In this document: in pieces, positions 1-64,000 of the stretch
How the letters are laid out: every line of letters begins with the position of its first letter
Position numbering within the stretch: the stretch's first letter is position 1
From: an uncultured Fodinibius sp.
GTDB taxonomy: Bacteria > Bacteroidota > Rhodothermia > Balneolales > Balneolaceae
Assembly: GCA_913056455.1 (NCBI GenBank)
Contig: CAJXMJ010000001.1
Location: forward strand, 744,001 to 808,000
Length of the DNA stretch: 64,000 nucleotides
Direction of reading: 5' to 3'
The notes under the pieces: generated by a model
The model's database searches: none
The model's input: the letters and a program-made list of their open reading frames with translations, nothing else
Told to the model about the DNA's origin: nothing
Translations under genes and position numbers: made by a program

Positions 1-2
1 CT

Positions 3-719
3 CAAGTACTTTACCAATTAAACATATTTGGGTCGTTACCCGGTATGAATTATGAAGAATATATCGATCGTGAACTTTATAACCCTTTTGTTCAACGGCT
101 ACCATTTACCTACTATCCGATTGAGCATATCATAAAGGACGATTCATTAAAAATTTCTGGAGATAATATTCTTTTAGGGAATTCAGCTTCTGCTACAAAC
201 AATCATCTGGAAGCTTTTGATCTGCTTTCAGAGTACCAGCTTGGAGACAGAAAAATTGTAGCTCCTTTGAGTTATGGATGCCCAAGGTATGCTAAGGAGA
301 TTGAAAGTGAAGGGAGAAAACAGTTTGGCGATCGCTTTATTCCTTTAACCTCATTCTTACCTATTGATGAATATAACCAATGTATGAGTAGTTGCGGAAT
401 TGTAATAATGAATCATTACCGTCCGCAAGCAGTTGGAAACATCATTGCAGCTCTTTACATGGGGAGCAAAGTGTTTCTTAATGATACAAGTATCTATCAA
501 TATTTTACTGATCTGGGCTGTCATATTTATTCAATTAAAAAAGACTTAAGAGGCACTAAAAAGGCTTTGACCTTGCTAAGTGATAAAGAAGTAGCTCATA
601 ACCGGACAATTCTTAAAAACAATTTAGGGACATCTTCTTTAGTGGATGGAATGCGAGAAAGCGTTGATAAAATATTTGATTTAAAAGGAACCAATAGTAA
701 GAGAGAGGCGATCTTATGA
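3..719 (+). CDS. wecF: WecF-like TDP-Fuc4NAc:lipid II transferase (5' partial)
   Basis: Predicted to transfer 4-acetamido-4,6-dideoxygalactose (Fuc4NAc) from its TDP sugar to an undecaprenyl-linked disaccharide at the inner membrane face. The frame is open to the left window edge with no stop before the ATG at 45, and WecF-family proteins are about 320-360 residues, so the N-terminal part lies outside the window. The family-like segment [20 protein letters not shown] and the later [11 protein letters not shown] fit glycosyltransferase family 56. Next come rmlA (ATGA overlap at 716-719) and wecE, which make the donor sugar, and this context supports the call. A different Fuc4NAc acceptor than the enterobacterial one is likely. 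The ATG at 45 is probably an internal Met. Confidence 0.8.
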
Positions 720-1687
720 AACTACAATATGCAGTACAAGAGAGAGCAATGAAAGGTATTATTTTAGCCGGTGGATCAGGGACTCGATTATATCCGGTAA
801 CAAAAGGAGTATCTAAACAATTGATGCCCATTTATGATAAGCCCATGATTTACTATCCGCTATCAGTGTTGATGCTGGCTGGTATTAAAGACATTCTTAT
901 TATAACGACACCGGAAGATAAAGCCGGTTTTGATCGACTCTTAGGTGATGGTTACGAATGGGGAATTTCTATCAGTTATGAGGTTCAACCACGTCCAGAA
1001 GGATTAGCACAGGCATTTATCATCGGAGAAGATTTTATCGGTGATGACAATGTATGCCTAATATTGGGAGATAATATCTTTTATGGCCATGGTTTTCGTC
1101 CCCTCTTGGAAAATGCAGTCGATAATTTAGTGGGGGCTCGAATTTTTGGTTATCGTGTTAGCGACCCGTATCGATTTGGTGTAGTTGAGGTAGATAGTTG
1201 TGAACGGGTTCTTAGCATTGAAGAAAAACCAAATCATCCCAAAAGTAATATTGCCGTTACCGGTCTCTATTTTTATGACAATCAAGTTATTGAATTTGCC
1301 AAACAGGTAGAACCATCGGCTCGCGGCGAGCTTGAAATTACATCCATTAACCAAATGTATCTCGATCGAGATGAGTTGAAGGCTGAAATATTAGGGAGAG
1401 GATTTGCATGGTTGGATACAGGAACACATACCGCGATGCAGGAGGCTTCACAATTTGTCGAGATCATAGAAAAACGACAAGGTTTAAAAATATCATGTCC
1501 TGAAGAAATTGCTTGGCGTAGAAAATGGATTGATGATACGCAGTTGCTGGGATTAGCGAGTGATTTGTGCCAAAATGAATATGGTGAGTATTTGAAATCC
1601 CTGCTCATTAATGATGACAGAATAAAATGGGAGCAGCGGACAGAGTATTCTCAAAGCAGTTCTTTGGAGGTCGTACCGACGGGATAA
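716..1687 (+). CDS. rmlA: Glucose-1-phosphate thymidylyltransferase
   Basis: Makes dTDP-glucose from glucose-1-phosphate and dTTP, the first step to dTDP-Fuc4NAc and dTDP-rhamnose. The nucleotide-binding signature [11 protein letters not shown], the [11 protein letters not shown] segment, GDNIFYGH and [10 protein letters not shown] are all present. Two starts are possible. ATG 716 has a strong GAGAGAGG ribosome site at 701-708 and overlaps the wecF stop by four bases. ATG 749 gives the family-typical [10 protein letters not shown]-terminus but a poorly spaced site. I use 716, which adds 11 residues. At 323 residues it is longer than usual (about 290), with a divergent polar C-terminal tail of about 25 residues. 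rmlB is not in the window. Confidence 0.93.
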
Positions 1688-1741
1688 TAGGAATAGCAGA
1701 GCTACAGGGAGTTTAATTAAATAACGTGAGGGAGTTCACCA

Positions 1742-2923
1742 ATGATTCCATTTAATAAACCATATTTGACTGGCAAAGAGATGCATTATATGTATCAGGC
1801 AGTATATTCCGGGAAAATATCAGGGAATGGGGTTTACACTCAGAAATGCCAGAAATTTTTTGAACAACGATATGGCATAAAAAAGGCATTACTGACTACT
1901 TCATGTACGGATGCTCTGGAGATGTGTGCGTTACTTATCGATTTGAAGCCCGGAGATGAGGTAATAGTACCATCCTATACCTTTGTATCAACAGCGTTGG
2001 CATTTGCGAGGCAGGGAGCCAAAATTGTGTTTGCGGATAGTAGACCCGATCATCCGGGTATTGATGAAGACTCACTTGAAAAATATATTACATCCCGTAC
2101 AAAAGCGATCGTTCCCGTTCATTACGCAGGTGTAGCCTGTGATATGGATAAAATCATGTCGCTGGCCAACAAACATGCCCTCATTGTAATTGAAGATGCT
2201 GCCCAGGCTATTGAGGCTCATTATAATGGCAAACCTTTGGGAAGTATTGGTCACATGTCAGCATTTTCATTTCATGAAACCAAAAATATTATATCTGGTG
2301 AAGGAGGACTCCTGGCAATAAATGATGATCGGTTCATTGACCGATCAGAAATTATTTGGGAAAAGGGAACAAATCGAGCTGAATTTTTTAGGGGAGAGGT
2401 TAATAAATACGAGTGGATTGATACGGGTTCGTCTTTTTTGCCTTCCGATATGACGGCAGCCTTTTTATGGGCACAGTTAGAAAACATCGAAGATATTCAA
2501 GCAAAAAGGAGAGCAATTTGGAATACCTATCACAGTCAACTACAGTCATGGGCTACGTATAATAATATCAAACAGCCCAAAATACCGTCTTATGCTGATA
2601 ATAATGCCCATATGTACTATCTCTGTTTTGAGAACTTATCGCAAAGACAGCATGTAATTGAGCAGCTCAAAGATCTCGGTATCCATACAGTATCGCACTA
2701 TCTGAGTCTTTATAGCAGTAAATACTGCCAAAGTGAGAATTATGATATAGATCATATTCTGCCAATGAGTGATCGCTATATGGATTGTCTGTTGCGCTTA
2801 CCAATGTTTTATGAATTGGGTGAGAAAGAACAGCGAAAGATTATAGAAGCTCTCAAAAAAATTAAGCTTTGGCCGGTGTCTTCGAAGGGGAGAGACAAAC
2901 GGTATCACAAAATGATTACATAA
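1742..2923 (+). CDS. wecE: dTDP-4-amino-4,6-dideoxygalactose transaminase
   Basis: PLP-dependent aminotransferase of the DegT/WecE sugar family. It aminates dTDP-4-keto-6-deoxyglucose at C4 to give dTDP-Fuc4N, the precursor of the sugar handled by the WecF-like protein upstream. K181 in SFHETKN is the expected Schiff-base lysine, preceded by the IEDAAQAIEAHYNGKPLGS cofactor region. At 393 residues it is somewhat longer than the E. coli protein, with a basic C-terminal tail. The start has a clear GAGGGAG ribosome site. The 54-base gap from rmlA suggests one operon. The acetyltransferase WecD/RffC is not seen here. Confidence 0.92.
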   Translation: MIPFNKPYLTGKEMHYMYQAVYSGKISGNGVYTQKCQKFFEQRYGIKKALLTTSCTDALEMCALLIDLKPGDEVIVPSYTFVSTALAFARQGAKIVFADSRPDHPGIDEDSLEKYITSRTKAIVPVHYAGVACDMDKIMSLANKHALIVIEDAAQAIEAHYNGKPLGSIGHMSAFSFHETKNIISGEGGLLAINDDRFIDRSEIIWEKGTNRAEFFRGEVNKYEWIDTGSSFLPSDMTAAFLWAQLENIEDIQAKRRAIWNTYHSQLQSWATYNNIKQPKIPSYADNNAHMYYLCFENLSQRQHVIEQLKDLGIHTVSHYLSLYSSKYCQSENYDIDHILPMSDRYMDCLLRLPMFYELGEKEQRKIIEALKKIKLWPVSSKGRDKRYHKMIT

Positions 2924-3057
2924 TTTATGGGTATAAAATATGATAACCTCCGGTGTAATATTTACTCAGACATTAATAGGGGTTTAAGTTTTCACTACCT
3001 GCCAAAGATATATTTTCTTGTTTAAATAGCTTTAAGATGCTATTGCAATTTTAACTC

Positions 3058-3088
3058 TTGTGATGGCACGTTTTTTGAAATATACCTG
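3058..3088 (+). promoter_or_regulatory. Candidate Bacteroidota-type promoter of the epimerase gene
   Basis: TTG at 3058-3060, exactly 20 bases, then TATACCTG at 3081-3088 (6 of the 6 fixed positions minus two against TAnnTTTG). Transcription would start near 3093, leaving a 33-base leader with AGAGAG before the ATG at 3126. The same 20-base spacing recurs before other genes in this window. Confidence 0.5.
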
Positions 3089-3125
3089 ATCATTGATAAA
3101 TAACTTAGTTAGAGAGTGTAGTATT

Positions 3126-4232
3126 ATGAAAATTTTAGTTACGGGTGCAGCGGGTTTTATTGGGTTTCATGTAACAAAACGGTTAATAACAGAAGGGTTT
3201 GATGTTGTTGGATTGGATAATATTAACGACTACTACTCTACAGATCTTAAATATGCCCGGCTGGGACAGTTGGGATTGATTAAAGAGTCAATTACGGACG
3301 AAGTTCTTTTAGAAAGTGCAACGAATAATAATTTTCGCTTTATCAAAGTTGATCTTGAAAATGGCAACCTGATAAACAAATTATTTACTGAAGAAAGCTT
3401 TGATGTGGTGGTTAATCTGGCTGCACAGGCGGGAGTACGCCATAGTCTCAAAAATCCTCACCAATATATAGATAGCAACATTACTGGATTTTTAAATATC
3501 CTGGAAGCCGCCCGTCATTCTTCGTTGCAGCATCTGATTTATGCGTCATCGAGTTCTGTTTATGGGGCAAATACTAATATGCCTTTTTCGACAACAGACA
3601 ATATTGACCATCCCATGAGTTTGTACGCCGCTACAAAAAAGACGAATGAGCTAATGGCTCATACTTATTCGAATCTCTTTGATATTCCTACGACCGGGTT
3701 GCGCTTTTTTACGGTTTACGGTCCATGGGGACGGCCAGATATGGCGCTGTTTTTATTTACAAAAGCGATTATCGAGGGACAACCTATAGATGTCTTCAAT
3801 TTTGGAAGGATGGAGCGTGATTTTACTTATATCGATGATATTGTTGAAAGTATCTACCGATTAATTCCCAAGGCACCTACCTCAAATGAAAATTGGTCAG
3901 GTAATAATCCGGATCCATCAACCAGTTTTGCCCCATACCGGGTCTTTAATATTGGGAATAGTCGACCAGTAAAATTAATGGATTTCATTAGTGAAATTGA
4001 GCAGCAGTTGGGGTTTAAAGCAGAAAAAAAATTACTGCCAATGCAACCCGGCGATGTCCCCAAGACTTGGGCAGATGTGGAGGATCTTTTTAGCTATATA
4101 GACTTCCATCCCCAAATAGGGTACAGGAGAGGTATTAAAGAGTTTGTGGATTGGTATAAGGATTACTACTTGATGCCACAAAATAGTCAAAGAGATTCGT
4201 TAGATACTGCAAGTATAGCTCCTACCGAATAG
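3126..4232 (+). CDS. UDP-glucuronate 4-epimerase-like NAD-dependent epimerase
   Basis: Extended short-chain dehydrogenase, 368 residues, probably interconverting UDP-glucuronate and UDP-galacturonate for cell-surface polysaccharide. It has the NAD-binding GAAGFIGFH (residues 8-15), SSSSVYG (142-147), catalytic YAATK with Y167 and K171, and the sub-family signature GLRFFTVYGPWGRPDMAL. The ATG at 3126 gives the normal MKILVTGAAG start; a TTG 33 bases upstream is in frame but lies almost on the inferred transcription start. It appears to be transcribed separately from wecE. Specificity for the glucuronate sugar rather than glucose is inferred from sub-family likeness. Confidence 0.85.
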   Translation: MKILVTGAAGFIGFHVTKRLITEGFDVVGLDNINDYYSTDLKYARLGQLGLIKESITDEVLLESATNNNFRFIKVDLENGNLINKLFTEESFDVVVNLAAQAGVRHSLKNPHQYIDSNITGFLNILEAARHSSLQHLIYASSSSVYGANTNMPFSTTDNIDHPMSLYAATKKTNELMAHTYSNLFDIPTTGLRFFTVYGPWGRPDMALFLFTKAIIEGQPIDVFNFGRMERDFTYIDDIVESIYRLIPKAPTSNENWSGNNPDPSTSFAPYRVFNIGNSRPVKLMDFISEIEQQLGFKAEKKLLPMQPGDVPKTWADVEDLFSYIDFHPQIGYRRGIKEFVDWYKDYYLMPQNSQRDSLDTASIAPTE

Positions 4233-4240
4233 CAAATAAA

Positions 4241-4272
4241 AAAGGGAAAGAAATCTGATTTTCTTTCCCTTT
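4241..4272. terminator. Bidirectional intrinsic terminator between epimerase and nuoH
   Basis: Perfect 13-bp stem, AAAGGGAAAGAAA (4241-4253) with its complement at 4260-4272, around a 6-base loop. An A-rich stretch lies on the left and a T-rich stretch on the right. The flanking genes converge, so the hairpin serves both strands and marks the 3' end of the nuo operon at nuoH. Confidence 0.85.
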
Positions 4273-4299
4273 ACTTCTTTAAATATGTAGAACTGGGGT

Positions 4300-5310
4300 T
4301 TAAGCGATGTAATGGTGCCAGAAATAAATGATTACAGCTAAGCCTAAAAAGTTGAAAATGCTTATAGGCAGTAATCGTTTCCAACCTAATTTCATCACCT
4401 GATTGTACTTAAATCGTGGAATAGTCCATCGTACCCAGATAAAAAAGAAAACAAAAAAGGCGGTTTTAGCTACAAAAACAGAGATATCTAATATAGCTTT
4501 GGCCGCTACTCCCATTTCCGGTAACCAGAGTCCTGCAAACGGAAGGTGATAACCACCAAAGAAGAATGTAGTGATTAACATACTGCCAATGGTAACGTGC
4601 ATGTATTCTGCAAGAAAGAACATTCCAAACTTCATACCACTGTATTCGGTATGGTACCCACCAACGAGTTCGTGTTCAGCTTCCGGTAAATCGAAAGGCG
4701 TTCTATTTGCTTCCGCAAAAGCTGTGACGATAAAAATAACAGCTGCAATGGGGTTTCGTATCACATTCCACCAAACTTCTTGTGAATTTACTACATCGAT
4801 AAAGCTAAGTGAACCGGCAAATAAAATACAAGAAGCGACAGCCAGTCCCATTGGCAATTCGTAACTAATCATTTGTGCTGCAGCACGTAATCCGCCGAGG
4901 AGGGAATACTTACTGTTAGAAGCCCATCCTCCTAAAGTAACGCCGTATACGGCAAGCGAGTTAACAGCGAGTATATAGAGCACGCCAGAGTTAATATCTG
5001 TTGCGTATAAACCATCCCCAAAAGGAATGACTGCAACCGTCATCAGGGCTGTAGCAACTGGAATCATAGGAGCGATGGCATGGATTGTCTTGAACCCACG
5101 CACCGGTGTTACATCCTCCTTAAGAAGAAGTTTTACTACATCAGCAATAGGTTGTAATAATCCATAAGGTCCTACACGGTTGGGTCCCAAACGATTTTGG
5201 ATAAATGCTGCAACACGCCTCTCGGCATAAACAGCAATAGCTGCTGAGTTCAACAGCATAAAAAGGGCCACACCTAATACGATATATGAAGTTGTTGTTA
5301 CTGGTTCCAT
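4300..5310 (-). CDS. nuoH: NADH-quinone oxidoreductase subunit H
   Basis: Membrane subunit of respiratory complex I that contacts the peripheral arm and lines the quinone channel. 336 residues with about eight hydrophobic helices and the conserved loop segments ERRVAAFIQNRLGPNRVGP near the N-terminus and EAEHELVGGYHTEYSG (with FDLPEAE) mid-protein. It lies 10 bases after nuoG and is the last gene of the operon, facing a strong terminator, so no nuoI-N follow here. Confidence 0.97.
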   Translation of the reverse strand: MEPVTTTSYIVLGVALFMLLNSAAIAVYAERRVAAFIQNRLGPNRVGPYGLLQPIADVVKLLLKEDVTPVRGFKTIHAIAPMIPVATALMTVAVIPFGDGLYATDINSGVLYILAVNSLAVYGVTLGGWASNSKYSLLGGLRAAAQMISYELPMGLAVASCILFAGSLSFIDVVNSQEVWWNVIRNPIAAVIFIVTAFAEANRTPFDLPEAEHELVGGYHTEYSGMKFGMFFLAEYMHVTIGSMLITTFFFGGYHLPFAGLWLPEMGVAAKAILDISVFVAKTAFFVFFFIWVRWTIPRFKYNQVMKLGWKRLLPISIFNFLGLAVIIYFWHHYIA

Positions 5311-5320
5311 TAAAAATGTA

Positions 5321-7060
5321 TTATGCTTTTACTTCTTCTTGTTTAATCGGTAATTGAACGCCTTTCTCTTCATCCATGCGCTCGTACGATACGTCGCTAA
5401 GGATATCCAACGAGTTGCTTAGTTCAGCAAAAATTTCACGCGAATGATCATATTTAAAATCAAGTCCTAAACGATCTCCCAGTTTATTAAGGAAATCCCA
5501 AATAGGCAGACAATCAACTTTATTTTCTTCGCTCACCCAGTTGTCAAAGTTTGTTCCAAAACGATCCAAACGTCCTTCCGACATCTCAAGATTGAGTCGA
5601 CGGTTAGTATACTTTGTTTCTTTGGCAGGATAAGAACGCTGGATACGTCCATCTACATTCACATAACTGGCTGCATGTTCGGCAATACATGTTATGGGAA
5701 TTACCAAATCTGAAGCCTTTGTTGTTTCCGTATTATTTGTGGCAAATGAAATGGTATAGGGATCATTTAAATCTGAAGAAGAAAGGATATCTCTTCCAAT
5801 TAAATCATCAGACAATATAATCACTACTTTTGCTGCCGAAACAGTTGCTTTTATTGATTGTTCATCAGTCTCATCAAGCTTGATAACACGACATCCATTG
5901 GTATTTGGGGCCTGATCGTCTGTAATCAAAAAGCCGTCTCCTGATCCGGGGATAACATGCGGTGTAAACTTGGCATTGGATGTTCCCAACAGGTTGAAGA
6001 ATTTGTTGAATACATAATTTTCTTCAACAGAGGCGTGGGGACTCCCAATAATTGTTATATCCCCCGGATTATTACTCTCTAATACTTCTGCAAATGTTTC
6101 AATTGCATTATTCCAAGAGGTATTGGACTGGTTGTCACCGTCAAGTTTAATGTATGGGCGGTCAACCCGATTTTCGTTAAACCGTTCATATGCTTTGCGT
6201 CCCTCATCGGGCATCCAGTAATCGTTAACTTCCTTATTTTGTCGAGGAGTGATTCGCAACACTTCATTATCACGGGTCCACAAATCAATATTACAACCCT
6301 TACCATTAGTAATATCGATGCTTGGTGTTTGATTCATCTCCCAAACACGCGCTTTGAATCGAAAATCAGTAGAGGTAAGCGCCCCAACAGGACAGATATC
6401 AACAGTATTTAATGAATATGGATCATCAAATGTTTCACCTGGCCCTGTAGTAGGATAGTTGCTGTCTCCGCGATCTACAATCGTAAGTTGGTGAGTTTCA
6501 CTGATCTCTTCAGTAAAGCGTACGCACCGTGTGCAATTGATACATCGTTCAGCATCCAATGTGACACGAGGACCTAAGTCAACATGTTTAGGTTTGTGAA
6601 CCTTCTTAACTTCAAATCGACTTCCCTCAGGACCATATTTATAGGTTTGAATTTGTAGCGGGCATTCACCGGCCTGATCACATATAGGGCAATCCAGTGG
6701 GTGATTAATAAGAATAAATTCGAGATTGTCTTTTTGTGCACGCGCTACTTCTTCGGATGACTCTTGTGTAAGAACCACCATCCCATCTTGAAGGCGGGTA
6801 GAACAGGATGTTTGAAACTTTGGAAACCATCGAATTTTACGTTCTCCATCTTCGTCAAGTTCAAATTCACCGGTCTCACGATCTTTGACAGGCGTCCCTA
6901 CCTTAACCATACACTGGCGACAGTTAGCGGGTATTGACATGGAGGGATGATAACAGAAGAAAGGGACTTCTAAACCCTGATCCAGAATAAACTGGAGCAG
7001 CATCTCATCCTTCTCTTCATCATATTCGTAACGTTTACCGTCTATAAATACTTCTGGCAT
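5321..7060 (-). CDS. nuoG: NADH-quinone oxidoreductase subunit G (short form)
   Basis: Iron-sulfur subunit of the complex I NADH module. Ligands are visible: 2Fe-2S C36, C47, C50, C86; the His-liganded 4Fe-4S H120, C124, C127, C133; and the 4Fe-4S C173, C176, C179, C223. A molybdopterin-oxidoreductase-like domain follows, but at 579 residues the protein is much shorter than the ~900-residue enterobacterial form, so that C-terminal domain is reduced. An acidic overall composition is evident. The gene is separated from nuoF by 87 bases containing an inverted repeat. Confidence 0.93.
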   Translation of the reverse strand: MPEVFIDGKRYEYDEEKDEMLLQFILDQGLEVPFFCYHPSMSIPANCRQCMVKVGTPVKDRETGEFELDEDGERKIRWFPKFQTSCSTRLQDGMVVLTQESSEEVARAQKDNLEFILINHPLDCPICDQAGECPLQIQTYKYGPEGSRFEVKKVHKPKHVDLGPRVTLDAERCINCTRCVRFTEEISETHQLTIVDRGDSNYPTTGPGETFDDPYSLNTVDICPVGALTSTDFRFKARVWEMNQTPSIDITNGKGCNIDLWTRDNEVLRITPRQNKEVNDYWMPDEGRKAYERFNENRVDRPYIKLDGDNQSNTSWNNAIETFAEVLESNNPGDITIIGSPHASVEENYVFNKFFNLLGTSNAKFTPHVIPGSGDGFLITDDQAPNTNGCRVIKLDETDEQSIKATVSAAKVVIILSDDLIGRDILSSSDLNDPYTISFATNNTETTKASDLVIPITCIAEHAASYVNVDGRIQRSYPAKETKYTNRRLNLEMSEGRLDRFGTNFDNWVSEENKVDCLPIWDFLNKLGDRLGLDFKYDHSREIFAELSNSLDILSDVSYERMDEEKGVQLPIKQEEVKA

Positions 7061-7092
7061 AATGTTGAATAAATTTCAATTCACAAAGCAAC

Positions 7093-7120
7093 TGTGACAG
7101 CCAACCAAGTGTTTGTCACA
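7093..7120. repeat. Inverted repeat in the nuoF-nuoG gap
   Basis: TGTGACA (7093-7099) and TGTCACA (7114-7120) form a 7-bp stem around 14 bases in the largest gap of the nuo operon. There is no T-run for the minus-strand transcript, so it is more likely an mRNA-stability or processing hairpin, or an operator, than a terminator. Confidence 0.4.
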
Positions 7121-7147
7121 ATTTATACCTGTGGTTTATTTTTGATA

Positions 7148-8437
7148 TCACGCTATAGCGTGAACAGATTTCTTGCAACGTGCTTCAAATTCATCTCTAA
7201 AACGGTTAATAGTATGACGTACAGGCCATACTGCGGCATCAGCAAGGGCACATATCGTCCGTCCCTCCATTTGGTTGCCAACATCAAGCAGGAGATCAAG
7301 ATCCTTCATTTCTCCTTCACCGTCTTTTATCTTCTTCAATACCTTTTCTAACCAACCGGTTCCTTCACGGCAGGGGGTACATTGCCCACATGACTCGTGG
7401 TGGTAAAAATGAGCAATTCGCCACAATACGTCGACCATGTCAGTATCTTCGTCCATTACCACCATACCAGCTGTTCCCATCATTGATCCTACATCTTTCA
7501 ATGAATCAGAGTTCATGGTTACACCATCGAGCTGATCAGCTCTGAGTGGAGGGGTGGACGATCCTCCGGGAATGATGGCTTTAAGATCTTTGCCACCGCG
7601 GATTCCACCTGCTACATCATTAATTAAATCTAAAACCGGAACGCCAGTTGGATATTCATAAACGCCGGGTTTGTTCACGTGGCCGGAAATCCCATAAAGA
7701 ACAGGGCCGGGGTGCTCTTCGGATCCAATGTCACCATACCAATCGGCTCCGTTGTTAATTACTAAGGGAACATTCGCCAGTGTTTCAATATTATTAATGG
7801 TTGTCGGGCGTCCCCACAAACCGTTTTGAGCGGGGAAGGGCGGCTTGGTTCGAGGATACCCCCGCTTGCCTTCAAGAGATTCAAGCATTGCCGTTTCTTC
7901 ACCACAAATATAGGCTCCGGCACCGTAGGTAATTTCTAAATCAATAGAGATATCAGTACCCAAAATATTTTCGCCGAGATATCCTTTTTCATAGGCATCA
8001 TCCACGGCTTTTTGGAACATATCAACCCATGAGATGTATTCCCCTCGGATATATACATAAATAGTATCAACGGTCATTGCATACGACGCAATAAGTGCCC
8101 CCTCTATAAAAAGGTGGGGGTTGAACTCAAAGATTTTACGGTCTTTGAAAGTGCCAGGCTCAGATTCATCACCATTACAAGCTAAGTAGCGGGGCCCACC
8201 ATCGGGATCGGGCATAAAGCTCCATTTGAGTCCGGCATTAAAGCCGGCACCGCCTCGACCGCGAATATTTGCTTGCTTTACTTCTTCAACAACACTTTTT
8301 CGCGACCACTTATCTTGGTCTTTTAATATTTTTTTGAGAGCGTCGTAGCCACCGTTTTCCTCATAAACATCAATCCGTTCCAGATTAGGAATATCAGGAA
8401 TGAGCAGTGGTTCAAATGATTTCCAGTCTTGAGCCAT
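7148..8437 (-). CDS. nuoF: NADH-quinone oxidoreductase subunit F
   Basis: NADH- and FMN-binding subunit of complex I, where electrons enter. The flavin/NADH glycine-rich region GRGGAGFNAGLKW (residues 60-72) is intact, followed by GAGAYICGEETAMLESLEG. The 4Fe-4S cluster N3 ligands are C350, C353, C356 (SCGQCTPCREG) and C396. Length 429 is normal. Its ATG overlaps the nuoE stop by one base (TAATG), implying translational coupling of the NADH module. Confidence 0.97.
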   Translation of the reverse strand: MAQDWKSFEPLLIPDIPNLERIDVYEENGGYDALKKILKDQDKWSRKSVVEEVKQANIRGRGGAGFNAGLKWSFMPDPDGGPRYLACNGDESEPGTFKDRKIFEFNPHLFIEGALIASYAMTVDTIYVYIRGEYISWVDMFQKAVDDAYEKGYLGENILGTDISIDLEITYGAGAYICGEETAMLESLEGKRGYPRTKPPFPAQNGLWGRPTTINNIETLANVPLVINNGADWYGDIGSEEHPGPVLYGISGHVNKPGVYEYPTGVPVLDLINDVAGGIRGGKDLKAIIPGGSSTPPLRADQLDGVTMNSDSLKDVGSMMGTAGMVVMDEDTDMVDVLWRIAHFYHHESCGQCTPCREGTGWLEKVLKKIKDGEGEMKDLDLLLDVGNQMEGRTICALADAAVWPVRHTINRFRDEFEARCKKSVHAIA

Positions 8438-8988
8438 TATTTTGAGGCAGCTTGATTTCGTTTTTCCAATTCCGGCATTGCCATCGATTCAAACTCAGGC
8501 ATGTTGCCGTTTTTAAGATTTTCTAAAAGAGTATCAACTTTCTCTTTAGTCAGATTGTTGACGTAAACGCCGTTTGTAACTTGTAGCATTGGTGCATATC
8601 CACACGCACCGAGGCATTCAACCTCCTGGATGGTGAACATGCCATCTTCAGTCGTTTCACCTGCTTCAATACCTAATTCTTCTTCAAGGTGATCTAAAAT
8701 ATCATAGCCTCCACAAAGTTGGCAGCTGAGACACGTACAGACATCTAGAACAAACTTCCCCTTTTCTTCTTTGTAATATTGGGTGTAAAAGCGAGCAACA
8801 CCATGAACATGAGATTTAGGTACATCAAGTGCTTCGGCTACTAAGCTCTGTATTTCTTCTTTGACATGGCCATACTTGTTTTGAGCCAACCAAAGTACGC
8901 GTAACGTAGCTGCTTTAGCCGTCGGGAATTTATCCTTCAGTCGTTCTATTTCATCAAGTTCTTCTTGTGTAAATGACAAATCAGCCAT
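8437..8988 (-). CDS. nuoE: NADH-quinone oxidoreductase subunit E
   Basis: Thioredoxin-like 2Fe-2S subunit (24-kDa type) of the complex I NADH module. Cluster N1a ligands are C84 and C89, then C125 and C129 (ECLGAC), with the expected spacing. 183 residues, including a short Met/Glu-rich tail after the core. It overlaps nuoF by one base and lies 72 bases downstream of nuoD. Confidence 0.96.
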   Translation of the reverse strand: MADLSFTQEELDEIERLKDKFPTAKAATLRVLWLAQNKYGHVKEEIQSLVAEALDVPKSHVHGVARFYTQYYKEEKGKFVLDVCTCLSCQLCGGYDILDHLEEELGIEAGETTEDGMFTIQEVECLGACGYAPMLQVTNGVYVNNLTKEKVDTLLENLKNGNMPEFESMAMPELEKRNQAASK

Positions 8989-9060
8989 TAAATCAGTCTA
9001 TGCTTAGTAATGAGCAACAAGCAGTTTACTACCGCTCAGAAGCTCGTTTTGTTAATCTTT

Positions 9061-10353
9061 TTATTTGTCGGAATCTCCCATTACTGGATCGACCCCACCA
9101 ATCATTATTACCGTGTCTGCCACCATTTCGCCATCAAGCATATCTTCAAGTGCTTGTAAATTGGCGTAAGAAGGTGATTTGATACCAAGTCGCCACGGGT
9201 GGCCGGTTCCATCACTTTGGATAAAATATCCCAACTCACCTTTAGGCGCTTCAATGCAATGGAAAGACTCACTGCCTTCCGGAGGACAAATTCCGGTATC
9301 AGTCATCATAAAGTCATGTATCATACCTTCCATCGAGTAATAAACTTCATCTTTGGATGGGTATGCCTGTTTTGCGTTGTCTGTTCGCACCGGACCTTTT
9401 GGAAGCTTGTCGAGACATTGACGTATGATGCGTATGCTTTCGTGCATCTCTTCCATCCGTACATAGTAACGTGCAAGGTTATCTCCTTCGAGGCGCGTAG
9501 GTATTTCAAAATCGACTTCGTCGTATCGTGCATAAGGTTCAAAGTCTCGAATGTCGTAGGCATATCCGGATCCTCGCAGGGTAGGGCCGGTAGCTCCTAT
9601 TTCGAGTGCCCTTTCAGTTGGCAGTACCCCGACTCCACGATTACGATCAAAGAAAATTCGATTTCTGTCTAAAAGACCGTGAAAATCTTTAAGCTCCTGA
9701 GGGAAATCATTTATAAAATCTTTAATCATTGCTAACGCATCGTCGGTAAGATCGTTAGCAACGCCGCCAATACGAGCATGAGAAATAGTAAAGCGATGCC
9801 CACCAATATAATCGAAAATATCATAAATCTTTTCGCGCTCACGGAAAGTCCATAGGAAGAAAGAAACAGCTCCTGTATCTTGGACCATGGTACCCAACCA
9901 TAATAAGTGTGATGAAATACGTGCCAGCTCACATCCGATCATACGGATGTAATGTGCACGTTCAGGAACCTCAACGTTTGCAATTTTTTCCACAGCCGTA
10001 CAAAGTGCTACATTGTTGCTGTAGGGAGACAAATAATCAGTACGGTCTGTATAGGGCATAAACTCCTGATAGGTCTTATTCTCAGCAATCTTTTCAATGC
10101 CCCGGTGTAGATAGCCGATATCTAATTTGGCTTTTTCAATAAGCTCACCGTTCAACTGAAGAATAAGTCGTAACACTCCGTGTGTAGCCGGATGTTGAGG
10201 TCCCATATTCAATACCATCTTGGTATTGAGAGGATCGTCATCATCCAATATTTCTACAGTAGTATGCTTGTCTTCTAAAGCATCGTAAAGTGATTCCTGA
10301 TGCTTTTTTAAGAACTTAGGATCTACATCGTTTTTTATATGCTTGGTATCCAT
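9061..10353 (-). CDS. nuoD: NADH-quinone oxidoreductase subunit D
   Basis: 49-kDa-type subunit of complex I that forms the quinone pocket with NuoB. Family signatures MGPQHPATHGVLR near residue 50 and HRGIEKIAENKTYQE are present, and the C-terminus has the conserved ...VMGDSDK-like ending reached by DPVMGDSDK. 430 residues, with a short charged N-terminal extension. It is separate from nuoC (8-base gap), unlike the fused nuoCD of enterobacteria. Confidence 0.97.
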   Translation of the reverse strand: MDTKHIKNDVDPKFLKKHQESLYDALEDKHTTVEILDDDDPLNTKMVLNMGPQHPATHGVLRLILQLNGELIEKAKLDIGYLHRGIEKIAENKTYQEFMPYTDRTDYLSPYSNNVALCTAVEKIANVEVPERAHYIRMIGCELARISSHLLWLGTMVQDTGAVSFFLWTFREREKIYDIFDYIGGHRFTISHARIGGVANDLTDDALAMIKDFINDFPQELKDFHGLLDRNRIFFDRNRGVGVLPTERALEIGATGPTLRGSGYAYDIRDFEPYARYDEVDFEIPTRLEGDNLARYYVRMEEMHESIRIIRQCLDKLPKGPVRTDNAKQAYPSKDEVYYSMEGMIHDFMMTDTGICPPEGSESFHCIEAPKGELGYFIQSDGTGHPWRLGIKSPSYANLQALEDMLDGEMVADTVIMIGGVDPVMGDSDK

Positions 10354-10361
10354 AAAAGTAG

Positions 10362-10874
10362 TTATTCAGTGTCAGGTGTTGAACTCGGTAATTCAATTGA
10401 GCCCGGAATACCTAACAATGGAAATTCTTTACGCAGCGGATAGTAATCGAAATCTTCGGGCATGTAAATACGCCGCAAGTCGGGATGATTGTTAAAGCGA
10501 ACTCCGAACATGTCATAAACTTGACGTTCGTGCCAGCTGGCAGATTGCCATACATCTGTGATAGAATCTACCGTAGGGTCTTTTTCTTCAATCCAAACTT
10601 TGAGAAATACCCGTTCTCGATCCCGTAGTGATACAATGTTATAAATTACTTCAAACCGTTCTTCCGATGTAAAACGATCAGCACCTAAAATATCTGATAA
10701 GTAGATAAAATGATGCTCATCTTTCAAGAATCTGCAAATTTCAACGATGGCATCTGGTTGAACGCGAATAAAAGTATCACCGGACGATTGGTATACATCA
10801 ATCAATTGATCCGAATAATTTTCGGATAGATCGTCAACAAGTGATTGAAGCGTATCTGACAATTCCATATTCAT
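10362..10874 (-). CDS. nuoC: NADH-quinone oxidoreductase subunit C
   Basis: 30-kDa-type peripheral subunit of complex I. The signature running from ERQVYDMFGVRFNNHPDLRR to the PLRKEFPL segment is present near the C-terminus. At 170 residues it is a stand-alone NuoC. It lies 3 bases after nuoB and 8 before nuoD, which indicates tight co-transcription. Confidence 0.96.
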   Translation of the reverse strand: MNMELSDTLQSLVDDLSENYSDQLIDVYQSSGDTFIRVQPDAIVEICRFLKDEHHFIYLSDILGADRFTSEERFEVIYNIVSLRDRERVFLKVWIEEKDPTVDSITDVWQSASWHERQVYDMFGVRFNNHPDLRRIYMPEDFDYYPLRKEFPLLGIPGSIELPSSTPDTE

Positions 10875-10877
10875 TTA

Positions 10878-11360
10878 TTAGGTATCGAGCTTAGTAGAAT
10901 GTTCCGTTCGAACTTTATCCTGAATCTTCATTAGGGCATGAAGAAGAGCATCGGGACGAGGGGGGCAACCAGAAACATATGCGTCGACAGGAAGGAAGTT
11001 ATCACATCCCTGGACAACACCATAGCAACGGTGCATACCCCCGGTAGAAGCGCAAGCTCCCATTGCAATACACCACTTTGGGTCCGGCATTTGATCCCAA
11101 ATTCTACGAACAGCATGGGCCATTTTATAGTTTACCCAACCAGCAACAATCATTAGATCGCTCTGCCGTGGAGAGAAACGCATTACCTCGGACCCAAAAC
11201 GTGCAGCATCATATTTTGGGGCAGCAAAAGCCATCATTTCAATAGCACAGCAGGCCAGCCCCATAGGCATAGGCCAAGCGGCGTTAGATCGAGCCCAGTT
11301 TGTCAGTGAATCAACTTTTGTGGTTAAAAAACCGTCACCAAGTGAATTTTCAATACCCAT
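10878..11360 (-). CDS. nuoB: NADH-quinone oxidoreductase subunit B
   Basis: Carries cluster N2, the last Fe-S centre before quinone. The tandem cysteines C37-C38 ([10 protein letters not shown]) plus C103 and C132 have the same spacing (65 and 29 residues) as in characterised NuoB. 160 residues, normal length. It lies 21 bases downstream of nuoA. Confidence 0.97.
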
Positions 11361-11381
11361 AGAATTACAGGCTTCTGTTAT

Positions 11382-11759
11382 TTAATTAAACATTCCTTTT
11401 TTCAAGTCCCAGTCGAGAGCTCCCTTTTTGATCAGATAGATCAATCCAACATAAAGCTCTAAAATAAAGATGATCATCGATACAAGTGTACCGGGGCCAA
11501 AGTCAAGATAACTGACCGCCCATGGATAAACAAAGACCACCTCTACATCAAAAACAATAAAAGCAATAGCTACAAGATAAAAACTTATTGAATAACGATT
11601 TGCCGCATCGCCAACGGGATCCATCCCACTTTCATAGGGTTCAAGTTTTGTTTTATTGGGGCGGTACGGGCCTAGAACCCGGGATAATGTCATCAAAAGA
11701 ATAGCTACAATAATAGCGACCCCGGCCAAAATTGCAATCGGTAAATAGTTCTCAAACAT
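11382..11759 (-). CDS. nuoA: NADH-quinone oxidoreductase subunit A
   Basis: Small membrane subunit of complex I, 125 residues, with three transmembrane segments and the conserved KLEPYESGMDP and RYSISFYLVAIAFIVFDVE stretches between them. It is the first gene of the nuo operon. The 175-base region upstream is AT-rich and should hold the operon promoter, but I found no clean TTG/TAnnTTTG pair on the minus strand there. Confidence 0.96.
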   Translation of the reverse strand: MFENYLPIAILAGVAIIVAILLMTLSRVLGPYRPNKTKLEPYESGMDPVGDAANRYSISFYLVAIAFIVFDVEVVFVYPWAVSYLDFGPGTLVSMIIFILELYVGLIYLIKKGALDWDLKKGMFN

Positions 11760-11934
11760 CGCGTTATAATATAGATTTAAGTCAGTCGGAAATTAGTAGC
11801 AATGGCTCGTAATGTCAATGAAAATAAGGCAAAGAATATAGGACATCTAACTTTGAAAAGATATAAATTTTCAAAGCCATTCTTATTTAAAATGAATATA
11901 TATAGCTTTCTATTTCGTTCTTGCAAAATTCCCA

Positions 11935-12309
11935 TTAACACGTCGAATGTATAAGCGCACCTGCAGGTTTTTGTTTGCGGATGTCATTGTATTTCTCAAC
12001 AGCTTTTTCAGTTTCTAATATATAAAATGTTATTCCTTTTTCTTGGAGAAAATCGGTTGTTTCTTCGCATACTCCCAACCGTTTATAAAATCCTTTGGAA
12101 AGGACTATAGCCTGCGCACCTTTGGTTATTAACTCCTCTACATCAGCGGGTTGAATACCGGGGTTATGGTGGGTGCCGGTTTCATTCCAGTCCCATTCGC
12201 GTGAGCCTCCTGGAAAAAGTTTCGCGTCCTTATATATATTCCCATCACTTGTTTTTATGTTACCCCATTTGATGGAATTAATTTTCGGAGATTCTTTTTT
12301 AGTACCCAT
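11935..12309 (-). CDS. Mth938-like domain protein (AAMDC/NDUFAF3 superfamily)
   Basis: 124-residue single-domain protein. GGSREWDWNETGTHHNPG, the following IQPADVEEL and the C-terminal GALIHSTC are hallmarks of the Mth938 fold. Biochemical role is unknown for most bacterial members. The human superfamily member NDUFAF3 is a complex I assembly factor, and this gene lies immediately upstream of and co-directional with nuoA (175-base gap), so a link to complex I is possible but inferred. It diverges from the bifunctional-nuclease gene. Confidence 0.85.
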   Translation of the reverse strand: MGTKKESPKINSIKWGNIKTSDGNIYKDAKLFPGGSREWDWNETGTHHNPGIQPADVEELITKGAQAIVLSKGFYKRLGVCEETTDFLQEKGITFYILETEKAVEKYNDIRKQKPAGALIHSTC

Positions 12310-12386
12310 AACAAAGTATTATCGGTGATCTTATTTTAATCAAACATTTAGATTTAAAAATACGTTTATTAAACCTGGTTCTAAAG

Positions 12387-12403
12387 TTTACGGGTACCGT
12401 AAA
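12387..12403. promoter_or_regulatory. Operator-like palindrome in a divergent promoter region
   Basis: TTTACGG and CCGTAAA, 7-bp arms around GTA, lie between the divergent Mth938 and bifunctional-nuclease genes. A second perfect palindrome, GTAAATTTAC (12409-12418), sits six bases on. Their position suggests a dimeric regulator site, but no regulator gene is nearby. Confidence 0.35.
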
Positions 12404-12468
12404 AATCAGTAAATTTACTTGCAATATTTACACTACCTAACTAAAAGTTAAAAGAAAACGATTTACCA

Positions 12469-13041
12469 TTGGATAAAATCAAGATGGACATATTAGGGCT
12501 GTCAACAAGCCCGAGCAGCGGTGGAGCTTATGCGCTAATCTTAAATGAAGTAGATGGTAATCGACGGTTGCCTATCATTATTGGCACGTTCGAGGCACAG
12601 GCTATTGCCCTGGAGTTAGAACATATTAAGCCACCACGACCAATGACGCATGATTTGTTGAAAAATATGATCCAAAACTTTGGATCGAATGTGCAACAGG
12701 TATTTATAAATGATTTAAGTGAAGGGACATTCTTTGCCAAAATTATTTATGAAGATAATGGTCAGGAGATGGAGCAGGATGCACGTCCCAGCGATGCTAT
12801 CGCATTAGCTGTTCGCTTCGATGCTTCAATATATGTGGCGGGCGAAATATTAGAAGAAGCCGGTATTGTTTCGGAGGGAGAGTCAAGTGGGGATTTAACA
12901 ACCAGTTCACAATCTCAGGAGCAGACCAAAGAAATGAGTAAGTTAGAACGTCTTGAGAATGAGCTTCAAACTGCTATTGATACCGAGAATTATGAAAAGG
13001 CTGCAAGGCTGCGGGATGAAATCCAAAAACTTAAAGGATAG
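12469..13041 (+). CDS. Bifunctional nuclease family (DUF151) protein with UVR domain
   Basis: Residues 1-140 match the bifunctional nuclease/DUF151 fold (SGGAYALILNEVDGNRRLPI, later RPSDAIALAVRFDASIYVA). A linker rich in Ser/Gln leads to a C-terminal UVR helical hairpin (LENELQTAIDTENYEKAARL). The family has reported DNase/RNase activity in plants; the bacterial role is not settled. The annotated start is TTG 12469; ATG 12484, five codons in, is an equally good alternative. It is followed after 5 bases by bshC. Confidence 0.85.
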   Translation: MDKIKMDILGLSTSPSSGGAYALILNEVDGNRRLPIIIGTFEAQAIALELEHIKPPRPMTHDLLKNMIQNFGSNVQQVFINDLSEGTFFAKIIYEDNGQEMEQDARPSDAIALAVRFDASIYVAGEILEEAGIVSEGESSGDLTTSSQSQEQTKEMSKLERLENELQTAIDTENYEKAARLRDEIQKLKG

Positions 13042-13046
13042 AGGCA

Positions 13047-14663
13047 TTGCAGGTTACCAATTACTCTTTCGAGCATCTTCCATTTTCGAAGCTTTTTAAA
13101 GCCTATACTCAAAATTTCGATGAGGTAAGTGAGTTTTTTGAAACCAGCCCGTTTGACGGTAATGCCATTTCCCAAAAAATAGATGAATTTAATTTTCAGG
13201 GGGACCGAAAGCAGACTGCATCAATACTCTCTGCTTTAAATAAAGAGTTTAATGCTCACGATGAGGCAATACGGAATATTGAACGCCTAGAAAAAGAAAA
13301 TGCATTGGCCGTAGTTACCGGCCAACAGTTGGGCGTATATGGGGGGGCGTTGTATACGGTTTTCAAAACTATAAGTACAATTCATATAGCCCAGAAACTG
13401 GAGAAGGAGTTTGATCGGCCTGTTGTTCCTGTGTTTTGGCTTGCAGATGAGGATCATGATTATGATGAGGTTCGTAAACTCACCATTATAGACAAGGATG
13501 AACCGAAAACCTTTTCTCTTCCACCTAAAAACAATCATCTGCCTACTGTTGCTGACTTGCCAATTCCCGAAGAAATATCGGATATGCGAAGTCAGTTAAA
13601 GGAGTTATTATATAACACTGATTTTTCCGATGGCCTATGGAAGATCTTGGATGAATCTTTTCAAGAAGGTCACTCATTTTTCGAAGCATTTGGATTATTT
13701 ATCAGTCGGTTGTTTTCGAAGCATGGATTGGTGATGGCTGGCAGTAATCATCCTGATGTAAAGGAAGCTACGGGTGAATATCTTAAAATATCAGTAGAGA
13801 AGGCAGATAAGATTCGGAGGCAGCTTGAAGAGAAAAGTGCGAACCTTTCAGAGGGGTATCATCAGCAAGTAACGCTGTACGATTCCAATCTTTTTTATCT
13901 TGATGATGAAACTGGCCGAACAAAGATAAGTCGCAATGGTAATGGCTGGAAAGCCGATGGGAATATTGAGTGGAGTACGTCTCAGCTCGTGGATGAGATT
14001 GATACCCATCCGGATCGGTTTTCGCCTAATGTTTTTTTAAGACCTATCCTGCAGGATGCTCTGTTGCCAACAGTTGGATATGTTGCAGGGCCCGGCGAAA
14101 CAGCCTATTATGGGCAAATGAAAAGTATGTATCAATGTTTTGATATGGAGATGCCAATTATCTATCCGAGGCTGAGTGCAACGCTGATTGAACCGGCCAT
14201 CGATCGTATTATTGGAGAGCTTCCGTTTGAAATTCATGAGTACGGAAATCGTATTGAAGATTTAGAATCTGATTATGTGGAAAGGACTGATCAGCATGAT
14301 ATTGAAGCCATTTTTGAAGATTGGCAGGCCCGGGTTGAGGAGATTTCGGATTATAAAAAGAAAGATGTTGCAGATATTGATACAACACTGGAAGCTGCCG
14401 CAGAGAAGGCGACTTCTGTTTATATGAATGAGTTAAATAAATTAAAGGGAAAGGTCTATCGTTCAGTTAAAAAACAAGATCAAACGCAGCTGGATCGAAT
14501 TCAAAGAATTAAAGCCAATCTGTTTCCGAAGGGGGAGTTGCAAGAGCGAACGATAGCCGGCATATTCTTTATGAATAAGTATGGTATTGATGTCTGGGAT
14601 AAACTTTTGAGTTCTCTCGATCCGGATGAGGATTTTAGTGATCATAAATTAGTGTATCTGTAG
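13047..14663 (+). CDS. bshC: Bacillithiol biosynthesis cysteine-adding enzyme
   Basis: BshC adds cysteine to GlcN-malate, the last step of bacillithiol synthesis, a thiol redox buffer of Firmicutes, Bacteroidota and relatives. VVTGQQLGVYGGALYTVFK and PVFWLADEDHDYDEVRKL are the conserved nucleotide-fold segments, and the mid-region carries a long coiled-coil. 538 residues is the normal family length. The start is TTG. bshA and bshB are not in the window. Confidence 0.93.
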   Translation: MQVTNYSFEHLPFSKLFKAYTQNFDEVSEFFETSPFDGNAISQKIDEFNFQGDRKQTASILSALNKEFNAHDEAIRNIERLEKENALAVVTGQQLGVYGGALYTVFKTISTIHIAQKLEKEFDRPVVPVFWLADEDHDYDEVRKLTIIDKDEPKTFSLPPKNNHLPTVADLPIPEEISDMRSQLKELLYNTDFSDGLWKILDESFQEGHSFFEAFGLFISRLFSKHGLVMAGSNHPDVKEATGEYLKISVEKADKIRRQLEEKSANLSEGYHQQVTLYDSNLFYLDDETGRTKISRNGNGWKADGNIEWSTSQLVDEIDTHPDRFSPNVFLRPILQDALLPTVGYVAGPGETAYYGQMKSMYQCFDMEMPIIYPRLSATLIEPAIDRIIGELPFEIHEYGNRIEDLESDYVERTDQHDIEAIFEDWQARVEEISDYKKKDVADIDTTLEAAAEKATSVYMNELNKLKGKVYRSVKKQDQTQLDRIQRIKANLFPKGELQERTIAGIFFMNKYGIDVWDKLLSSLDPDEDFSDHKLVYL

Positions 14664-14665
14664 TT

Positions 14666-15241
14666 TTGGATAAGAATCAAAAGAAAGAAGAGTTACGGCA
14701 GCAATTACTAAAAAAAAGAGAATCTATTCCCGAACCTGAATTCTATGGTGCTTCTGCCGATATTATTGAATCATTAAAGGAGCAGAGGGAATATCAGAAT
14801 GCCGGAACCATCCACTGTTATGTATCGATGAATGAGCGCCGAGAAGTTGAAACGCGTGTGCTTATAAAAGAAATGATTGCAAGAGGTCGGGATGTTGTAG
14901 TGCCGATAACCAATTTTGGTAGTGGTACTCTCACACATATTCGCCTAAAGTCATATTCTGATCTTGAAAAAAACAAATGGGGCGTTATGGAACCAACAGA
15001 AGGAGAGCAGGTTTCTATAAAGGATATTGACCTTGTGATTGTTCCCATGGTAGGAGGGGATTTGGAATGTAATCGTATTGGATATGGGGAAGGATTCTAT
15101 GATCGCTTTCTAAAAGATGTTCACTGTCCTAAAGTAGGCCTATTGTTTGATGACAATATTATAGAACAGCTACCAACTGAGAATTTTGATATTCCGTTGA
15201 ATAAAATTATTACAGAAAAACGTATATTAACTACGGGTTAA
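14666..15241 (+). CDS. 5-formyltetrahydrofolate cyclo-ligase
   Basis: Converts 5-formyl-THF to 5,10-methenyl-THF using ATP, salvaging folate. The C-terminal GYGEGFYDRFL is the ATP/phosphate-binding signature, preceded by DLVIVPMVGGDLECNRIG. 191 residues. The start is TTG two bases after the bshC stop, so it is probably translated from the bshC transcript. N-terminal Lys/Arg-rich helix (RQQLLKKRESI) is typical. Confidence 0.92.
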   Translation: MDKNQKKEELRQQLLKKRESIPEPEFYGASADIIESLKEQREYQNAGTIHCYVSMNERREVETRVLIKEMIARGRDVVVPITNFGSGTLTHIRLKSYSDLEKNKWGVMEPTEGEQVSIKDIDLVIVPMVGGDLECNRIGYGEGFYDRFLKDVHCPKVGLLFDDNIIEQLPTENFDIPLNKIITEKRILTTG

Positions 15242-15253
15242 TTAGCTTGTTTA

Positions 15254-15270
15254 TTGATGTAACACATCAA
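15254..15270. promoter_or_regulatory. Operator-like palindrome upstream of the PspC-domain gene
   Basis: TTGATGT and ACATCAA form perfect 7-bp arms around AAC, 52 bases before the ATG at 15322. The first three bases could act as the TTG promoter element, with TATACGTA 20 bases later, a poor match to TAnnTTTG. A repressor site overlapping a promoter is possible. Confidence 0.35.
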
Positions 15271-15321
15271 CACATTTATACGTAAAGCTTGCTGTTAACT
15301 ACATAATAAGGGCAAAAAATT

Positions 15322-16029
15322 ATGGCAGACCATATGAAACAGCGGACGAAACAACAGCATTCTGATTCCTTATTGGACTTTGAGTCTCATGAACTGCAGG
15401 CCACGATGCATGATTTTCTCAAGGATGAGAAGAAGTCAAACACCAATATCTGGAATTTTTCAACAATCGCCGGTATTGCCATGTTCTTTGTAGGCATGAT
15501 CTTCATTATCCAGACAATAGGATTATCCATCGGTCCCGATGTTTCCGGGCTGATTGAAATGCTTCCGCTTATAGGAGGAATTATCGTCACAATGGTAGGC
15601 TTCGGTTATTTTGTGGGCGATAAAAAGAAGTCCAAACAGAAACAGCAATCTTCTAAAAGCTATGATTTTGATTATGACTTTGGACAGTCACAAGATCAAG
15701 AAGAAGAGGACTTTACCTTGAATAATGATTTGGGGTCGCAAAATAAGGGTAAAAATAAAAAGCAGAGTTCATCCACGGGCAATAAGTCGAAATTTGATAG
15801 TTATGCTTTTAAGCAGACCAAAAAGCTGTACAAATCCCGAACGAATAAAAAAATAGCAGGCGTTTGTGGTGGATTAGGAAAGTACTTTGGTATTAGCGCC
15901 GGAGTGATACGGGCATTGTTTATTATAACTTTATTTGCAGGTGGGGGAACCTCACTGCTTATCTATATTGCTCTTGCGATAGCATTGGATAAAGAACCTC
16001 CTGAAATGATGGACGACTTTGAATTTTAG
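15322..16029 (+). CDS. PspC-domain membrane protein
   Basis: 235 residues. An N-terminal acidic/His-rich stretch leads to two hydrophobic segments (about residues 47-70 and 75-97). A Lys/Gln/Asp-rich linker (100-170) follows, then a C-terminal PspC domain with KIAGVCGGLGKYFGI and a further membrane helix. PspC domains occur in phage-shock and envelope-stress proteins and bind or regulate membrane-stress partners. No pspA or pspB is nearby, so the function is inferred only as envelope-associated. Own start at ATG 15322, 80 bases after the preceding gene. Confidence 0.8.
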   Translation: MADHMKQRTKQQHSDSLLDFESHELQATMHDFLKDEKKSNTNIWNFSTIAGIAMFFVGMIFIIQTIGLSIGPDVSGLIEMLPLIGGIIVTMVGFGYFVGDKKKSKQKQQSSKSYDFDYDFGQSQDQEEEDFTLNNDLGSQNKGKNKKQSSSTGNKSKFDSYAFKQTKKLYKSRTNKKIAGVCGGLGKYFGISAGVIRALFIITLFAGGGTSLLIYIALAIALDKEPPEMMDDFEF

Positions 16030-16089
16030 CATTTCTGTAGAAATACATTGCTCATCTTTAAATCAAGTTCGTTGATACTTAGATGATTC

Positions 16090-16120
16090 TTATATTCAGA
16101 AAACATTTTCTTGAATATAA
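16090..16120. repeat. Near-perfect 31-bp inverted repeat before tmk
   Basis: Left arm 16090-16103 and right arm 16106-16120 match over 14 bases with a single bulged base and only CA between them. It ends 11 bases before the GTG of tmk. There is no T-run, so it is not a standard terminator; it could be a protein-binding palindrome or a hairpin that masks tmk initiation. Confidence 0.5.
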
Positions 16121-16131
16121 TATGAGATAAC

Positions 16132-16737
16132 GTGTTTATAACCTTTGAAGGGATTGATGGGAGTGGCAAGTCTACCCAGATAAAAAAATTACGGAACCGT
16201 CTTGAAGAAAAAGGGGCTCTTGTTGATGTTTACAGGGATCCGGGGGGACCGGTTGTATCAGAACAGGTCAGGGAGATATTACTCAATCCAAACTTTGAAA
16301 TTGATTCTGTGACAGAACTTCTCTTGTTTTCTGCAGCTCGTTCCCAGTTGATGTCCGAAAATGTGTTGCCGGGTCTTGAAGAAGGTAAAGTGATTATTTT
16401 GGATCGCTTTTTTGATTCGACAACTGCCTATCAAGGATATGGAAGAGAATCAGTTCCACTGCAAGAAATACAGAAACTTAATGCCATTGCCAGTCATAAG
16501 CGCAAACCTGATCTTACTATCTATATGAAATTGTCGTTGGCTGCTGCCAAAAAAAGAATGGCCAAGACTAAAGATAGAATGGAACAAGCAGGGGATGCTT
16601 TTTTCGAAAAAGTGATCATGGGATATAATAAATTAGCTGAACGAGAAGATCGTTTTTTTACCGTTGATGCAACTAAACCCGTTTCTAAGGTTCATGATCA
16701 AATTTGGCAACATGTGAACAAAAAGTATTTGTCGTAA
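16132..16737 (+). CDS. tmk: Thymidylate kinase
   Basis: Phosphorylates dTMP to dTDP. P-loop FEGIDGSGKST at residues 4-14, the DRFFDSTTAYQGYG nucleoside-binding motif mid-protein, and the LID segment KTKDRME are present. 201 residues. The start is GTG, one residue before the conserved FITFEG. Preceded by a long inverted repeat. Confidence 0.96.
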   Translation: MFITFEGIDGSGKSTQIKKLRNRLEEKGALVDVYRDPGGPVVSEQVREILLNPNFEIDSVTELLLFSAARSQLMSENVLPGLEEGKVIILDRFFDSTTAYQGYGRESVPLQEIQKLNAIASHKRKPDLTIYMKLSLAAAKKRMAKTKDRMEQAGDAFFEKVIMGYNKLAEREDRFFTVDATKPVSKVHDQIWQHVNKKYLS

Positions 16738-16893
16738 ATAAGTGTTCTATCGTGCTGTTGAATGTTAGGAGAGTAAGGGAGTATTTAAAATGAACCTGTG
16801 CTATTCATAATAAATTTTGGGGTACAGAGACTCTAAATGCCGAAAATACTTTCAGTGGTTAAAATTATTATTCAAACTTAAACGCAAAAAATA

Positions 16894-16924
16894 TTGCTGA
16901 AAACGGATAAAATGCTTATCTTTA
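16894..16924 (+). promoter_or_regulatory. Candidate promoter of the START-like gene
   Basis: TTG (16894-16896), 20 bases, TATCTTTA (16917-16924), one mismatch to TAnnTTTG. Transcription would begin near 16929, giving an ~87-base leader. The rest of the 278-base gap 16738-17015 shows no gene or RNA I recognise. Confidence 0.6.
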
Positions 16925-16949
16925 TTGCATTGTGGATTAACCTTACTAC

Positions 16950-16986
16950 AAAATTGAAAATCTCCTTAGAAAAATCTTTCAATTTT
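16950..16986 (+). promoter_or_regulatory. Leader hairpin upstream of the START-like gene
   Basis: AAAATTGAAA (16950-16959) and its exact complement (16977-16986) form a 10-bp AT-rich stem with a 17-base loop, followed by TTTTT. It lies about 20 bases into the predicted leader of the next gene. Weak for a terminator because of low GC, but its position in an otherwise empty 5' leader is suggestive. Confidence 0.35.
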
Positions 16987-17015
16987 TAATTTTAACCAAC
17001 TCTGAAGTATAAATT

Positions 17016-17531
17016 ATGGCGCACGAAAGAATTGAAGTTGACCTGCCTCTAGCCAAAGTCTATGAATACTTAAGTGATCCAACTTACTTTCCTCACTTCT
17101 TCGAACGAATTGAAAAAGTCAACAAGATAAATTCTCAAACATTCGAACTTTCCACAACACTCGGTGGTGAAAATTTCGAATGGACAACCAACATTATTGA
17201 TGATTTAAGAAACACTCGTTTTGCTTGGATTACAATCAATGGTAATTTGAACCAAACTGGAACGATTCGTTTTACACCACTTGATAATGGAGAGCGGACA
17301 CGTGTCGATTTTAGCCTTGATTATCGAACGTTTTATGGAGAACCGGACGAAGAATTGGCTAAATTTATCAAGGGACTTCCCGCTCAGATGAAAAAAGATC
17401 TCCAGCGATTTAAGGAAGAGGCTGAAGATGGTACTTTTAAGCAAAAAGCTGATGATACTCTTGCAAAAATAGAAGAGGAAGAAGCAGAAGCTGAGGCTAA
17501 AGCAGAGGCTGAAGAAGAAGCAGCAGCTTAA
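17016..17531 (+). CDS. START-like (SRPBCC) domain protein
   Basis: 171 residues. The first ~130 match the START/SRPBCC ligand-binding fold, beginning ERIEVDLPLAKVYEYLSDP, of the sub-family common in Bacteroidota. The last ~30 residues form a Glu/Ala-repeat tail, probably helical or disordered. Ligand and role are unknown. It has its own promoter candidate and a strong terminator, so it appears monocistronic. Confidence 0.8.
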   Translation: MAHERIEVDLPLAKVYEYLSDPTYFPHFFERIEKVNKINSQTFELSTTLGGENFEWTTNIIDDLRNTRFAWITINGNLNQTGTIRFTPLDNGERTRVDFSLDYRTFYGEPDEELAKFIKGLPAQMKKDLQRFKEEAEDGTFKQKADDTLAKIEEEEAEAEAKAEAEEEAAA

Positions 17532-17556
17532 TAAATTTTATATTTAATAACTTGTT

Positions 17557-17587
17557 AAATGCGCACTGAAAAGTGCGCATTTTTTTT
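17557..17587 (+). terminator. Intrinsic terminator after the START-like gene
   Basis: 11-bp stem AAATGCGCACT (17557-17567) with its complement at 17572-17582, a GAAA tetraloop and a run of eight T ending at 17587. It ends only four bases before the aroE ATG (17592). Confidence 0.92.
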
Positions 17588-17591
17588 GTCT

Positions 17592-18461
17592 ATGAAATGT
17601 TTGACTCTTTCTCAATTTGTTCGGAGTTCTAAAAGTAACCGCCCCCATTATCTACTCCTTGGTCATCCGGTGGAGCATAGCTGTTCACCAATAATGCATA
17701 ATACTGCCTTGCAACATTATGATATTGAGGCAGAGTATCATGCAATAAACGTGAAAAATAGTGAACTCACTGATTTGGCTTCTTTTCTTAATAAAGATCC
17801 CTTTTTAGGTGCCAATGTTACAATTCCGTATAAACGATCCATAGCTGATTATATGGATCGTATCAATGCATCAGCTCAACAAATTGGTGCCATTAACACC
17901 ATTGTGAAAAATGAGTATCAAATTGAGGGATACAACACTGATTATGCCGGATTTATGGAACCCTTGCAGTCATATGGGTTTGAATTGGAAGGAGCCTCTG
18001 CTATCGTTTTTGGAACGGGAGGCGCCGCTCGGGCTATAGTGTATGGATTGACAGAAATGGGAGTGGAGGAAATATTTTTAGTATCACGATCACCTAATCG
18101 CATTACCTCATATCGTGATCATCGAAGAGTACAAATAGTTTCCTATGAGAACTGGACATCATTTGCAGAGGATGCTCTGTTAATTGTTAATGCCACACCT
18201 TTGGGGATGCACCCTAATGTGGATTCATCTCCGGTTCGTGATCAGGAGAAATCCTATCTTGAAGGGAAGATATGTTACGATATTGTGTATAATCCCGTTG
18301 AGACACAATTCTTAAAACAAGCTACCGAAGCCGAAGCCCAAACGATTGACGGGTTGGAGATGTTAATTCAACAAGGAAGTAAATCCTTTGAACTGTGGAC
18401 CGGTCATTCGTTTCCCATTAACGTTGTACGAGATACGCTTTATGAAAAATTTAAGAACTGA
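17592..18461 (+). CDS. aroE: Shikimate dehydrogenase
   Basis: Reduces 3-dehydroshikimate to shikimate with NADPH in aromatic amino acid synthesis. GHPVEHSCSP and the lysine in ANVTIPYK (shikimate site), NTDYAGF, the dinucleotide GTGGAARA and NATPLGM are intact. The ATG at 17592 gives 289 residues with about 20 extra before the conserved GHPVEHS. It directly follows a terminator T-run, so expression must come from read-through or an unrecognised promoter; a TTG at 17601 is another possible start. An upstream in-frame start would read through the terminator hairpin and is rejected. The 3' end overlaps pgeF by 20 bases. Confidence 0.93.
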   Translation: MKCLTLSQFVRSSKSNRPHYLLLGHPVEHSCSPIMHNTALQHYDIEAEYHAINVKNSELTDLASFLNKDPFLGANVTIPYKRSIADYMDRINASAQQIGAINTIVKNEYQIEGYNTDYAGFMEPLQSYGFELEGASAIVFGTGGAARAIVYGLTEMGVEEIFLVSRSPNRITSYRDHRRVQIVSYENWTSFAEDALLIVNATPLGMHPNVDSSPVRDQEKSYLEGKICYDIVYNPVETQFLKQATEAEAQTIDGLEMLIQQGSKSFELWTGHSFPINVVRDTLYEKFKN

Positions 18462-19206
18462 CTTCTCTGTTATTATCCCGCATATTTTGCGTGAGGATCA
18501 AGATATACAGGCCTGGTTTACCTTGAAAAACGAAGAGTATTATCGTCCCAGTCAAGCTATCGCGGGATTGAACTTGGGATTTAATACCCCCGAGAAAAAA
18601 GAGCAGGTTGCTAAAAATAGATTGGCATTGCTCAAAAGTTTAAATATTGATTCCGACTGGGTGGCCTACGCCGACCAGGTTCATAGTAATAGAGTACAGT
18701 TTGTTACTGAGGGAGGTACATATCCTTCAACGGATGGTTTGGTCACGAGGGTACCGGGATTAACGCTTGGTATTCAGGTTGCTGACTGTGCTGCGGTTTT
18801 ACTATGGGATGACGAAAATCATGTGATAGCAGCACTTCACGCCGGTTGGCGTGGGACTGTGGGAGACATTGTCCATAGTGGAGTTCAAAAAATGAAGGAA
18901 CAGGGAGCAGAATCTTCAAAAATAAAATCGTTTATAAGTCCCTGTATTTCACTTCAGAACTTTGAAGTGGGGATGGAAGTTGCTGAACAGTTTCCCAGTC
19001 AGTTCGTGAATTATAACGATTTTGACAAACCCCATGTGGATTTGAAAAACTTTTTAAAGTACCAGCTTTTAAACGAGGATATACCGGATGACCAGATAGA
19101 AATACATGAGGATTGTACTATCAGCGGAGCCGATAAATTTTATTCCTATCGACGAGAAGGTGATAAAAGCGGGCGAATGTTGGCATTAATACAAATTTCA
19201 GAGTAA
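18442..19206 (+). CDS. pgeF: Peptidoglycan editing factor PgeF-like (laccase domain, YfiH)
   Basis: Family proteins act as purine-nucleoside/peptidoglycan-editing enzymes with a metal site of Cys and His. ADQVHSN, VADCAAVLL and ALHAGWRGT supply the conserved His, Cys and His; CTISGADKFYSYRREGDKSG closes the domain. ATG 18442 gives 254 residues and overlaps aroE by 20 bases; an in-frame start 54 bases upstream lies deep in aroE and is unlikely. Confidence 0.88.
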   Translation: MKNLRTDFSVIIPHILREDQDIQAWFTLKNEEYYRPSQAIAGLNLGFNTPEKKEQVAKNRLALLKSLNIDSDWVAYADQVHSNRVQFVTEGGTYPSTDGLVTRVPGLTLGIQVADCAAVLLWDDENHVIAALHAGWRGTVGDIVHSGVQKMKEQGAESSKIKSFISPCISLQNFEVGMEVAEQFPSQFVNYNDFDKPHVDLKNFLKYQLLNEDIPDDQIEIHEDCTISGADKFYSYRREGDKSGRMLALIQISE

Positions 19207-19218
19207 GAAAGTAGGATA

Positions 19219-20118
19219 TTGAGAGTTTCGTACGCACCGGGATATTATGCACCCATTCCCGATGAACATATTTTTCCCATGAAAAAATTTAAGGGATTGT
19301 ATCGCTATCTGCTGGAACAAGATATTATTGCTTCTGCGGATGTGATTACTCCTTCGATGGTTGATATGGCAAATTTACAGATGGTACATACCCGGGATTA
19401 TGCCAGTGGTATTATGGATGGAAATCTCAATAAAAAGAAGTTGCGCCGGTTAGGTTTGCCATGGTCAAAACGGTTAGCCGTCAGATCACGATTGGCTGTG
19501 CAGGGTACTATTAATGCAGCCATTATGGCTTTGCAGGATGGAGTGGCCGGAAATTTGGCCGGCGGCACCCATCATGCAATGGCTGATTTTGGCGAAGGAT
19601 TCTGTGTTTTTAATGATGTTGCCGTAGCAATCGAAGTGTTACAGCAATCGATGTGGGCAAAAAATATTTTAGTTATTGATTGTGATGTACATCAGGGAAA
19701 TGGGACGGCCGCCATTTTCAAAGATAATCCTCACGTGTATACATTTTCTCTACACGGGGAAAAGAACTATCCCTTTAAAAAGCCTCCTTCTACACTGGAT
19801 ATTGGGTTGCCTGACAACACCAAAGACGATCAATATTTAAAGACGTTGGGGGATGCCCTGGATACGATTTTTGACGACTTTGATCCTGATTTGGTATTTT
19901 ATTTGGGTGGTATTGATCCTTTGGAAGCTGATCATTTCGGCCGATTATCACTAACGAATAATGGATTACAACAGCGCGACAGGATAGTCATTCAAAAAGT
20001 AATAGGAGAAGATGTACCTCTTGTACTGTTGCTTTCAGGGGGATATGCTCCTACACTAAAAGAAACTGTTTTGGCCCATGCATTGATGTATAAAATGGCC
20101 AAAGAAATGGAGTATTAG
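19219..20118 (+). CDS. Histone deacetylase-like amidohydrolase
   Basis: Zn-dependent deacetylase-fold protein, 299 residues, of the bacterial HDAC/acetoin-utilisation family. GGTHHAMADFGEGFCVFNDVA gives the catalytic His-His pair, DCDVHQGNGTA two metal ligands, and GGIDPLEADHFG the third. Substrate is unknown; acetylated small amines or protein lysines are both possible. TTG start 12 bases after pgeF, preceded by GTAGGA. Confidence 0.87.
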   Translation: MRVSYAPGYYAPIPDEHIFPMKKFKGLYRYLLEQDIIASADVITPSMVDMANLQMVHTRDYASGIMDGNLNKKKLRRLGLPWSKRLAVRSRLAVQGTINAAIMALQDGVAGNLAGGTHHAMADFGEGFCVFNDVAVAIEVLQQSMWAKNILVIDCDVHQGNGTAAIFKDNPHVYTFSLHGEKNYPFKKPPSTLDIGLPDNTKDDQYLKTLGDALDTIFDDFDPDLVFYLGGIDPLEADHFGRLSLTNNGLQQRDRIVIQKVIGEDVPLVLLLSGGYAPTLKETVLAHALMYKMAKEMEY

Positions 20119-20197
20119 CTGAACTTTTTAGGGCGATAAATGATTCTGAGTTCTATCTCATTTTATCTATCTTCAGAGCTATTTTGAAATTGAATTT

Positions 20198-21352
20198 TTG
20201 CTTTTGAAAAAGAAGAATATTGTCATATTGGGTTCCACCGGATCGATCGGTGAACAGGCATTGCAAATAGTTCGGGAGCATCCCGATCGTTTTAATGTGC
20301 TGGGAATTAGCTGTAATAACAGCTGGGAAAAACTGTTGGAACAGGTACAGGAATTTCACCCTCAATATGCACTTGTTGCCAATAAGCAATATGCTGATGC
20401 ATTCGATGATAAACAATTACCCCAAGATACAGAATTGCTTGTAGGTCATGAACAGCTGATTGAACTTGCTACACTTGATGATGCTGATGTTATTTTGAAC
20501 AGCTTAGTAGGGTATTCAGGTTTTGAGCCTACGATTGAGGCCTTGAAAGCAGGAAAAAAAGTGGCGTTGGCTAATAAGGAATCGCTGGTGGTAGGCGGAG
20601 AAATTATCAATAAGCTTATTAAAGATGACAGGAGCCAGCTTATCCCGGTAGATTCTGAACACAGTGCAATGCTGCAATGTCTGGTAGGAGAACCCTTGGA
20701 TAAAATTGAAAAGCTGATTATTACGGCCAGTGGCGGACCATTTCGTACATGGTCAAAAAAACAGATGAAGGATATTACGGTAGATGATGCGCTGGATCAT
20801 CCCAATTGGTCGATGGGAGCAAAAATTACCATCGATTCGGCGACCATGATGAATAAGGGACTTGAGATTATCGAAGCTCACTGGATGTTCGACATGCCGT
20901 TGGATAAAATTGAAGCTGTTGTTCATCCCCAAAGCGTAATTCACTCGGTGGTAACATTCACAGATGGATCGAGCAAGGCACAGCTGGGACCTCCAACAAT
21001 GCAGGTACCTATTTTATATGCACTTACGTACCCTGAGCGTACAACGCTCGATGCTCCTCGATTAGACTGGCAGTCGGCTTTTGACTTAACGTTTGAGCCG
21101 GTTGATTATGATCGGTTTCCCTGCTTACGATTAGCGACCGAGGCCATCGAAGAAGGCGGCCTGGCACCGGCCATATTGAACGCGGCCAACGAAATAGCGG
21201 TAGAACGCTTTCTGAATAAAGAAATTGCATATATTGATATCCCGAAGGTAATTGAAACGTGTTTGGATCAATTAAATAATTCGGGATCTGTTACGTTAGA
21301 ATCACTGAAAAATATAGATCAACAAGCCAGAAAACTGGCATTAACTGTATAA
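20198..21352 (+). CDS. dxr: 1-deoxy-D-xylulose 5-phosphate reductoisomerase
   Basis: Second enzyme of the MEP isoprenoid route, converting DXP to MEP with NADPH. It has GSTGSIGEQAL for NADPH, NKESLVVGGE, the metal-binding VDSEHSAMLQC, and NKGLEIIEAHWMF. 384 residues. Two TTG starts (20198 and 20204) are two codons apart. It stands directly before rseP, a frequent arrangement in bacteria. Confidence 0.96.
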   Translation: MLLKKKNIVILGSTGSIGEQALQIVREHPDRFNVLGISCNNSWEKLLEQVQEFHPQYALVANKQYADAFDDKQLPQDTELLVGHEQLIELATLDDADVILNSLVGYSGFEPTIEALKAGKKVALANKESLVVGGEIINKLIKDDRSQLIPVDSEHSAMLQCLVGEPLDKIEKLIITASGGPFRTWSKKQMKDITVDDALDHPNWSMGAKITIDSATMMNKGLEIIEAHWMFDMPLDKIEAVVHPQSVIHSVVTFTDGSSKAQLGPPTMQVPILYALTYPERTTLDAPRLDWQSAFDLTFEPVDYDRFPCLRLATEAIEEGGLAPAILNAANEIAVERFLNKEIAYIDIPKVIETCLDQLNNSGSVTLESLKNIDQQARKLALTV

Positions 21353-21367
21353 GGACTACTTTGCTTC

Positions 21368-22711
21368 ATGGAATGGATTGTAAGTTTATTATCGACGCTG
21401 GGAATTTTTGCTGCAGCTCTCTTAATTTTGGTATTCTTTCATGAGTTGGGGCACTTTTTGGCGGCGAAACTATTTGGGATGAGAGTGGAGCGCTTTTCGC
21501 TTGGATTCCCGCCTCGTATCTGGGGTTTTCAAAAAGGAGAAACCGATTACTGTATTGGTGCTACCCCGCTGGGTGGCTATGTGAAAATTTCGGGTATGAT
21601 CGATGAAAGCATGGACGATGATTACCTGGATGAAGAGCCCAAGCCCTGGGAATACCGAAGTAAGCCGGTGTGGCAGCGTATCATTGTGATTACGGCAGGA
21701 GTCATTTTTAACATGATTCTGGCCGTTGCTATTTATGCAGGGTTGGCGTTTTCGAATGGAGAAACGAAGGTTAAGCTCGACAGCGTAGACAGTATTTACG
21801 TCGCAGAAAATTCCCTTGCGGCTCAAATGGGGTTTCAATCGGGTGACAAGCTGGTTGGCGTAAATGGGGAAGAAGTACCATATTTTCAAGATCTGTTTTC
21901 ACCGAATAAAATGATGGCGTCATCACTAAGCTATACCGTGATGAGAAATGGGGAGCAGGTTACTATACCTGTAGCTGATAGCCTGCTGGATGATATTGGG
22001 CAACAAGGATTGATAACACTAAATAATGCAATGCCCAGCGTACCTATAACCCAGGTGCAATCGGGAGAACCCGCTGATCGTGCTGGTATTCAACAGGGCG
22101 ACCTTATTACCGCCATTAATGGGGAAAAAGTAGGGTATCTACAGGAATTAATTTCACGAATCACAAGTTCTTCGGATAGCATAACGGTAACTGTTAACCG
22201 TGATGGGGTTTCCCATAACTATAAGTTGATGCCCAATGAAAACAATAAGTTAGGGATCGGATTTAATCCAAATCCGGAAGAGTATTTTGTTGTTGAGCGT
22301 TTTAAATATGGACTTTTTGAGTCAATGAACTTGGGGATTAAACGAACTAATCAGACGGTTTCGGGCATAATTGGAGGATTCAGTAAAATGTTTGCCGGGG
22401 ATATCTCAGTCCGGGATAATTTAGGGGGTCCCGTAGCTATTGCCAACGTAACCAAACAGGCAACGGATGCCGGCGGATTTGTTGGGTTTTGGAATATAAC
22501 GGCCTTCTTGAGTGTAACGCTGGCAATCATGAATATTTTGCCTATACCCGTCCTCGATGGTGGTCACTTGATGTTTTTGATCTACGAAGGAATTACCCGG
22601 CGCGAGCCTTCTCCCAAAGTACGAATGGCACTACAGCAAATTGGATTTCTGCTGATCATTGCTCTCTTTATTTTTGTTACCTTCAACGATATTCTGCGAC
22701 AATTCGGTTAA
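21368..22711 (+). CDS. rseP: RIP metalloprotease RseP (site-2 protease)
   Basis: Intramembrane zinc protease that cleaves anti-sigma factors or remnant signal peptides. HELGH in the first membrane helix (about residues 25-29), two central PDZ domains (about 130-210 and 220-295), and the C-terminal NILPIPVLDGGHL third ligand motif are present. 447 residues. It lies 15 bases after dxr and 16 before psd. Confidence 0.95.
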   Translation: MEWIVSLLSTLGIFAAALLILVFFHELGHFLAAKLFGMRVERFSLGFPPRIWGFQKGETDYCIGATPLGGYVKISGMIDESMDDDYLDEEPKPWEYRSKPVWQRIIVITAGVIFNMILAVAIYAGLAFSNGETKVKLDSVDSIYVAENSLAAQMGFQSGDKLVGVNGEEVPYFQDLFSPNKMMASSLSYTVMRNGEQVTIPVADSLLDDIGQQGLITLNNAMPSVPITQVQSGEPADRAGIQQGDLITAINGEKVGYLQELISRITSSSDSITVTVNRDGVSHNYKLMPNENNKLGIGFNPNPEEYFVVERFKYGLFESMNLGIKRTNQTVSGIIGGFSKMFAGDISVRDNLGGPVAIANVTKQATDAGGFVGFWNITAFLSVTLAIMNILPIPVLDGGHLMFLIYEGITRREPSPKVRMALQQIGFLLIIALFIFVTFNDILRQFG

Positions 22712-22727
22712 CTAAATATATTGATAT

Positions 22728-23381
22728 ATGTTTGCACGCGAGGGATATACAACAATACTCGTAACTTTTATATTTGCACTTATCGTGAGTGCAATAGCCC
22801 GGTATATCGAGCCCCATTGGACGGCCTATTTGTTATATACCGCAATGGCATTGTTGGTAGCTTTTATCTTGTACTTTTTTCGTGATCCTGAACGGGAAGT
22901 AAACGCAGATGAAAATACCGTTCTTTCACCTGCTGATGGTAAAGTTGTTCAAATCAAGGAGGTTGATGAAGATCGGTACATTAAAGGACCTGCGACACAG
23001 ATAAGTATTTTTCTGTCGCCCCTTAATGTACATGTAAATCGAATACCGGTAAGCGGAACGTTGGAATACCTCGAGTATGAGCCGGGAATGTTTCTTGCTG
23101 CCTATGATCATCGAGCCTCGGAATTAAATGAACGTGCCGATTTTGGGGTCAAACATCCCTCAGGAAAGAAGATATTTTTTCGGCAAATTACCGGACTTTT
23201 AGCACGCAGAATTGTTTATCATATCGAAAAGGGAGATCATCTTGAGGTAGGAAAACGATTTGGGATGATGAAGTTTGGCTCCAGAATGGATATACTTGTT
23301 CCGCCGGATGTTGAAGTAAATGTCTCAGAAGGAGAAAAAGCCGTGGCGGGAAAAACAATTTTAGCTACTATTAACCCATAA
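22728..23381 (+). CDS. psd: Phosphatidylserine decarboxylase
   Basis: Pyruvoyl-dependent enzyme making phosphatidylethanolamine. SPADGKVV, the LNVHVNRIPVSG loop and the self-cleavage KFGSRMD (Gly-Ser) are all visible. 217 residues, with N-terminal membrane helices: the short archaeal/Bacteroidota-type Psd. One base separates it from pssA, which supplies its substrate. Confidence 0.95.
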   Translation: MFAREGYTTILVTFIFALIVSAIARYIEPHWTAYLLYTAMALLVAFILYFFRDPEREVNADENTVLSPADGKVVQIKEVDEDRYIKGPATQISIFLSPLNVHVNRIPVSGTLEYLEYEPGMFLAAYDHRASELNERADFGVKHPSGKKIFFRQITGLLARRIVYHIEKGDHLEVGKRFGMMKFGSRMDILVPPDVEVNVSEGEKAVAGKTILATINP

Positions 23382-23382
23382 G

Positions 23383-24213
23383 ATGAAATACCCCATACAG
23401 AAGTGGAAACGATTTCGTCGTCGCAGAAAGCGTAAAAAAAGGAAAAACGGTCGTTCAAGGAAGCAGATTCCCCGTACGGTTATTCCCAGCTTTTTTACAT
23501 TGATGAATTTGTTTTGTGGCTTTTTGGCAATAATTAGCATTGCTGAAGGTCGTCTTTTTTTTGGTGCATGGCTGATTGTTTTTGCGGGGTTATTTGATGC
23601 TCTTGACGGGTTTATGGCACGTCTTTCTAATGCTACCAGCCAGTTTGGCATTGAGTTAGACTCTATCAGTGATGTAGTCTCATTTGGTGTGGCCCCGGGT
23701 TTTCTGCTGTATTCGTTTGGCTTGGCAGAACTTCCATTCGTTGGCATTATTCTCAGTGCCTTACCGCCATTGTGTGGAGCGGTACGTCTGGCTCGTTATA
23801 ACGTAGATGTACAAGAAAGTCAGGATGACTTTTTTAAAGGACTTCCAATACCGGGGCAGGCTATTATGATTGCTGCTTTTTATCTCACTTTCTACAATCA
23901 GCTTGAGCTATTTGAGGCGTTTGAATACGGAATCAATGCTGTTCTAATTCCGCTTATCGTGCTGCTTTCCTTTTTGATGGTCAGTACTATCCCTTTTGAC
24001 AAAATGCCGAGCTTTGATAAGCAATCAATTAAAAAGCATAAGATTAAGCTTTCTCTGTTTATCGTTTATGGCATTCTCATCTTGTTCTTTCAAGAGGTTG
24101 GGTTGATGATTGTATTTTCTATCTTCATACTTAAAGGAGTTTTAGTAGGAGCATATCTGTTTGCGAGAGAGGCTTTTGGGGAGGATGAATATTTCGAGGA
24201 AGAAGCAAGCTAA
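23383..24213 (+). CDS. pssA: CDP-diacylglycerol-serine O-phosphatidyltransferase
   Basis: Makes phosphatidylserine from CDP-DAG and serine in the membrane. The CDP-alcohol phosphotransferase motif D-G-x2-A-R-x8-G-x3-D-x3-D is complete in LDGFMARLSNATSQFGIELD and the following S-x-D. 276 residues with about six to eight helices. The N-terminus has an unusually basic run of about 20 Lys/Arg residues before the first helix, likely cytoplasmic. No terminator is seen before the trp leader. Confidence 0.94.
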   Translation: MKYPIQKWKRFRRRRKRKKRKNGRSRKQIPRTVIPSFFTLMNLFCGFLAIISIAEGRLFFGAWLIVFAGLFDALDGFMARLSNATSQFGIELDSISDVVSFGVAPGFLLYSFGLAELPFVGIILSALPPLCGAVRLARYNVDVQESQDDFFKGLPIPGQAIMIAAFYLTFYNQLELFEAFEYGINAVLIPLIVLLSFLMVSTIPFDKMPSFDKQSIKKHKIKLSLFIVYGILILFFQEVGLMIVFSIFILKGVLVGAYLFAREAFGEDEYFEEEAS

Positions 24214-24322
24214 TTCAACTTTTACTTTTTAATTAGTACTGTAGTCTAAGGGGTAGGGAATATACCTGAACTGTTACTTCCAGATGTGGTGAGTAATATC
24301 CCTGGTTACATTAATAAACTTT

Positions 24323-24353
24323 TTGATTTTCGGTTCGACGGATACTATCTTCA
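24323..24353 (+). promoter_or_regulatory. Candidate promoter of the trp operon
   Basis: TTG (24323-24325), 20 bases, TATCTTCA (24346-24353), two mismatches to TAnnTTTG and the same spacing as the clean rpsO and rimP promoters. Transcription would start around 24357-24361, at or just before the leader-peptide ATG. The rest of the gap 24214-24322 holds nothing I recognise. Confidence 0.5.
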
Positions 24354-24360
24354 GGTCGTT

Positions 24361-24438
24361 ATGAAAAAATCAGCTCATAAAAATACTAATTGGTGGTGGC
24401 CTGTAAAGCAACATACACAGGCAGTGGCATTTTTATGA
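24361..24438 (+). CDS. trpL: trp operon leader peptide
   Basis: 25-codon open frame, too short for ordinary gene calling, with Asn-Trp-Trp-Trp-Pro at codons 10-14 (TGG TGG TGG at 24391-24399). Trp is rare in proteins, and three in a row just ahead of a hairpin series, a terminator and trpE is the signature of ribosome-mediated attenuation. Ribosomes starved for charged tRNA-Trp would stall here. The predicted transcription start coincides nearly with the ATG, so translation may begin on a leaderless RNA; if the start is further upstream, the AGG at 24352-24355 could serve as a weak ribosome site. The peptide itself (begins MKKSAHK, ends AVAFL) probably has no other role. Confidence 0.88.
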   Translation: MKKSAHKNTNWWWPVKQHTQAVAFL

Positions 24439-24475
24439 GTTAGTGTAACGTAAAGAATTTTATAGAGCCCACTGC
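24399..24475 (+). promoter_or_regulatory. trp attenuator: pause hairpin and antiterminator segments
   Basis: Segment 1 GCCTGT (24399-24404), starting in the last Trp codon, pairs with segment 2 ACAGGC (24417-24422). Segment 2 overlaps GCAGTGG (24421-24427), which pairs with segment 3 CCACTGC (24469-24475). Segment 3 is also the left arm of the terminator. The 1:2 and 2:3 pairings exclude each other, as do 2:3 and 3:4. Confidence 0.82.
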
Positions 24476-24498
24476 AGGAAACTGGAGTGGGCTTTTTT
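24467..24498 (+). terminator. trp attenuator terminator
   Basis: Stem GCCCACTGCAG (24467-24477) with CTGGAGTGGGC (24482-24492), one G-G mismatch, GAAA tetraloop, then six T (24493-24498). It lies 28 bases after the trpL stop and 65 bases before the trpE ATG, so termination here would leave only the leader RNA. Confidence 0.92.
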
Positions 24499-24563
24499 GT
24501 TTTAAATTGAGTTCAAAACCTTATGGTATCCTGAATTTATAACAGGATCTAAAATGATATTAG

Positions 24564-26039
24564 ATGGATTTAGATAAATTTAAACAGTTAGCAAAAAATT
24601 ATACCGCTGTGCCGGTCTATCGGCGATTAATGGCCGATGTACTTACGCCGGTTTCACTCTTTTTATCACTACGGAAAGGTGCCGAGTATCCATTTTTGCT
24701 GGAATCGGTGGAAGGTGGGGAACAGGTTGCACGATACTCCTTTTTAGGTCGTAATCCCTATAAGATTTTGCGATACGATGGAGAACAGGTAACTATACAG
24801 CAAAATGACAATACCGTAGTTCTTGAACAGTCCTATTTTGAAGCACTTAAAGAATTAACGATTCAACACAGTGAGCCTAAACTTCCTGATTTGCCAAGGT
24901 TGACCGGAGGGGCTGTAGGTTTTTCATCATATGATACCGTTCGTGAGGTAGAAGAGTTGGGCGATGTCCCGGAAGACGATCTGAATATACCGGAAGCTAT
25001 CTGGGCATTTTACGATGAGGTCTATGCCTTTGATCACGTGAAGCAGCAAGTGATCATAATTAAAACAGTATTTGTGGATGATGAAGCCAAAAAATCCTCG
25101 GAGACCTTATTCGAAGAGGCACAGCAATCGCTCGATGAAATGGAAAAGCTGGTGTATCAGCCTGAGCGCTCAACGGATTCGTTTAGCATTAATCCGGACA
25201 ACCTTACCAGCAATATTGAAAAACCTGCCTTTCAAGAGATGGTTGAAAAGGCTAAGGAGTATATTTACGAGGGCGATATTTTTCAGGTAGTGTTGTCACA
25301 ACGATTTGAAACGGATTTTAGTGGCGATCGTTTTATGTTATATCGCGCCTTGCGGATGGTAAATCCGTCACCGTATTTGTTCTTTCTGGACTTTGATGAT
25401 TTTGGGTTGATCGGCTCATCGCCCGAGGTGTTAGTACGCGTGCAGGATGAAACGGCCCAATTGTTACCGATTGCAGGAACTCGTCCCCGGGGTAAGACTC
25501 CTGAAGAGGATTTGGAACTGGAGCAAGATCTTAAAAATGATCCCAAGGAAATTGCTGAGCATGTAATGTTGGTTGATTTGGGGCGTAATGATTTGTCACG
25601 TGTTTGTAAGCCGACTACCGTAAAGCCGGTGCGTGAGCAAGTGATTGAGCGTTATTCACATGTAATGCATATTGTATCGGATGTAAAAGGCCAATTGGCT
25701 GATAATAAAACAGCGGTGGATGCGCTCAAACGTTGTTTTCCTGCAGGAACGGTTAGCGGAGCTCCTAAAATTCGAGCGATGGAAATTATTGATGAGCTGG
25801 AACCAACTAAGCGTGGTCCCTATGCAGGAGCAGTGGGATATTTTGACTTTTCCGGGAATATGGATACCTGTATTGTGATACGCACGATGCTTGTTACCGA
25901 TTCAAAAGTGTATATACAGGCGGGAGCCGGTATTGTTGCCGATAGCGATCCTGAAAAAGAGTTTGTAGAAACGCAAAGTAAGGCAGGGGCCCTGGTAGAA
26001 GCACTTAGCGTGGCCTTGTCAATAACAGATGATAATTGA
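24564..26039 (+). CDS. trpE: Anthranilate synthase component I
   Basis: Converts chorismate to anthranilate with ammonia from TrpG. The N-terminal FLLESVEGGEQVARYSFLG includes the LLES tryptophan feedback site. The catalytic half has GDIFQVVLSQRF, GSSPEVLVR, AGTRPRGKTPEEDL and AEHVMLVDLGRNDL. 491 residues, normal length. First structural gene after the attenuator. Both feedback inhibition and attenuation by tryptophan are therefore expected. Confidence 0.97.
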   Translation: MDLDKFKQLAKNYTAVPVYRRLMADVLTPVSLFLSLRKGAEYPFLLESVEGGEQVARYSFLGRNPYKILRYDGEQVTIQQNDNTVVLEQSYFEALKELTIQHSEPKLPDLPRLTGGAVGFSSYDTVREVEELGDVPEDDLNIPEAIWAFYDEVYAFDHVKQQVIIIKTVFVDDEAKKSSETLFEEAQQSLDEMEKLVYQPERSTDSFSINPDNLTSNIEKPAFQEMVEKAKEYIYEGDIFQVVLSQRFETDFSGDRFMLYRALRMVNPSPYLFFLDFDDFGLIGSSPEVLVRVQDETAQLLPIAGTRPRGKTPEEDLELEQDLKNDPKEIAEHVMLVDLGRNDLSRVCKPTTVKPVREQVIERYSHVMHIVSDVKGQLADNKTAVDALKRCFPAGTVSGAPKIRAMEIIDELEPTKRGPYAGAVGYFDFSGNMDTCIVIRTMLVTDSKVYIQAGAGIVADSDPEKEFVETQSKAGALVEALSVALSITDDN

Positions 26040-26057
26040 ATAGATTCAAAGAAAAAG

Positions 26058-26128
26058 TGTCGTGCTGAACTTGTCTTAGCATCTGAAAGAGTAACATTTA
26101 CAGATCCTCAAATGAATTCAGGATGACA
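26058..26128. repeat. Dispersed palindromic element, copy A (trpE-trpS gap)
   Basis: 71-bp unit with near-inverted ends TGTCGT and ATGACA. Its left half is a hairpin around TGCTGAAC...TTAGCA and its right half one around ATCCTCAAA...TCAGGAT. It matches copy B (30357-30429) in both halves. It lies in the 131-base gap between trpE and trpS. Confidence 0.75.
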
Positions 26129-26170
26129 TAATAGTTTTTATAAATAATTAAATCAGAAAACGAAGTACCA

Positions 26171-27160
26171 ATGAAAACAATATTATCGGGAATACAATCG
26201 TCAGGAAAACTCCATTTAGGTAACTACTTTGGAGCACTGCGTCAGCATATTCATATGCAGGAAGAAGGCGATGCTTTTTATTTTATTGCAAACTATCACT
26301 CTCTCACTTCAATAAACGATGGGGAAGAAATATATCAGAATACGATAGATGTGGCGCTTGATTACCTGGCCCTTGGGTTAGATCCTAATAAAGCAACGTT
26401 TTTTGCACAGAGTGATGTGCCGCAGCATGCGGAGTTGGCCTGGATTTTGGGCACTTTCTGTCCGGTTAGCCTGATGGAAAAGGGGGTGGCTTACAAAGAC
26501 AAGGTAGCACAGGGTTTAAAACCAAATATTGGTTTGTTTACCTATCCAATTTTGCAGGCAGCTGATATCCTTATGTACAATGCAGATTTAGTTCCTGTAG
26601 GGCAGGATCAGAAGCAGAATATTGAAATTTGCAGGGATTTGGCCGGAAAGTTTAATCATAATTATGGCGATGATTATTTAAAGCTGCCCGAACCTCATAT
26701 ACTGGAATCCGTAGCGGTTGTACCGGGTATTGACGGACAGAAAATGAGTAAGTCCTATGGTAATACCATTGGTATTTTTGATGAAGGCAAGGAGTTAAAG
26801 AAAAAGGTGATGTCCATTCAAACAGATTCCACACCGCTGGATGAACCAAAAGACCCGGAAAGTTGTAATGTGTTTGCACTTATCAAGCTTTTTGCTGATG
26901 AAGAGAAGCAGAATGAGATTGCTCAAAAGTATCGGGATGGCGGTTATGGTTATGGTCATGCCAAGAAGGAATTATTAGGCATGATTGAAGAATATTTTGC
27001 GGAAGCGCGAGCTAAGCGTAAAGAATTATCTCAGGACTTGGATACTGTTCGAGACATCCTAAAAGAAGGCGGAAAGAAAGCACGAGAACGTGCTGAAAAA
27101 GTCATGGAACCCGTCCGCGAAGTTACAGGATTGTTTAAAACCTACGATTTTACGAGTTAA
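26171..27160 (+). CDS. trpS: Tryptophanyl-tRNA synthetase
   Basis: Class I aminoacyl-tRNA synthetase charging tRNA-Trp. The HIGH-equivalent is HLGNYFGAL (residues ~16-24) and the KMSKS motif is GQKMSKSYGN. 329 residues is the usual bacterial length. Unusually, it sits between trpE and trpG, so it falls under the same attenuator that senses charged tRNA-Trp. No second leader is seen before it, so the placement suggests co-regulation of synthesis and charging. Confidence 0.96.
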   Translation: MKTILSGIQSSGKLHLGNYFGALRQHIHMQEEGDAFYFIANYHSLTSINDGEEIYQNTIDVALDYLALGLDPNKATFFAQSDVPQHAELAWILGTFCPVSLMEKGVAYKDKVAQGLKPNIGLFTYPILQAADILMYNADLVPVGQDQKQNIEICRDLAGKFNHNYGDDYLKLPEPHILESVAVVPGIDGQKMSKSYGNTIGIFDEGKELKKKVMSIQTDSTPLDEPKDPESCNVFALIKLFADEEKQNEIAQKYRDGGYGYGHAKKELLGMIEEYFAEARAKRKELSQDLDTVRDILKEGGKKARERAEKVMEPVREVTGLFKTYDFTS

Positions 27161-27165
27161 ACATT

Positions 27166-27759
27166 ATGATTTTAATCATCGATAACTACGATTCTTTTAC
27201 GTACAATCTGGTACATATTGTCGCGGAGCACACGGACGATTATAAGGTGATTCGCAATGATGAACTTACTATAGAAGAAGTTAAAGAGCTTAACCCCGAC
27301 AAAATACTTATTTCGCCCGGCCCCGGACGACCTTCTGATGCAGGTATTACCGAGCCGCTTATCGAAGAATTGGGACATGAGACCCCGATTTTGGGGGTCT
27401 GTCTTGGTCATCAGGCAATTGGGGAAGTTTTTGGGGGGAAAGTGATTCATGCTCCACAATTGATGCATGGCAAGACCTCTCGGATAAAACATGATGGAAA
27501 GTCAGTGTTTCAAAATATTCCCGATAATTTCACGGCCACGCGCTATCATTCGTTGGTGTTAGATCCCGATAAAATTCCTGATGTGTTGGAAGTTTCGGCA
27601 CACAGTGATGATGGGGTTATCATGGGAGTGCGCCATAAAGAATGGCCCCTAGAGGGCATACAGTTTCATCCCGAAAGTATACTTACTACTGAGGGACCTA
27701 ATATTGTCAAAAACTGGATTCTACAGACCAATAACGAATATAAAATTGCTACAACATGA
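27166..27759 (+). CDS. trpG: Anthranilate synthase component II (glutamine amidotransferase)
   Basis: Releases ammonia from glutamine for TrpE. Class I amidotransferase triad: Cys in GVCLGHQAIGE, His and Glu in IQFHPESILT. 197 residues, N-terminal IDNYDSFTYNLVH. It follows trpS by five bases and overlaps trpD by four (ATGA). It may also serve aminodeoxychorismate synthase (pabA role), as no separate pabA is in the window. Confidence 0.95.
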   Translation: MILIIDNYDSFTYNLVHIVAEHTDDYKVIRNDELTIEEVKELNPDKILISPGPGRPSDAGITEPLIEELGHETPILGVCLGHQAIGEVFGGKVIHAPQLMHGKTSRIKHDGKSVFQNIPDNFTATRYHSLVLDPDKIPDVLEVSAHSDDGVIMGVRHKEWPLEGIQFHPESILTTEGPNIVKNWILQTNNEYKIATT

Positions 27760-28796
27760 TTGATTTTAAACAGATTTTAGAAAAGCTGGCACAACGCCAG
27801 GATTTATCCCCCGAAGAGGCTCGATCGGCTTTGCAGGCTATTTTAGAAGGGGAGGTGGAAGACGAAAAAACCACCGCTTTTTTACTGGGAATGCGTTCGA
27901 AAGGTGAAACTATCGAAGAGCTTACGACCTTCGTTAAAGTGATGCGCGAAGCAGCCGTAAGTCCCGAAGTAGATGTTGAGGGAGCGGTTGATTTATGCGG
28001 TACCGGAGGCGATGGACTGGGAACGTTTAACATTTCTACGGCAGCCATGTTTGTGGTGGCCGGGGCGGGCGTTCCGGTACTTAAGCATGGTAACCGAAGC
28101 GTATCGAGCAAGAGTGGGAGTGCCGATGTACTGGAAGCGCTTGATATTGTGGCTACATTACACAAAAAACAGATTGAGCAGGTTTTTGAAGAAGTAAATG
28201 CCTGTTTTATGTTTGCGCCCAACTTTCACCCGGCAATGAAACATGTAATGCCGGCCCGTCAAATTTTAGGTATTCGATCCTTCTTTAATACCATGGGGCC
28301 GCTACTGAATCCGGCAGGAGTACGCAGACAGGTTGTTGGAGCTTTTGATAAGCGGACCGCAAAGCAGATAGCTATGATTCTATCCAATTTAGATTCTGAA
28401 CGAGTATTTAGTGTTCACGCCCGAGACGGGTTGGACGAGTTTAGTTTGAGTGCCCCTACGTTCATCCATGAAATTGAGGACAATTCATTTGTGGATGAAC
28501 GGGAATTCAATGCCTCTTCATTAGGGTTTGAACCTGTTAGCTTACAAGAGTTGCAGGGTGGTGACCAGTATTATAATGCTGATATTATTCGGTCTGTCCT
28601 TCAAGGGAAGGGGGAGGCACCTCATCGTGATATTGTGCTGCTTAACGCAACTTTTGGCATTCATGTATCCGGGAAAACAGATTCTCTTGAAGAAGCGAAA
28701 GCATTGGCAACCGATAGTATTGACTCTGGTGCGGCCTTAAAGGTTTTACAACGAATGAGTGAGGCTACGAATGATATAATGGGGTCGACCCCGTAA
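27756..28796 (+). CDS. trpD: Anthranilate phosphoribosyltransferase
   Basis: Transfers phosphoribose from PRPP to anthranilate. CGTGGDGLGTFNIST binds pyrophosphate, KHGNRSVSSKSGSADVLEAL anthranilate/PRPP, and the family segment RSFFNTMGPLLNPAG follows. 346 residues. Start overlaps the trpG stop by four bases. Confidence 0.96.
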   Translation: MIDFKQILEKLAQRQDLSPEEARSALQAILEGEVEDEKTTAFLLGMRSKGETIEELTTFVKVMREAAVSPEVDVEGAVDLCGTGGDGLGTFNISTAAMFVVAGAGVPVLKHGNRSVSSKSGSADVLEALDIVATLHKKQIEQVFEEVNACFMFAPNFHPAMKHVMPARQILGIRSFFNTMGPLLNPAGVRRQVVGAFDKRTAKQIAMILSNLDSERVFSVHARDGLDEFSLSAPTFIHEIEDNSFVDEREFNASSLGFEPVSLQELQGGDQYYNADIIRSVLQGKGEAPHRDIVLLNATFGIHVSGKTDSLEEAKALATDSIDSGAALKVLQRMSEATNDIMGSTP

Positions 28797-28798
28797 TT

Positions 28799-29614
28799 AT
28801 GGCAAATATCCTCGAAGAAATAGTTGAACAGACGAAAATTGATCTTAAAAAGCGAAAGCGGGAGGTAAGCTTTCATGATCTGGGAGATATGGAGCTTTTT
28901 GAGCAAAATCCGCAAGATTTTTCTGAAGCGCTGCAGCTTGAGAATGATGTGGCTATTATAGCAGAAATTAAAAAGGCTTCTCCGTCAAAAGGACTTATTC
29001 GTCCCGATTTTGATCCCAAAAAAATAGCCGGACAATACCAAGACGGCGGCGCCTCTGCTATTTCAGTATTAACGGATGAGCCTGCGTTCAAAGGGAGTCT
29101 TAAATACTTGGAAGCTGCTTCTAAAAATGTTTCTATTCCACTTCTAAGAAAGGATTTTATTGTTGATCCCTACCAGGTAAAGGAGGCTAAAGCTTATGGT
29201 GCTGATGCTGTATTATTGATTGCGACGATTACGGAAGGGAGTCAACTTGATGAACTTCTGCATGCCACAAATGAGTTTGGGTTACAAGCACTGGTTGAAT
29301 GTTATTCGGAAGAGGATATCGAATATATTAACTTTGATCATATTGAGATCTTAGGTGTTAATAATCGCGATTTGCGATCTTTTGATGTTGACCTTCACAG
29401 GGGGATTGAGCTACTGCATAAGGCTTCTGAGGATACTGTATTGGTATCTGAAAGCGGACTCGGAAAGCCGGAGGATTTAAAGTTACTGTATGATGAAGGT
29501 ATCCATGCCGCGTTGATTGGAGAATATTTTATGCGTCAGTCTGATCCCGGTGAAGCCGTGATGGGGATGAAATCAAAACTGAAGAATCTAATTACCCAAG
29601 AAGTAGAAGAGTAA
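28799..29614 (+). CDS. trpC: Indole-3-glycerol phosphate synthase
   Basis: Ring closure of CdRP to indole-glycerol phosphate; TIM barrel of 271 residues. The catalytic lysine motif AEIKKASPSKG, LLRKDFIVDPYQ, LVECYSEEDI and GVNNRDLRSF are present. Two bases after trpD and directly abutting trpF. Confidence 0.95.
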   Translation: MANILEEIVEQTKIDLKKRKREVSFHDLGDMELFEQNPQDFSEALQLENDVAIIAEIKKASPSKGLIRPDFDPKKIAGQYQDGGASAISVLTDEPAFKGSLKYLEAASKNVSIPLLRKDFIVDPYQVKEAKAYGADAVLLIATITEGSQLDELLHATNEFGLQALVECYSEEDIEYINFDHIEILGVNNRDLRSFDVDLHRGIELLHKASEDTVLVSESGLGKPEDLKLLYDEGIHAALIGEYFMRQSDPGEAVMGMKSKLKNLITQEVEE

Positions 29615-30289
29615 ATGTTTGCAGATCCGGAAGAACGAACAAAAGTAAAAATTTGTGGAATCACTACGCTTGAAGATGCTCGATTTGTTTCGGGCGCGCT
29701 GGCCCATTACATGGGTTTTGTATTCTATGAGGATAGTCCGCGTCATATTTCGCCGGCCAAGGCAGGGGCGATTATTAATTGGCTGCATGGGCCTGAATGT
29801 GTTGGTGTCTTTGTGAACCAGCCGCTGGATGATGTGAACATGATAGCCCGTCAGACAGGTATCGACTTTGTGCAGCTGCACGGCAACGAAAATCCGGATT
29901 ATTGCTCGCTTGTTGATAAACCGGTGATTAAGGCGATTCATGTAGAGGAGGAAGATACAGCTTCGGATTTAAATGCGCGCATTGATCCATTTTTAGACAA
30001 CGTTGAATACTTGCTTTTTGACACCAAAGTAGAGGGCAAATGGGGCGGCACTGGAGAAGCATTTAATTGGTCTCTTTTGGATGAGGTTTCTCAGGGAGTA
30101 CCTTATTTCTTAGCGGGTGGGTTGAATCCGGACAATATTTTCGAAGCTTGCAAAGAGGTACATCCGTATGCAGTAGATGTTTCGAGTGGATTAGAAGATA
30201 AGCCCGGTGTAAAGGATTTTGATAAGGTCGATGCGTTTATGGAAGAGATGGAAGAGATATGGAAAAAACAGGAGGTTGGGGGACTATAG
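29615..30289 (+). CDS. trpF: Phosphoribosylanthranilate isomerase
   Basis: Isomerises PRA to CdRP. KICGIT gives the catalytic Cys, QLHGNE is the conserved strand 3 end, LFDTK carries the catalytic Asp, and AGGLNPDN and DVSSGLE bind phosphate. 224 residues. Its ATG follows the trpC stop with no gap. Confidence 0.94.
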   Translation: MFADPEERTKVKICGITTLEDARFVSGALAHYMGFVFYEDSPRHISPAKAGAIINWLHGPECVGVFVNQPLDDVNMIARQTGIDFVQLHGNENPDYCSLVDKPVIKAIHVEEEDTASDLNARIDPFLDNVEYLLFDTKVEGKWGGTGEAFNWSLLDEVSQGVPYFLAGGLNPDNIFEACKEVHPYAVDVSSGLEDKPGVKDFDKVDAFMEEMEEIWKKQEVGGL

Positions 30290-30356
30290 TATCGAGTCTG
30301 CTTATAATAATGATCTGGCCTATGGTTGTTGAGTGAAATTAGAGTTTTAAAGCATG

Positions 30357-30429
30357 TGTCATGCTGAATTTATTTCAGCATCAGAAAACAAATTATTCTA
30401 AAATATCCTGGAACAAGTTTAGGATGACA
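30357..30429. repeat. Dispersed palindromic element, copy B (trpF-trpB gap)
   Basis: 73-bp unit bounded by TGTCAT and ATGACA. Left hairpin TGCTGAAtttaTTTCAGCA and right hairpin ATCCTGgaacaagttTAGGAT are separated by about 20 AT-rich bases. Clearly related to copy A and better preserved. It fills much of the 160-base trpF-trpB gap. Confidence 0.8.
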
Positions 30430-30449
30430 TTTTAATTAAGATCTAAACA

Positions 30450-31643
30450 ATGAAATACGATTTACCGACTAAAGAAGGATATTACGGCGATTTTGGCGGC
30501 AAGTTTGTACCGGAAATTTTAATTCCCGTACTCGAAGAATTAGAAGCAGCGTACGAAAATGCCTGGCAGGATGAGAATTTTCAGCAGGAATACCGGCAAT
30601 TGCTAAATGAGTATGTGGGACGTCCGACAAAGCTGACTTATGCCAATCGCCTTACAGATCACTATGGTAAAGCAAAAATTTATTTGAAGCGAGAGGATCT
30701 TTGCCATACCGGAGCACATAAAATAAATAACGCTATTGGACAGATTTTACTGGCCCAGCGCATGGGTAAAGATCGTATAATTGCAGAAACAGGGGCCGGC
30801 CAGCATGGTGTAGCTACCGCTACAGCTTGTGCTAAATTTGGGGTCGATTGCATCGTATATATGGGCGCTGAAGATATGGAGCGTCAGAAGTTAAATGTTG
30901 AACGCATGAGGTTACTTGGTACGGAAGTTCGTCCCGTAACCAGCGGATCGCAGACCCTAAAAGATGCCACCAACGAAGCCATTCGCGACTGGGTAACCAA
31001 TGTGGAAGATACGTTTTATATTATCGGCTCAGTTGTAGGTCCACATCCATATCCCAAGATGGTACGGAACTTTCATCGTGTTATTGGGGATGAAACACGC
31101 AGGCAGTTAGCTGAGGATGAGGGACGAGAATCGCCGGATCACCTGTTGGCTTGTGTAGGCGGTGGATCAAATGCAATAGGTATCTTCTATCCCTTCATTG
31201 AGGATGAATCTGTGCAAATGTATGGGCTTGAGGCGGCAGGATTGGGGGCTGATACTGACCAAACTGCAGCAACTCTTACCATCGGTCAACCCGGTGTGTT
31301 GCACGGTTCTATGAGTTATTTGCTGCATAATTCAGAGGGACAAATTCAGTTAGCCCATTCTATTTCGGCCGGACTGGATTATCCAGGCATCGGCCCTGAG
31401 CACTCGTACCTCCATAAAACTAACCGCGTACATTATAAAGCTATTACCGATGATCAGGCGATGGAGGGTGTTAAACTGCTTTCTGAAACTGAAGGTATTA
31501 TCCCGGCTTTGGAAACGGCTCATGCAATAGCATATTTGGATGAACTGATGCCCACGACATCCAAGGATGAAATTGTAGTTTTGAATTGCTCTGGGCGGGG
31601 CGATAAAGATATGGGCACTATATCAAAGCATATAGACCACTGA
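30450..31643 (+). CDS. trpB: Tryptophan synthase beta chain
   Basis: PLP enzyme joining indole and serine to tryptophan. The PLP lysine lies in [29 protein letters not shown] contacts the cofactor/monovalent ion region, [10 protein letters not shown] binds PLP phosphate, and [13 protein letters not shown] ends the protein. 397 residues: a TrpB1-type chain paired with trpA 102 bases on. Confidence 0.97.
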
Positions 31644-31696
31644 CGAAGTGGATTTAATAAATCGGTATTGATAAGTAACTTTCAACGTAACATGTA

Positions 31697-31726
31697 ATCC
31701 TGTTCTGATAGTTTGTAGAACAGGAT
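31697..31726. repeat. Hairpin in the trpB-trpA gap
   Basis: ATCCTGTTCT (31697-31706) and its exact complement (31717-31726) form a 10-bp stem with a 10-base loop. There is no T-run, so it is not a terminator. It shares the ATCCTG/CAGGAT ends of the dispersed element and may be a truncated relative that stabilises or processes the mRNA. Confidence 0.55.
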
Positions 31727-31745
31727 CTGAAAATATAGGTTCTCA

Positions 31746-32558
31746 ATGGTTCAGACAGAAAAAAGAATTACACAACTCTTCGAACGACATGACGGCTCGG
31801 AAAAGATTATGAGCCTGTTTTTAACAGCTGGGTATCCCGATCCGGAAGCAACGGTTGATCTTATTTTGGGGTTTGAGGAGAATGGCGTGGACTTGGTCGA
31901 ACTGGGCATGCCGTTCAGTGATCCTCTGGCTGATGGCCCCACTATTCAATATTCCAGTAATGTGGCTATTGAGCAAGGAATCACAATGAAGAAGATATTG
32001 AATATCGTAGAGCAAGTACGGGAGAAGTCTGATATCCCTATTATCTTGATGGGATATATCAATCCGGTGCTGCGGTATGGAGCGGAAAGGTTTTGTCATG
32101 ATGCTGCCGAAGCGGGAGTAGATGGACTCATTATCCCTGATATCCCCATAGAAGAGTCTGGGATTTTAAAAGGTGAGGCGGATAAGAATGAACTGCCCAT
32201 TATTTATCTCGTGGCCCCCAATACGTCTGATGAGCGAATGCGTAAGATTGATGAACAGTCACAGGGATTTGTGTACTGTGTATCAGTTACAGGTGTAACC
32301 GGGGCTCGGGAAGGGGATGAGGTAGCGAGGTCTGTCCAACGATTCATCAGCCGGGTGAAACAGAATGTAACCAAGAATCCGAAAATGGTTGGCTTTGGGA
32401 TTAAATCCCACGAGGATGCCCAGCGTATAGCAGCAGATATGGACGGCTTTATTGTGGGGAGTGCTCTGATTGATACCATTCGGGACAATTATCCTGAAGA
32501 GGGATGGAAGGATGAGGTGTTTGCATTTGTTAGAAGGTTGAAGTATGGTAAAGAGTAA
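31746..32558 (+). CDS. trpA: Tryptophan synthase alpha chain
   Basis: Cleaves indole-glycerol phosphate and channels indole to TrpB. Catalytic Glu in ELGMPFSDPLADGP, Asp in IIPDIPIEES, and GFGIKSHEDA for phosphate binding are present. 270 residues. Last tryptophan gene; 24 bases to the next gene with no terminator, so the two downstream genes may be on the same transcript. Confidence 0.96.
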   Translation: MVQTEKRITQLFERHDGSEKIMSLFLTAGYPDPEATVDLILGFEENGVDLVELGMPFSDPLADGPTIQYSSNVAIEQGITMKKILNIVEQVREKSDIPIILMGYINPVLRYGAERFCHDAAEAGVDGLIIPDIPIEESGILKGEADKNELPIIYLVAPNTSDERMRKIDEQSQGFVYCVSVTGVTGAREGDEVARSVQRFISRVKQNVTKNPKMVGFGIKSHEDAQRIAADMDGFIVGSALIDTIRDNYPEEGWKDEVFAFVRRLKYGKE

Positions 32559-32582
32559 AATTCTAATGTCATTGTTGAGGTT

Positions 32583-33698
32583 ATGAAATCAGTATTAAAA
32601 ATATCAGTATTTGTTCTTCTTGTGGCCGTTTGGGTAGGCTGTGAAGGCGATTATCGTCAAAAGGCTCGAGGCAGTTTTGGTGAGGTTGTGGTAATAATGG
32701 ATTCTACCCAGTTTGAGAGTGAGACTGCTGAAGCTTTGCGTGAAACGTTTGGTGGATGGATCCAGACCATTCCGGGAAAACCGCCTCGCTTTGATCTTCG
32801 TTTTCAGGATTTTGAAACGAATCAGCGGTTAGAGCAGCTTAAGCGTTATCGAAACTTAATTGTTGCGGCACCTATTACGGATAGCACCAATACAGCTGAT
32901 TTAATTCGTGCGTTACTAAGTGATGAAATTGAGCGTCAAGTTCGAGAAGGTGAATCATTTGCCTTTCCTCTTAAAGATCACTGGTATCGGGATCAATGGC
33001 TGATGCTTTTATCTGGACAGTCTGATTCGACTCTTGCACGCCAGATTCGAAACTCCCAAGAAACGTTGACGGATAATCTAATTGAAAAGGAGATACAACG
33101 CTATACCCGAGAAATTTATGACCGAGGGGAGCAGGTAGCTCTCGCTGATAGTATTTGGCAAACTGAAGGATGGCGAATGCGCATTCAGCATGATTGGATT
33201 AAGAATATTGATACTACGTATACCAAAGATGGTCAAAAACAACATTTCATGACTATGCGACGTCCGTTGCCTGAGAACGATCGTTGGTTTTGGATGTGGT
33301 GGAGAAAGATGGATGACGCTACCCATGTTGATGAAGACTGGATTAATACCAAAAGAGATTCTCTTAATGAACAGTGGATCCGCGGTTCGCGTGAAGAGTC
33401 GTATGTTACTACTGCATATAACCGCCCGCACGAGACAGAGCAGTTTACGTATAATGGTGACTTAGCATTTGAAACTCTTGGGGTATGGACTATGACGAAT
33501 GATGCTATGGCCGGTCCTTTTGTAAATTTGACCGTCTATGATGAGGAATCTCAGCGTTTATTTATGTTGGAGTTTGCCCAATTTGCACCTAAGTATGATA
33601 AGCGTCGCTTTGTAAGGCAGTTCAGGGCGATGATTCGTACATTTAAAAGTGATTCGACCTGGCAACAGGAGCAGGCTAATATGGCATCAGAGGAATAA
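32583..33698 (+). CDS. DUF4837 family lipoprotein
   Basis: 371 residues with a type II signal peptide ending VWVGC (Cys20 lipidation). Mature protein begins near GSFGEVVVIMDSTQ and is rich in Trp and charged residues, matching the DUF4837 family of Bacteroidota lipoproteins as far as I can recognise it. Function unknown. Predicted location is the periplasmic face of a membrane. It follows trpA by 24 bases and may be co-transcribed. Confidence 0.75.
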   Translation: MKSVLKISVFVLLVAVWVGCEGDYRQKARGSFGEVVVIMDSTQFESETAEALRETFGGWIQTIPGKPPRFDLRFQDFETNQRLEQLKRYRNLIVAAPITDSTNTADLIRALLSDEIERQVREGESFAFPLKDHWYRDQWLMLLSGQSDSTLARQIRNSQETLTDNLIEKEIQRYTREIYDRGEQVALADSIWQTEGWRMRIQHDWIKNIDTTYTKDGQKQHFMTMRRPLPENDRWFWMWWRKMDDATHVDEDWINTKRDSLNEQWIRGSREESYVTTAYNRPHETEQFTYNGDLAFETLGVWTMTNDAMAGPFVNLTVYDEESQRLFMLEFAQFAPKYDKRRFVRQFRAMIRTFKSDSTWQQEQANMASEE

Positions 33699-33723
33699 AA
33701 ATTTTGTTGATAGAAGATTGAAC

Positions 33724-34539
33724 ATGAATGATCAACAGACAGTAGCTGATAGTGAGATAAAACGAGAAATTGCTGATTCATTTGGTGAAGCAGCCTCGTA
33801 TTATGATGAGCACGCATCCGTGCAAAAGGAGGTTGCAGACCGCCTTATTGCTTCTTTGCAACCATGGAGAGACATTATTCCCAGAGGACCCATTATCGAG
33901 CTTGGAGCGGGAACAGGCTTTGTGACGAAGGGAGTGGCTGAGTTATATCCTGATAGAGACATTGAAGTTACGGATCTGTCAGAGGGTATGATTGAGTTCT
34001 GCCGCAATAAATTTGCTGATCAGGATAATTTGAGGTTTAAGGTGATGGATGCTGAACAGGTTCCTGATTTTGATGATCCGCATTACGCAATGACGGTGAG
34101 CGGCTTTACCCCTCACTGGTTCGATTATCCGGCTCAAACGCTGGCAAAATGGCTGGAAATCACCAAGCCGGGTGGATTATTGTTAGCTTCGTTCCCCGGT
34201 AATGAGAGCTTCCCAAAGTGGAGATCCCATTGCCAGGAGCTGGGATTGCCTTTCACAGCCAACGAATTGCCCGACGTAGAAGAGATGGTTATCAAGATGT
34301 CTGTAGGCCCAGCACAGGTTGATTATTATGAGGATACCATTACCCGGGAGTATGAAAGTGCCAGAGACTTTTTTGAGCAGTTTAGCTCTTTAGGGATGGA
34401 TACCCTAAAACAGGGACGACAGTTATCGTCTAAAGAGATGTCACTCCTTATTGACCACTGGGATTCCTCAACAGAAGGAAAGATTGCTGTTGATTATCAC
34501 GTCATTTTTCTGGCAGTAAAAAGAGATTTCGATTCGTAA
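33724..34539 (+). CDS. BioC-like SAM-dependent methyltransferase
   Basis: 271 residues. FGEAASYYDEHASVQKEVADRL is the N-terminal signature of BioC (malonyl-ACP O-methyltransferase of biotin synthesis), followed by the SAM-binding IIELGAGTGFVTKG and the VSGFTPHWF segment. No other biotin genes are in the window, so the biotin role is inferred from sequence only. ATG 33724 gives the normal N-terminus; a start 75 bases upstream overlaps the lipoprotein gene and is unlikely. It converges on galE with a 4-base gap and no visible terminator. Confidence 0.78.
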   Translation: MNDQQTVADSEIKREIADSFGEAASYYDEHASVQKEVADRLIASLQPWRDIIPRGPIIELGAGTGFVTKGVAELYPDRDIEVTDLSEGMIEFCRNKFADQDNLRFKVMDAEQVPDFDDPHYAMTVSGFTPHWFDYPAQTLAKWLEITKPGGLLLASFPGNESFPKWRSHCQELGLPFTANELPDVEEMVIKMSVGPAQVDYYEDTITREYESARDFFEQFSSLGMDTLKQGRQLSSKEMSLLIDHWDSSTEGKIAVDYHVIFLAVKRDFDS

Positions 34540-34543
34540 TGGA

Positions 34544-35551
34544 TTAATATCCATCAGGGTTTTGTGACTGCCAGCGCCAGGCATCGCGGCACATTTCTAC
34601 AATATCTCGTTTTGCTGTCCATCCGAGTTCTTTTTCGGCTTTGGTAGGATCGGCATAGCAACTGGCGATATCACCGGGACGCCGATCAGTTATTTTGTAA
34701 GGCACGTTTTGTCCTGAGGCTTTCTCGAATGCATTTACCACATCCAGAACACTATATCCTTGTCCGGTACCCAGATTGTACGTTACTACTCCTGGATTGG
34801 ATTGCAATTTGTCTAGTGCCTTAAGGTGCCCGATGGCCAAATCTACGACATGAATGTAATCACGAACGCCTGTTCCGTCGTGGGTTGGATAATCATCCCC
34901 AAATACAGAGAGTTTGTCCAACTTGCCTACCGCTACCTGAGTGATATAAGGCATCAGATTATTGGGGATATCATTTGGATCTTCACCAATGCGACCACTC
35001 TCATGGGCACCCACGGGATTGAAATAACGGAGCAGTGCTATGTTCCAGCTGTCGTTAGAAGTATGTACATCACGAAGTATTTTTTCAATAAATAACTTGG
35101 TGCGTCCATATGGGTTGGTGGCAGTTAGTGGAAAATCTTCTTGAATGGGTACAGTTTCGGGATCACCGTACACCGTGGCCGAGGAGCTGAATACTATATC
35201 AGTAACGTTGTGTCGGGCCATCACCTCGCATAGGTAAATGGTGCCGGTAATATTATTGTGATAATAGGAGAGAGGTTTTGCTACTGATTCGCCTACTGCT
35301 TTAAATCCTGCAAAATGGATTACAGAATCAATATGATGGCTGCTGAAAATCTCATCCAAGCCTTCTTTATCGAGGAGATCGGTCTTATAGAATGTTAGTG
35401 ATTTGCCGGTGATTTCCTGTACACGGTCAAGCGCTTCCTTTTTACTATTACTAAGGTTATCAACAACAATGACGTCTTCGTTGTTTTCCAAGAGTTCTAC
35501 AACCGTGTGGCTGCCAATAAAACCGGCTCCGCCGGTAACTAAAATACTCAC
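34544..35551 (-). CDS. galE: UDP-glucose 4-epimerase
   Basis: Interconverts UDP-glucose and UDP-galactose. NAD-binding GGAGFIGSH (residues 7-15), SSSATVYGD (122-130), catalytic Y148 and K152 in YGRTK, and the C-terminal [12 protein letters not shown] region are present. 335 residues. TAATTTTG on the minus strand (35572-35579) is an exact TAnnTTTG match about 20 bases upstream of the start, though no TTG sits at the right distance. Confidence 0.95.
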
Positions 35552-35587
35552 TGCGTGTTAGATTTGTATTTCAAAATTATTGTCTGT

Positions 35588-35628
35588 CACAAAAATTAAT
35601 TTTTACACAGATGAATATTAATTTTGTG
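35588..35628. repeat. AT-rich inverted repeat after the Hpt gene
   Basis: CACAAAAATTAAT (35588-35600) and ATTAATTTTGTG (35617-35628) pair over 12 bp with one bulge. The right arm covers the Hpt stop codon. On the minus strand this may act as a weak terminator of the Hpt transcript or lie in the galE promoter region. Confidence 0.4.
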
Positions 35629-35971
35629 AATCAGCAAGATGGGTTAGTTCTTTTTTTATGGTTGAACAGATGCTATTCATTTTATCTACCGATTCTTCCA
35701 GTTCTTCATCGTCGGCATTATTGTTAAGCAAATCTTTGGCGTGCTCATATTCATCTACGACTTCATCTGCACCCATCATTTGAGCACCCGGTTTAATCTT
35801 ATGGCCTGCTTTCCGTAGATCTGCCATGTTCCTGTCTAATAGGTGTATTTGGTAGTTCTCAATAAACTCGTCAAAAGAGATTACTCCGGCTTCACAGAAC
35901 TCAATAACATATTCTGAATCCTTGAAAAGCATATCGATAATTTTATCGGGCTCGATAAACTGATAATTCAT
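35618..35971 (-). CDS. Stand-alone Hpt (histidine phosphotransfer) protein
   Basis: 117 residues, all-helical and acidic. LRKAGHKIKPGAQMMGA resembles the Hpt active-site helix, with H57 as the phospho-acceptor; the usual motif is H-x-L/I-K-G, and here it is H-K-I-K-P-G. Such proteins relay phosphate between hybrid kinases and response regulators. No kinase or regulator gene is near, so its partners are elsewhere. Single-gene transcription is likely. Confidence 0.7.
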   Translation of the reverse strand: MNYQFIEPDKIIDMLFKDSEYVIEFCEAGVISFDEFIENYQIHLLDRNMADLRKAGHKIKPGAQMMGADEVVDEYEHAKDLLNNNADDEELEESVDKMNSICSTIKKELTHLADSQN

Positions 35972-36111
35972 GTACGATTTCTTGTCTTAGATGATACTAC
36001 TATTGCTTTTGTATTCAACATTAGCTGTAAATACAATATTCTAAAATTAACAAAATGAAACTGAATAAACTTAAATATTATTACATTCTCATATTAATGC
36101 CCTGAAATAAC

Positions 36112-36480
36112 TTACTCGTTTTGAGGTTCCTCCACTCCATGGGGCGCCGGCTTCCCATCCACAAGATGAACAAATACGATTTTATCGATCTTAATTATGG
36201 TTTCTTTTGTGAATTTGTGGCGGACTTCACATCGAACTGTAATTGAGCTTGTTCCGAATTTAACTGTTTCCATACCAATTTCGATAATATCACCGAGTCC
36301 TGCCGAGCTAACGAAATCAATTTCGGACATATACTTGGTGACAATATTGCCTTTATCAAGTTGGCAGGTAACAAATATTGCTGATTCCTCATCGACCCAG
36401 CTAAGCACAGACCCACCGAAAAGTGTTCCATGGGCATTTAAATCTTCAGGTTTAATTAATTTTCGGCTAAAAAATTGCAT
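36112..36480 (-). CDS. Acyl-CoA thioesterase (hotdog fold, YciA-like)
   Basis: 122 residues. NAHGTLFGGSVLSWVDEESA is the conserved catalytic/CoA region of YciA/BACH-type thioesterases (Asn, Gly-Gly, Asp), followed by a typical beta-sheet stretch SSITVRCEVRHKF. Predicted to hydrolyse fatty acyl-CoA in the cytoplasm; chain length preference cannot be read from sequence. Confidence 0.87.
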   Translation of the reverse strand: MQFFSRKLIKPEDLNAHGTLFGGSVLSWVDEESAIFVTCQLDKGNIVTKYMSEIDFVSSAGLGDIIEIGMETVKFGTSSITVRCEVRHKFTKETIIKIDKIVFVHLVDGKPAPHGVEEPQNE

Positions 36481-36583
36481 TGTTAAATACTGTTTTAAAA
36501 TTATGATAAGTCTGTCAATGGCCTATTGACGAAAACTAAATGAAGATAAGGGTCTCAAAGCGTATTATAAATATTTTTGTATG

Positions 36584-37351
36584 CTATAAATTGAGTTTTT
36601 GAATCCATCCAATTAACTGCTGCCAGAGCGTATTACGGAGATCTGACTTTAAGAAGCCAAAATGACCAATAGACTTTCTATTGAGTGATTCTGGTGTTAT
36701 AAGACGCAGTTGTTGTTCGGTAGAAGGATAGTATTCGAGTAGTTTTTTTACGGCTGCAGGAGGGCCGAAATATTGATCATCAGTAAACCCCAATGAGAGC
36801 AGCGGAAATTGCAGATTAAGATACTGTCGACGATCCTCTTCGGAAATGAAAGCCCACAAATAATCTTTAGATTTACCCCATTGAGCCCATTGCCTGGCTA
36901 CTCCCGAGGGAATATTTGTTGAGGAAAGTTGTAAAGCTCTTGCCGGGAAATCATCAAACCAGGGAGTGATAAGTGGGATTAATTGCCAAACACTCCACAC
37001 TCCCAGCTTATGGGGGAAGGGCCATAACTTCCAATAGCCTGATTGAGAAGCAATAAAAATAGCAGCATCAATTTTGGACGCGTGATTTGCTAATCCTAAC
37101 AGCTGTCCGCCACAACTGTGTCCTATGTAGATTAATTTATCAGAAGCCCAATTTTCAATGGACCATTCTAATGCAGCATTAATATCTCGATTTCCCCAGT
37201 CGTACATTCGAATTTCAGACCCGGGAATGTTACTTTTTTTGGATTCATGAATGCCCCGGTAATCAAAACAGAGTACATTAAAATGATGTTCTGCAAAGAA
37301 GGTGGCCAGCTTAAAATAGATATATCGGGGAACGCCCAGCGCTGATCCCAA
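36584..37351 (-). CDS. Alpha/beta hydrolase with unclear start
   Basis: Serine hydrolase-like protein. YIGHSCGGQLLGLA is the nucleophile elbow, and CFDYRGI is the typical loop before it. IGHFGFLK supplies a C-terminal His. Substrate unknown. The first canonical start in frame is TTG at 37351, giving 255 residues, but the frame stays open for 40 more codons up to a TAA at 37472-37474. That stretch encodes a family-like first strand (ENHITIKTDDNFPLAVTTF), yet contains no ATG, GTG or TTG. The real start may be a rare ATC/ATT codon, or the gene is damaged or misread. Confidence 0.7.
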   Translation of the reverse strand: MGSALGVPRYIYFKLATFFAEHHFNVLCFDYRGIHESKKSNIPGSEIRMYDWGNRDINAALEWSIENWASDKLIYIGHSCGGQLLGLANHASKIDAAIFIASQSGYWKLWPFPHKLGVWSVWQLIPLITPWFDDFPARALQLSSTNIPSGVARQWAQWGKSKDYLWAFISEEDRRQYLNLQFPLLSLGFTDDQYFGPPAAVKKLLEYYPSTEQQLRLITPESLNRKSIGHFGFLKSDLRNTLWQQLIGWIQKLNL

Positions 37352-37508
37352 TACAATTGTCTTTTTTGAGCTTGATTGTTCGGTAGTAAATGTTGTGACA
37401 GCCAGAGGAAAGTTGTCGTCAGTTTTTATGGTAATATGGTTTTCTACTACTGGCGCGATCGTAAAAGTCTTTTAATGATGTATTAGGATAACAATTTCAG
37501 AATTAATG

Positions 37509-37898
37509 TTATCCATTTGCAGGGTCCCAAAGCTCAACCTTATTGCCTTCCGGATCCAGGATCCAAGTAAATAACCCAAATTCAGTATCCTCAATATCTC
37601 CGATCAGGTTAATTTCTTCCGACTTTAGTACCTCGACAAGGGCCTTCAGGTCATCTACAATAAAGTTGAACATAAAATCTTTCTCGCTGGGCTCAAGATA
37701 ATCAGTATTGCTTTTAAAAGGGCTCCAGATCGTATATCCTTTGGAAGGACGTTCAGTGTTATTATTCCAGTTAAACGTATATCCGCCAAAACTATCATCA
37801 ATAGGGACTCCAAGATGAGTTTTGTACCATGACGCTAATGCCTTTGTATTTTTGGCTTTAAAAAAGATTCCGCCAATACCAACAACTCTTTTCATCAC
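37509..37898 (-). CDS. VOC family protein (glyoxalase/bleomycin-resistance fold)
   Basis: 129 residues with two beta-alpha-beta modules: GIGGIFFKAKNTKALASWY at the N-terminus and the characteristic ILDPEGNKVELWDP at the C-terminus, where Glu is a usual metal ligand. Substrate unknown. Two adjacent Met codons can start it. Confidence 0.85.
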   Translation of the reverse strand: MMKRVVGIGGIFFKAKNTKALASWYKTHLGVPIDDSFGGYTFNWNNNTERPSKGYTIWSPFKSNTDYLEPSEKDFMFNFIVDDLKALVEVLKSEEINLIGDIEDTEFGLFTWILDPEGNKVELWDPANG

Positions 37899-37972
37899 TT
37901 TTATATTGAGTAATTAAATAAGTAAATGTAATTCTATTTTATATCAAAATCGGTTATATCCAAAAAAATAAA

Positions 37973-37993
37973 AGCCGCCCGGTAAAGGCGGCT
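37973..37993 (-). terminator. Intrinsic terminator of the beta-barrel protein gene
   Basis: AGCCGCC (37973-37979) and GGCGGCT (37987-37993), 7-bp GC-rich stem with a 7-base loop. Read on the minus strand it is followed by TTTTATTTTTTT. It lies 30 bases after the stop of the gene at 38023-38508. Confidence 0.85.
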
Positions 37994-38022
37994 GATCGAT
38001 ACCTTAGAGGAATACGGTTTGA

Positions 38023-38508
38023 TTAGAAGTAGTAGGTACCCATCAAAGCGGCTCCGGTTGAGAGCCGGTTATTACCATTATCGTTAATTAGAAAATTGAG
38101 TTGTGCTTCTACTCCAAGGCTGAAATGACTGCCAAGAAAATATTCGCCACCGCCGGTCGCTCCAAGCAGGAAATCGGTGTCCTCGGGGCCAACTTCAGGC
38201 GATGTACGTTGCAGAATACCGCGAGCTCCCAGGTAAGTGGCGAAATCGGATCCTAAATCCTGATAAAAGCGAGGTGCTATCCCCAGGTTGATTGAGGTAA
38301 AACTATCTTGTTGGTGATTAATTCCAAAAACAGGAGCAATCGTAAGATTGTCATTTAGCCAGATTGGAATTTGTAAGTTGGTTTGATTTCCTTGGAATGA
38401 AGCTGTAAGCCCAAAACGGCTATCAGTGGGTCGGTTTTGAGCAAAAGCTGTAGTGGAAATTATTAATAGTACAAAGCAAAGTGAGAATAGTTTAGTAACG
38501 TTTGTCAT
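38023..38508 (-). CDS. Small outer-membrane beta-barrel protein
   Basis: 161 residues with a Sec signal peptide (cleavage after TTAFA). The mature part is made of alternating hydrophobic/polar strands (RFGLTASFQGN, LTIAPVFGI, FSLGVEAQLNFL) and ends in Tyr-Tyr-Phe, the typical C-terminal residue for outer-membrane insertion. The length fits an eight-stranded barrel. Function unknown. Transcribed alone, with its own terminator. Confidence 0.75.
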   Translation of the reverse strand: MTNVTKLFSLCFVLLIISTTAFAQNRPTDSRFGLTASFQGNQTNLQIPIWLNDNLTIAPVFGINHQQDSFTSINLGIAPRFYQDLGSDFATYLGARGILQRTSPEVGPEDTDFLLGATGGGEYFLGSHFSLGVEAQLNFLINDNGNNRLSTGAALMGTYYF

Positions 38509-38575
38509 AGAAACTCCCGAGTTTATTCAAAATAACGTTACCATTATAGCATAGATGAGCTAAAATGTTCCAGAA

Positions 38576-39202
38576 TCAGGAGTTTTGTAGCGCTTCTTTA
38601 CAGGCCTTCAAATCTTTTTGGGCCGGTTCATAATCGGGTTCAATTTCGAGACATTGCTTATAATAAGAAATGGCTTCTTCGTATTGCTCAAGATGTTTTA
38701 GTAGAAAGCCGATATTGTTATAGGCCTCATGAAAATCAGGGTCGAGCTCTATCGCTTTTTTATAGCAGCGTCCTGCTTCAAGGCTGTTATTATTTCGCAG
38801 ATGATGGTTCCCCAGATTAAAATATCCCATGGGATCTTCGGGATTTATCTCTGTGATGTGCTCAAATAACTCTCGGGCTTTTTCATCTTCATTTGCCAAC
38901 TCATAGATATCAGCGAGATTATTTAAGGCCGGCACATAGTCAGGCTTAATATCTAACGCATTCATATAGTGGTTGATGGCCTTTTCAATATCCTTTTTTT
39001 CATAAAAGGTATTGGCAAGGTTAAAATGGATCTTGACAGCTTCGGATTGTTGATTAAGTGCCTGCTGATAATATTCTATGGCCTGCTCATAATCACCAAG
39101 CATGTGATATCCAATGCCCAGTTCGTTAAGCAGGTCGCCGTCATTGGGCGATTCTTTGAGTTCTTTTTTTATTTCTGCAATCTGTTGCTCAATTTTTTTC
39201 AT
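38576..39202 (-). CDS. Tetratricopeptide repeat protein
   Basis: 208 residues, no signal peptide. About five TPR units are recognisable, e.g. LGIGYHMLGDYEQAIEYYQQ, FNLANTFYEKKDIEKAINHY, LNNLADIYELANEDEKAREL, FNLGNHHLRNNNSLEAG, YNNIGFLLKHLEQYEEAISY. A cytoplasmic protein-interaction scaffold is the likely role; no partner is evident. Confidence 0.85.
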   Translation of the reverse strand: MKKIEQQIAEIKKELKESPNDGDLLNELGIGYHMLGDYEQAIEYYQQALNQQSEAVKIHFNLANTFYEKKDIEKAINHYMNALDIKPDYVPALNNLADIYELANEDEKARELFEHITEINPEDPMGYFNLGNHHLRNNNSLEAGRCYKKAIELDPDFHEAYNNIGFLLKHLEQYEEAISYYKQCLEIEPDYEPAQKDLKACKEALQNS

Positions 39203-39252
39203 AGATGCCTAAGATAAGAAAAGCTACAGATGAACTCATTCTTAAATAGCTC

Positions 39253-39888
39253 TTATTTTTTTGTGCTTATCAATAGCACATAGTTCCAAAGGCCGAAATA
39301 TGCGTTTTCAAATTTCGCATGTGTTAAGGAAAAGTTTTCTTCTAAAAGGGAATACCAATCACCGGAAAAATCCACATGATTTACATTCATCCATTTTCTA
39401 AACCACGAAAATGGAGAGGTGTGGAAATCAACGACTGCAAGGTATCCATTCGCATTGAGGTTATTTTTTATCCTTGAAACTATATGTGAATACTCAGCTC
39501 CCATCATAGTCAGTGTGTAGGAAAGTAAAATGAGGTCATAGGTCTCTTCTTTCAGTTTACCAGAGCCATAACGCATTTTTTTAAGGTTGATAGAAGGGGT
39601 GGTAATATTTTTCTGAGCTTTCCCAATCATATCCGTAGACAGATCAATACCGGTGATATCTGCATCTGGAAACCGCTGTTTTAGATAGATTAGATTCTTG
39701 CCGGTTCCGCAGCCTACTTCTAGAATATTTGGTTGGGCCGTTAAACTCGGAATTTGATCTATAAGAGTTTTTCGTCCGAATAAGAAACTCCATCTGGTGA
39801 CATCATAAATAGGAGCGTGAAGTCGATAATATTGGGCTACATTTTTAGCATGATCCTCAGCACAGGATATCTCTGATACTTTGGTCAT
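39253..39888 (-). CDS. btaB: Diacylglyceryl-homoserine N-methyltransferase (BtaB-like)
   Basis: 211-residue class I methyltransferase. YYRLHAPIYDVTRWSFLFGR resembles the BtaB N-terminal signature, followed by the SAM motif ILEVGCGTGKNL. BtaB trimethylates diacylglyceryl-homoserine to the betaine lipid DGTS. The start overlaps the btaA stop by four bases, so the two are translationally coupled. A phosphatidylethanolamine N-methyltransferase (PmtA) is the main alternative for the sequence alone; the btaA neighbour makes BtaB more likely. Confidence 0.78.
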   Translation of the reverse strand: MTKVSEISCAEDHAKNVAQYYRLHAPIYDVTRWSFLFGRKTLIDQIPSLTAQPNILEVGCGTGKNLIYLKQRFPDADITGIDLSTDMIGKAQKNITTPSINLKKMRYGSGKLKEETYDLILLSYTLTMMGAEYSHIVSRIKNNLNANGYLAVVDFHTSPFSWFRKWMNVNHVDFSGDWYSLLEENFSLTHAKFENAYFGLWNYVLLISTKK

Positions 39889-41051
39889 AGTACTGTGGCA
39901 AGATGTGTTGATTCATAGGTCCCCACGCGGTCTTTCTTGTGCAGTGATTCTGTTAATTCAGGATGGAAACGAATGTTATCAAAGACGAAATCCGGTAGAA
40001 AATCAGGTTCCGGCATGGCCGACCGAAATAAAATACGTGCATCGCTTTGCGCATGGTTCAGTATTTGTCTCCATTGGTTGGTAAGTTGATCAGGCTGAGT
40101 AAATGTCATCCAGTCCTGATGATCTAATAGCACATAGTGAGAGTAGGTTTCATTGCTTTTTTGCAATGCTTCTAGCAGGGAGGAGGTTTGAGTTTTAATA
40201 CGGTGAATGCGTTTTCGTAAAATCTGGAAGTAATCTTCACGGAGATAGTTTGGACAACAGTTTGGAGTATAATGCCCTGTGAGATAAACCCGCCAAAAAT
40301 AATTATCTTTTATAGGGAGCTCAGTGAATACTTGGTGCAGGGATTTCCGAATAAATTCCAGTAATCCATCTTCATACTGCTGCTCAATCATTTTGCGTTG
40401 ACTTGCCGGAACGCCGAGCATCGCCATGGTGGCATGACGCCTGATAAGCCATTCTGAAAAGGGATTCCAGAGTTGCGGCTCTATATCATGGAAATAATAA
40501 GCTTGTTCTTCCAAACTGTCTGCAGCTAATAAATTATTCACAGCCTGCATCAATCCCTTTCGGTGAATCTGGTTAAAAACAGTACGTGCAACCTTTCCGG
40601 AAGTGCCGCTAAAATAGAAGCTGTCTTTTGTTGCTGTGGGACTAAAGTTATGAATGTTTTTATCCCAGAATTTTCGGGCCTGCTTGGGTAAAAATTGTCT
40701 TAATTGTTGACGATAGATAAGCTCTGCTCCAGTTTTTCTTCCCTTTCCAAAAAAGTCCCATAGGAGCGCGTAGTTTCCATTTTTAAAAATAGCTTTTTTA
40801 AGTTCTAATAGAGCATTTTGGGTGGGGTTGATATCAACACACTGTATATGTCGAACGTCATCAAGCAGATAGTCCAGTGCATTATCACCGGCACTTGTTA
40901 GCATGAGTATTTTGCTGCTTGAGTTGAGGTTTAGCAGTTCTCGATCGATGCGAGGGTCTTCCCAACAGGTGTTATATACTAAATTGCCGGAAGTAACGGT
41001 ATCAAAGAAACGTCGTTGTAACCGTTTTACAATGTTAGATATTAATTTCAT
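39885..41051 (-). CDS. btaA: SAM:diacylglycerol 3-amino-3-carboxypropyl transferase (BtaA, DUF3419)
   Basis: 388 residues. VYNTCWEDPRID (residues 25-36) is the DUF3419/BtaA hallmark. MLTSAGDNALDYL and CVDINPTQNALLELK form the SAM site. BtaA moves the aminocarboxypropyl group of SAM onto diacylglycerol, the first step to the phosphorus-free betaine lipid DGTS. It is first of a two-gene operon with btaB. No phosphate-regulon (PHO box) site was recognised upstream. Confidence 0.87.
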   Translation of the reverse strand: MKLISNIVKRLQRRFFDTVTSGNLVYNTCWEDPRIDRELLNLNSSSKILMLTSAGDNALDYLLDDVRHIQCVDINPTQNALLELKKAIFKNGNYALLWDFFGKGRKTGAELIYRQQLRQFLPKQARKFWDKNIHNFSPTATKDSFYFSGTSGKVARTVFNQIHRKGLMQAVNNLLAADSLEEQAYYFHDIEPQLWNPFSEWLIRRHATMAMLGVPASQRKMIEQQYEDGLLEFIRKSLHQVFTELPIKDNYFWRVYLTGHYTPNCCPNYLREDYFQILRKRIHRIKTQTSSLLEALQKSNETYSHYVLLDHQDWMTFTQPDQLTNQWRQILNHAQSDARILFRSAMPEPDFLPDFVFDNIRFHPELTESLHKKDRVGTYESTHLATVL

Positions 41052-41157
41052 AGAATAGCTAAAACTATGGTTCCCATATGTAAATAATGTGAATCACTTT
41101 TGGAATTTCAGGCAGTAAAAAAATACAATTTAAAAATGTGATTCGATGCAGAATTTG

Positions 41158-41165
41158 TATCTTTG
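41158..41165 (+). promoter_or_regulatory. Promoter -7 box upstream of the small membrane protein
   Basis: TATCTTTG matches TAnnTTTG exactly, 28 bases before the ATG at 41194. No TTG lies 20 bases upstream, so only half of the promoter is convincing. Confidence 0.4.
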
Positions 41166-41193
41166 AGTAACCCTAAAATAAAGAACTTCAACC

Positions 41194-41448
41194 ATGGCTG
41201 ATAACAAAGACAAATCAGAAGAGAAGAGTGAATCAAAAACCGAAGAGAAAAAACGTGAAAAAATTAAAGGCTATGAAAAGCTGATTAATCGATTAAAGAA
41301 AGAACGAGCCGAGCTTGAAGATGAGATTAACAGAGATTATCGAGAAGCCCGGCGTTATGTGCGTTCTCACCCAGAAGAAGGGGTGCTTATTGGTTTTGTA
41401 GGTGGTATTGCTTTAGGATATATCCTGGGCAAACTGGGCCGAAAGTAA
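41194..41448 (+). CDS. Small membrane protein (ElaB/YqjD/DUF883-like)
   Basis: 84 residues: a Lys/Glu-rich N-terminal half likely forming an amphipathic coiled coil (YEKLINRLKKERAELEDEI), then HPEEGVLIGFVGGIALGYIL, a single glycine-rich membrane helix, and a basic end. This resembles the ribosome-associated inner-membrane ElaB/YqjD group, but similarity in such short charged proteins is weak evidence. It precedes prfB by 44 bases. Confidence 0.7.
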   Translation: MADNKDKSEEKSESKTEEKKREKIKGYEKLINRLKKERAELEDEINRDYREARRYVRSHPEEGVLIGFVGGIALGYILGKLGRK

Positions 41449-41492
41449 TTAGCAGTAAAAAGTTTTAAATTGAATTAAAAAGAAAAATTATT

Positions 41493-42627
41493 GTGAGTAC
41501 TACAACGATTAATTCAGATCAACTTGATGAATTATTTGAGCGTGTGGATGCGCTCAGGGGGTATCTTTGACTATGATCAGCGAAAAGTAAATATCATAGA
41601 GCTGCAAGAGAAGACGCAAGATCCTAACTTTTGGAATGATCCCGCTGAGGCTCGTCGCATTATGAAAAAGCTGGATCATGAAAAGAATATGGTCAAAAGC
41701 TGGGATCGGCTGGACGAGCTGCGCGATAGCATTAAGGTTTATCAGGAGTTTCTTGATGAAGGCGAAGATGTAGACAATGAACTAAAGCAAGAGGTCAAAA
41801 AACTGGAGAAAGGAGTTGAAGATCTTGAGTTGCGTAATATGTTGCGCGGTGAAGATGACCATCGAGATGCTGTTCTTACCTTTAACCCGGGAGCCGGAGG
41901 TACCGAAAGCCAGGATTGGGCCGAAATGTTGTATCGCATGTATACTCGGTGGGCAAAGAAGCACGATTACGAGATATCCGTAATGGAATATCAACAGGGC
42001 GATGTCGCCGGATTAAAAAGTGCGACGATACAAGTTGAGGGAGAGTTTGCTTATGGCTTTTTGAAAGCTGAAAGCGGTGTGCACCGTTTGGTTCGTATTT
42101 CACCCTTCGACAGCAATTCGCGAAGACATACTTCATTCTGCTCGGTATTTGTATCTCCATTGGTAGATGACACTATTGAGGTAGATATTGACGAAAGTAA
42201 AGTTGAGCTACAGCGCTTTCGTGCCAGCGGCGCGGGCGGGCAGCATGTCAATAAAACAGAGACTGCGGTTCGACTTATTTGGGAGGGTGAACTTTCTGAC
42301 GGAAGTGAGCAGCGGGTGGTTGCGGAATGTCAGCAGGAGCGATCCCAGAAACAGAATCGTGAAAAAGCGATGACCTTGCTCAAGTCAAAGATCTATGAGC
42401 TGGAAAAGCAGATCAAAGAGCGTAAGAAGGAGAAGCTCGAAGATTCAAAAAAGGATATTGAATGGGGATCACAGATACGTTCGTATGTATTCCATCCTTA
42501 TAATATGGTTAAAGATCATCGCACTGATTACGAAACTTCAAATACTGATGCGGTTATGGATGGCGAACTCGATGAGTTTATCAACGAGTATCTTCTTTCT
42601 ATTTCTGCATCAGATAAAACAGAATAA
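41493..42627 (+). CDS. prfB: Peptide chain release factor 2, programmed +1 frameshift
   Basis: Terminates translation at UGA and UAA. Reading starts at GTG 41493 (N-terminal sequence S-T-T-T-I-N-S-D-Q-L), runs 25 codons to AGG GGG TAT CTT TGA C, and must shift +1 at CTT so that 41569-42627 continues as DYDQRKV. The UGA is codon 26, the internal Shine-Dalgarno-like AGGGGG lies three bases before CTT: the classic autoregulatory RF2 site. The product has 377 residues with ISPFDSNSRR (codon recognition) and SGAGGQHVNKTE (GGQ). The downstream frame alone would lack a proper N-terminus. The stop overlaps the coaE ATG. Confidence 0.95.
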
Positions 42628-43229
42628 TGATTACTGTAGGCGTTACCGGAGGTATTGGCAGTGGAAAATCCACGGTCTGTGAAGTATGGGCAGACTTAGG
42701 GGCCTATATATTAAATGCTGATGATCTGGCTAAGCAGGTGATGGTAACCAACCCAGAAGTTAAACAGCAGTTGATTGATCATTTCGGGTCAGAATCATTT
42801 TTAGACGATGGGCAGTTAAATACCAAGCATTTGGCAAAAGAAGCATTTGAAAAAGGACGTGTCAAAGAATTGAATGCTATCGTTCACCCGAAGTTACCGG
42901 CGGCGGCATCCCAAGAAATAGAAGAAGCTGAAGCACAGGGATACGATATTTTTGTCTATGAGGCGGCCTTACTATTGGAAAACTTAGAACACGGTTCAAT
43001 GGATTATATTGTACTGGTATTAGCTGATGAAGATCATCGAATTGAGCGTGTAAAACAGCGGGATAACAGTTCTGAAGCGGAGATAAAGCAGCGAATAAAA
43101 AAGCAGCGAAACTTTGAAAAAGTGACTGATCGGGTTGACTATGTTATCCGTAACAATGGAACACTTGAGGAACTGGAAAAGAAAGCCGAAATTATATATC
43201 AAAGTCTTTTACCTGAGCGCGACACATAG
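42627..43229 (+). CDS. coaE: Dephospho-CoA kinase
   Basis: Last step of coenzyme A synthesis. The P-loop GVTGGIGSGKST lies at residues 4-15, and YEAALLLE and NADDLAKQVM are conserved substrate-site segments. 200 residues. The ATG shares its A with the prfB stop (TAATG), so the two are coupled. Confidence 0.95.
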   Translation: MITVGVTGGIGSGKSTVCEVWADLGAYILNADDLAKQVMVTNPEVKQQLIDHFGSESFLDDGQLNTKHLAKEAFEKGRVKELNAIVHPKLPAAASQEIEEAEAQGYDIFVYEAALLLENLEHGSMDYIVLVLADEDHRIERVKQRDNSSEAEIKQRIKKQRNFEKVTDRVDYVIRNNGTLEELEKKAEIIYQSLLPERDT

Positions 43230-43270
43230 AAATCATAAACAGTGATTAGCAAAATAGGGATAGGGAAAAT

Positions 43271-44311
43271 ATGGTAGACCGAAAAACAAATCGGGTCATT
43301 ACTCTGGAAGAGTATATTATTCAGGCACAGAATAAATTTCCAGGTGCTACAGGAGAGCTGTCGCAACTACTTCGCGATATTGGGCTGGCAGCAAAAATTA
43401 TATCGAGAGAGGTTAACAAGGCCGGAATTACTAATATCTTGGGGGAAGATGGATCGACTAATGTTCATGGTGAAGAAGTAAAAAAGCTTGATTTATTTGC
43501 CGACAAACAACTTATTTCGGCGTTAAATCGATCGGAAATTACATGTATGGTTATTTCCGAGGAAAATGATGGTATTGTTGAGCTCGATAATGATGGAGGA
43601 AAATATATAGTTTATTTGGATCCGCTTGACGGATCTTCGAATATCGATGTGAATGTCTCGATCGGTAGTATTTTTTCCATTTATATGCGCCAAAATTCCG
43701 ATACTGATCAACTGAGTGAAGGGGATGCTCTGCAATCGGGAGTAAAGCAAGTAGCGGCAGGTTATGTATTATATGGATCAAGTACATTGATGGCATATAC
43801 CACAGGGCTCGGAGTTTCGGTATTTACACTCGATCCCAGTATCGGTGAATTTATTTTGTCGGATGATGATGTAAAAATACCTGATCACGGCACCATTTAT
43901 AGTGTGAATGAGGGTAGTTATCATTCTTGGGATGAAGGGCTTAAAAAGTACGTAAAATATTGCCAGGTTGAAGATCCTGATACCAGTAGGCCTTATAAGG
44001 CACGGTATATTGGTTCGATGGTGGCGGATGTTCACAGAACCCTTATTACGGGCGGTATTTTCATCTATCCCAACAGTAGCCAATATCCAAATGGAAAGCT
44101 ACGGCTGATGTATGAATGTAATCCGCTAAGCTTTTTAATTGAGCAGGCAGGAGGAATGGCGATCGATGGCAAGGGGCGTATTTTAGAAATTGAGCCTGAA
44201 AGCATCCATCAAAGGACACCTATATTTATTGGATCAAAAGAGAATGTGTTAAAGGTGAAAGAATTTCTTGATGAATATCGCAAAGTGGATGAAGGAGCAG
44301 TAGAAGCTTAA
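43271..44311 (+). CDS. fbp: Fructose-1,6-bisphosphatase class 1
   Basis: Gluconeogenic hydrolysis of fructose-1,6-bisphosphate. YLDPLDGSSNIDVNVSIGS is the metal-binding signature, with SEENDG upstream, and NEGSYHSWD plus the RYIGSMVADVHRTLITGGIF substrate region. 346 residues, normal for class 1. It ends at a strong terminator. Confidence 0.96.
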   Translation: MVDRKTNRVITLEEYIIQAQNKFPGATGELSQLLRDIGLAAKIISREVNKAGITNILGEDGSTNVHGEEVKKLDLFADKQLISALNRSEITCMVISEENDGIVELDNDGGKYIVYLDPLDGSSNIDVNVSIGSIFSIYMRQNSDTDQLSEGDALQSGVKQVAAGYVLYGSSTLMAYTTGLGVSVFTLDPSIGEFILSDDDVKIPDHGTIYSVNEGSYHSWDEGLKKYVKYCQVEDPDTSRPYKARYIGSMVADVHRTLITGGIFIYPNSSQYPNGKLRLMYECNPLSFLIEQAGGMAIDGKGRILEIEPESIHQRTPIFIGSKENVLKVKEFLDEYRKVDEGAVEA

Positions 44312-44338
44312 TTAGGCATAAAATATTGAAAATATATT

Positions 44339-44373
44339 AAAGCCCCGGTTTTGAAATTAAGCCGGGGCTTTTT
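44339..44373. terminator. Terminator between fbp and the DUF192 gene
   Basis: AAAGCCCCGG (44339-44348) pairs with CCGGGGCTTT (44362-44371), 10 bp with a 13-base loop, followed by T. The A-rich left side can serve the converging minus-strand gene that ends at 44376. Confidence 0.88.
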
Positions 44374-44375
44374 GT

Positions 44376-44876
44376 TTAGAAGCTAACCTTCATTCCTTCC
44401 TGAATATCGTGAGAAATGCAGTAACCCGCATTGGTCTCGACAACATATTTAGCAGGTTCATCGGACGTAAAGCTTTTTTCTGAAAATGGCTGCGTATTAT
44501 GATGGATTCGTACGATCTCTTTGTCGGCATTTACGAAAATGATGTCCAAGGGTAGAGGCGTATTTGCCATCCAAAAGCTTCGCGGCTGGTTTTGTTCAAA
44601 AATAAATAGCATACCTTTTGAGCTTGGAAGATTACGTACATCCATCAATCCTTGATTGCGCTCGGCGTTGTCATCTGCCACCGCCACTTCCACTGTTGAA
44701 AGGGTATCCCCGGAAGCAGTCAGGAAAGAAACCGACCGCGTATATTCCAGGGTTCGGCTTCGATCATTAGTATTCTTCGTATTCGATTTCTTCTGGTCCT
44801 GAGAACACGCGCTGAGGAGCGCTATTAGAATTATTAGGTGAAGTGACTTTAAATGTAGTGCTGTCTGTTGATTCAT
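44376..44876 (-). CDS. DUF192 lipoprotein
   Basis: 166 residues. Lipoprotein signal with IALLSAC (Cys24), then a polar linker and a DUF192 domain (VAVADDNAERNQGLMDVRNL, GMLFIFEQNQPRSFWMANTPLPLDIIFV, ETNAGYC). The family is widespread and of unknown function. The first 36 codons, including the whole signal peptide, overlap the 3' end of the upstream gene by 110 bases in another frame. No later start would keep the lipobox, so the overlap looks real. Confidence 0.85.
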   Translation of the reverse strand: MNQQTALHLKSLHLIILIALLSACSQDQKKSNTKNTNDRSRTLEYTRSVSFLTASGDTLSTVEVAVADDNAERNQGLMDVRNLPSSKGMLFIFEQNQPRSFWMANTPLPLDIIFVNADKEIVRIHHNTQPFSEKSFTSDEPAKYVVETNAGYCISHDIQEGMKVSF

Positions 44877-47646
44877 TGATTTCGTAAGTGATTGTATATT
44901 TTCCGGGATTTAAATAAGAGTTGGAAGAATCTTGTTTGCCTTTCTCCAGCAGCAGATTCCATTCAAATTGGTTGAACCCGTAGCTGGCGGTATCCGTGAG
45001 TGATTTAACGGTTTGGTCTTTCTTATCTTTTATGGTAATTGCGATTTCTTTTTGTTGGATATTCTCATCGCCAATCCAATATAGCCATTCAACATTAGGT
45101 TCTTTCAGTTCTCGATAAGGTGCGTCGCGAGTTCCCCAGTCGTCTGAGTGACGAACGTCATGAACCGTTAGAGCCAATACTGTTTCATCACGGTTATTCG
45201 ACACGGCATGTAGTGGCTTCACATCCATTACATAAACACTGCGCCCATGCGTTCCCACGACCAGTTCGTGCTCTCTGGGATGCACGACCATATCATAGGA
45301 CGCTACATTCGGAATCCCGTTGATCAGATGCCACTGTTCGCCGTTGTTGAAACTAACGAAGGTACCATGATCTAATCCTGCATACAGTATATTTGGCTTC
45401 ACCGGATCCTGATTGATAATGTTTGTGACATCTTCGGGAAGATTTCCTTTTACAGGTTCCCAGGTTTTGCCGTAGTTCGTTGTTTTAAAAACATAGGTTT
45501 CAAACTCATCATAACGATAGCCGTTCAGGGAAGCATAAGCTGTGGCGGGATCATGTGGTGAAGCGTGCACTTCGCTCACCCAGCGTCGTTGCGGCAGATT
45601 TTCGGAGACAAGGTTCCACGTCTTGCCACCATCTTTGGTCACTTGGATGTTACCGTCGTCGGTACCTACCCAAATTACGCTAAAATCAAGTGGAGATTCT
45701 GAGATCGTGGTTAAGGTAGAGTAGGGCACATTTCCATTTGGCAAGTCTTTGGTTAAGTCGGGACTGATAGTCGTCCAGGTTTTACCCTTATCCATCGAGC
45801 GATTCAGCTTTTGAGAACCAAAGTAGAGGATATCCGGATTGTGGTTGCTCATCTCAATGGGCGTATTCCAGTTGTAGCGGTATCGAGTCTCACCAATTTC
45901 ATGCTTCGGTGAAATCTTGGAATAGTTGCTTTCCGATTGGTTGATCCGGAAGTAATTTCCAAATTGATAACCGGTATAAATCAGATCACTGTTTTCGGGA
46001 TGGACCGCCACGTGCATGCCGTCACCGCCGAAAACACGCTCCCAGTGATTATTGTCGTATGGAGTACCTTCCGAGGATCCATAAAATACACCATTATCCT
46101 GCATGCCCCCGTAAATATTGTAGGGTTCTTCCATATCCACTGCGACCGTGTAAAACTGGGCTACCGGAGATACATTGTGACGGATGAAATTGATGGCTCC
46201 GTCGTGGCTTTCGTAAAGTCCACCATCGTTACCAAGCAGGATATGTTGCGGATCATTCGGATCGATCCACATGGCATGATGATCGACATGAACCGGTTGT
46301 TTTTCGGCTACTGCTTTCCAAGTTTTACCGCCATCTGTTGATTTAAGCATGGGCACGCCCATAATATATAGCGTGTTTGGATCGGTAGGGGAAACGCGAA
46401 CTTCGCCAAAATAATAACCATAGGTATAAATAAGATTTTCGAGATCGTAACTATTTACTTTTTCCCAACTTTTACCACTGTTCTTCGAACGATAAACTTG
46501 CGCGCCTTTGATGCTTGAATCAAATAATGCTTCGTTTGCATCACCGAGATAATCGGCCAGTGCTTTCGGTTTGTATTTACCTTCACGCACATCCAGTTTT
46601 ACGCGTTCGGCAGTGTATTTTTCCTGAAATCCGTTGCTGCGAAGAAAGGAGTTCAGTTTATCGTTATCGAGTTTGAAAAACTCCTCAGTGTTCATGTCTA
46701 CAAAGTCTGCCTGGGTTAGTTTTTCGTCATCGGTCTCTTTCTTTGTTTTGGATTCTTTCTGATTGTCAACAAAAGCATACATGATATTGGGATTACTTTG
46801 GCTAACGTCAATCCCAATACGACCAACGAATTTTTTATCAGGAAATCCTTTCATCGACTTTTCCCAGGTTTCACCGCCATCATTTGAAACGTAAATACTG
46901 GAACCTTCGCCGTTTTCCTGAAAATTCCAGGCTTGACGAAATCGCTCCCAGGTTGTGGCCCACAGTTTATCAGGATTGTCGGGATGACGAACTAAATCAA
47001 TCACACCCGTGCTGTCAGCAGGGGTAAGTGACTTTTCCCAACTTTCGCCCCCATCGGTTGTTTTATAGACTCCACGCACGTCGTTCATAGAGTAGAGGGG
47101 ACCCATGCTGGCGACCCAGGCAATATCAGGATTAGTCGGGTGCGTAATAATTCTGCCAATATGTTGGGAACCTCGCAGGCCTACAAACTTCCAACTATCA
47201 CCGCCATCAGTACTTTTGTAAATTCCGGTGCCGGCATAACTCGAACGGCTGCTGTTGTTCTCACCAGTTCCAACCCAAAGTACATCATCATCTGCCTCGG
47301 AGATAGCAATATCACCAATCGTCAACGTACCTTGGTGATCAAAAATAGGCTCCATGGAATTGCCGCTGTTTTCGGTCTTCCACACGCCGCCAGAGGCATA
47401 TGCTACGAAAAACTTTCGCGGATTCTCATCATAAACAGCAAGGTCGGTTATGCGTCCGCTCATTACCACGGGACCTACATTGCGAACAGGGTATTCCTTA
47501 AAAATAGACTGAGTTCGCATTTCCTGTCGATGTTTGATTGACTTTGCTCGTTCTTCGTCACTGGTAGCCTGAATGTTAACTTCTTGAGCATGTATATTTA
47601 TAATGCCGAAAAGAATTCCTGCAAGCGTTAAAATGAACTTACGCAT
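44767..47646 (-). CDS. Secreted BNR/VPS10-like beta-propeller protein
   Basis: Large extracytoplasmic protein of 959 residues from ATG 47646, which gives a clean signal peptide (RKFILTLAGILFGIINIHAQ). An upstream in-frame start at 47715 would add a non-secretory N-terminus and is not used. At least eight Asp-box/BNR repeats are visible, e.g. STDGGDSWKF, TTDGGESWEK, SNDGGETWEK, STDGGKTWKA, TKDGGKTWNL, TTNYGKTWEP, implying beta-propellers of the sortilin/VPS10-like group often labelled glycosyl hydrolase. Active-site residues are not identifiable, so function is unknown. The C-terminus looks like a beta-sandwich (GKYTITYEIN) and overlaps the DUF192 gene. Confidence 0.82.
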   Translation of the reverse strand: MRKFILTLAGILFGIINIHAQEVNIQATSDEERAKSIKHRQEMRTQSIFKEYPVRNVGPVVMSGRITDLAVYDENPRKFFVAYASGGVWKTENSGNSMEPIFDHQGTLTIGDIAISEADDDVLWVGTGENNSSRSSYAGTGIYKSTDGGDSWKFVGLRGSQHIGRIITHPTNPDIAWVASMGPLYSMNDVRGVYKTTDGGESWEKSLTPADSTGVIDLVRHPDNPDKLWATTWERFRQAWNFQENGEGSSIYVSNDGGETWEKSMKGFPDKKFVGRIGIDVSQSNPNIMYAFVDNQKESKTKKETDDEKLTQADFVDMNTEEFFKLDNDKLNSFLRSNGFQEKYTAERVKLDVREGKYKPKALADYLGDANEALFDSSIKGAQVYRSKNSGKSWEKVNSYDLENLIYTYGYYFGEVRVSPTDPNTLYIMGVPMLKSTDGGKTWKAVAEKQPVHVDHHAMWIDPNDPQHILLGNDGGLYESHDGAINFIRHNVSPVAQFYTVAVDMEEPYNIYGGMQDNGVFYGSSEGTPYDNNHWERVFGGDGMHVAVHPENSDLIYTGYQFGNYFRINQSESNYSKISPKHEIGETRYRYNWNTPIEMSNHNPDILYFGSQKLNRSMDKGKTWTTISPDLTKDLPNGNVPYSTLTTISESPLDFSVIWVGTDDGNIQVTKDGGKTWNLVSENLPQRRWVSEVHASPHDPATAYASLNGYRYDEFETYVFKTTNYGKTWEPVKGNLPEDVTNIINQDPVKPNILYAGLDHGTFVSFNNGEQWHLINGIPNVASYDMVVHPREHELVVGTHGRSVYVMDVKPLHAVSNNRDETVLALTVHDVRHSDDWGTRDAPYRELKEPNVEWLYWIGDENIQQKEIAITIKDKKDQTVKSLTDTASYGFNQFEWNLLLEKGKQDSSNSYLNPGKYTITYEINESTDSTTFKVTSPNNSNSAPQRVFSGPEEIEYEEY

Positions 47647-47791
47647 ATCGCTTAGTATTGGATTATTGTTAATAGCTGATATTGTACGCTCCTTATAATA
47701 GGAAAGCCAAGACAAAAAATTTATAAAAAAATATTAAGTGAGATGTGCTTAATGTAGATTGTCAGTAAAATAGATTTGTGGCATCTTATAG

Positions 47792-47822
47792 TTGTTTTTT
47801 AGACGTATTAACGATATCTTTG
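47792..47822 (+). promoter_or_regulatory. Promoter of the rimP-nusA-infB operon
   Basis: TTG (47792-47794), 20 bases, TATCTTTG (47815-47822): exact match to the Bacteroidota consensus. Transcription would start near 47826-47828. TAGATTTG at 47771-47778 is another exact -7 box but lacks a TTG partner. Confidence 0.7.
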
Positions 47823-47829
47823 ATTGCTT

Positions 47830-47863
47830 AAAAGTGAGCGCCGAAAGGTCCTCACTTTTTTTT
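47830..47863 (+). terminator. Terminator-like hairpin at the 5' end of the rimP transcript
   Basis: AAAAGTGAG (47830-47838) pairs with CTCACTTTT (47851-47859), extended inward by GCC/GGT around a GAAA tetraloop, with eight T at 47856-47863. The nearest upstream gene is on the opposite strand, so this can act only on the rimP-nusA transcript. It lies within ~5 bases of the predicted transcription start and 21 bases before the rimP GTG. Confidence 0.8.
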
Positions 47864-47884
47864 GTACCTAAAAATAAGAAAATC

Positions 47885-48346
47885 GTGAAAAACGAAGTTA
47901 TAAATAAGATTTCAGAACTTGCAGAATCAGTCTTATCAACGACTGATTTCTTTCTTGTTGATGTTGAGATCAAAGGCGGTGATACACCGGAGGTCTGGGT
48001 GTCTATAGATGCCGAAGATCGCGGCGTTAATATGGATGAATGTGCAGAGGTAAGCAATGAGCTAAGTTTTTTGATGGATGCTCACGATGTGTTTTCTGGT
48101 AGATACCGCATTAATGTTTCTTCGCCGGGATTGAGCCGGCCGCTGGTAGATCGTCGTCAATATCCTAAAAATGTAGGACGTAAAGCAAAATTTAAGTTTA
48201 AAAAAGACGGTGAGTACACCAAGGTTGAAGGTACTTTAAAAAAGGTTGACGATAACCACGTTGTTGTAGGTGTGGATGATGAGTCAATAAAGAAAATTTT
48301 ATTTGACGACCTGGTAGAGACAAAAATAATTCCTTCATTTAAATAA
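47885..48346 (+). CDS. rimP: Ribosome maturation factor RimP
   Basis: Assists 30S subunit assembly. GTG 47885 gives 153 residues with the normal N-terminal helix (VINKISELAESVL), then VDVEIKGGDTPEVWVSID, INVSSPGLSRPL and a C-terminal SH3-like barrel. An in-frame TTG at 47792 would read through the hairpin and add a non-conserved stretch, so it is rejected. First gene of rimP-nusA-infB-rbfA-truB-ribF. Confidence 0.93.
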   Translation: MKNEVINKISELAESVLSTTDFFLVDVEIKGGDTPEVWVSIDAEDRGVNMDECAEVSNELSFLMDAHDVFSGRYRINVSSPGLSRPLVDRRQYPKNVGRKAKFKFKKDGEYTKVEGTLKKVDDNHVVVGVDDESIKKILFDDLVETKIIPSFK

Positions 48347-48370
48347 TTTTAAGCAGACAGGAGCTAACTG

Positions 48371-49624
48371 ATGTCAAACGATATTTCCAAACAGATTATT
48401 CAATCTTTTGCCGAGATTGCCAAAGACAAAGATATTGATAAGGATCTTCTTCTTTCTATTCTCGAAGACGTTTTTCGAACCATGATTCGCAAGAAGTATG
48501 GTTCTGATGAAGCTTTTGAAGTTATTTTAAATGCCGATCGCGGGGAAGTTCAGATTCTTCATATTCGTGAAGTTGTTCCTGAAGAGGAGCTAACTGATGA
48601 AGTGCAGGAAATTACGCTTGAAGAGGCTCAGGAGCACGATCCTGACCTTGAGCTCTACGATGAGTTTGCGCAAGAGCTTGATATCCGTGATTTCGGGCGG
48701 CGCGCTGTAATGATGGCCCGACAGCAATTGGCTCAACGCATTCGTGAAATTGAAAAGGATAATGTATTTGAAGAGTATTCTGACCGTGTCGGAGAAATTG
48801 TTCTGGGCGATGTCTACCAGATCCGTAATCATGAAATGTTAGTGAATCACAATGGTGTCGAACTGACGCTTCCCAAAGATGAACAGATCTACAAGGATCG
48901 TTATCATAAGGGGGATACCATCCGTGCTGTTGTAAAGGAAGTTAAACGTCATCACGGAAATCCCTCGGTAATTATTTCTCGCACTTCGCCGTTGTTTTTG
49001 GAACGGTTGTTTGAAAATGAAATTCCCGAAGTTTTTGATGGTATTATTGATCTCGAACGCATTGCCCGTGAACCCGGAGATCGATCAAAAGTAGCTGTAG
49101 TTTCGCACGATGAACGTGTAGATCCTGTCGGAGCATGTGTAGGTATGAAAGGGGTTCGTATTCATGCTATTGTGCGTGAGCTACAAAATGAAAATATCGA
49201 CGTCATCAATTATACTGATGATAAACATGAGTTTATAAAACGAGCTTTGCAGCCGGCAAAGGTATTGAGCGTAGAATTAAGTGATGACGGAGAACATGCG
49301 AAGGTGTTAGTTCCTGCGGATGAGGTGTCAAAAGCTATTGGTAAAGGAGGAGTCAACATTCGTCTGGCCTCAAAACTAACCAATTGCGAAATTGATGTTT
49401 ATCGAGAAGTGGAAGAAGAGGACGACATTGATCTCGGAGAATTTGAGATCGATTTCGGTCCCGAAGTTATTGAAACGCTCCACGAAATAGGCTGTGATAC
49501 GGCACGACAAGTATTAGAGTTGGATGAGGAGGAAATTGTTCGGCGGACAGAAGGTAAAATTACTGAAGATGAAGCCGAACGCATCATTGATATTATCGCA
49601 TACGAATTTGATGATGAAGAATAA
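48371..49624 (+). CDS. nusA: Transcription termination/antitermination factor NusA
   Basis: Binds RNA polymerase and RNA to control pausing and termination. N-terminal polymerase-binding domain (residues 1-130), S1 (about 135-200), two KH domains (GACVGMKGVRIHAIVREL and VSKAIGKGGVNIRLASKL), and an acidic C-terminal helix-hairpin-helix segment. 417 residues: no long enterobacterial AR repeats. In E. coli, NusA represses its own operon through leader terminators, relevant to the hairpin before rimP. Confidence 0.96.
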   Translation: MSNDISKQIIQSFAEIAKDKDIDKDLLLSILEDVFRTMIRKKYGSDEAFEVILNADRGEVQILHIREVVPEEELTDEVQEITLEEAQEHDPDLELYDEFAQELDIRDFGRRAVMMARQQLAQRIREIEKDNVFEEYSDRVGEIVLGDVYQIRNHEMLVNHNGVELTLPKDEQIYKDRYHKGDTIRAVVKEVKRHHGNPSVIISRTSPLFLERLFENEIPEVFDGIIDLERIAREPGDRSKVAVVSHDERVDPVGACVGMKGVRIHAIVRELQNENIDVINYTDDKHEFIKRALQPAKVLSVELSDDGEHAKVLVPADEVSKAIGKGGVNIRLASKLTNCEIDVYREVEEEDDIDLGEFEIDFGPEVIETLHEIGCDTARQVLELDEEEIVRRTEGKITEDEAERIIDIIAYEFDDEE

Positions 49625-49724
49625 TTGAACTTACATTTCCAAGAATCCTGTTTTACCTTATACTAAAGGTTCTTAATTAGTGTAACAGATAATAACGAAC
49701 GTACTTTTTCAGAAACAAATATAT

Positions 49725-52640
49725 ATGTCCAAGAAGACAAGAAGATTATTCAAAGTTGCATCTGAATTTAATGTCTCTACCACCTCTATAGTGGATTCGT
49801 TATCAGATGAGGGCTTTGATATTGACAATAAACCTAATTCCAAGATTACGCCCGAAATGTACGAGGCGCTGGAAGAGGTTTATGGTGTTGATAAAGCAAA
49901 AAGTAAGGAGCACGAGAAGGCAAAAGAAGAGTATGAGAATCGCCGTAATCAGATTCGTGCCAGCCGTAATCAAAGTGTTTCTGTTGAAGATTATCTGGAG
50001 CCTCTTGAAGATGAGGACTTGCCTATTGAGCCTCAGGAAGAGGAAGAGATAGAAGGCATCAAGCCAAAAGATGAGGAGGCGCCTGAAGGGGAGGTTGAGG
50101 AAGAACCCGAAGAAGTCGAAGCCTCTGAAGAAGATCAGGCTGAAGAGATGGATGATGAGCCCGATGAAGAAGAGGTGGAAGTTGAGGCTAAAGAGGAGTC
50201 CGAGGAGGAAGATCAGGATGAAGAAGAAATTGAAGAGCCTCAGGAAACGGTAGAAGCCGAAGAAGATGATGAGGTTGACGAAGCTGAGGAAGATGATGAG
50301 GATACCTCAGAAGAAGAACCCGCCGATGAGGATGTTGAAGAGGAAGAAGATGACTCTGATGATGAAGAAGATTATGACGAAGACGAGGATGATTTAGAAG
50401 ATGATGACGAGGAAGAAGATGAAGAAGATGAAGAAGATGAAGAAGATGAAGAGGAGGATGATGAAGAGGAGGATGATGAAGAGGAGCATGGCGTAATTCG
50501 GGGTCATGCTGGTCGATTAAAGGGAACAAAGGTTGTCGGTAAGGTCAAAATTGATGATAGTAAGCCTAAGCGGCGCAAGAAACGAAAACGCAAGAAAGAT
50601 CGCCAGGAAGAAGATGATGATGGGTCAAATAAAAAATCTGGCAAGCGAAACAAGAAGAAAAGTAAAAAGAAAAATAAGAAGAAGCGTCGTAAGCGTGGAA
50701 GCCGTGTTGATGAGGAGGATGTAGAACAGAAAATGAAGGAGACGCTGCAGAAAATGCAGTCGTCTGAAACGGTTGGTAGTAAACGCCAGAAACGACGCCG
50801 CCAGCGAAAAGAAGAACGCGAGGAAGAAGAACAGCTTCAGCAGGAGCTTGAAGAGCTTGAAGATCAGATCATTGAAGCTACTGAGTTTATTACAGTCAGT
50901 GATTTGGCTGAACTTATGGATGTGAAAGCCAATGATGTAATTACGACCTGTATGGATCTGGGCATGATGGTATCTATCAATCAGCGGTTGGATGCCAGCA
51001 CGATTGAACTTGTTGCCGAAGAATATGGCTATGAAGTTGAATTTGTTGATGCCGATGATGCCATTGAGGAAATTGAACTTGAAGAAGATGATCCGGAAGA
51101 TCTTGAACCTCGAGCACCCATCATCACGGTTATGGGGCACGTTGACCACGGAAAAACCTCTCTGCTTGATTATATTCGTAAGTCACAGGTTGCCGAAGGA
51201 GAAGCCGGTGGTATTACTCAGCATGTGGGTGCTTATGAAGTAACAACCGATGACGGGCGACCTATTACATTCCTTGATACCCCGGGTCACGAAGCGTTTA
51301 CTGCCATGCGTTCGCGTGGGGCACAGGCAACAGATATTGTTATTCTTGTGGTTGCAGCGGATGATGCTGTGATGCCGCAAACTATTGAGGCGATTAATCA
51401 CGCCAAGGCTGCTGGTGTTTCTATTATTGTTGCGATTAACAAGATGGATAAACCCGGAGCTAATCCCGATAAAATTAAGCAGCAACTCGCTGAACATGAT
51501 GTGATTGTTGAGGAATACGGTGGTACTAACCAGGTTGCTGAAGTTTCAGCTAAAACCGGTGAAGGTATTCCCGAGCTGCTTGAGAAGGTTCTTATTGAAT
51601 CCGAATTGATGGAGCTAAAAGCAAATCCCGATAGAAATGCTGATGGGGTTGTTCTTGAGGCTCGTGTTGACAAAGGAAAAGGTATTGTATCAAATATACT
51701 TGTACAGAATGGTACACTTGAAGTGGGCGATGCATTTGTAGCGGGACCATGTTTCGGGCGTGTACGTGCCATGGAAAATGAACATGGAGAACGCATTGAG
51801 TCGGCAGGTCCTTCTACACCATTACAGCTAACCGGATTTGATGATATTCCACAGGCCGGTGACAAACTGGTTGCCCTCGATGATGAGAAGAAGGCCAAAG
51901 AGATTGCCAATCAGCGACAGCAGATCAAGCGCGAGCAAGAGTTGCGTCAATCCAAGCACATGAGTCTTGATGACCTTTCACGTCGTCTTGCACTTGGTGA
52001 GATCGAAGACCTCAACCTTATTATTAAGGCAGATGTAGACGGATCGATTGAAGCACTTTCCGGGGCATTACAGAAGCTGAGCAATGAGGAGGTCTCTGTG
52101 AATATTATTCATACCGGAGCCGGAGCTATAACCGAATCTGACGTACTACTCGCATCTGCTTCGGAGGCAATTATTATTGGATTCCAGGTTCGTCCGACTT
52201 CCAATGCGCGTAAAGTAGCTGAAGAGGAAGAGATTGATATACGACTCTTTAGCGTGATTTATGATGCCGTTGATGAGGTTAAAGATGCGATGGAGGGTAT
52301 GCTTTCACCCGAAATTAGCGAACGATTGTACGGTAATGCTGAAGTCAGAGAAATCTTTAAAGTATCCAGTGTCGGAACTATTGCCGGATGTTATGTGACT
52401 GATGGCAAGATCAATCGCAATAACCCGGTCCGGGTGGTTCGTGACGGTGTTGTAATTTATGATGGAGAAATTGATGCTCTTAAACGCTTCAAAGATGACG
52501 TTAAAGAAGTCAAAAGTGGGTACGAATGCGGTATCAGTATTGTAAATTATAATGATATCAAAGTTGGTGACGTTATCGAGAACTATGAGGTTGTTGAGGA
52601 ACGCCGAAGTCTCGAAGATGTGAAAAGTGACGATAGCTAA
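49725..52640 (+). CDS. infB: Translation initiation factor IF-2 with long charged N-terminus
   Basis: GTPase that brings initiator tRNA to the ribosome. The G domain begins near residue 465 with [23 protein letters not shown] and NKMDKP; domains II-IV follow. The first ~465 residues hold an IF2-N helix, a Glu/Asp-dominated region (about residues 90-260), a Lys/Arg block (about 279-332) and a second IF2-N motif. The acidic run includes in-frame 9-base units (50411-50450). Total 971 residues, long for IF2 but within its variable range. Strongly acidic composition fits a salt-adapted cytoplasm (inference). Confidence 0.96.
50411..50450 (+). repeat. In-frame 9-bp tandem repeat in infB
   Basis: About four copies of a GAAGATGAA unit, coding Glu-Asp-Glu, sit within the acidic region of IF-2. 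Copy-number change would keep the frame and alter only the length of the acidic linker. Confidence 0.7.
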
Positions 52641-52664
52641 CGCATTAATCTTAATTGTTGGATT

Positions 52665-53045
52665 ATGAGTATTCGTACAGAACGGCTTGGTGCTGTAATA
52701 AAGCGTGATCTTGGTAAGATAATACAAAAGGATTATCAGCAGAGCGGATCGTTTATTACGGTCACAAAAGTTGATGTTACTCCTGATCTTCTAATCGCCA
52801 AGGTATTGTTGAGTGTGTATGCTCCAGGAAAAGACGAAGATGCTATCTTTGCCTATCTGGAAGAACAGAATGCAGCTATTCGCAAGGAGTTAGCATCTAA
52901 AATTCGTCATCAGGTACGTCGAATTCCTGAACTACATTTTATTAATGACAAAACAGCCGAACATGTTGAGAAGATGGAAAAGCTGTTTCAAAAAATCCGT
53001 AAAGAGCGAAAACAACGCGAGTCCAACGAAGACGATGAGGAGTAG
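52665..53045 (+). CDS. rbfA: Ribosome-binding factor A
   Basis: Binds 30S precursors during 16S rRNA maturation and cold adaptation. 126 residues; KH-like fold with TERLGAVIKRDLGKIIQ, FITVTKVDVTPDLLIAKV and the C-terminal IRHQVRRIPELHFINDKTAEH. Usual place between infB and truB. Confidence 0.94.
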   Translation: MSIRTERLGAVIKRDLGKIIQKDYQQSGSFITVTKVDVTPDLLIAKVLLSVYAPGKDEDAIFAYLEEQNAAIRKELASKIRHQVRRIPELHFINDKTAEHVEKMEKLFQKIRKERKQRESNEDDEE

Positions 53046-53053
53046 GACTGCTC

Positions 53054-53815
53054 ATGGCAAAAGCGATTCCGCTCGAAGAGCTGCCAATATTTTCCAATCA
53101 AAATTTGCCTGATCCCGACTTCGATTATAATGGAGGTGCGGCTTTCCTGATTGACAAACCCAAAAGATGGAGCAGTTTCCAGGTTGTCAAGTTCTTGCGT
53201 AAATGCACAAATATTCGAAAAATAGGTCATGCCGGTACGCTTGATCCAATGGCAACAGGGCTACTTATTTTATGTTGCGGTGATGGAACGAGAACTGTTT
53301 CTGCTTTCCAGGAAGCTGATAAGGAGTATGTAGCTGAAATTGTTTTTGGATCATCAACGCCCAGTCTTGATGCAGAGACGACACCTGAAAAACGTGCTCC
53401 CTTTAATTACCTGTCCAGAAAAAGCATCCAGCAAGCATTGGATGATCAGTTTTCAGGATTAATTGTCCAGATTCCCCCCATGTATTCAGCCTTGAAGCAT
53501 GATGGTGATCCACTTTATAAATTGGCGCGAAAAGGAAAAGAGGTTAAGCGGAAGCCGAGGCAGGTAATTATTGAAGAAACGAAAATAATGGAATGCAATT
53601 TGCCACGGTTAAAGTTATATGTAAAGTGCAGTAAAGGAACGTATATTCGTACACTTGCCGATGATTTAGCAAACTCACTGGGAACGGTTGGGCATTTAAT
53701 CGGATTGCAGCGAATAGCTATCGGTGAGTATAAGAATGAAGATGCGTTATCGGTTGAAAAGATGGAAGAGATATTTTCTATTAACGACTATGCCTCAAAT
53801 ATTGATCTTCATTAA
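53054..53815 (+). CDS. truB: tRNA pseudouridine(55) synthase
   Basis: Makes pseudouridine 55 in the T-loop of tRNAs. Catalytic Asp in GHAGTLDPMATGLL, the KPKRWSSFQVVKFLRK motif I and CSKGTYIRTLADDLA motif III. 253 residues, lacking a PUA domain. Eight bases after rbfA. Confidence 0.95.
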   Translation: MAKAIPLEELPIFSNQNLPDPDFDYNGGAAFLIDKPKRWSSFQVVKFLRKCTNIRKIGHAGTLDPMATGLLILCCGDGTRTVSAFQEADKEYVAEIVFGSSTPSLDAETTPEKRAPFNYLSRKSIQQALDDQFSGLIVQIPPMYSALKHDGDPLYKLARKGKEVKRKPRQVIIEETKIMECNLPRLKLYVKCSKGTYIRTLADDLANSLGTVGHLIGLQRIAIGEYKNEDALSVEKMEEIFSINDYASNIDLH

Positions 53816-53839
53816 ATAAAGACCTCAATTTATAAACCA

Positions 53840-54775
53840 ATGTCTGAACTTGTTTTTTTGGATAATGTTGAACGCGAAGAAAATACGGTATTAACCGTTG
53901 GAACATTTGACGGAGTACATGCCGGCCACCGAGCCATTATTGATACCGTGGTAGCCAAAGCCAATGAGAGGGGAGGGCGAAGCGTTTTGGTTACGTTTGA
54001 CCCTCATCCAAGGAATATTATCAATCCGGGGGATGATGGCATAAAGCTATTGACTACCTTGGAGGAGCGCTGTGAAATTCTCGAAGAGCTTGGGATTGAT
54101 CGAATGATTGTTATTCCGTTTGATCGCGATTTTTCTTTGCTGAGTTCAGAGGAATTTATCCGAGATGTTATCCATAAAAAAATCGGGGTGAGTGAATTTG
54201 TGATCGGTTACGACCATCATTTTGGGCGTAACAGGGAAGGAACCATCGAGACAATTGAAAAACTCGGTGCCGAACTTGGCTTTGATTCATATGTGGTATC
54301 CAAACACGAAGTAGGGGAAAAAACGGTAAGCAGCACTGCCATTCGCAATGCTATTAGTGAGGATGGGAATATAGAACAAGCAACTGATTTTTTGCAGCGA
54401 CCGTATCGTCTAAACGGAACAGTAGTTCATGGAGATAAAAGAGGAAAAGCAATTGGTTTTCCTACTGCGAACATAAAGCCGGAGCATGTGAATAAGATTA
54501 TCCCTAAAGAAGGGGTGTATGCGGTAAAGGTTCGTATTAATGGCGATTGGTTTAATGGAATGATGAATATTGGTACCCGTCCGACATTTGACGGGGAACA
54601 GCAGACGCTTGAAGTGCACCTGTTTAATTTTGAAACGGATATTTATGGTAAAGAGGTGCAAGTGCGATTTTTTAAGCGTATAAGAGATGAGAAAAAATTT
54701 AACGGAAAAGAAGAATTAATTGAACAACTAAAAGAGGATAAAAAGCATACACAGCAACTGCTTGCCAAGCATTAA
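53840..54775 (+). CDS. ribF: Bifunctional riboflavin kinase/FAD synthetase
   Basis: Makes FMN and then FAD. The N-terminal adenylyltransferase half has TVGTFDGVHAGHRAII and the VIGYDHHFGRNREGT loop, and the C-terminal kinase half has GDKRGKAIGFPTANI and MMNIGTRPTF. 311 residues. Last gene of the operon before the separate rpsO promoter. Confidence 0.95.
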   Translation: MSELVFLDNVEREENTVLTVGTFDGVHAGHRAIIDTVVAKANERGGRSVLVTFDPHPRNIINPGDDGIKLLTTLEERCEILEELGIDRMIVIPFDRDFSLLSSEEFIRDVIHKKIGVSEFVIGYDHHFGRNREGTIETIEKLGAELGFDSYVVSKHEVGEKTVSSTAIRNAISEDGNIEQATDFLQRPYRLNGTVVHGDKRGKAIGFPTANIKPEHVNKIIPKEGVYAVKVRINGDWFNGMMNIGTRPTFDGEQQTLEVHLFNFETDIYGKEVQVRFFKRIRDEKKFNGKEELIEQLKEDKKHTQQLLAKH

Positions 54776-54779
54776 AATA

Positions 54780-54810
54780 TTGCAAAATACGGTTTGAACG
54801 CTTATCTTTG
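54780..54810 (+). promoter_or_regulatory. Promoter of rpsO
   Basis: TTG (54780-54782), 20 bases, TATCTTTG (54803-54810): exact consensus. The start would be near 54815, leaving a ~56-base leader before the rpsO ATG at 54872. With the terminator after rpsO this makes rpsO a separate unit. Confidence 0.72.
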
Positions 54811-54871
54811 CTTGCTAATATAAGAACGTTATACACAGTTGTAGAAAAGACAAAAAGAATTTAATTAACAC

Positions 54872-55141
54872 ATGGCGATAACAAAAGAGCGAAAAGAGGA
54901 ACTTGTAAAAAAATATGGTGGGTCAAAGGAGAATACCGGATCTACTGAAGCTCAGATTGCAATACTGACTGAGCGCATTAATGATCTTACTGAACACATT
55001 CAGGAAAACACACAAGATCACCATTCTCGAAGAGGATTATTAAAACTGGTAGGGAAAAGACGAAAGCTGCTTGACTACCTCAAAGATAATGATATTGAGA
55101 AATATCGAGAGCTTATTAGTAATTTAGGAATTCGTAAGTAA
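54872..55141 (+). CDS. rpsO: 30S ribosomal protein S15
   Basis: Primary 16S rRNA-binding protein of the 30S platform. 89 residues with the family-typical [42 protein letters not shown] and a C-terminal basic tip. Placed between ribF and pnp as in many bacteria. S15 autoregulates by binding its own leader in several species; the leader here is short and I could not recognise such a fold. Confidence 0.97.
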
Positions 55142-55147
55142 TTCTTG

Positions 55148-55176
55148 AAGGCACGTTACTGAAACGTGCCTTTTTT
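55148..55176 (+). terminator. Intrinsic terminator after rpsO
   Basis: AAGGCACGTT (55148-55157) and AACGTGCCTT (55163-55172), perfect 10-bp stem with a 5-base loop, followed by T to 55176. Seven bases after the rpsO stop. Confidence 0.93.
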
Positions 55177-55302
55177 ATAATACTGTATGTTTATTTAGTG
55201 TTTTTTTACAGTATCTCCCTTCCTAATCAGATACAAAGTTTTGAAATCGTTACATAAAGCTTTGTTTATTTATTTTAAATTTGAATTGAATATAGTATTA
55301 CG

Positions 55303-57423
55303 ATGAAAGAAGATTTTAAAAGTGTAGAATTTGCACCGGGCAAGACATTATCTATAGAAACCGGCCGTATTGCAAAGCAGGCCGACGGTGCAGTTGTGGT
55401 TCGCATGGGCGACACCATGGTTTTATGTACAGCGGTAAGCTCAAAGGAGCCTACAGATAAACCCTTTTTCCCTTTAACCGTTGATCTGCGAGAAAGCTTT
55501 TCTGCCGGTGGTAAATTTCCGGGCGGATTTATTAAGCGAGAAGGACGTCCGAACGATAAGGAAGTTCTTTCAAGTCGCTTGATTGATCGGAGTCTTCGAC
55601 CGTTATTCCCTGATGGATATAATTTTGACACTCAGATTGTTTGTAAAGTACTTTCTTCTGACGGAGAGCACGACGGAGATGTACTCGGCGGAGTAGGGGC
55701 ATCTGCTGCACTGCATATTTCTGATGTACCTTTTGCAGGACCTATTGCCGAAGTTCGTGTAGGTCGCGTTGATGGTGAATTTATTATTAATCCTACCATC
55801 AGCGAGATGAAAGACAGCGACATCGATATGATTATCGGTGGTACTGCTGAGAGCGTCATCATGATGGAGGGTGAGATGGAAGAGATCTCAGAAGAAGATA
55901 TGCTAGCGGCGATAAAGGAAGCTCACAAATCTATCCAAAAACTCTGTGAATTTCAGGAAGAGCTTCGCGAAGAGTTTGGCAAAGAGAAGCGTGAATTTGA
56001 GCCCGAACCTGTTGATGAAGATCTCAAAAACAAGGTTCATGAACTGGCCGAAGAACGTATTCGTGAGCATGTTAATGTTGGTCTTGGTAAAGAGAAATAC
56101 AGTGAAGGCCTTCAGGAAATTAAAGATAGTGTAGTTGAAGAGCTTACGGAAACAGAAGAATATGCTGACGAAGGTGGTACGATCAAGGATATCCTCAGCA
56201 AGATTGAGAAGGAAGAGCTTCGCAATATGATTCTTGAGAAAAAGAAACGTATTGACGGACGTGCTCCGGAAGATATTCGTGATATTTGGACACAGGTGGA
56301 TTACTTGGCTCGTACGCATGGATCAGCCATCTTTACGCGTGGCGAAACACAGGCACTTGTTTCTGTAACACTCGGTACACAAAAAGATGCGCAGGCTGTT
56401 GATACCCTTCTGACCGAAGAGGACAAGAAATTCTTCCTCCATTACAACTTCCCGAACTTTAGTGTTGGTGAAGCCGGATTTATGCGCGGTCCCGGTCGAC
56501 GAGAAAAAGGGCACGGACACTTGGCTGAAAGTGCAATCAGTAAGTTGATGCCTTCTTTCGATGAATTCGGTTATGTAATTCGTGTAATTTCGGATATCAC
56601 CGAATCGAATGGATCTTCTTCTATGGCGTCTGTTTGCGGTGGATCAATGGCGCTTATGGATGCGGGAGTGCCCCTTAAGAAGCCCGTTGCCGGAATAGCA
56701 ATGGGAATGATCGTGGGTGAAGACAACGAAGTTGTACTTTCTGATATCCGTGGCGAAGAAGATTTCATGGGCGACATGGACTTTAAAACAGCCGGTAGTC
56801 GTGATGGAATTACTGCTTGTCAAATGGATATGAAAGTAAGCGGAATCTCTTTTGAGAAGCTTGAAGAGGCACTTGAGCAGGCTCGAAAAGGTCGGTTGCA
56901 TATCCTTGATAAAATGGATGAAACCATTACTGAGCCCCGCGATCAGATTTCCGAATTCGCTCCACAGTTTGTTAAGATGGAGATTGAAGCCGATGATATA
57001 GGATCTGTTATTGGACCCGGTGGTAAAGTCATTCAAACGCTTCAGAAAGAAACGAATACCGAGATCTGGGTTGAAGAAGATGAAGAGCGTGGAAAAGGGA
57101 AAATCACCATCAGCGCAGATCAACTGTCAAATGCCGAAGAAGCGAAGAAACGTATTCAAGGTATTGTTGGTCATCTCGAAGAAGGAGCTACTTACCAGGG
57201 TACGGTGAAAGCGATCAAGGATTATGGCGCTTTCGTTGAAATTGTACCGGGTAAAGATGGATTGCTCCACGTGTCAGAAATCAATCACTCACATGTTGAC
57301 AATGTAAGTGATGTACTTTCGGTAGGAGATGAGCTTGAAGTGAAGTTGCTCAAAGTGGAGCACGGCGGAAAGCTTCGTCTCTCACGAAAGGCTTTGATAC
57401 CTGAAGATGGTGAAAACAATTAA
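55303..57423 (+). CDS. pnp: Polyribonucleotide nucleotidyltransferase (PNPase)
   Basis: 3'-5' phosphorolytic exoribonuclease of mRNA decay. Two RNase PH domains; the second (from RIDGRAPEDIRDI) has the catalytic region with GSRDGITACQMDMK. A KH domain (VIGPGGKVIQTLQKET, about residues 565-620) and an S1 domain (GTVKAIKDYGAFVEIVPGKDGLLHVSEI split across strands, about 630-700) follow. 706 residues, normal length. Confidence 0.97.
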   Translation: MKEDFKSVEFAPGKTLSIETGRIAKQADGAVVVRMGDTMVLCTAVSSKEPTDKPFFPLTVDLRESFSAGGKFPGGFIKREGRPNDKEVLSSRLIDRSLRPLFPDGYNFDTQIVCKVLSSDGEHDGDVLGGVGASAALHISDVPFAGPIAEVRVGRVDGEFIINPTISEMKDSDIDMIIGGTAESVIMMEGEMEEISEEDMLAAIKEAHKSIQKLCEFQEELREEFGKEKREFEPEPVDEDLKNKVHELAEERIREHVNVGLGKEKYSEGLQEIKDSVVEELTETEEYADEGGTIKDILSKIEKEELRNMILEKKKRIDGRAPEDIRDIWTQVDYLARTHGSAIFTRGETQALVSVTLGTQKDAQAVDTLLTEEDKKFFLHYNFPNFSVGEAGFMRGPGRREKGHGHLAESAISKLMPSFDEFGYVIRVISDITESNGSSSMASVCGGSMALMDAGVPLKKPVAGIAMGMIVGEDNEVVLSDIRGEEDFMGDMDFKTAGSRDGITACQMDMKVSGISFEKLEEALEQARKGRLHILDKMDETITEPRDQISEFAPQFVKMEIEADDIGSVIGPGGKVIQTLQKETNTEIWVEEDEERGKGKITISADQLSNAEEAKKRIQGIVGHLEEGATYQGTVKAIKDYGAFVEIVPGKDGLLHVSEINHSHVDNVSDVLSVGDELEVKLLKVEHGGKLRLSRKALIPEDGENN

Positions 57424-57456
57424 TTGATCAGATCTTTGTAAGTAAGTTACAATTTG

Positions 57457-57486
57457 CGCCATCTCGATTTATCGGGATGGCGTTTT
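57457..57486 (+). terminator. Intrinsic terminator after pnp
   Basis: CGCCATC (57457-57463) pairs with GATGGCG (57476-57482), extended inward by TCG/CGG around ATTTAT, followed by TTTTGTTTT. 34 bases after the pnp stop. The rest of the gap to 57625 is AT-rich, with AATCTTTG (57536-57543) as a one-mismatch -7 box. Confidence 0.85.
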
Positions 57487-57625
57487 GTTTTAATAACCAA
57501 TAGTTCATTTCGGATCGAACGAAACTGAGGTTATAAATCTTTGTACTCTATAAAACGATAAAGAACAAAGAAAGACCTTTCGTGCATTCTAAATGAGTGT
57601 TTAGCATTACATCCGTTATAATTTT

Positions 57626-58885
57626 ATGAGCACATCAGAAACAATGAAAGAAATTGATTTTGTAAATAAGACGACACTTGATAATGGGCTAAAGATTGTC
57701 ACTGAACACGTTGAGAGTGTAAAGAGTGTGGCTGTTGGTATCTGGGCAAAGACCGGTAGTCGCAATGAAACCCATAGCATGGCAGGTGTCACTCATTTTT
57801 TAGAACACATGCTTTTTAAGGGTACAAAAAACCGATCATCCCTGGATATTGCTATGAGCATGGAATCTGTGGGTGGCTATTTGAATGCTTTTACCTCCTC
57901 AGAATATACCTGCTATTATTCGCGGTGTCTTAATTCTCAGCTGGAGCGGGCGCTGGATGTTCTTTCAGATATGGTTTTGCATCCTTCATTTCCGGAAGAG
58001 GAGATAGAAAAAGAGAAAAAGGTCGTCATCGAAGAAATGAAAATGTACCGTGACAGTCCCAATGATTACTTGTTTGAGCAGTTTAGCGAACAAGTTTTTA
58101 AGGGGCATCCACTCGGTAATTCAACGCTTGGTTTCGAGGAGACAGTTTCAGCTTTTGAACGTCAGGACCTGTACGATTATATGGATGAGCGGTATCAGCC
58201 ATCAAACTTGTTGGTTTCTGTTGCGGGAAATATGGATCACAGCAGGGTAGTGGAGCTTGTAGGTGATTATTTCAGCGAGGTCGAACCCAAAGCTACCGTT
58301 GATAAAAATCCACCGCTTCCTGAATATCAAGCTGACGATTTGGAGTTGACAAAGCCTATTGAACAAACACACCTGATAACGGGGCGTAGAGGCTTACACT
58401 ATGATCACGATGATAAATTCCGGTTGCTGCTTGCAAATACGGTGCTGGGTGGCGGAATGAGTTCCCGTTTGCATCAGAATGTGCGAGAAAAATACGGGTA
58501 CTGCTATACGATTACTTCCTTTAATCAATCATATAGCGACACTGGTTTATATGGCATTTATGTGGGTACGGATAAGGATTATGTAGATCACGTTCGGGAG
58601 CTTATTGAAGCTGAGCTTGATAAACTGAAACAAGACCCCATTCCGCAGAAGGAGTTATCTGAAGCAAAGGCTCAACTTAAGGGGAAATTGATGCTCTCGG
58701 TTGAAAGTATGAGTAATCGCATGTCTCGGCTGGCTAAAAGTGAAATCTATTTCGATCGGTTTGTGACTCTTGATGAGTTGCAAGATAAGATTGATGCTGT
58801 TGAAGCTAATCAGGTTCAGGATTTTGCTCAGGATTTCTTTGACAGTAACTTATTTTCTGAGGCTTTACTATTACCTGAAGAATAG
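57626..58885 (+). CDS. M16 family zinc peptidase (processing peptidase-like)
   Basis: 419 residues. Inverted zinc motif HFLEH (H57, E60, H61) with a further Glu at VVIEEM near residue 137. The C-terminal half is the inactive M16 domain with TVLGGGMSSRLHQNVREKYG. Similar to mitochondrial processing peptidase beta and bacterial PqqL-like peptidases; substrate unknown. No signal peptide is visible, so it is probably cytoplasmic. Confidence 0.9.
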   Translation: MSTSETMKEIDFVNKTTLDNGLKIVTEHVESVKSVAVGIWAKTGSRNETHSMAGVTHFLEHMLFKGTKNRSSLDIAMSMESVGGYLNAFTSSEYTCYYSRCLNSQLERALDVLSDMVLHPSFPEEEIEKEKKVVIEEMKMYRDSPNDYLFEQFSEQVFKGHPLGNSTLGFEETVSAFERQDLYDYMDERYQPSNLLVSVAGNMDHSRVVELVGDYFSEVEPKATVDKNPPLPEYQADDLELTKPIEQTHLITGRRGLHYDHDDKFRLLLANTVLGGGMSSRLHQNVREKYGYCYTITSFNQSYSDTGLYGIYVGTDKDYVDHVRELIEAELDKLKQDPIPQKELSEAKAQLKGKLMLSVESMSNRMSRLAKSEIYFDRFVTLDELQDKIDAVEANQVQDFAQDFFDSNLFSEALLLPEE

Positions 58886-58971
58886 GATTTTCGTTTCGAG
58901 TCTGATCAGAAATGATTAGTTTCGAGCTCCATATTTTATCCAAAAGTATTAACAAAATTATTCGTTGAAGC

Positions 58972-60468
58972 ATGGTTTATATCAGCAATTTGTCTGATCA
59001 CGTTGATGAAGAAGTAACACTTAAAGGATGGGTTTATAATTATCGAAGCAGTGGAAGCCTCTATTTCGTTGAAATGCGAGATGGTTCTGGGATTTGTCAA
59101 TGCGTAGTGGCACAGGATGCTGTAAGTGAAGAAGCCTGGGAGCAGACCGAAGCCCTTCGCCAAGAGACTTCTCTTGAAATAACCGGCAAAGTGGTTGAGG
59201 ATGAACGTAGCATTGGTGGTCATGAACTACAGGTAACTGATCTCAATATTTATCAAGTTGCCGAAGATTATCCGATTACCCCCAAAGAACACGGAGTAGA
59301 GTTTTTGATGGAAAACCGCCATTTGTGGCTGCGGAGTCAAAAACAATGGGCGGCGATGCGCGTTCGTAACGAGATTATTTATGCTATCCATACTTTTTTC
59401 CAAGAGCGAGGATTTGTACAGATGGATGCACCTATCTTTACGGGGAATGCTGCTGAAGGAACAACGAATCTTTTTGAAACAGAATATTTTGATGATCAGG
59501 CCTATCTGACGCAATCCGGCCAGCTTTATGGTGAGGCAATGGCTATGGCACATGGTTTGATTTATACCTTTGGTCCGACATTTAGGGCCGAAAAGAGTAA
59601 AACACGTCGCCACCTGACCGAGTTTTGGATGATTGAGCCGGAGATGGCGTTTTATGATCTGAACATGAATATGGATCTGGCAGAGGATTTCATCAAGTTC
59701 ATTGTTAAGCGGGTTCTTGATCGACGTCCTAAGGAGTTAGAAATTCTTGAGCGCGACACTTCTAAGCTACGTAAGACCGTTGAGGAGGGATTCCCCCGCA
59801 TATCCTATACCGAAGCTGTTGAAGAGCTTCAGAGCGATGATATGGCCGCCATGCTCGATCAAATGGTTGAGGATCGCAAGCAAGAAGCGGAAGAGCTCAA
59901 AGCAGAGCGAGAAGAGATTGAGAAAGAACGTGGGCAGGCTAAAAAATGGCGCAAAGCCCAGATTGATGAGCGAGTAATTGAGATTGGTAAACGATTGGAT
60001 GAAATTGAGGAAGACCTGCGAAATATTCCCGACTGGAGAGAATCAGCGCTTAACTTTGAGTGGGGAGAAGATTTTGGAGGCAGTGACGAAACATTACTAA
60101 CCATGAAATATGATACTCCGATCTTAGTGCATCGATATCCCGCGGAGATTAAAGCGTTTTATATGAAGCGGGATCCCGAGGATGAGAAGCTGGCGCTGGC
60201 TTGTGATATGCTGGCACCTGAAGGGTATGGCGAAATTATTGGTGGCAGTGAACGAGAAGAGGATTTGGAAACACTTCGCAAACGTATCAACGAGCACGGA
60301 TTAGACGAAGATGTGTTTAGCTGGTATATGGATCTTCGTCAATACGGATCGGTGCCACACTCTGGTTTTGGCCTGGGATTAGAACGAATGGTCGCATGGC
60401 TCTGTGGTTTAGATCATGTCCGTGAGACTATTCCATTTCCACGCATGATGGGACGATTAACACCTTAA
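58972..60468 (+). CDS. asnS: Asparaginyl-tRNA synthetase with coiled-coil insertion
   Basis: Class IIb synthetase charging tRNA-Asn. Anticodon-binding OB fold (about residues 15-95), motif 2 [21 protein letters not shown] (about 204-224) and motif 3 [16 protein letters not shown] (465-480). [16 protein letters not shown] favours Asn over Asp specificity. A highly charged segment at about residues 287-360 (EERKQ-type heptads, e.g. [20 protein letters not shown]) interrupts the catalytic domain and predicts an extra helical hairpin; the protein is 498 residues against about 465 usually. Confidence 0.94.
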
Positions 60469-60469
60469 T

Positions 60470-60539
60470 AGCTTTCAGCGATCAGCATTCAGCAACTCTT
60501 GATTTTACTGAATGTTGAAAGCTGACAACTGACAGCTTA
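60470..60539. repeat. Imperfect inverted repeat between asnS and holA
   Basis: The arms AGCTTTCAGCGATCAGCATTCAG and, about 20 bases later, the complementary CTGAATGTTGAAAGCTGACAACTG-like stretch pair imperfectly; copies of AGCTTTCAG/CTGACAGCT words recur. It fills the 75-base gap and resembles the small palindromic intergenic elements of this kind of genome, but is unrelated in sequence to the elements of the trp operon. Confidence 0.55.
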
Positions 60540-60543
60540 GAAA

Positions 60544-61602
60544 ATGGCCAAAAAGACCAGCATAGAACTCTATACCGAAGTCCTTCAGGAGTTAAAATCA
60601 GAGGAGCGAAAGCCGGTATACTTTTTCTATGGGGAAGAGGAATTTTTCCTGGATAAGCTGCAGGAGGTGGTCGAGGGATTAATCCCCGATGATCAGAAAG
60701 ACTTTAACTATGATCTGCTCTATGGTCGGGATGTGACCCCAGAAAAGGTACTATCTATCATTCGCAGTTTTCCTATGATGGCTGAACAGCGCGTGGTTAT
60801 TCTGAGGGATTTTAAGGAGCTTGGCGGCTATGGAGCCCAGGCTGAGGGATATGAAGGAGAGGTCAATGATCTAATTCCATACTTAGAACAGCCGAATCCT
60901 ACAACGTTGTTTGTATGTATTGATACAAAGAAGCCCTCCGGCCGTTCTAAAATTGGAAAGGCTTTTAAAAAGCATGCAGGATTTTATGAATTTGAAGAAG
61001 TGCCCGACTATCGCCTACCTGACTGGATTATGAGTTGGGCAAAAAAGCATCATAATAAAAAAATAGAGCCCCCGGCTGCCCAAATGCTGGCACAGTATGT
61101 GGGTAACAGCTTGCAGTTACTGTCCACAGAAATAGATAAAGTGTGCACTTTTGTGGACACTTCTGATACCATTACAGAGAGCGAAATAAAAAAAATAATC
61201 GGTCTTTATCGTGAATATTCGGTGTTTGAGCTGAAAGACGCCGTATTTGACCGAGATCTGGATGAGGCCCTGTTTATCGCGGAACAGATGTTGCAGCACT
61301 CTAAAGCGAACACGGGAGAAATTATTCGTTCCGTTGGGTTCTTTTACAATGTGTTTTCAAACATCTGGCAAATTCGCCGGTTAGCTGGACAGGGTAATTC
61401 CAAAAAACAAGTTCAAAATACCTTAGGTATCAATAACAATTGGTACTTCAACAAGCTTTGGAAAGACGCTTCAGCTTTTCAACTGGCCGATATGCCCAGA
61501 ATATTTGAAGCACTCTTGGATGCCGATCGTGCTTCGAAAGGCTTTACCAAGATGGACCCTTCTACGATACTTCTCCTGATGATCAAACGGATCATCGGTT
61601 GA
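60544..61602 (+). CDS. holA: DNA polymerase III delta subunit
   Basis: Opens the sliding clamp within the clamp loader. 352 residues: YFFYGEEEFFLDKLQEVVEGL at the N-terminus, EDFNYD-like QKDFNYDLLYG, RSFPMMAEQRVVILRD, and the C-terminal helical collar (KANTGEIIRSVGFFYNVFSN). The N-terminal domain has no functional P-loop, as expected for delta. Confidence 0.93.
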   Translation: MAKKTSIELYTEVLQELKSEERKPVYFFYGEEEFFLDKLQEVVEGLIPDDQKDFNYDLLYGRDVTPEKVLSIIRSFPMMAEQRVVILRDFKELGGYGAQAEGYEGEVNDLIPYLEQPNPTTLFVCIDTKKPSGRSKIGKAFKKHAGFYEFEEVPDYRLPDWIMSWAKKHHNKKIEPPAAQMLAQYVGNSLQLLSTEIDKVCTFVDTSDTITESEIKKIIGLYREYSVFELKDAVFDRDLDEALFIAEQMLQHSKANTGEIIRSVGFFYNVFSNIWQIRRLAGQGNSKKQVQNTLGINNNWYFNKLWKDASAFQLADMPRIFEALLDADRASKGFTKMDPSTILLLMIKRIIG

Positions 61603-61676
61603 TACTTTTTTAATATTTCGTTTCGCAACACTGATGATCCTTGCAATTATTAACTGCAATAAAAATAAGGGTCATT

Positions 61677-62291
61677 ATGCAAGCTGTTTCCAAAGCCGAA
61701 TTGAATAAGATGTCGGATGAAGATCTGATGGAAAAGTTTCAGTCTGGGTACGAAGAAGCGTTTAATATTTTAGTGAATCGCTATCAGGATCGACTGCACA
61801 ATTTTTTATATCGGTATACCCATGACCATCAGGACTGTGAAGACTTGGTGCAGGAGACCTTTTTCCGTGTGTTTCGCAGCCGTCATTCGTACGAACGCAT
61901 TGCGAAATTTTCTACATGGATGTATACGATTGCCATTAATTTGGCAAAGAGCTTGTATAAAAAGAAAAAGCGCATGACTAAGGTTACCATCCACAAAGAT
62001 CCGGATGACTCTGAAGATCGTCCCATGAAGTTAGAGGATACGGGGATTCTACCGGATGACTCCCTGCACGAAAAGATGTGCATGGATCAACTTGAGGAAG
62101 CGTTAGAAAAGCTCAGTGATGATTTTCGTGAAGTTGTAGTGCTCAGAGATATCCAGCAGCTTTCTTATGAAGAGATCTCTGAAATTGCAGATCTACCCAT
62201 GGGTACTGTAAAGTCTCGTATTAACCGTGGAAGAGCGCAATTACAAGAATTATTAGAAAATTACGTTTATCCGGAAACAATTTCTGCATAA
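61677..62291 (+). CDS. ECF-type RNA polymerase sigma factor
   Basis: 204 residues from ATG 61677; a start 36 bases upstream is in frame but not conserved. Region 2 (FNILVNRYQDRLHNFLYRYT, DLVQETFFRVFR, FSTWMYTIAINLAKS) and region 4 (FREVVVLRDIQQLSYEEISE, LPMGTVKSRINRGRAQL) are complete. Likely recognises extracytoplasmic or stress promoters. A tiny anti-sigma-like gene follows, separated by a hairpin with T-run. Confidence 0.93.
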   Translation: MQAVSKAELNKMSDEDLMEKFQSGYEEAFNILVNRYQDRLHNFLYRYTHDHQDCEDLVQETFFRVFRSRHSYERIAKFSTWMYTIAINLAKSLYKKKKRMTKVTIHKDPDDSEDRPMKLEDTGILPDDSLHEKMCMDQLEEALEKLSDDFREVVVLRDIQQLSYEEISEIADLPMGTVKSRINRGRAQLQELLENYVYPETISA

Positions 62292-62297
62292 TACAGT

Positions 62298-62350
62298 AAG
62301 AGGGTAATAGATAAGGTATTGAACTTGTACAATAATCTATTACCCTTTTT
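62298..62350 (+). terminator. Hairpin with T-run between the sigma gene and its neighbour
   Basis: AGGGTAATAGAT (62301-62312) pairs perfectly with ATCTATTACCCT (62335-62346), with further A-T and G-T pairs outside and a 22-base loop, then TTTTT ending four bases before the next ATG (62354). It may end the sigma transcript or attenuate the next gene. Confidence 0.75.
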
Positions 62351-62353
62351 ACT

Positions 62354-62566
62354 ATGAAACCCAATGCATTTGACAGTGACAGTATACTCACTGATTTTTT
62401 AACAGATTATCTGGATGGCAACCTGAATAGGGCAGAGCAACAGTCATTCGAGGAGTATTTGTCCGAAAATGAAGACGAGAGAGTATTTGCTCGTAAAGCG
62501 ATGAAAGGGAAAAAAGCCTTGGCTCGTTTTGCGGATAAAATTAATGTTCCATCAGTAACAGCATAG
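62354..62566 (+). CDS. Small anti-sigma-like protein lacking zinc ligands
   Basis: 70 residues. LTDYLDGNLNRAEQQSFEEYL resembles the N-terminal helices of zf-HC2 anti-sigma factors, and the position directly after an ECF sigma gene fits. However, the usual His-x3-Cys-x2-Cys ligands are absent (sequence reads LSENEDERVFARKA), and there is no membrane helix. It could be a zinc-independent anti-sigma domain or a truncated remnant. Function inferred only from context and weak similarity. Confidence 0.6.
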   Translation: MKPNAFDSDSILTDFLTDYLDGNLNRAEQQSFEEYLSENEDERVFARKAMKGKKALARFADKINVPSVTA

Positions 62567-62674
62567 AATGGAAGTGCACTTCAACAGTGTACATTAATTT
62601 TTCTCCAGGGCTTTGTCGTATATCTTTTTCTGGTTGATAATCGAAAATATCTCCATCTCCATCAGGCCTTTAAC

Positions 62675-62694
62675 AATAGCAGCGACTTGCTATT
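62675..62694 (-). terminator. Hairpin at the purC stop codon
   Basis: AATAGCA (62675-62681) and TGCTATT (62688-62694), a 7-bp stem with a 6-base loop. The stem includes the purC stop codon. The following minus-strand T content is low, so termination is uncertain. Confidence 0.35.
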
Positions 62695-63661
62695 AATACT
62701 GATCAAAGATCTCTTTTAGTTCATCATTGAATGAATCTATATCAACAAGAGTCGGTTCAAATGATCTGCCGGTGAGTTTTTCAAAGAGCTCGGTATACCG
62801 CTTATAAACTTTGACCCGAAGTTCATCAGGTAGATCCGGTAGTGTTTGCCCCTCTTTACCCTGGAAGTCGTGATCCATTAACCATTCGCGAAGAAACTCT
62901 TTAGAAAGCTGTTTTTGGGGTTCCCCTTTTTCAAGCCGTTCCTTGTATCCATCCGCATAAAAGTATCGCGAAGAATCAGCGGTATGTACTTCATCAATGA
63001 GGGTAACCTTTCCGTTATACAGTCCAAATTCATACTTGGTATCCACGAGGATAAGCCCCTGGTTATTGGCAATTTGTTGTCCCCGTTTAAAAATTTGAAA
63101 GGCTTTCTCTCGGACCTCTTGCCAGATATCCTCATCAACAATATTCTGACCCAAAATTTCTTTCTCTGAAATATCTTCATCGTGACCTTCTTCGGCTTTG
63201 GTTGCCGGAGTAAGTATAGGTTCTTCAAACTTTTGGTTTTCGACCATACCATCGGGTAAAACTACGCCACAAAGCGTCCGCTTGCCCGATTTGTAAACCC
63301 GCGCAGCATGGCCTGTAAGGCAGGCCCGAATAACCACTTCAACGGGAATTGGATCACACTTTTTGGCAACGGTTACATTGGGATGGGGAATATCAATAAC
63401 GTGAGTATTTACAATATCATCTACTTTATCAAAGGCAAAAGCAGCCAGGGAGTTTAAAATCTGTCCCTTATAGGGAATGGCTTGCTTCATGATGTGGTCG
63501 AACGCTGATATACGATCACTTGCTACGATACCAAGTTTTCCATCCCCAAGCTCATATACATCACGCACTTTTCCACGATAAGGATCAGGATAGCCCGAGA
63601 CATTGGTTTGAGTGATACAATTGTTAAGTACGTTGGAATTGATTTCAGAAAAATTAGTCAC
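62693..63661 (-). CDS. purC: Phosphoribosylaminoimidazole-succinocarboxamide synthase
   Basis: SAICAR synthase of purine synthesis, joining aspartate to CAIR with ATP. YRGKVRDVYELGDGKLGIVASDRISAFD gives the ATP-site start (in two parts, GKVRDVYE and SDRISAFD), then PVEVVIRACLTGHAARVY, LTPATKAEEGHDEDIS and LVDTKYEFGLYNG. 322 residues: the longer Bacteroidota/yeast-like form. Divergent from the phytoene-synthase gene at the window end. Confidence 0.95.
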   Translation of the reverse strand: MTNFSEINSNVLNNCITQTNVSGYPDPYRGKVRDVYELGDGKLGIVASDRISAFDHIMKQAIPYKGQILNSLAAFAFDKVDDIVNTHVIDIPHPNVTVAKKCDPIPVEVVIRACLTGHAARVYKSGKRTLCGVVLPDGMVENQKFEEPILTPATKAEEGHDEDISEKEILGQNIVDEDIWQEVREKAFQIFKRGQQIANNQGLILVDTKYEFGLYNGKVTLIDEVHTADSSRYFYADGYKERLEKGEPQKQLSKEFLREWLMDHDFQGKEGQTLPDLPDELRVKVYKRYTELFEKLTGRSFEPTLVDIDSFNDELKEIFDQY

Positions 63662-63808
63662 GGATGTAATATTTTTTGGTAAAAAGAGATCAGTAGAAAA
63701 TCACAAAAACTTGAGAAGAATAGAAATGTAATTATTAAATCATTTTAATTCTAAGGTATATTAAAATTTGGAGGGAACTATTTTAGGGAGTTATTGCATT
63801 TGGTATTA

Positions 63809-63816
63809 TACCTTTG
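63809..63816 (+). promoter_or_regulatory. Promoter -7 box before the phytoene/squalene synthase gene
   Basis: TACCTTTG matches TAnnTTTG exactly and lies just before GAAGG (63817-63821) and ATG 63828. No TTG at 20 bases upstream. If used, the transcript would begin within a few bases of the ATG. Confidence 0.35.
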
Positions 63817-63827
63817 AAGGTAATATC

Positions 63828-64000
63828 ATGATTATGACCGATCTATTTCGAATACCATATGTGCTTCTTAAGCCTATTTATGAGCGTACTACTTTTCATC
63901 GTTCGGTGATTGAAGAACTGAACGATAAGCGGCTTAAAGAAGCCTATTCAGAGTGTAGGGCGATAACTCGCCATCATGCCAAAACGTTTTACATGGCAAC
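63828..64000 (+). CDS. Phytoene/squalene synthase family protein (3' partial)
   Basis: The frame from ATG 63828 (or ATG 63834) stays open to the window end, 57 codons. RLKEAYSECRAITRHHAKTFY matches the N-terminal helix of phytoene synthase CrtB and squalene synthases (the A-Y-x2-C-R-x-I-x3-H-x-K-T-F-Y pattern). The product would condense two prenyl diphosphates for carotenoid or hopanoid synthesis. GAAGG, seven bases before the ATG, serves as ribosome site. Most of the catalytic protein lies beyond the edge, so CrtB cannot be separated from HpnC/D. Confidence 0.75.
   Translation, partial: MIMTDLFRIPYVLLKPIYERTTFHRSVIEELNDKRLKEAYSECRAITRHHAKTFYMA

Follow-up and report, generated by a model that had tools for sequence, protein, structure and literature searches.

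What controls the tryptophan operon in the stretch of DNA studied here, and does a short Trp-rich reading frame just before trpE take part in that control? The window, meaning the whole stretch of 64,000 nucleotides, carries eight trp genes behind this frame, and its named neighbours are Balneolaceae and Balneolales. The trp attenuator of E. coli combines consecutive Trp codons with a 2:3 antiterminator and a 3:4 terminator, and the ribosome that terminates translation covers region 2. We know of no described regulator of the trp pathway in Balneolota and Rhodothermia. A sequence-only reading of the window had proposed the architecture of trp attenuation, and this is supported in that it fits the features that could be tested: a leader ORF with Trp codons, a predicted intrinsic terminator, a 2:3 pairing that excludes the 3:4 pairing, and a region 2 that would be covered or left free by the ribosome footprint. 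By far the best explanation of the element, and one that we consider very probable, is that it would act as a ribosome-mediated trp transcription attenuator. Tryptophan synthesis and the enzyme that charges tRNA-Trp are very likely under ribosome-sensed control in Balneolota and Rhodothermia.

The leader in the window

Table 1. Features of the trp leader and operon, with positions in the window
Feature	Position	Strand	Details and basis
Predicted -33 promoter element TTGATTT	24323..24329	+	consensus match
Predicted -7 promoter element TATCTTC	24346..24352	+	consensus match
trpL leader ORF, MKKSAHKNTNWWWPVKQHTQAVAFL	24361..24438	+	25 codons and TGA; sequence read, re-read by script
Outer stem, 5' side	24372..24384	+	13 pairs, partner 24429-24441; fold
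Three consecutive Trp control codons	24391..24399	+	read from sequence
Region 1, GCCTGT	24399..24404	+	partner ACAGGC 24417-24422; read from sequence, untranslated fold
Region 2, GCAGTGG	24421..24427	+	partner CCACTGC 24469-24475; 7-bp 2:3 pairing
Region 3, terminator 5' arm	24467..24477	+	sequence, fold, covariation
Region 4, terminator 3' arm (24482-24492) and T6 (24493-24498)	24482..24498	+	sequence, fold, covariation
trpE, anthranilate synthase component I	24564..26039	+	TIGR00564, 563 bits, cut-off 517.7
trpS, tryptophan-tRNA ligase	26171..27160	+	TIGR00233, 298.1 bits, cut-off 176.75
trpG, glutamine amidotransferase	27166..27759	+	TIGR00566 over cut-off
trpD, anthranilate phosphoribosyltransferase	27756..28796	+	TIGR01245 over cut-off
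trpC, indole-3-glycerol phosphate synthase	28799..29614	+	NF001377 over cut-off
trpF, phosphoribosylanthranilate isomerase	29615..30289	+	NF002298 over cut-off
trpB, tryptophan synthase beta	30450..31643	+	TIGR00263 over cut-off
trpA, tryptophan synthase alpha	31746..32558	+	TIGR00262 over cut-off

The leader frame starts with an ATG at 24361-24363 and stops with a TGA at 24436-24438. The sequence-only reading had this 25-codon frame and its three consecutive TGG codons exact base for base, both by eye and by script. The pairings it had drawn are confirmed as well, namely a 1:2 hairpin starting in the last Trp codon, a 7-bp alternative 2:3 pairing (Table 1) and an 11-bp terminator with one mismatch, a GAAA loop and T6 before trpE (24467-24498). 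The 1:2 hairpin has 6 bp and begins at the final base of the third Trp codon, the terminator loop occupies 24478-24481, and the terminator ends 65 nt 5' of trpE. A simple hairpin scan omitted the terminator because its stem has a mismatch; folding and the alignments reveal it.

The predicted fold of the window leader is stabler than 200 of 200 shuffles (z -4.18). In the lowest-energy fold an outer stem, which was absent from the sequence-only reading, is combined with other inner pairs, and the 6-bp 1:2 hairpin is seen in the fold of the untranslated leader. The outer stem may keep the untranslated leader closed.

Conservation of the leader and terminator

The trpE upstreams of unnamed relatives and of named records, counted where their last 250 nt were distinct, were searched with a detector that looks for a short ORF with at least two Trp in five codons together with a strict terminator. 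It was positive in 60 of 70 Balneolales upstreams, the window included (0.2 of 70 in shuffles), in 27 of 35 from other Rhodothermia (0.6), in all 19 that are Ignavibacteria-like (0.0), in 29 of 45 from other Bacteroidota in the GTDB sense (0.2) and in 2 of 56 from outgroup phyla (0.2). On the reverse strand it gave 0 in every group. Some matches with two Trp are doubtful, for example L103, L152 and L201; at least three Trp within five codons were detected in 53 of the 70 Balneolales loci. Six of the ten Balneolales loci missed by the detector have a Trp-rich leader and a bulged or long-loop terminator, the terminator being judged by eye, and a Trp-rich leader ORF stands before trpE in 66 of the 70 loci, the window among them. 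The search for relatives lacking the Trp codons or the terminator, which had been suggested as a check on the sequence-only reading, came out in its favor in these 66 loci.

The terminator might have been an ordinary one, belonging to pssA or unregulated, that lies beside a chance ORF. The remaining 4 of the 70 loci (L031, L041, L113 and L122) speak for this, as they have a terminator at the same place before trpE and no Trp codons; L122 (G055), from another family of the same order, has the terminator but no Trp-rich ORF. Against it, chance falls far short of explaining the conservation of the Trp runs, the spacing and region 2, with 60 of 70 loci detected versus 0.2 of 70 in shuffles and the 2:3 pairing supported in 54 of 60, and a promoter is predicted in the stretch that separates pssA from the leader. 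We have rejected this explanation and consider it extremely improbable.

The leader also appears to be single in its genome. A search with model R1 gave 27 matches at E<=10, the window at 88.6 bits and the next at 30.7 bits. Among L320-L326, which are seven of the 26 other matches, the sole detector match was L326, rejected as a second copy of the leader since its frame forms the end of a long ORF. Outside the phylum, the sole convincing leader among the 56 outgroup upstreams is that of L107, a deltaproteobacterial MAG, which has, about 140 nt 5' of trpE, a terminator and a leader peptide of the WWW kind, MELTIGKSDVRYYWWWYSYGRVMSTA.

Support for the terminator and the 2:3 pairing

For the structural comparisons 119 of 122 leaders were kept; L103 and L201, both doubtful two-Trp cases, and the deltaproteobacterial L107 were dropped. 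Alignment A1 holds 54 of the 60 Balneolales leaders, leaving out L123, L135, L137 and rows more than 93% alike, and it was divided by eye into A2 (38 rows) and A3 (16 rows) because region 2 lies in two registers. Uncorrected for kinship, the terminator in A1 is paired in 98.0% of cells, has 96 cells changed on both sides against a shuffled mean of 30.3 (0 of 500) and gives a covariation score of 0.528 against 0.207 (0 of 500), and these values exceed all six slid controls. Double changes occur in 6 of 10 pairs, a number that 114 of 500 shuffles reach.

The 2:3 pairing is supported in most leaders taken one at a time. Compared with 300 dinucleotide shuffles at a threshold of p<=0.05, the 2:3 duplex passes in 54 of 60 leaders from Balneolales and in 15 of 25 from other Rhodothermia; for a duplex between region 2 and the terminator loop plus 3' arm the counts are 6 of 60 and 1 of 25. 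L123, L135 and L137 are Balneolales with no 2:3 support, and in them the loop plus 3' arm duplex has p values of 0.013, 0.03 and 0.01. In the Balneolales, cognate 2:3 partners pair at -15.11 kcal/mol versus -12.21 kcal/mol for non-cognate ones, and re-pairing the partners never did as well, with 0 of 5000 permutations in both the Balneolales and the other Rhodothermia. For the loop plus 3' arm the corresponding values are 239 and 4259 of 5000.

Covariation in the 2:3 pairing is modest in the alignments. In A2, without correction for kinship, 87.7% of cells are paired and 12 are changed on both sides against 3.8 in shuffles, with 0 of 500 shuffles reaching either the cells or the score; the two end pairs do not form in 22 and 19 of the 38 rows. 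In A3, likewise uncorrected, 93.8% are paired and 3 are changed on both sides against 0.6, with 5 of 500 for cells and score. The pairs that change on both sides number 3 of 9 in A2 and 1 of 10 in A3, which 212 and 263 of 500 shuffles reach. The covarying stems that the sequence-only reading had asked to be looked for are found for the terminator by cells and score, and modestly for the 2:3 pairing, where the number of double-change pairs is not above shuffles.

We also folded the leaders with a ribosome placed on them, using assumed footprint sizes. A ribosome at the first Trp codon leaves 2:3 as the fold predicted ahead of the synthesis of region 4 in 57 of 60 Balneolales; when it is placed at the stop codon instead, 58 of 60 folds contain the terminator. 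The assumed footprint of the stop-codon ribosome overlaps region 2 in 59 of 60 leaders and takes in the whole of it in 27. Even in the untranslated state, 35 of 60 predicted Balneolales folds contain 2:3, so a strong 1:2 hairpin that holds the switch off does not seem to be general.

A predicted promoter directly before the leader

The sequence-only reading had no promoter for this leader. A predicted promoter of the Bacteroidota type ends 8 nt 5' of the leader ATG and scores 10/10 against TTGnnTTT-N19-TAnnTT, with the T of the -7 element at -15 from the leader start. In Bacteroides the promoter is given as TTTG at -33 and TAnnTTTG at -7 (PMC7366714). In 46 of 60 Balneolales (7.7% in shuffled sequences) and 19 of 25 other Rhodothermia (6.4%) the best promoter match places its -7 T between -18 and -12 from the leader start; Ignavibacteria-like loci do so in 3 of 19 cases and Bacteroidia-like ones in 2 of 13. 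A score of at least 9 at that distance was found in 0 of the 29 window genes that have an upstream gap of at least 60 nt, the first ATG being taken as the start.

Given this position of the promoter, the leader ORF is predicted to begin no more than about 4 nt from the 5' end. Transcription in the Rhodothermia would start some 0-4 nt before the trpL ATG, and the ORF would be near-leaderless. Only about 3.7% of Bacteroides 5' UTRs are shorter than 10 nt (PMC7366714). The trpL of Sinorhizobium meliloti is leaderless, the 5' end of its transcript being the leader ATG (PMC7298713); the window differs from it in phylum, promoter type and operon, and its short or absent 5' UTR is a prediction.

This likeness raises the question of an additional role in trans for the released leader transcript or its peptide, like that of rnTrpL and peTrpL in S. 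meliloti, since termination here too would set free a small, near-leaderless mRNA (PMC7298713). We think such a second role quite unlikely. The peptide varies strongly between genera outside its Trp run, the C-terminal residues that recur coincide with RNA region 2, and the sequences compared here give no sign of a peptide function.

How the leader would control the operon

In the proposed mechanism the promoter directly before trpL would yield a transcript whose 5' end is at or a few bases from the leader ATG, and a ribosome would trail RNA polymerase into the leader, coupled transcription and translation being assumed. When charged tRNA-Trp is scarce, the ribosome would stall at the Trp codons and leave region 2 free, which could then pair with region 3 before region 4 is made, so that polymerase would read through from trpE to trpA. 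When charged tRNA-Trp is plentiful, the ribosome would reach the stop codon and cover region 2, regions 3 and 4 would pair, and transcription would end 65 nt before trpE. The signal would be tryptophan, or the charging of Trp-tRNA; as trpS belongs to the operon, a drop in charging would increase the charging enzyme as well. For this little-studied group the attenuator predicts that translation is coupled to transcription and that initiation is near-leaderless.

Control might instead be exerted mainly at initiation by a repressor, or by another RNA sensor, with the attenuator in a minor part. Repressors of an unrecognised kind would fit such a scheme. The regulators that could be recognised were rejected, as none is over its cut-off in the genome: there is no TrpR (PF01371), the best match having 20.8 bits versus 27, no TRAP (PF02081) and no T-box (RF00230) at E 0.001. 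The weak PF01371 match is a stretch of 41 positions at the start of an ORF that, by eye, reads like a LacI-type regulator. We regard this alternative as unlikely, and attenuation as the main mode of control remains our preferred reading.

A different antiterminator predicted in other groups

The part of this work that could surprise a specialist is the pairing predicted in relatives outside the Rhodothermia. Reading the sequences of the first set gave rise to the idea that region 2 pairs with the terminator loop plus 3' arm, and the idea was then tested on fresh loci. In the first set, 2:3 was supported in 0 of 19 Ignavibacteria-like loci and the loop plus 3' arm pairing in 11 of 19. A first sample of 13 Bacteroidia-like loci gave little support to either pairing, with 2 loci for 2:3 and 3 for the loop plus 3' arm; for two f22/f28 loci the corresponding counts were 1 and 0.

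Fresh loci of the Ignavibacteria-like order numbered 39, of which 37 have a leader and terminator; the loop plus 3' arm pairing is supported in 21 of these 37 and 2:3 in 2. From family f29 (our own label for a Flavobacteriaceae-like family) 30 fresh loci were taken, 29 with leader and terminator, and here the counts are 21 of 28 and 0 of 28, L289 being excluded because its genome had been seen before. Both fresh sets together, in which some rows are close relatives, give 42 of 65 versus 2 of 65 at p 0.05, and 23 of the 65 fail this threshold for the loop plus 3' arm. Loci with the pairing include L055, L064, L184, L186, L253, L232, L234 and L289-L318. In L055 region 2 CTCAGTGACT pairs with AGTCACTGAG, in L184 CCCGGTGAAT pairs with ATTCACCGGG, and in L234 GTCGTGA pairs with TCACGAC.

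Permuting the partners gave 0 of 5000 for the loop plus 3' arm in both the Ignavibacteria and f29. With the 5' arm the count was 4282 of 5000 in f29 and 1 of 5000 in the Ignavibacteria, where the energies are weak at about -5 kcal/mol. In folds of partial transcripts the rewired helix can form in 55 of 56 and 29 of 29 loci, yet also in 26 of 60 Balneolales, a comparison made with no shuffled control. From these sequences the predicted antiterminator of the Ignavibacteria-like and Flavobacteriaceae-like groups appears to be formed by region 2 and, as its partner, the terminator loop plus 3' arm. The comparison between groups provides a testable case in which one control logic was kept while the antiterminator changed strand.

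A genus with another leader

Within the Balneolaceae one genus departs from this pattern. Among 92 genomes of the family searched, all 9 of genus g5 match a different leader before trpE at E <=1.1e-14, where several matches cover part of the query only and several come from incomplete genomes. Ten aligned leaders of this type (L113:1330-1490, L328-L335 and L041, all upstream of trpE) have a promoter and a terminator, no Trp run, and recurring motifs of about CTCYAARG and CTGTCACTAGTGTTTACCCAC. No Rfam family matches at E<=1 within 3097 bases of L330. This leader is a candidate replacement regulator. Its CTCCAAA stretch resembled a tRNA-Trp anticodon loop, and this likeness was dropped because 5 of the 10 aligned sequences read CTCT.

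The claim that the lineage as a whole controls all trp genes and trpS by attenuation has to be narrowed. The leader is found in 66 of 70 loci and trpS lies in the operon in 19 of 19, which agrees with the claim for these; the attenuator is not used by the whole lineage, because 4 of 70 loci have no Trp codons and genus g5 has the other leader in 9 of 9.

We hold with about equal belief and doubt a wider reading of these comparisons. It says, jointly, that the WWW-leader trp attenuator would be ancestral to the wider Bacteroidota (GTDB sense) and that its switch would have been rewired in evolution. In the Rhodothermia region 2 would take the terminator 5' arm and the sensor ORF would be leaderless or nearly so. 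The Ignavibacteria-like and Flavobacteriaceae-like groups would use the loop plus 3' arm, often with the leader stop codon in or beside the helix, and one Balneolaceae genus would have lost the Trp peptide and would carry, ahead of a terminator in the same position, another conserved RNA leader.

Relation to known leaders

The window shares with the classical proteobacterial attenuator (RF00513, Trp_leader) the Trp leader peptide, the 2:3 and 3:4 pairings and the placement of the stop codon. It differs from the E. coli type in that its ORF is predicted to be near-leaderless, no TrpR is over cut-off and trpS lies inside the operon, and it scores 20.2 bits with RF00513, below the gathering threshold of 41. 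With the trpB motif RF04312 it has 29.1 bits versus a threshold of 59, and unrelated leader families reach 24.0 and 21.7 on the same stretch.

That the element lies outside the best-studied groups, as the sequence-only reading put it, needs qualifying, as the Bacteroid-trp motif (RF01692) was published for Bacteroidetes in 2010 (Weinberg et al. 2010, PMC2864571). Rfam describes it as a Bacteroidete tryptophan peptide leader, and its gathering threshold of 49 bits is passed by L234 (75.5 bits) and L289 (62.4 bits). In these two loci it is like the window in its place before trpE, its WWW-type leader peptide and its pathway. The RF01692 model stops inside the terminator 5' arm, and the antiterminator predicted for the Flavobacteriaceae-like loci, region 2 with the loop plus 3' arm, differs from the 2:3 pairing of the window. 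RF01692 has no match in the window, none in 117 genomes of the class (under stricter filters, the positive control being matched in Bacteroides ihuae) and none in 20 other relatives, five of them Bacteroidia-like.

In the literature, Naville and Gautheret (2010) state that leader-peptide systems were known only in Proteobacteria and Actinobacteria before their own Firmicutes case (PMC2965389). Leader-peptide candidates are reported before amino-acid operons of Flavobacterium psychrophilum (PMC9723704), and leader-peptide attenuation is suggested in Bacteroides thetaiotaomicron (PMC7366714); the passages concerned give no trp-specific anatomy and no Balneolota. A comparative survey by Lopatovskaya et al., cited in PMC4833913, could include some of these systems. 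In titles and abstract openings of mostly non-subscription literature we found no trp attenuator for Balneolota, Rhodothermia or Ignavibacteria, and no loop plus 3' arm antiterminator. The window element belongs to a known kind because Bacteroid-trp and other leader-peptide systems have already been described, so trp-leader attenuation here is not new in kind, and the details for the Balneolota-type group seem not to have been worked out. Added by this analysis are the near-leaderless leader predicted in Rhodothermia, the place of trpS in the operon and the different antiterminator predicted in relatives. Since the Rfam trp-leader models miss the window element, a new covariance model would help annotation.

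The operon and its surroundings

Upstream of the leader lies pssA (TIGR00473 over cut-off). The eight genes from trpE to trpA (Table 1) are on a single strand, in the order trpE-trpS-trpG-trpD-trpC-trpF-trpB-trpA, with gaps of 131, 5, -4, 2, 0, 160 and 102 nt. The terminator detector found none in the three long intergenic gaps, and one weak promoter-like match inside the operon stands at 31713, before trpA. All eight genes are probably carried on one transcript. The position of trpS between trpE and trpG recurs in all 19 named Balneolota-type loci (L032-L050), which are titled Balneolaceae, Balneolales, Balneolia and similar, L048 being a Bacteroidetes bacterium. Five Ignavibacteria-like loci, including one that breaks off shortly after trpE, gave no trpS match to the window TrpS at E 1e-15.

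Two of the gaps contain related imperfect palindromes of the form GTCATGCTGAA...TTCAGCAT...AGGATGACAT, in the trpE-trpS gap at 26059-26127 and in the trpF-trpB gap at about 30358-30430. The pattern occurs 4 times in the window against 0.04 expected, one palindrome accounting for two of these by matching on both strands, and it is perhaps a dispersed repeat. Farther along the window, a long repetitive Asp/Glu-rich stretch is present at 50091-50510, within a large ORF at 49725-52640.
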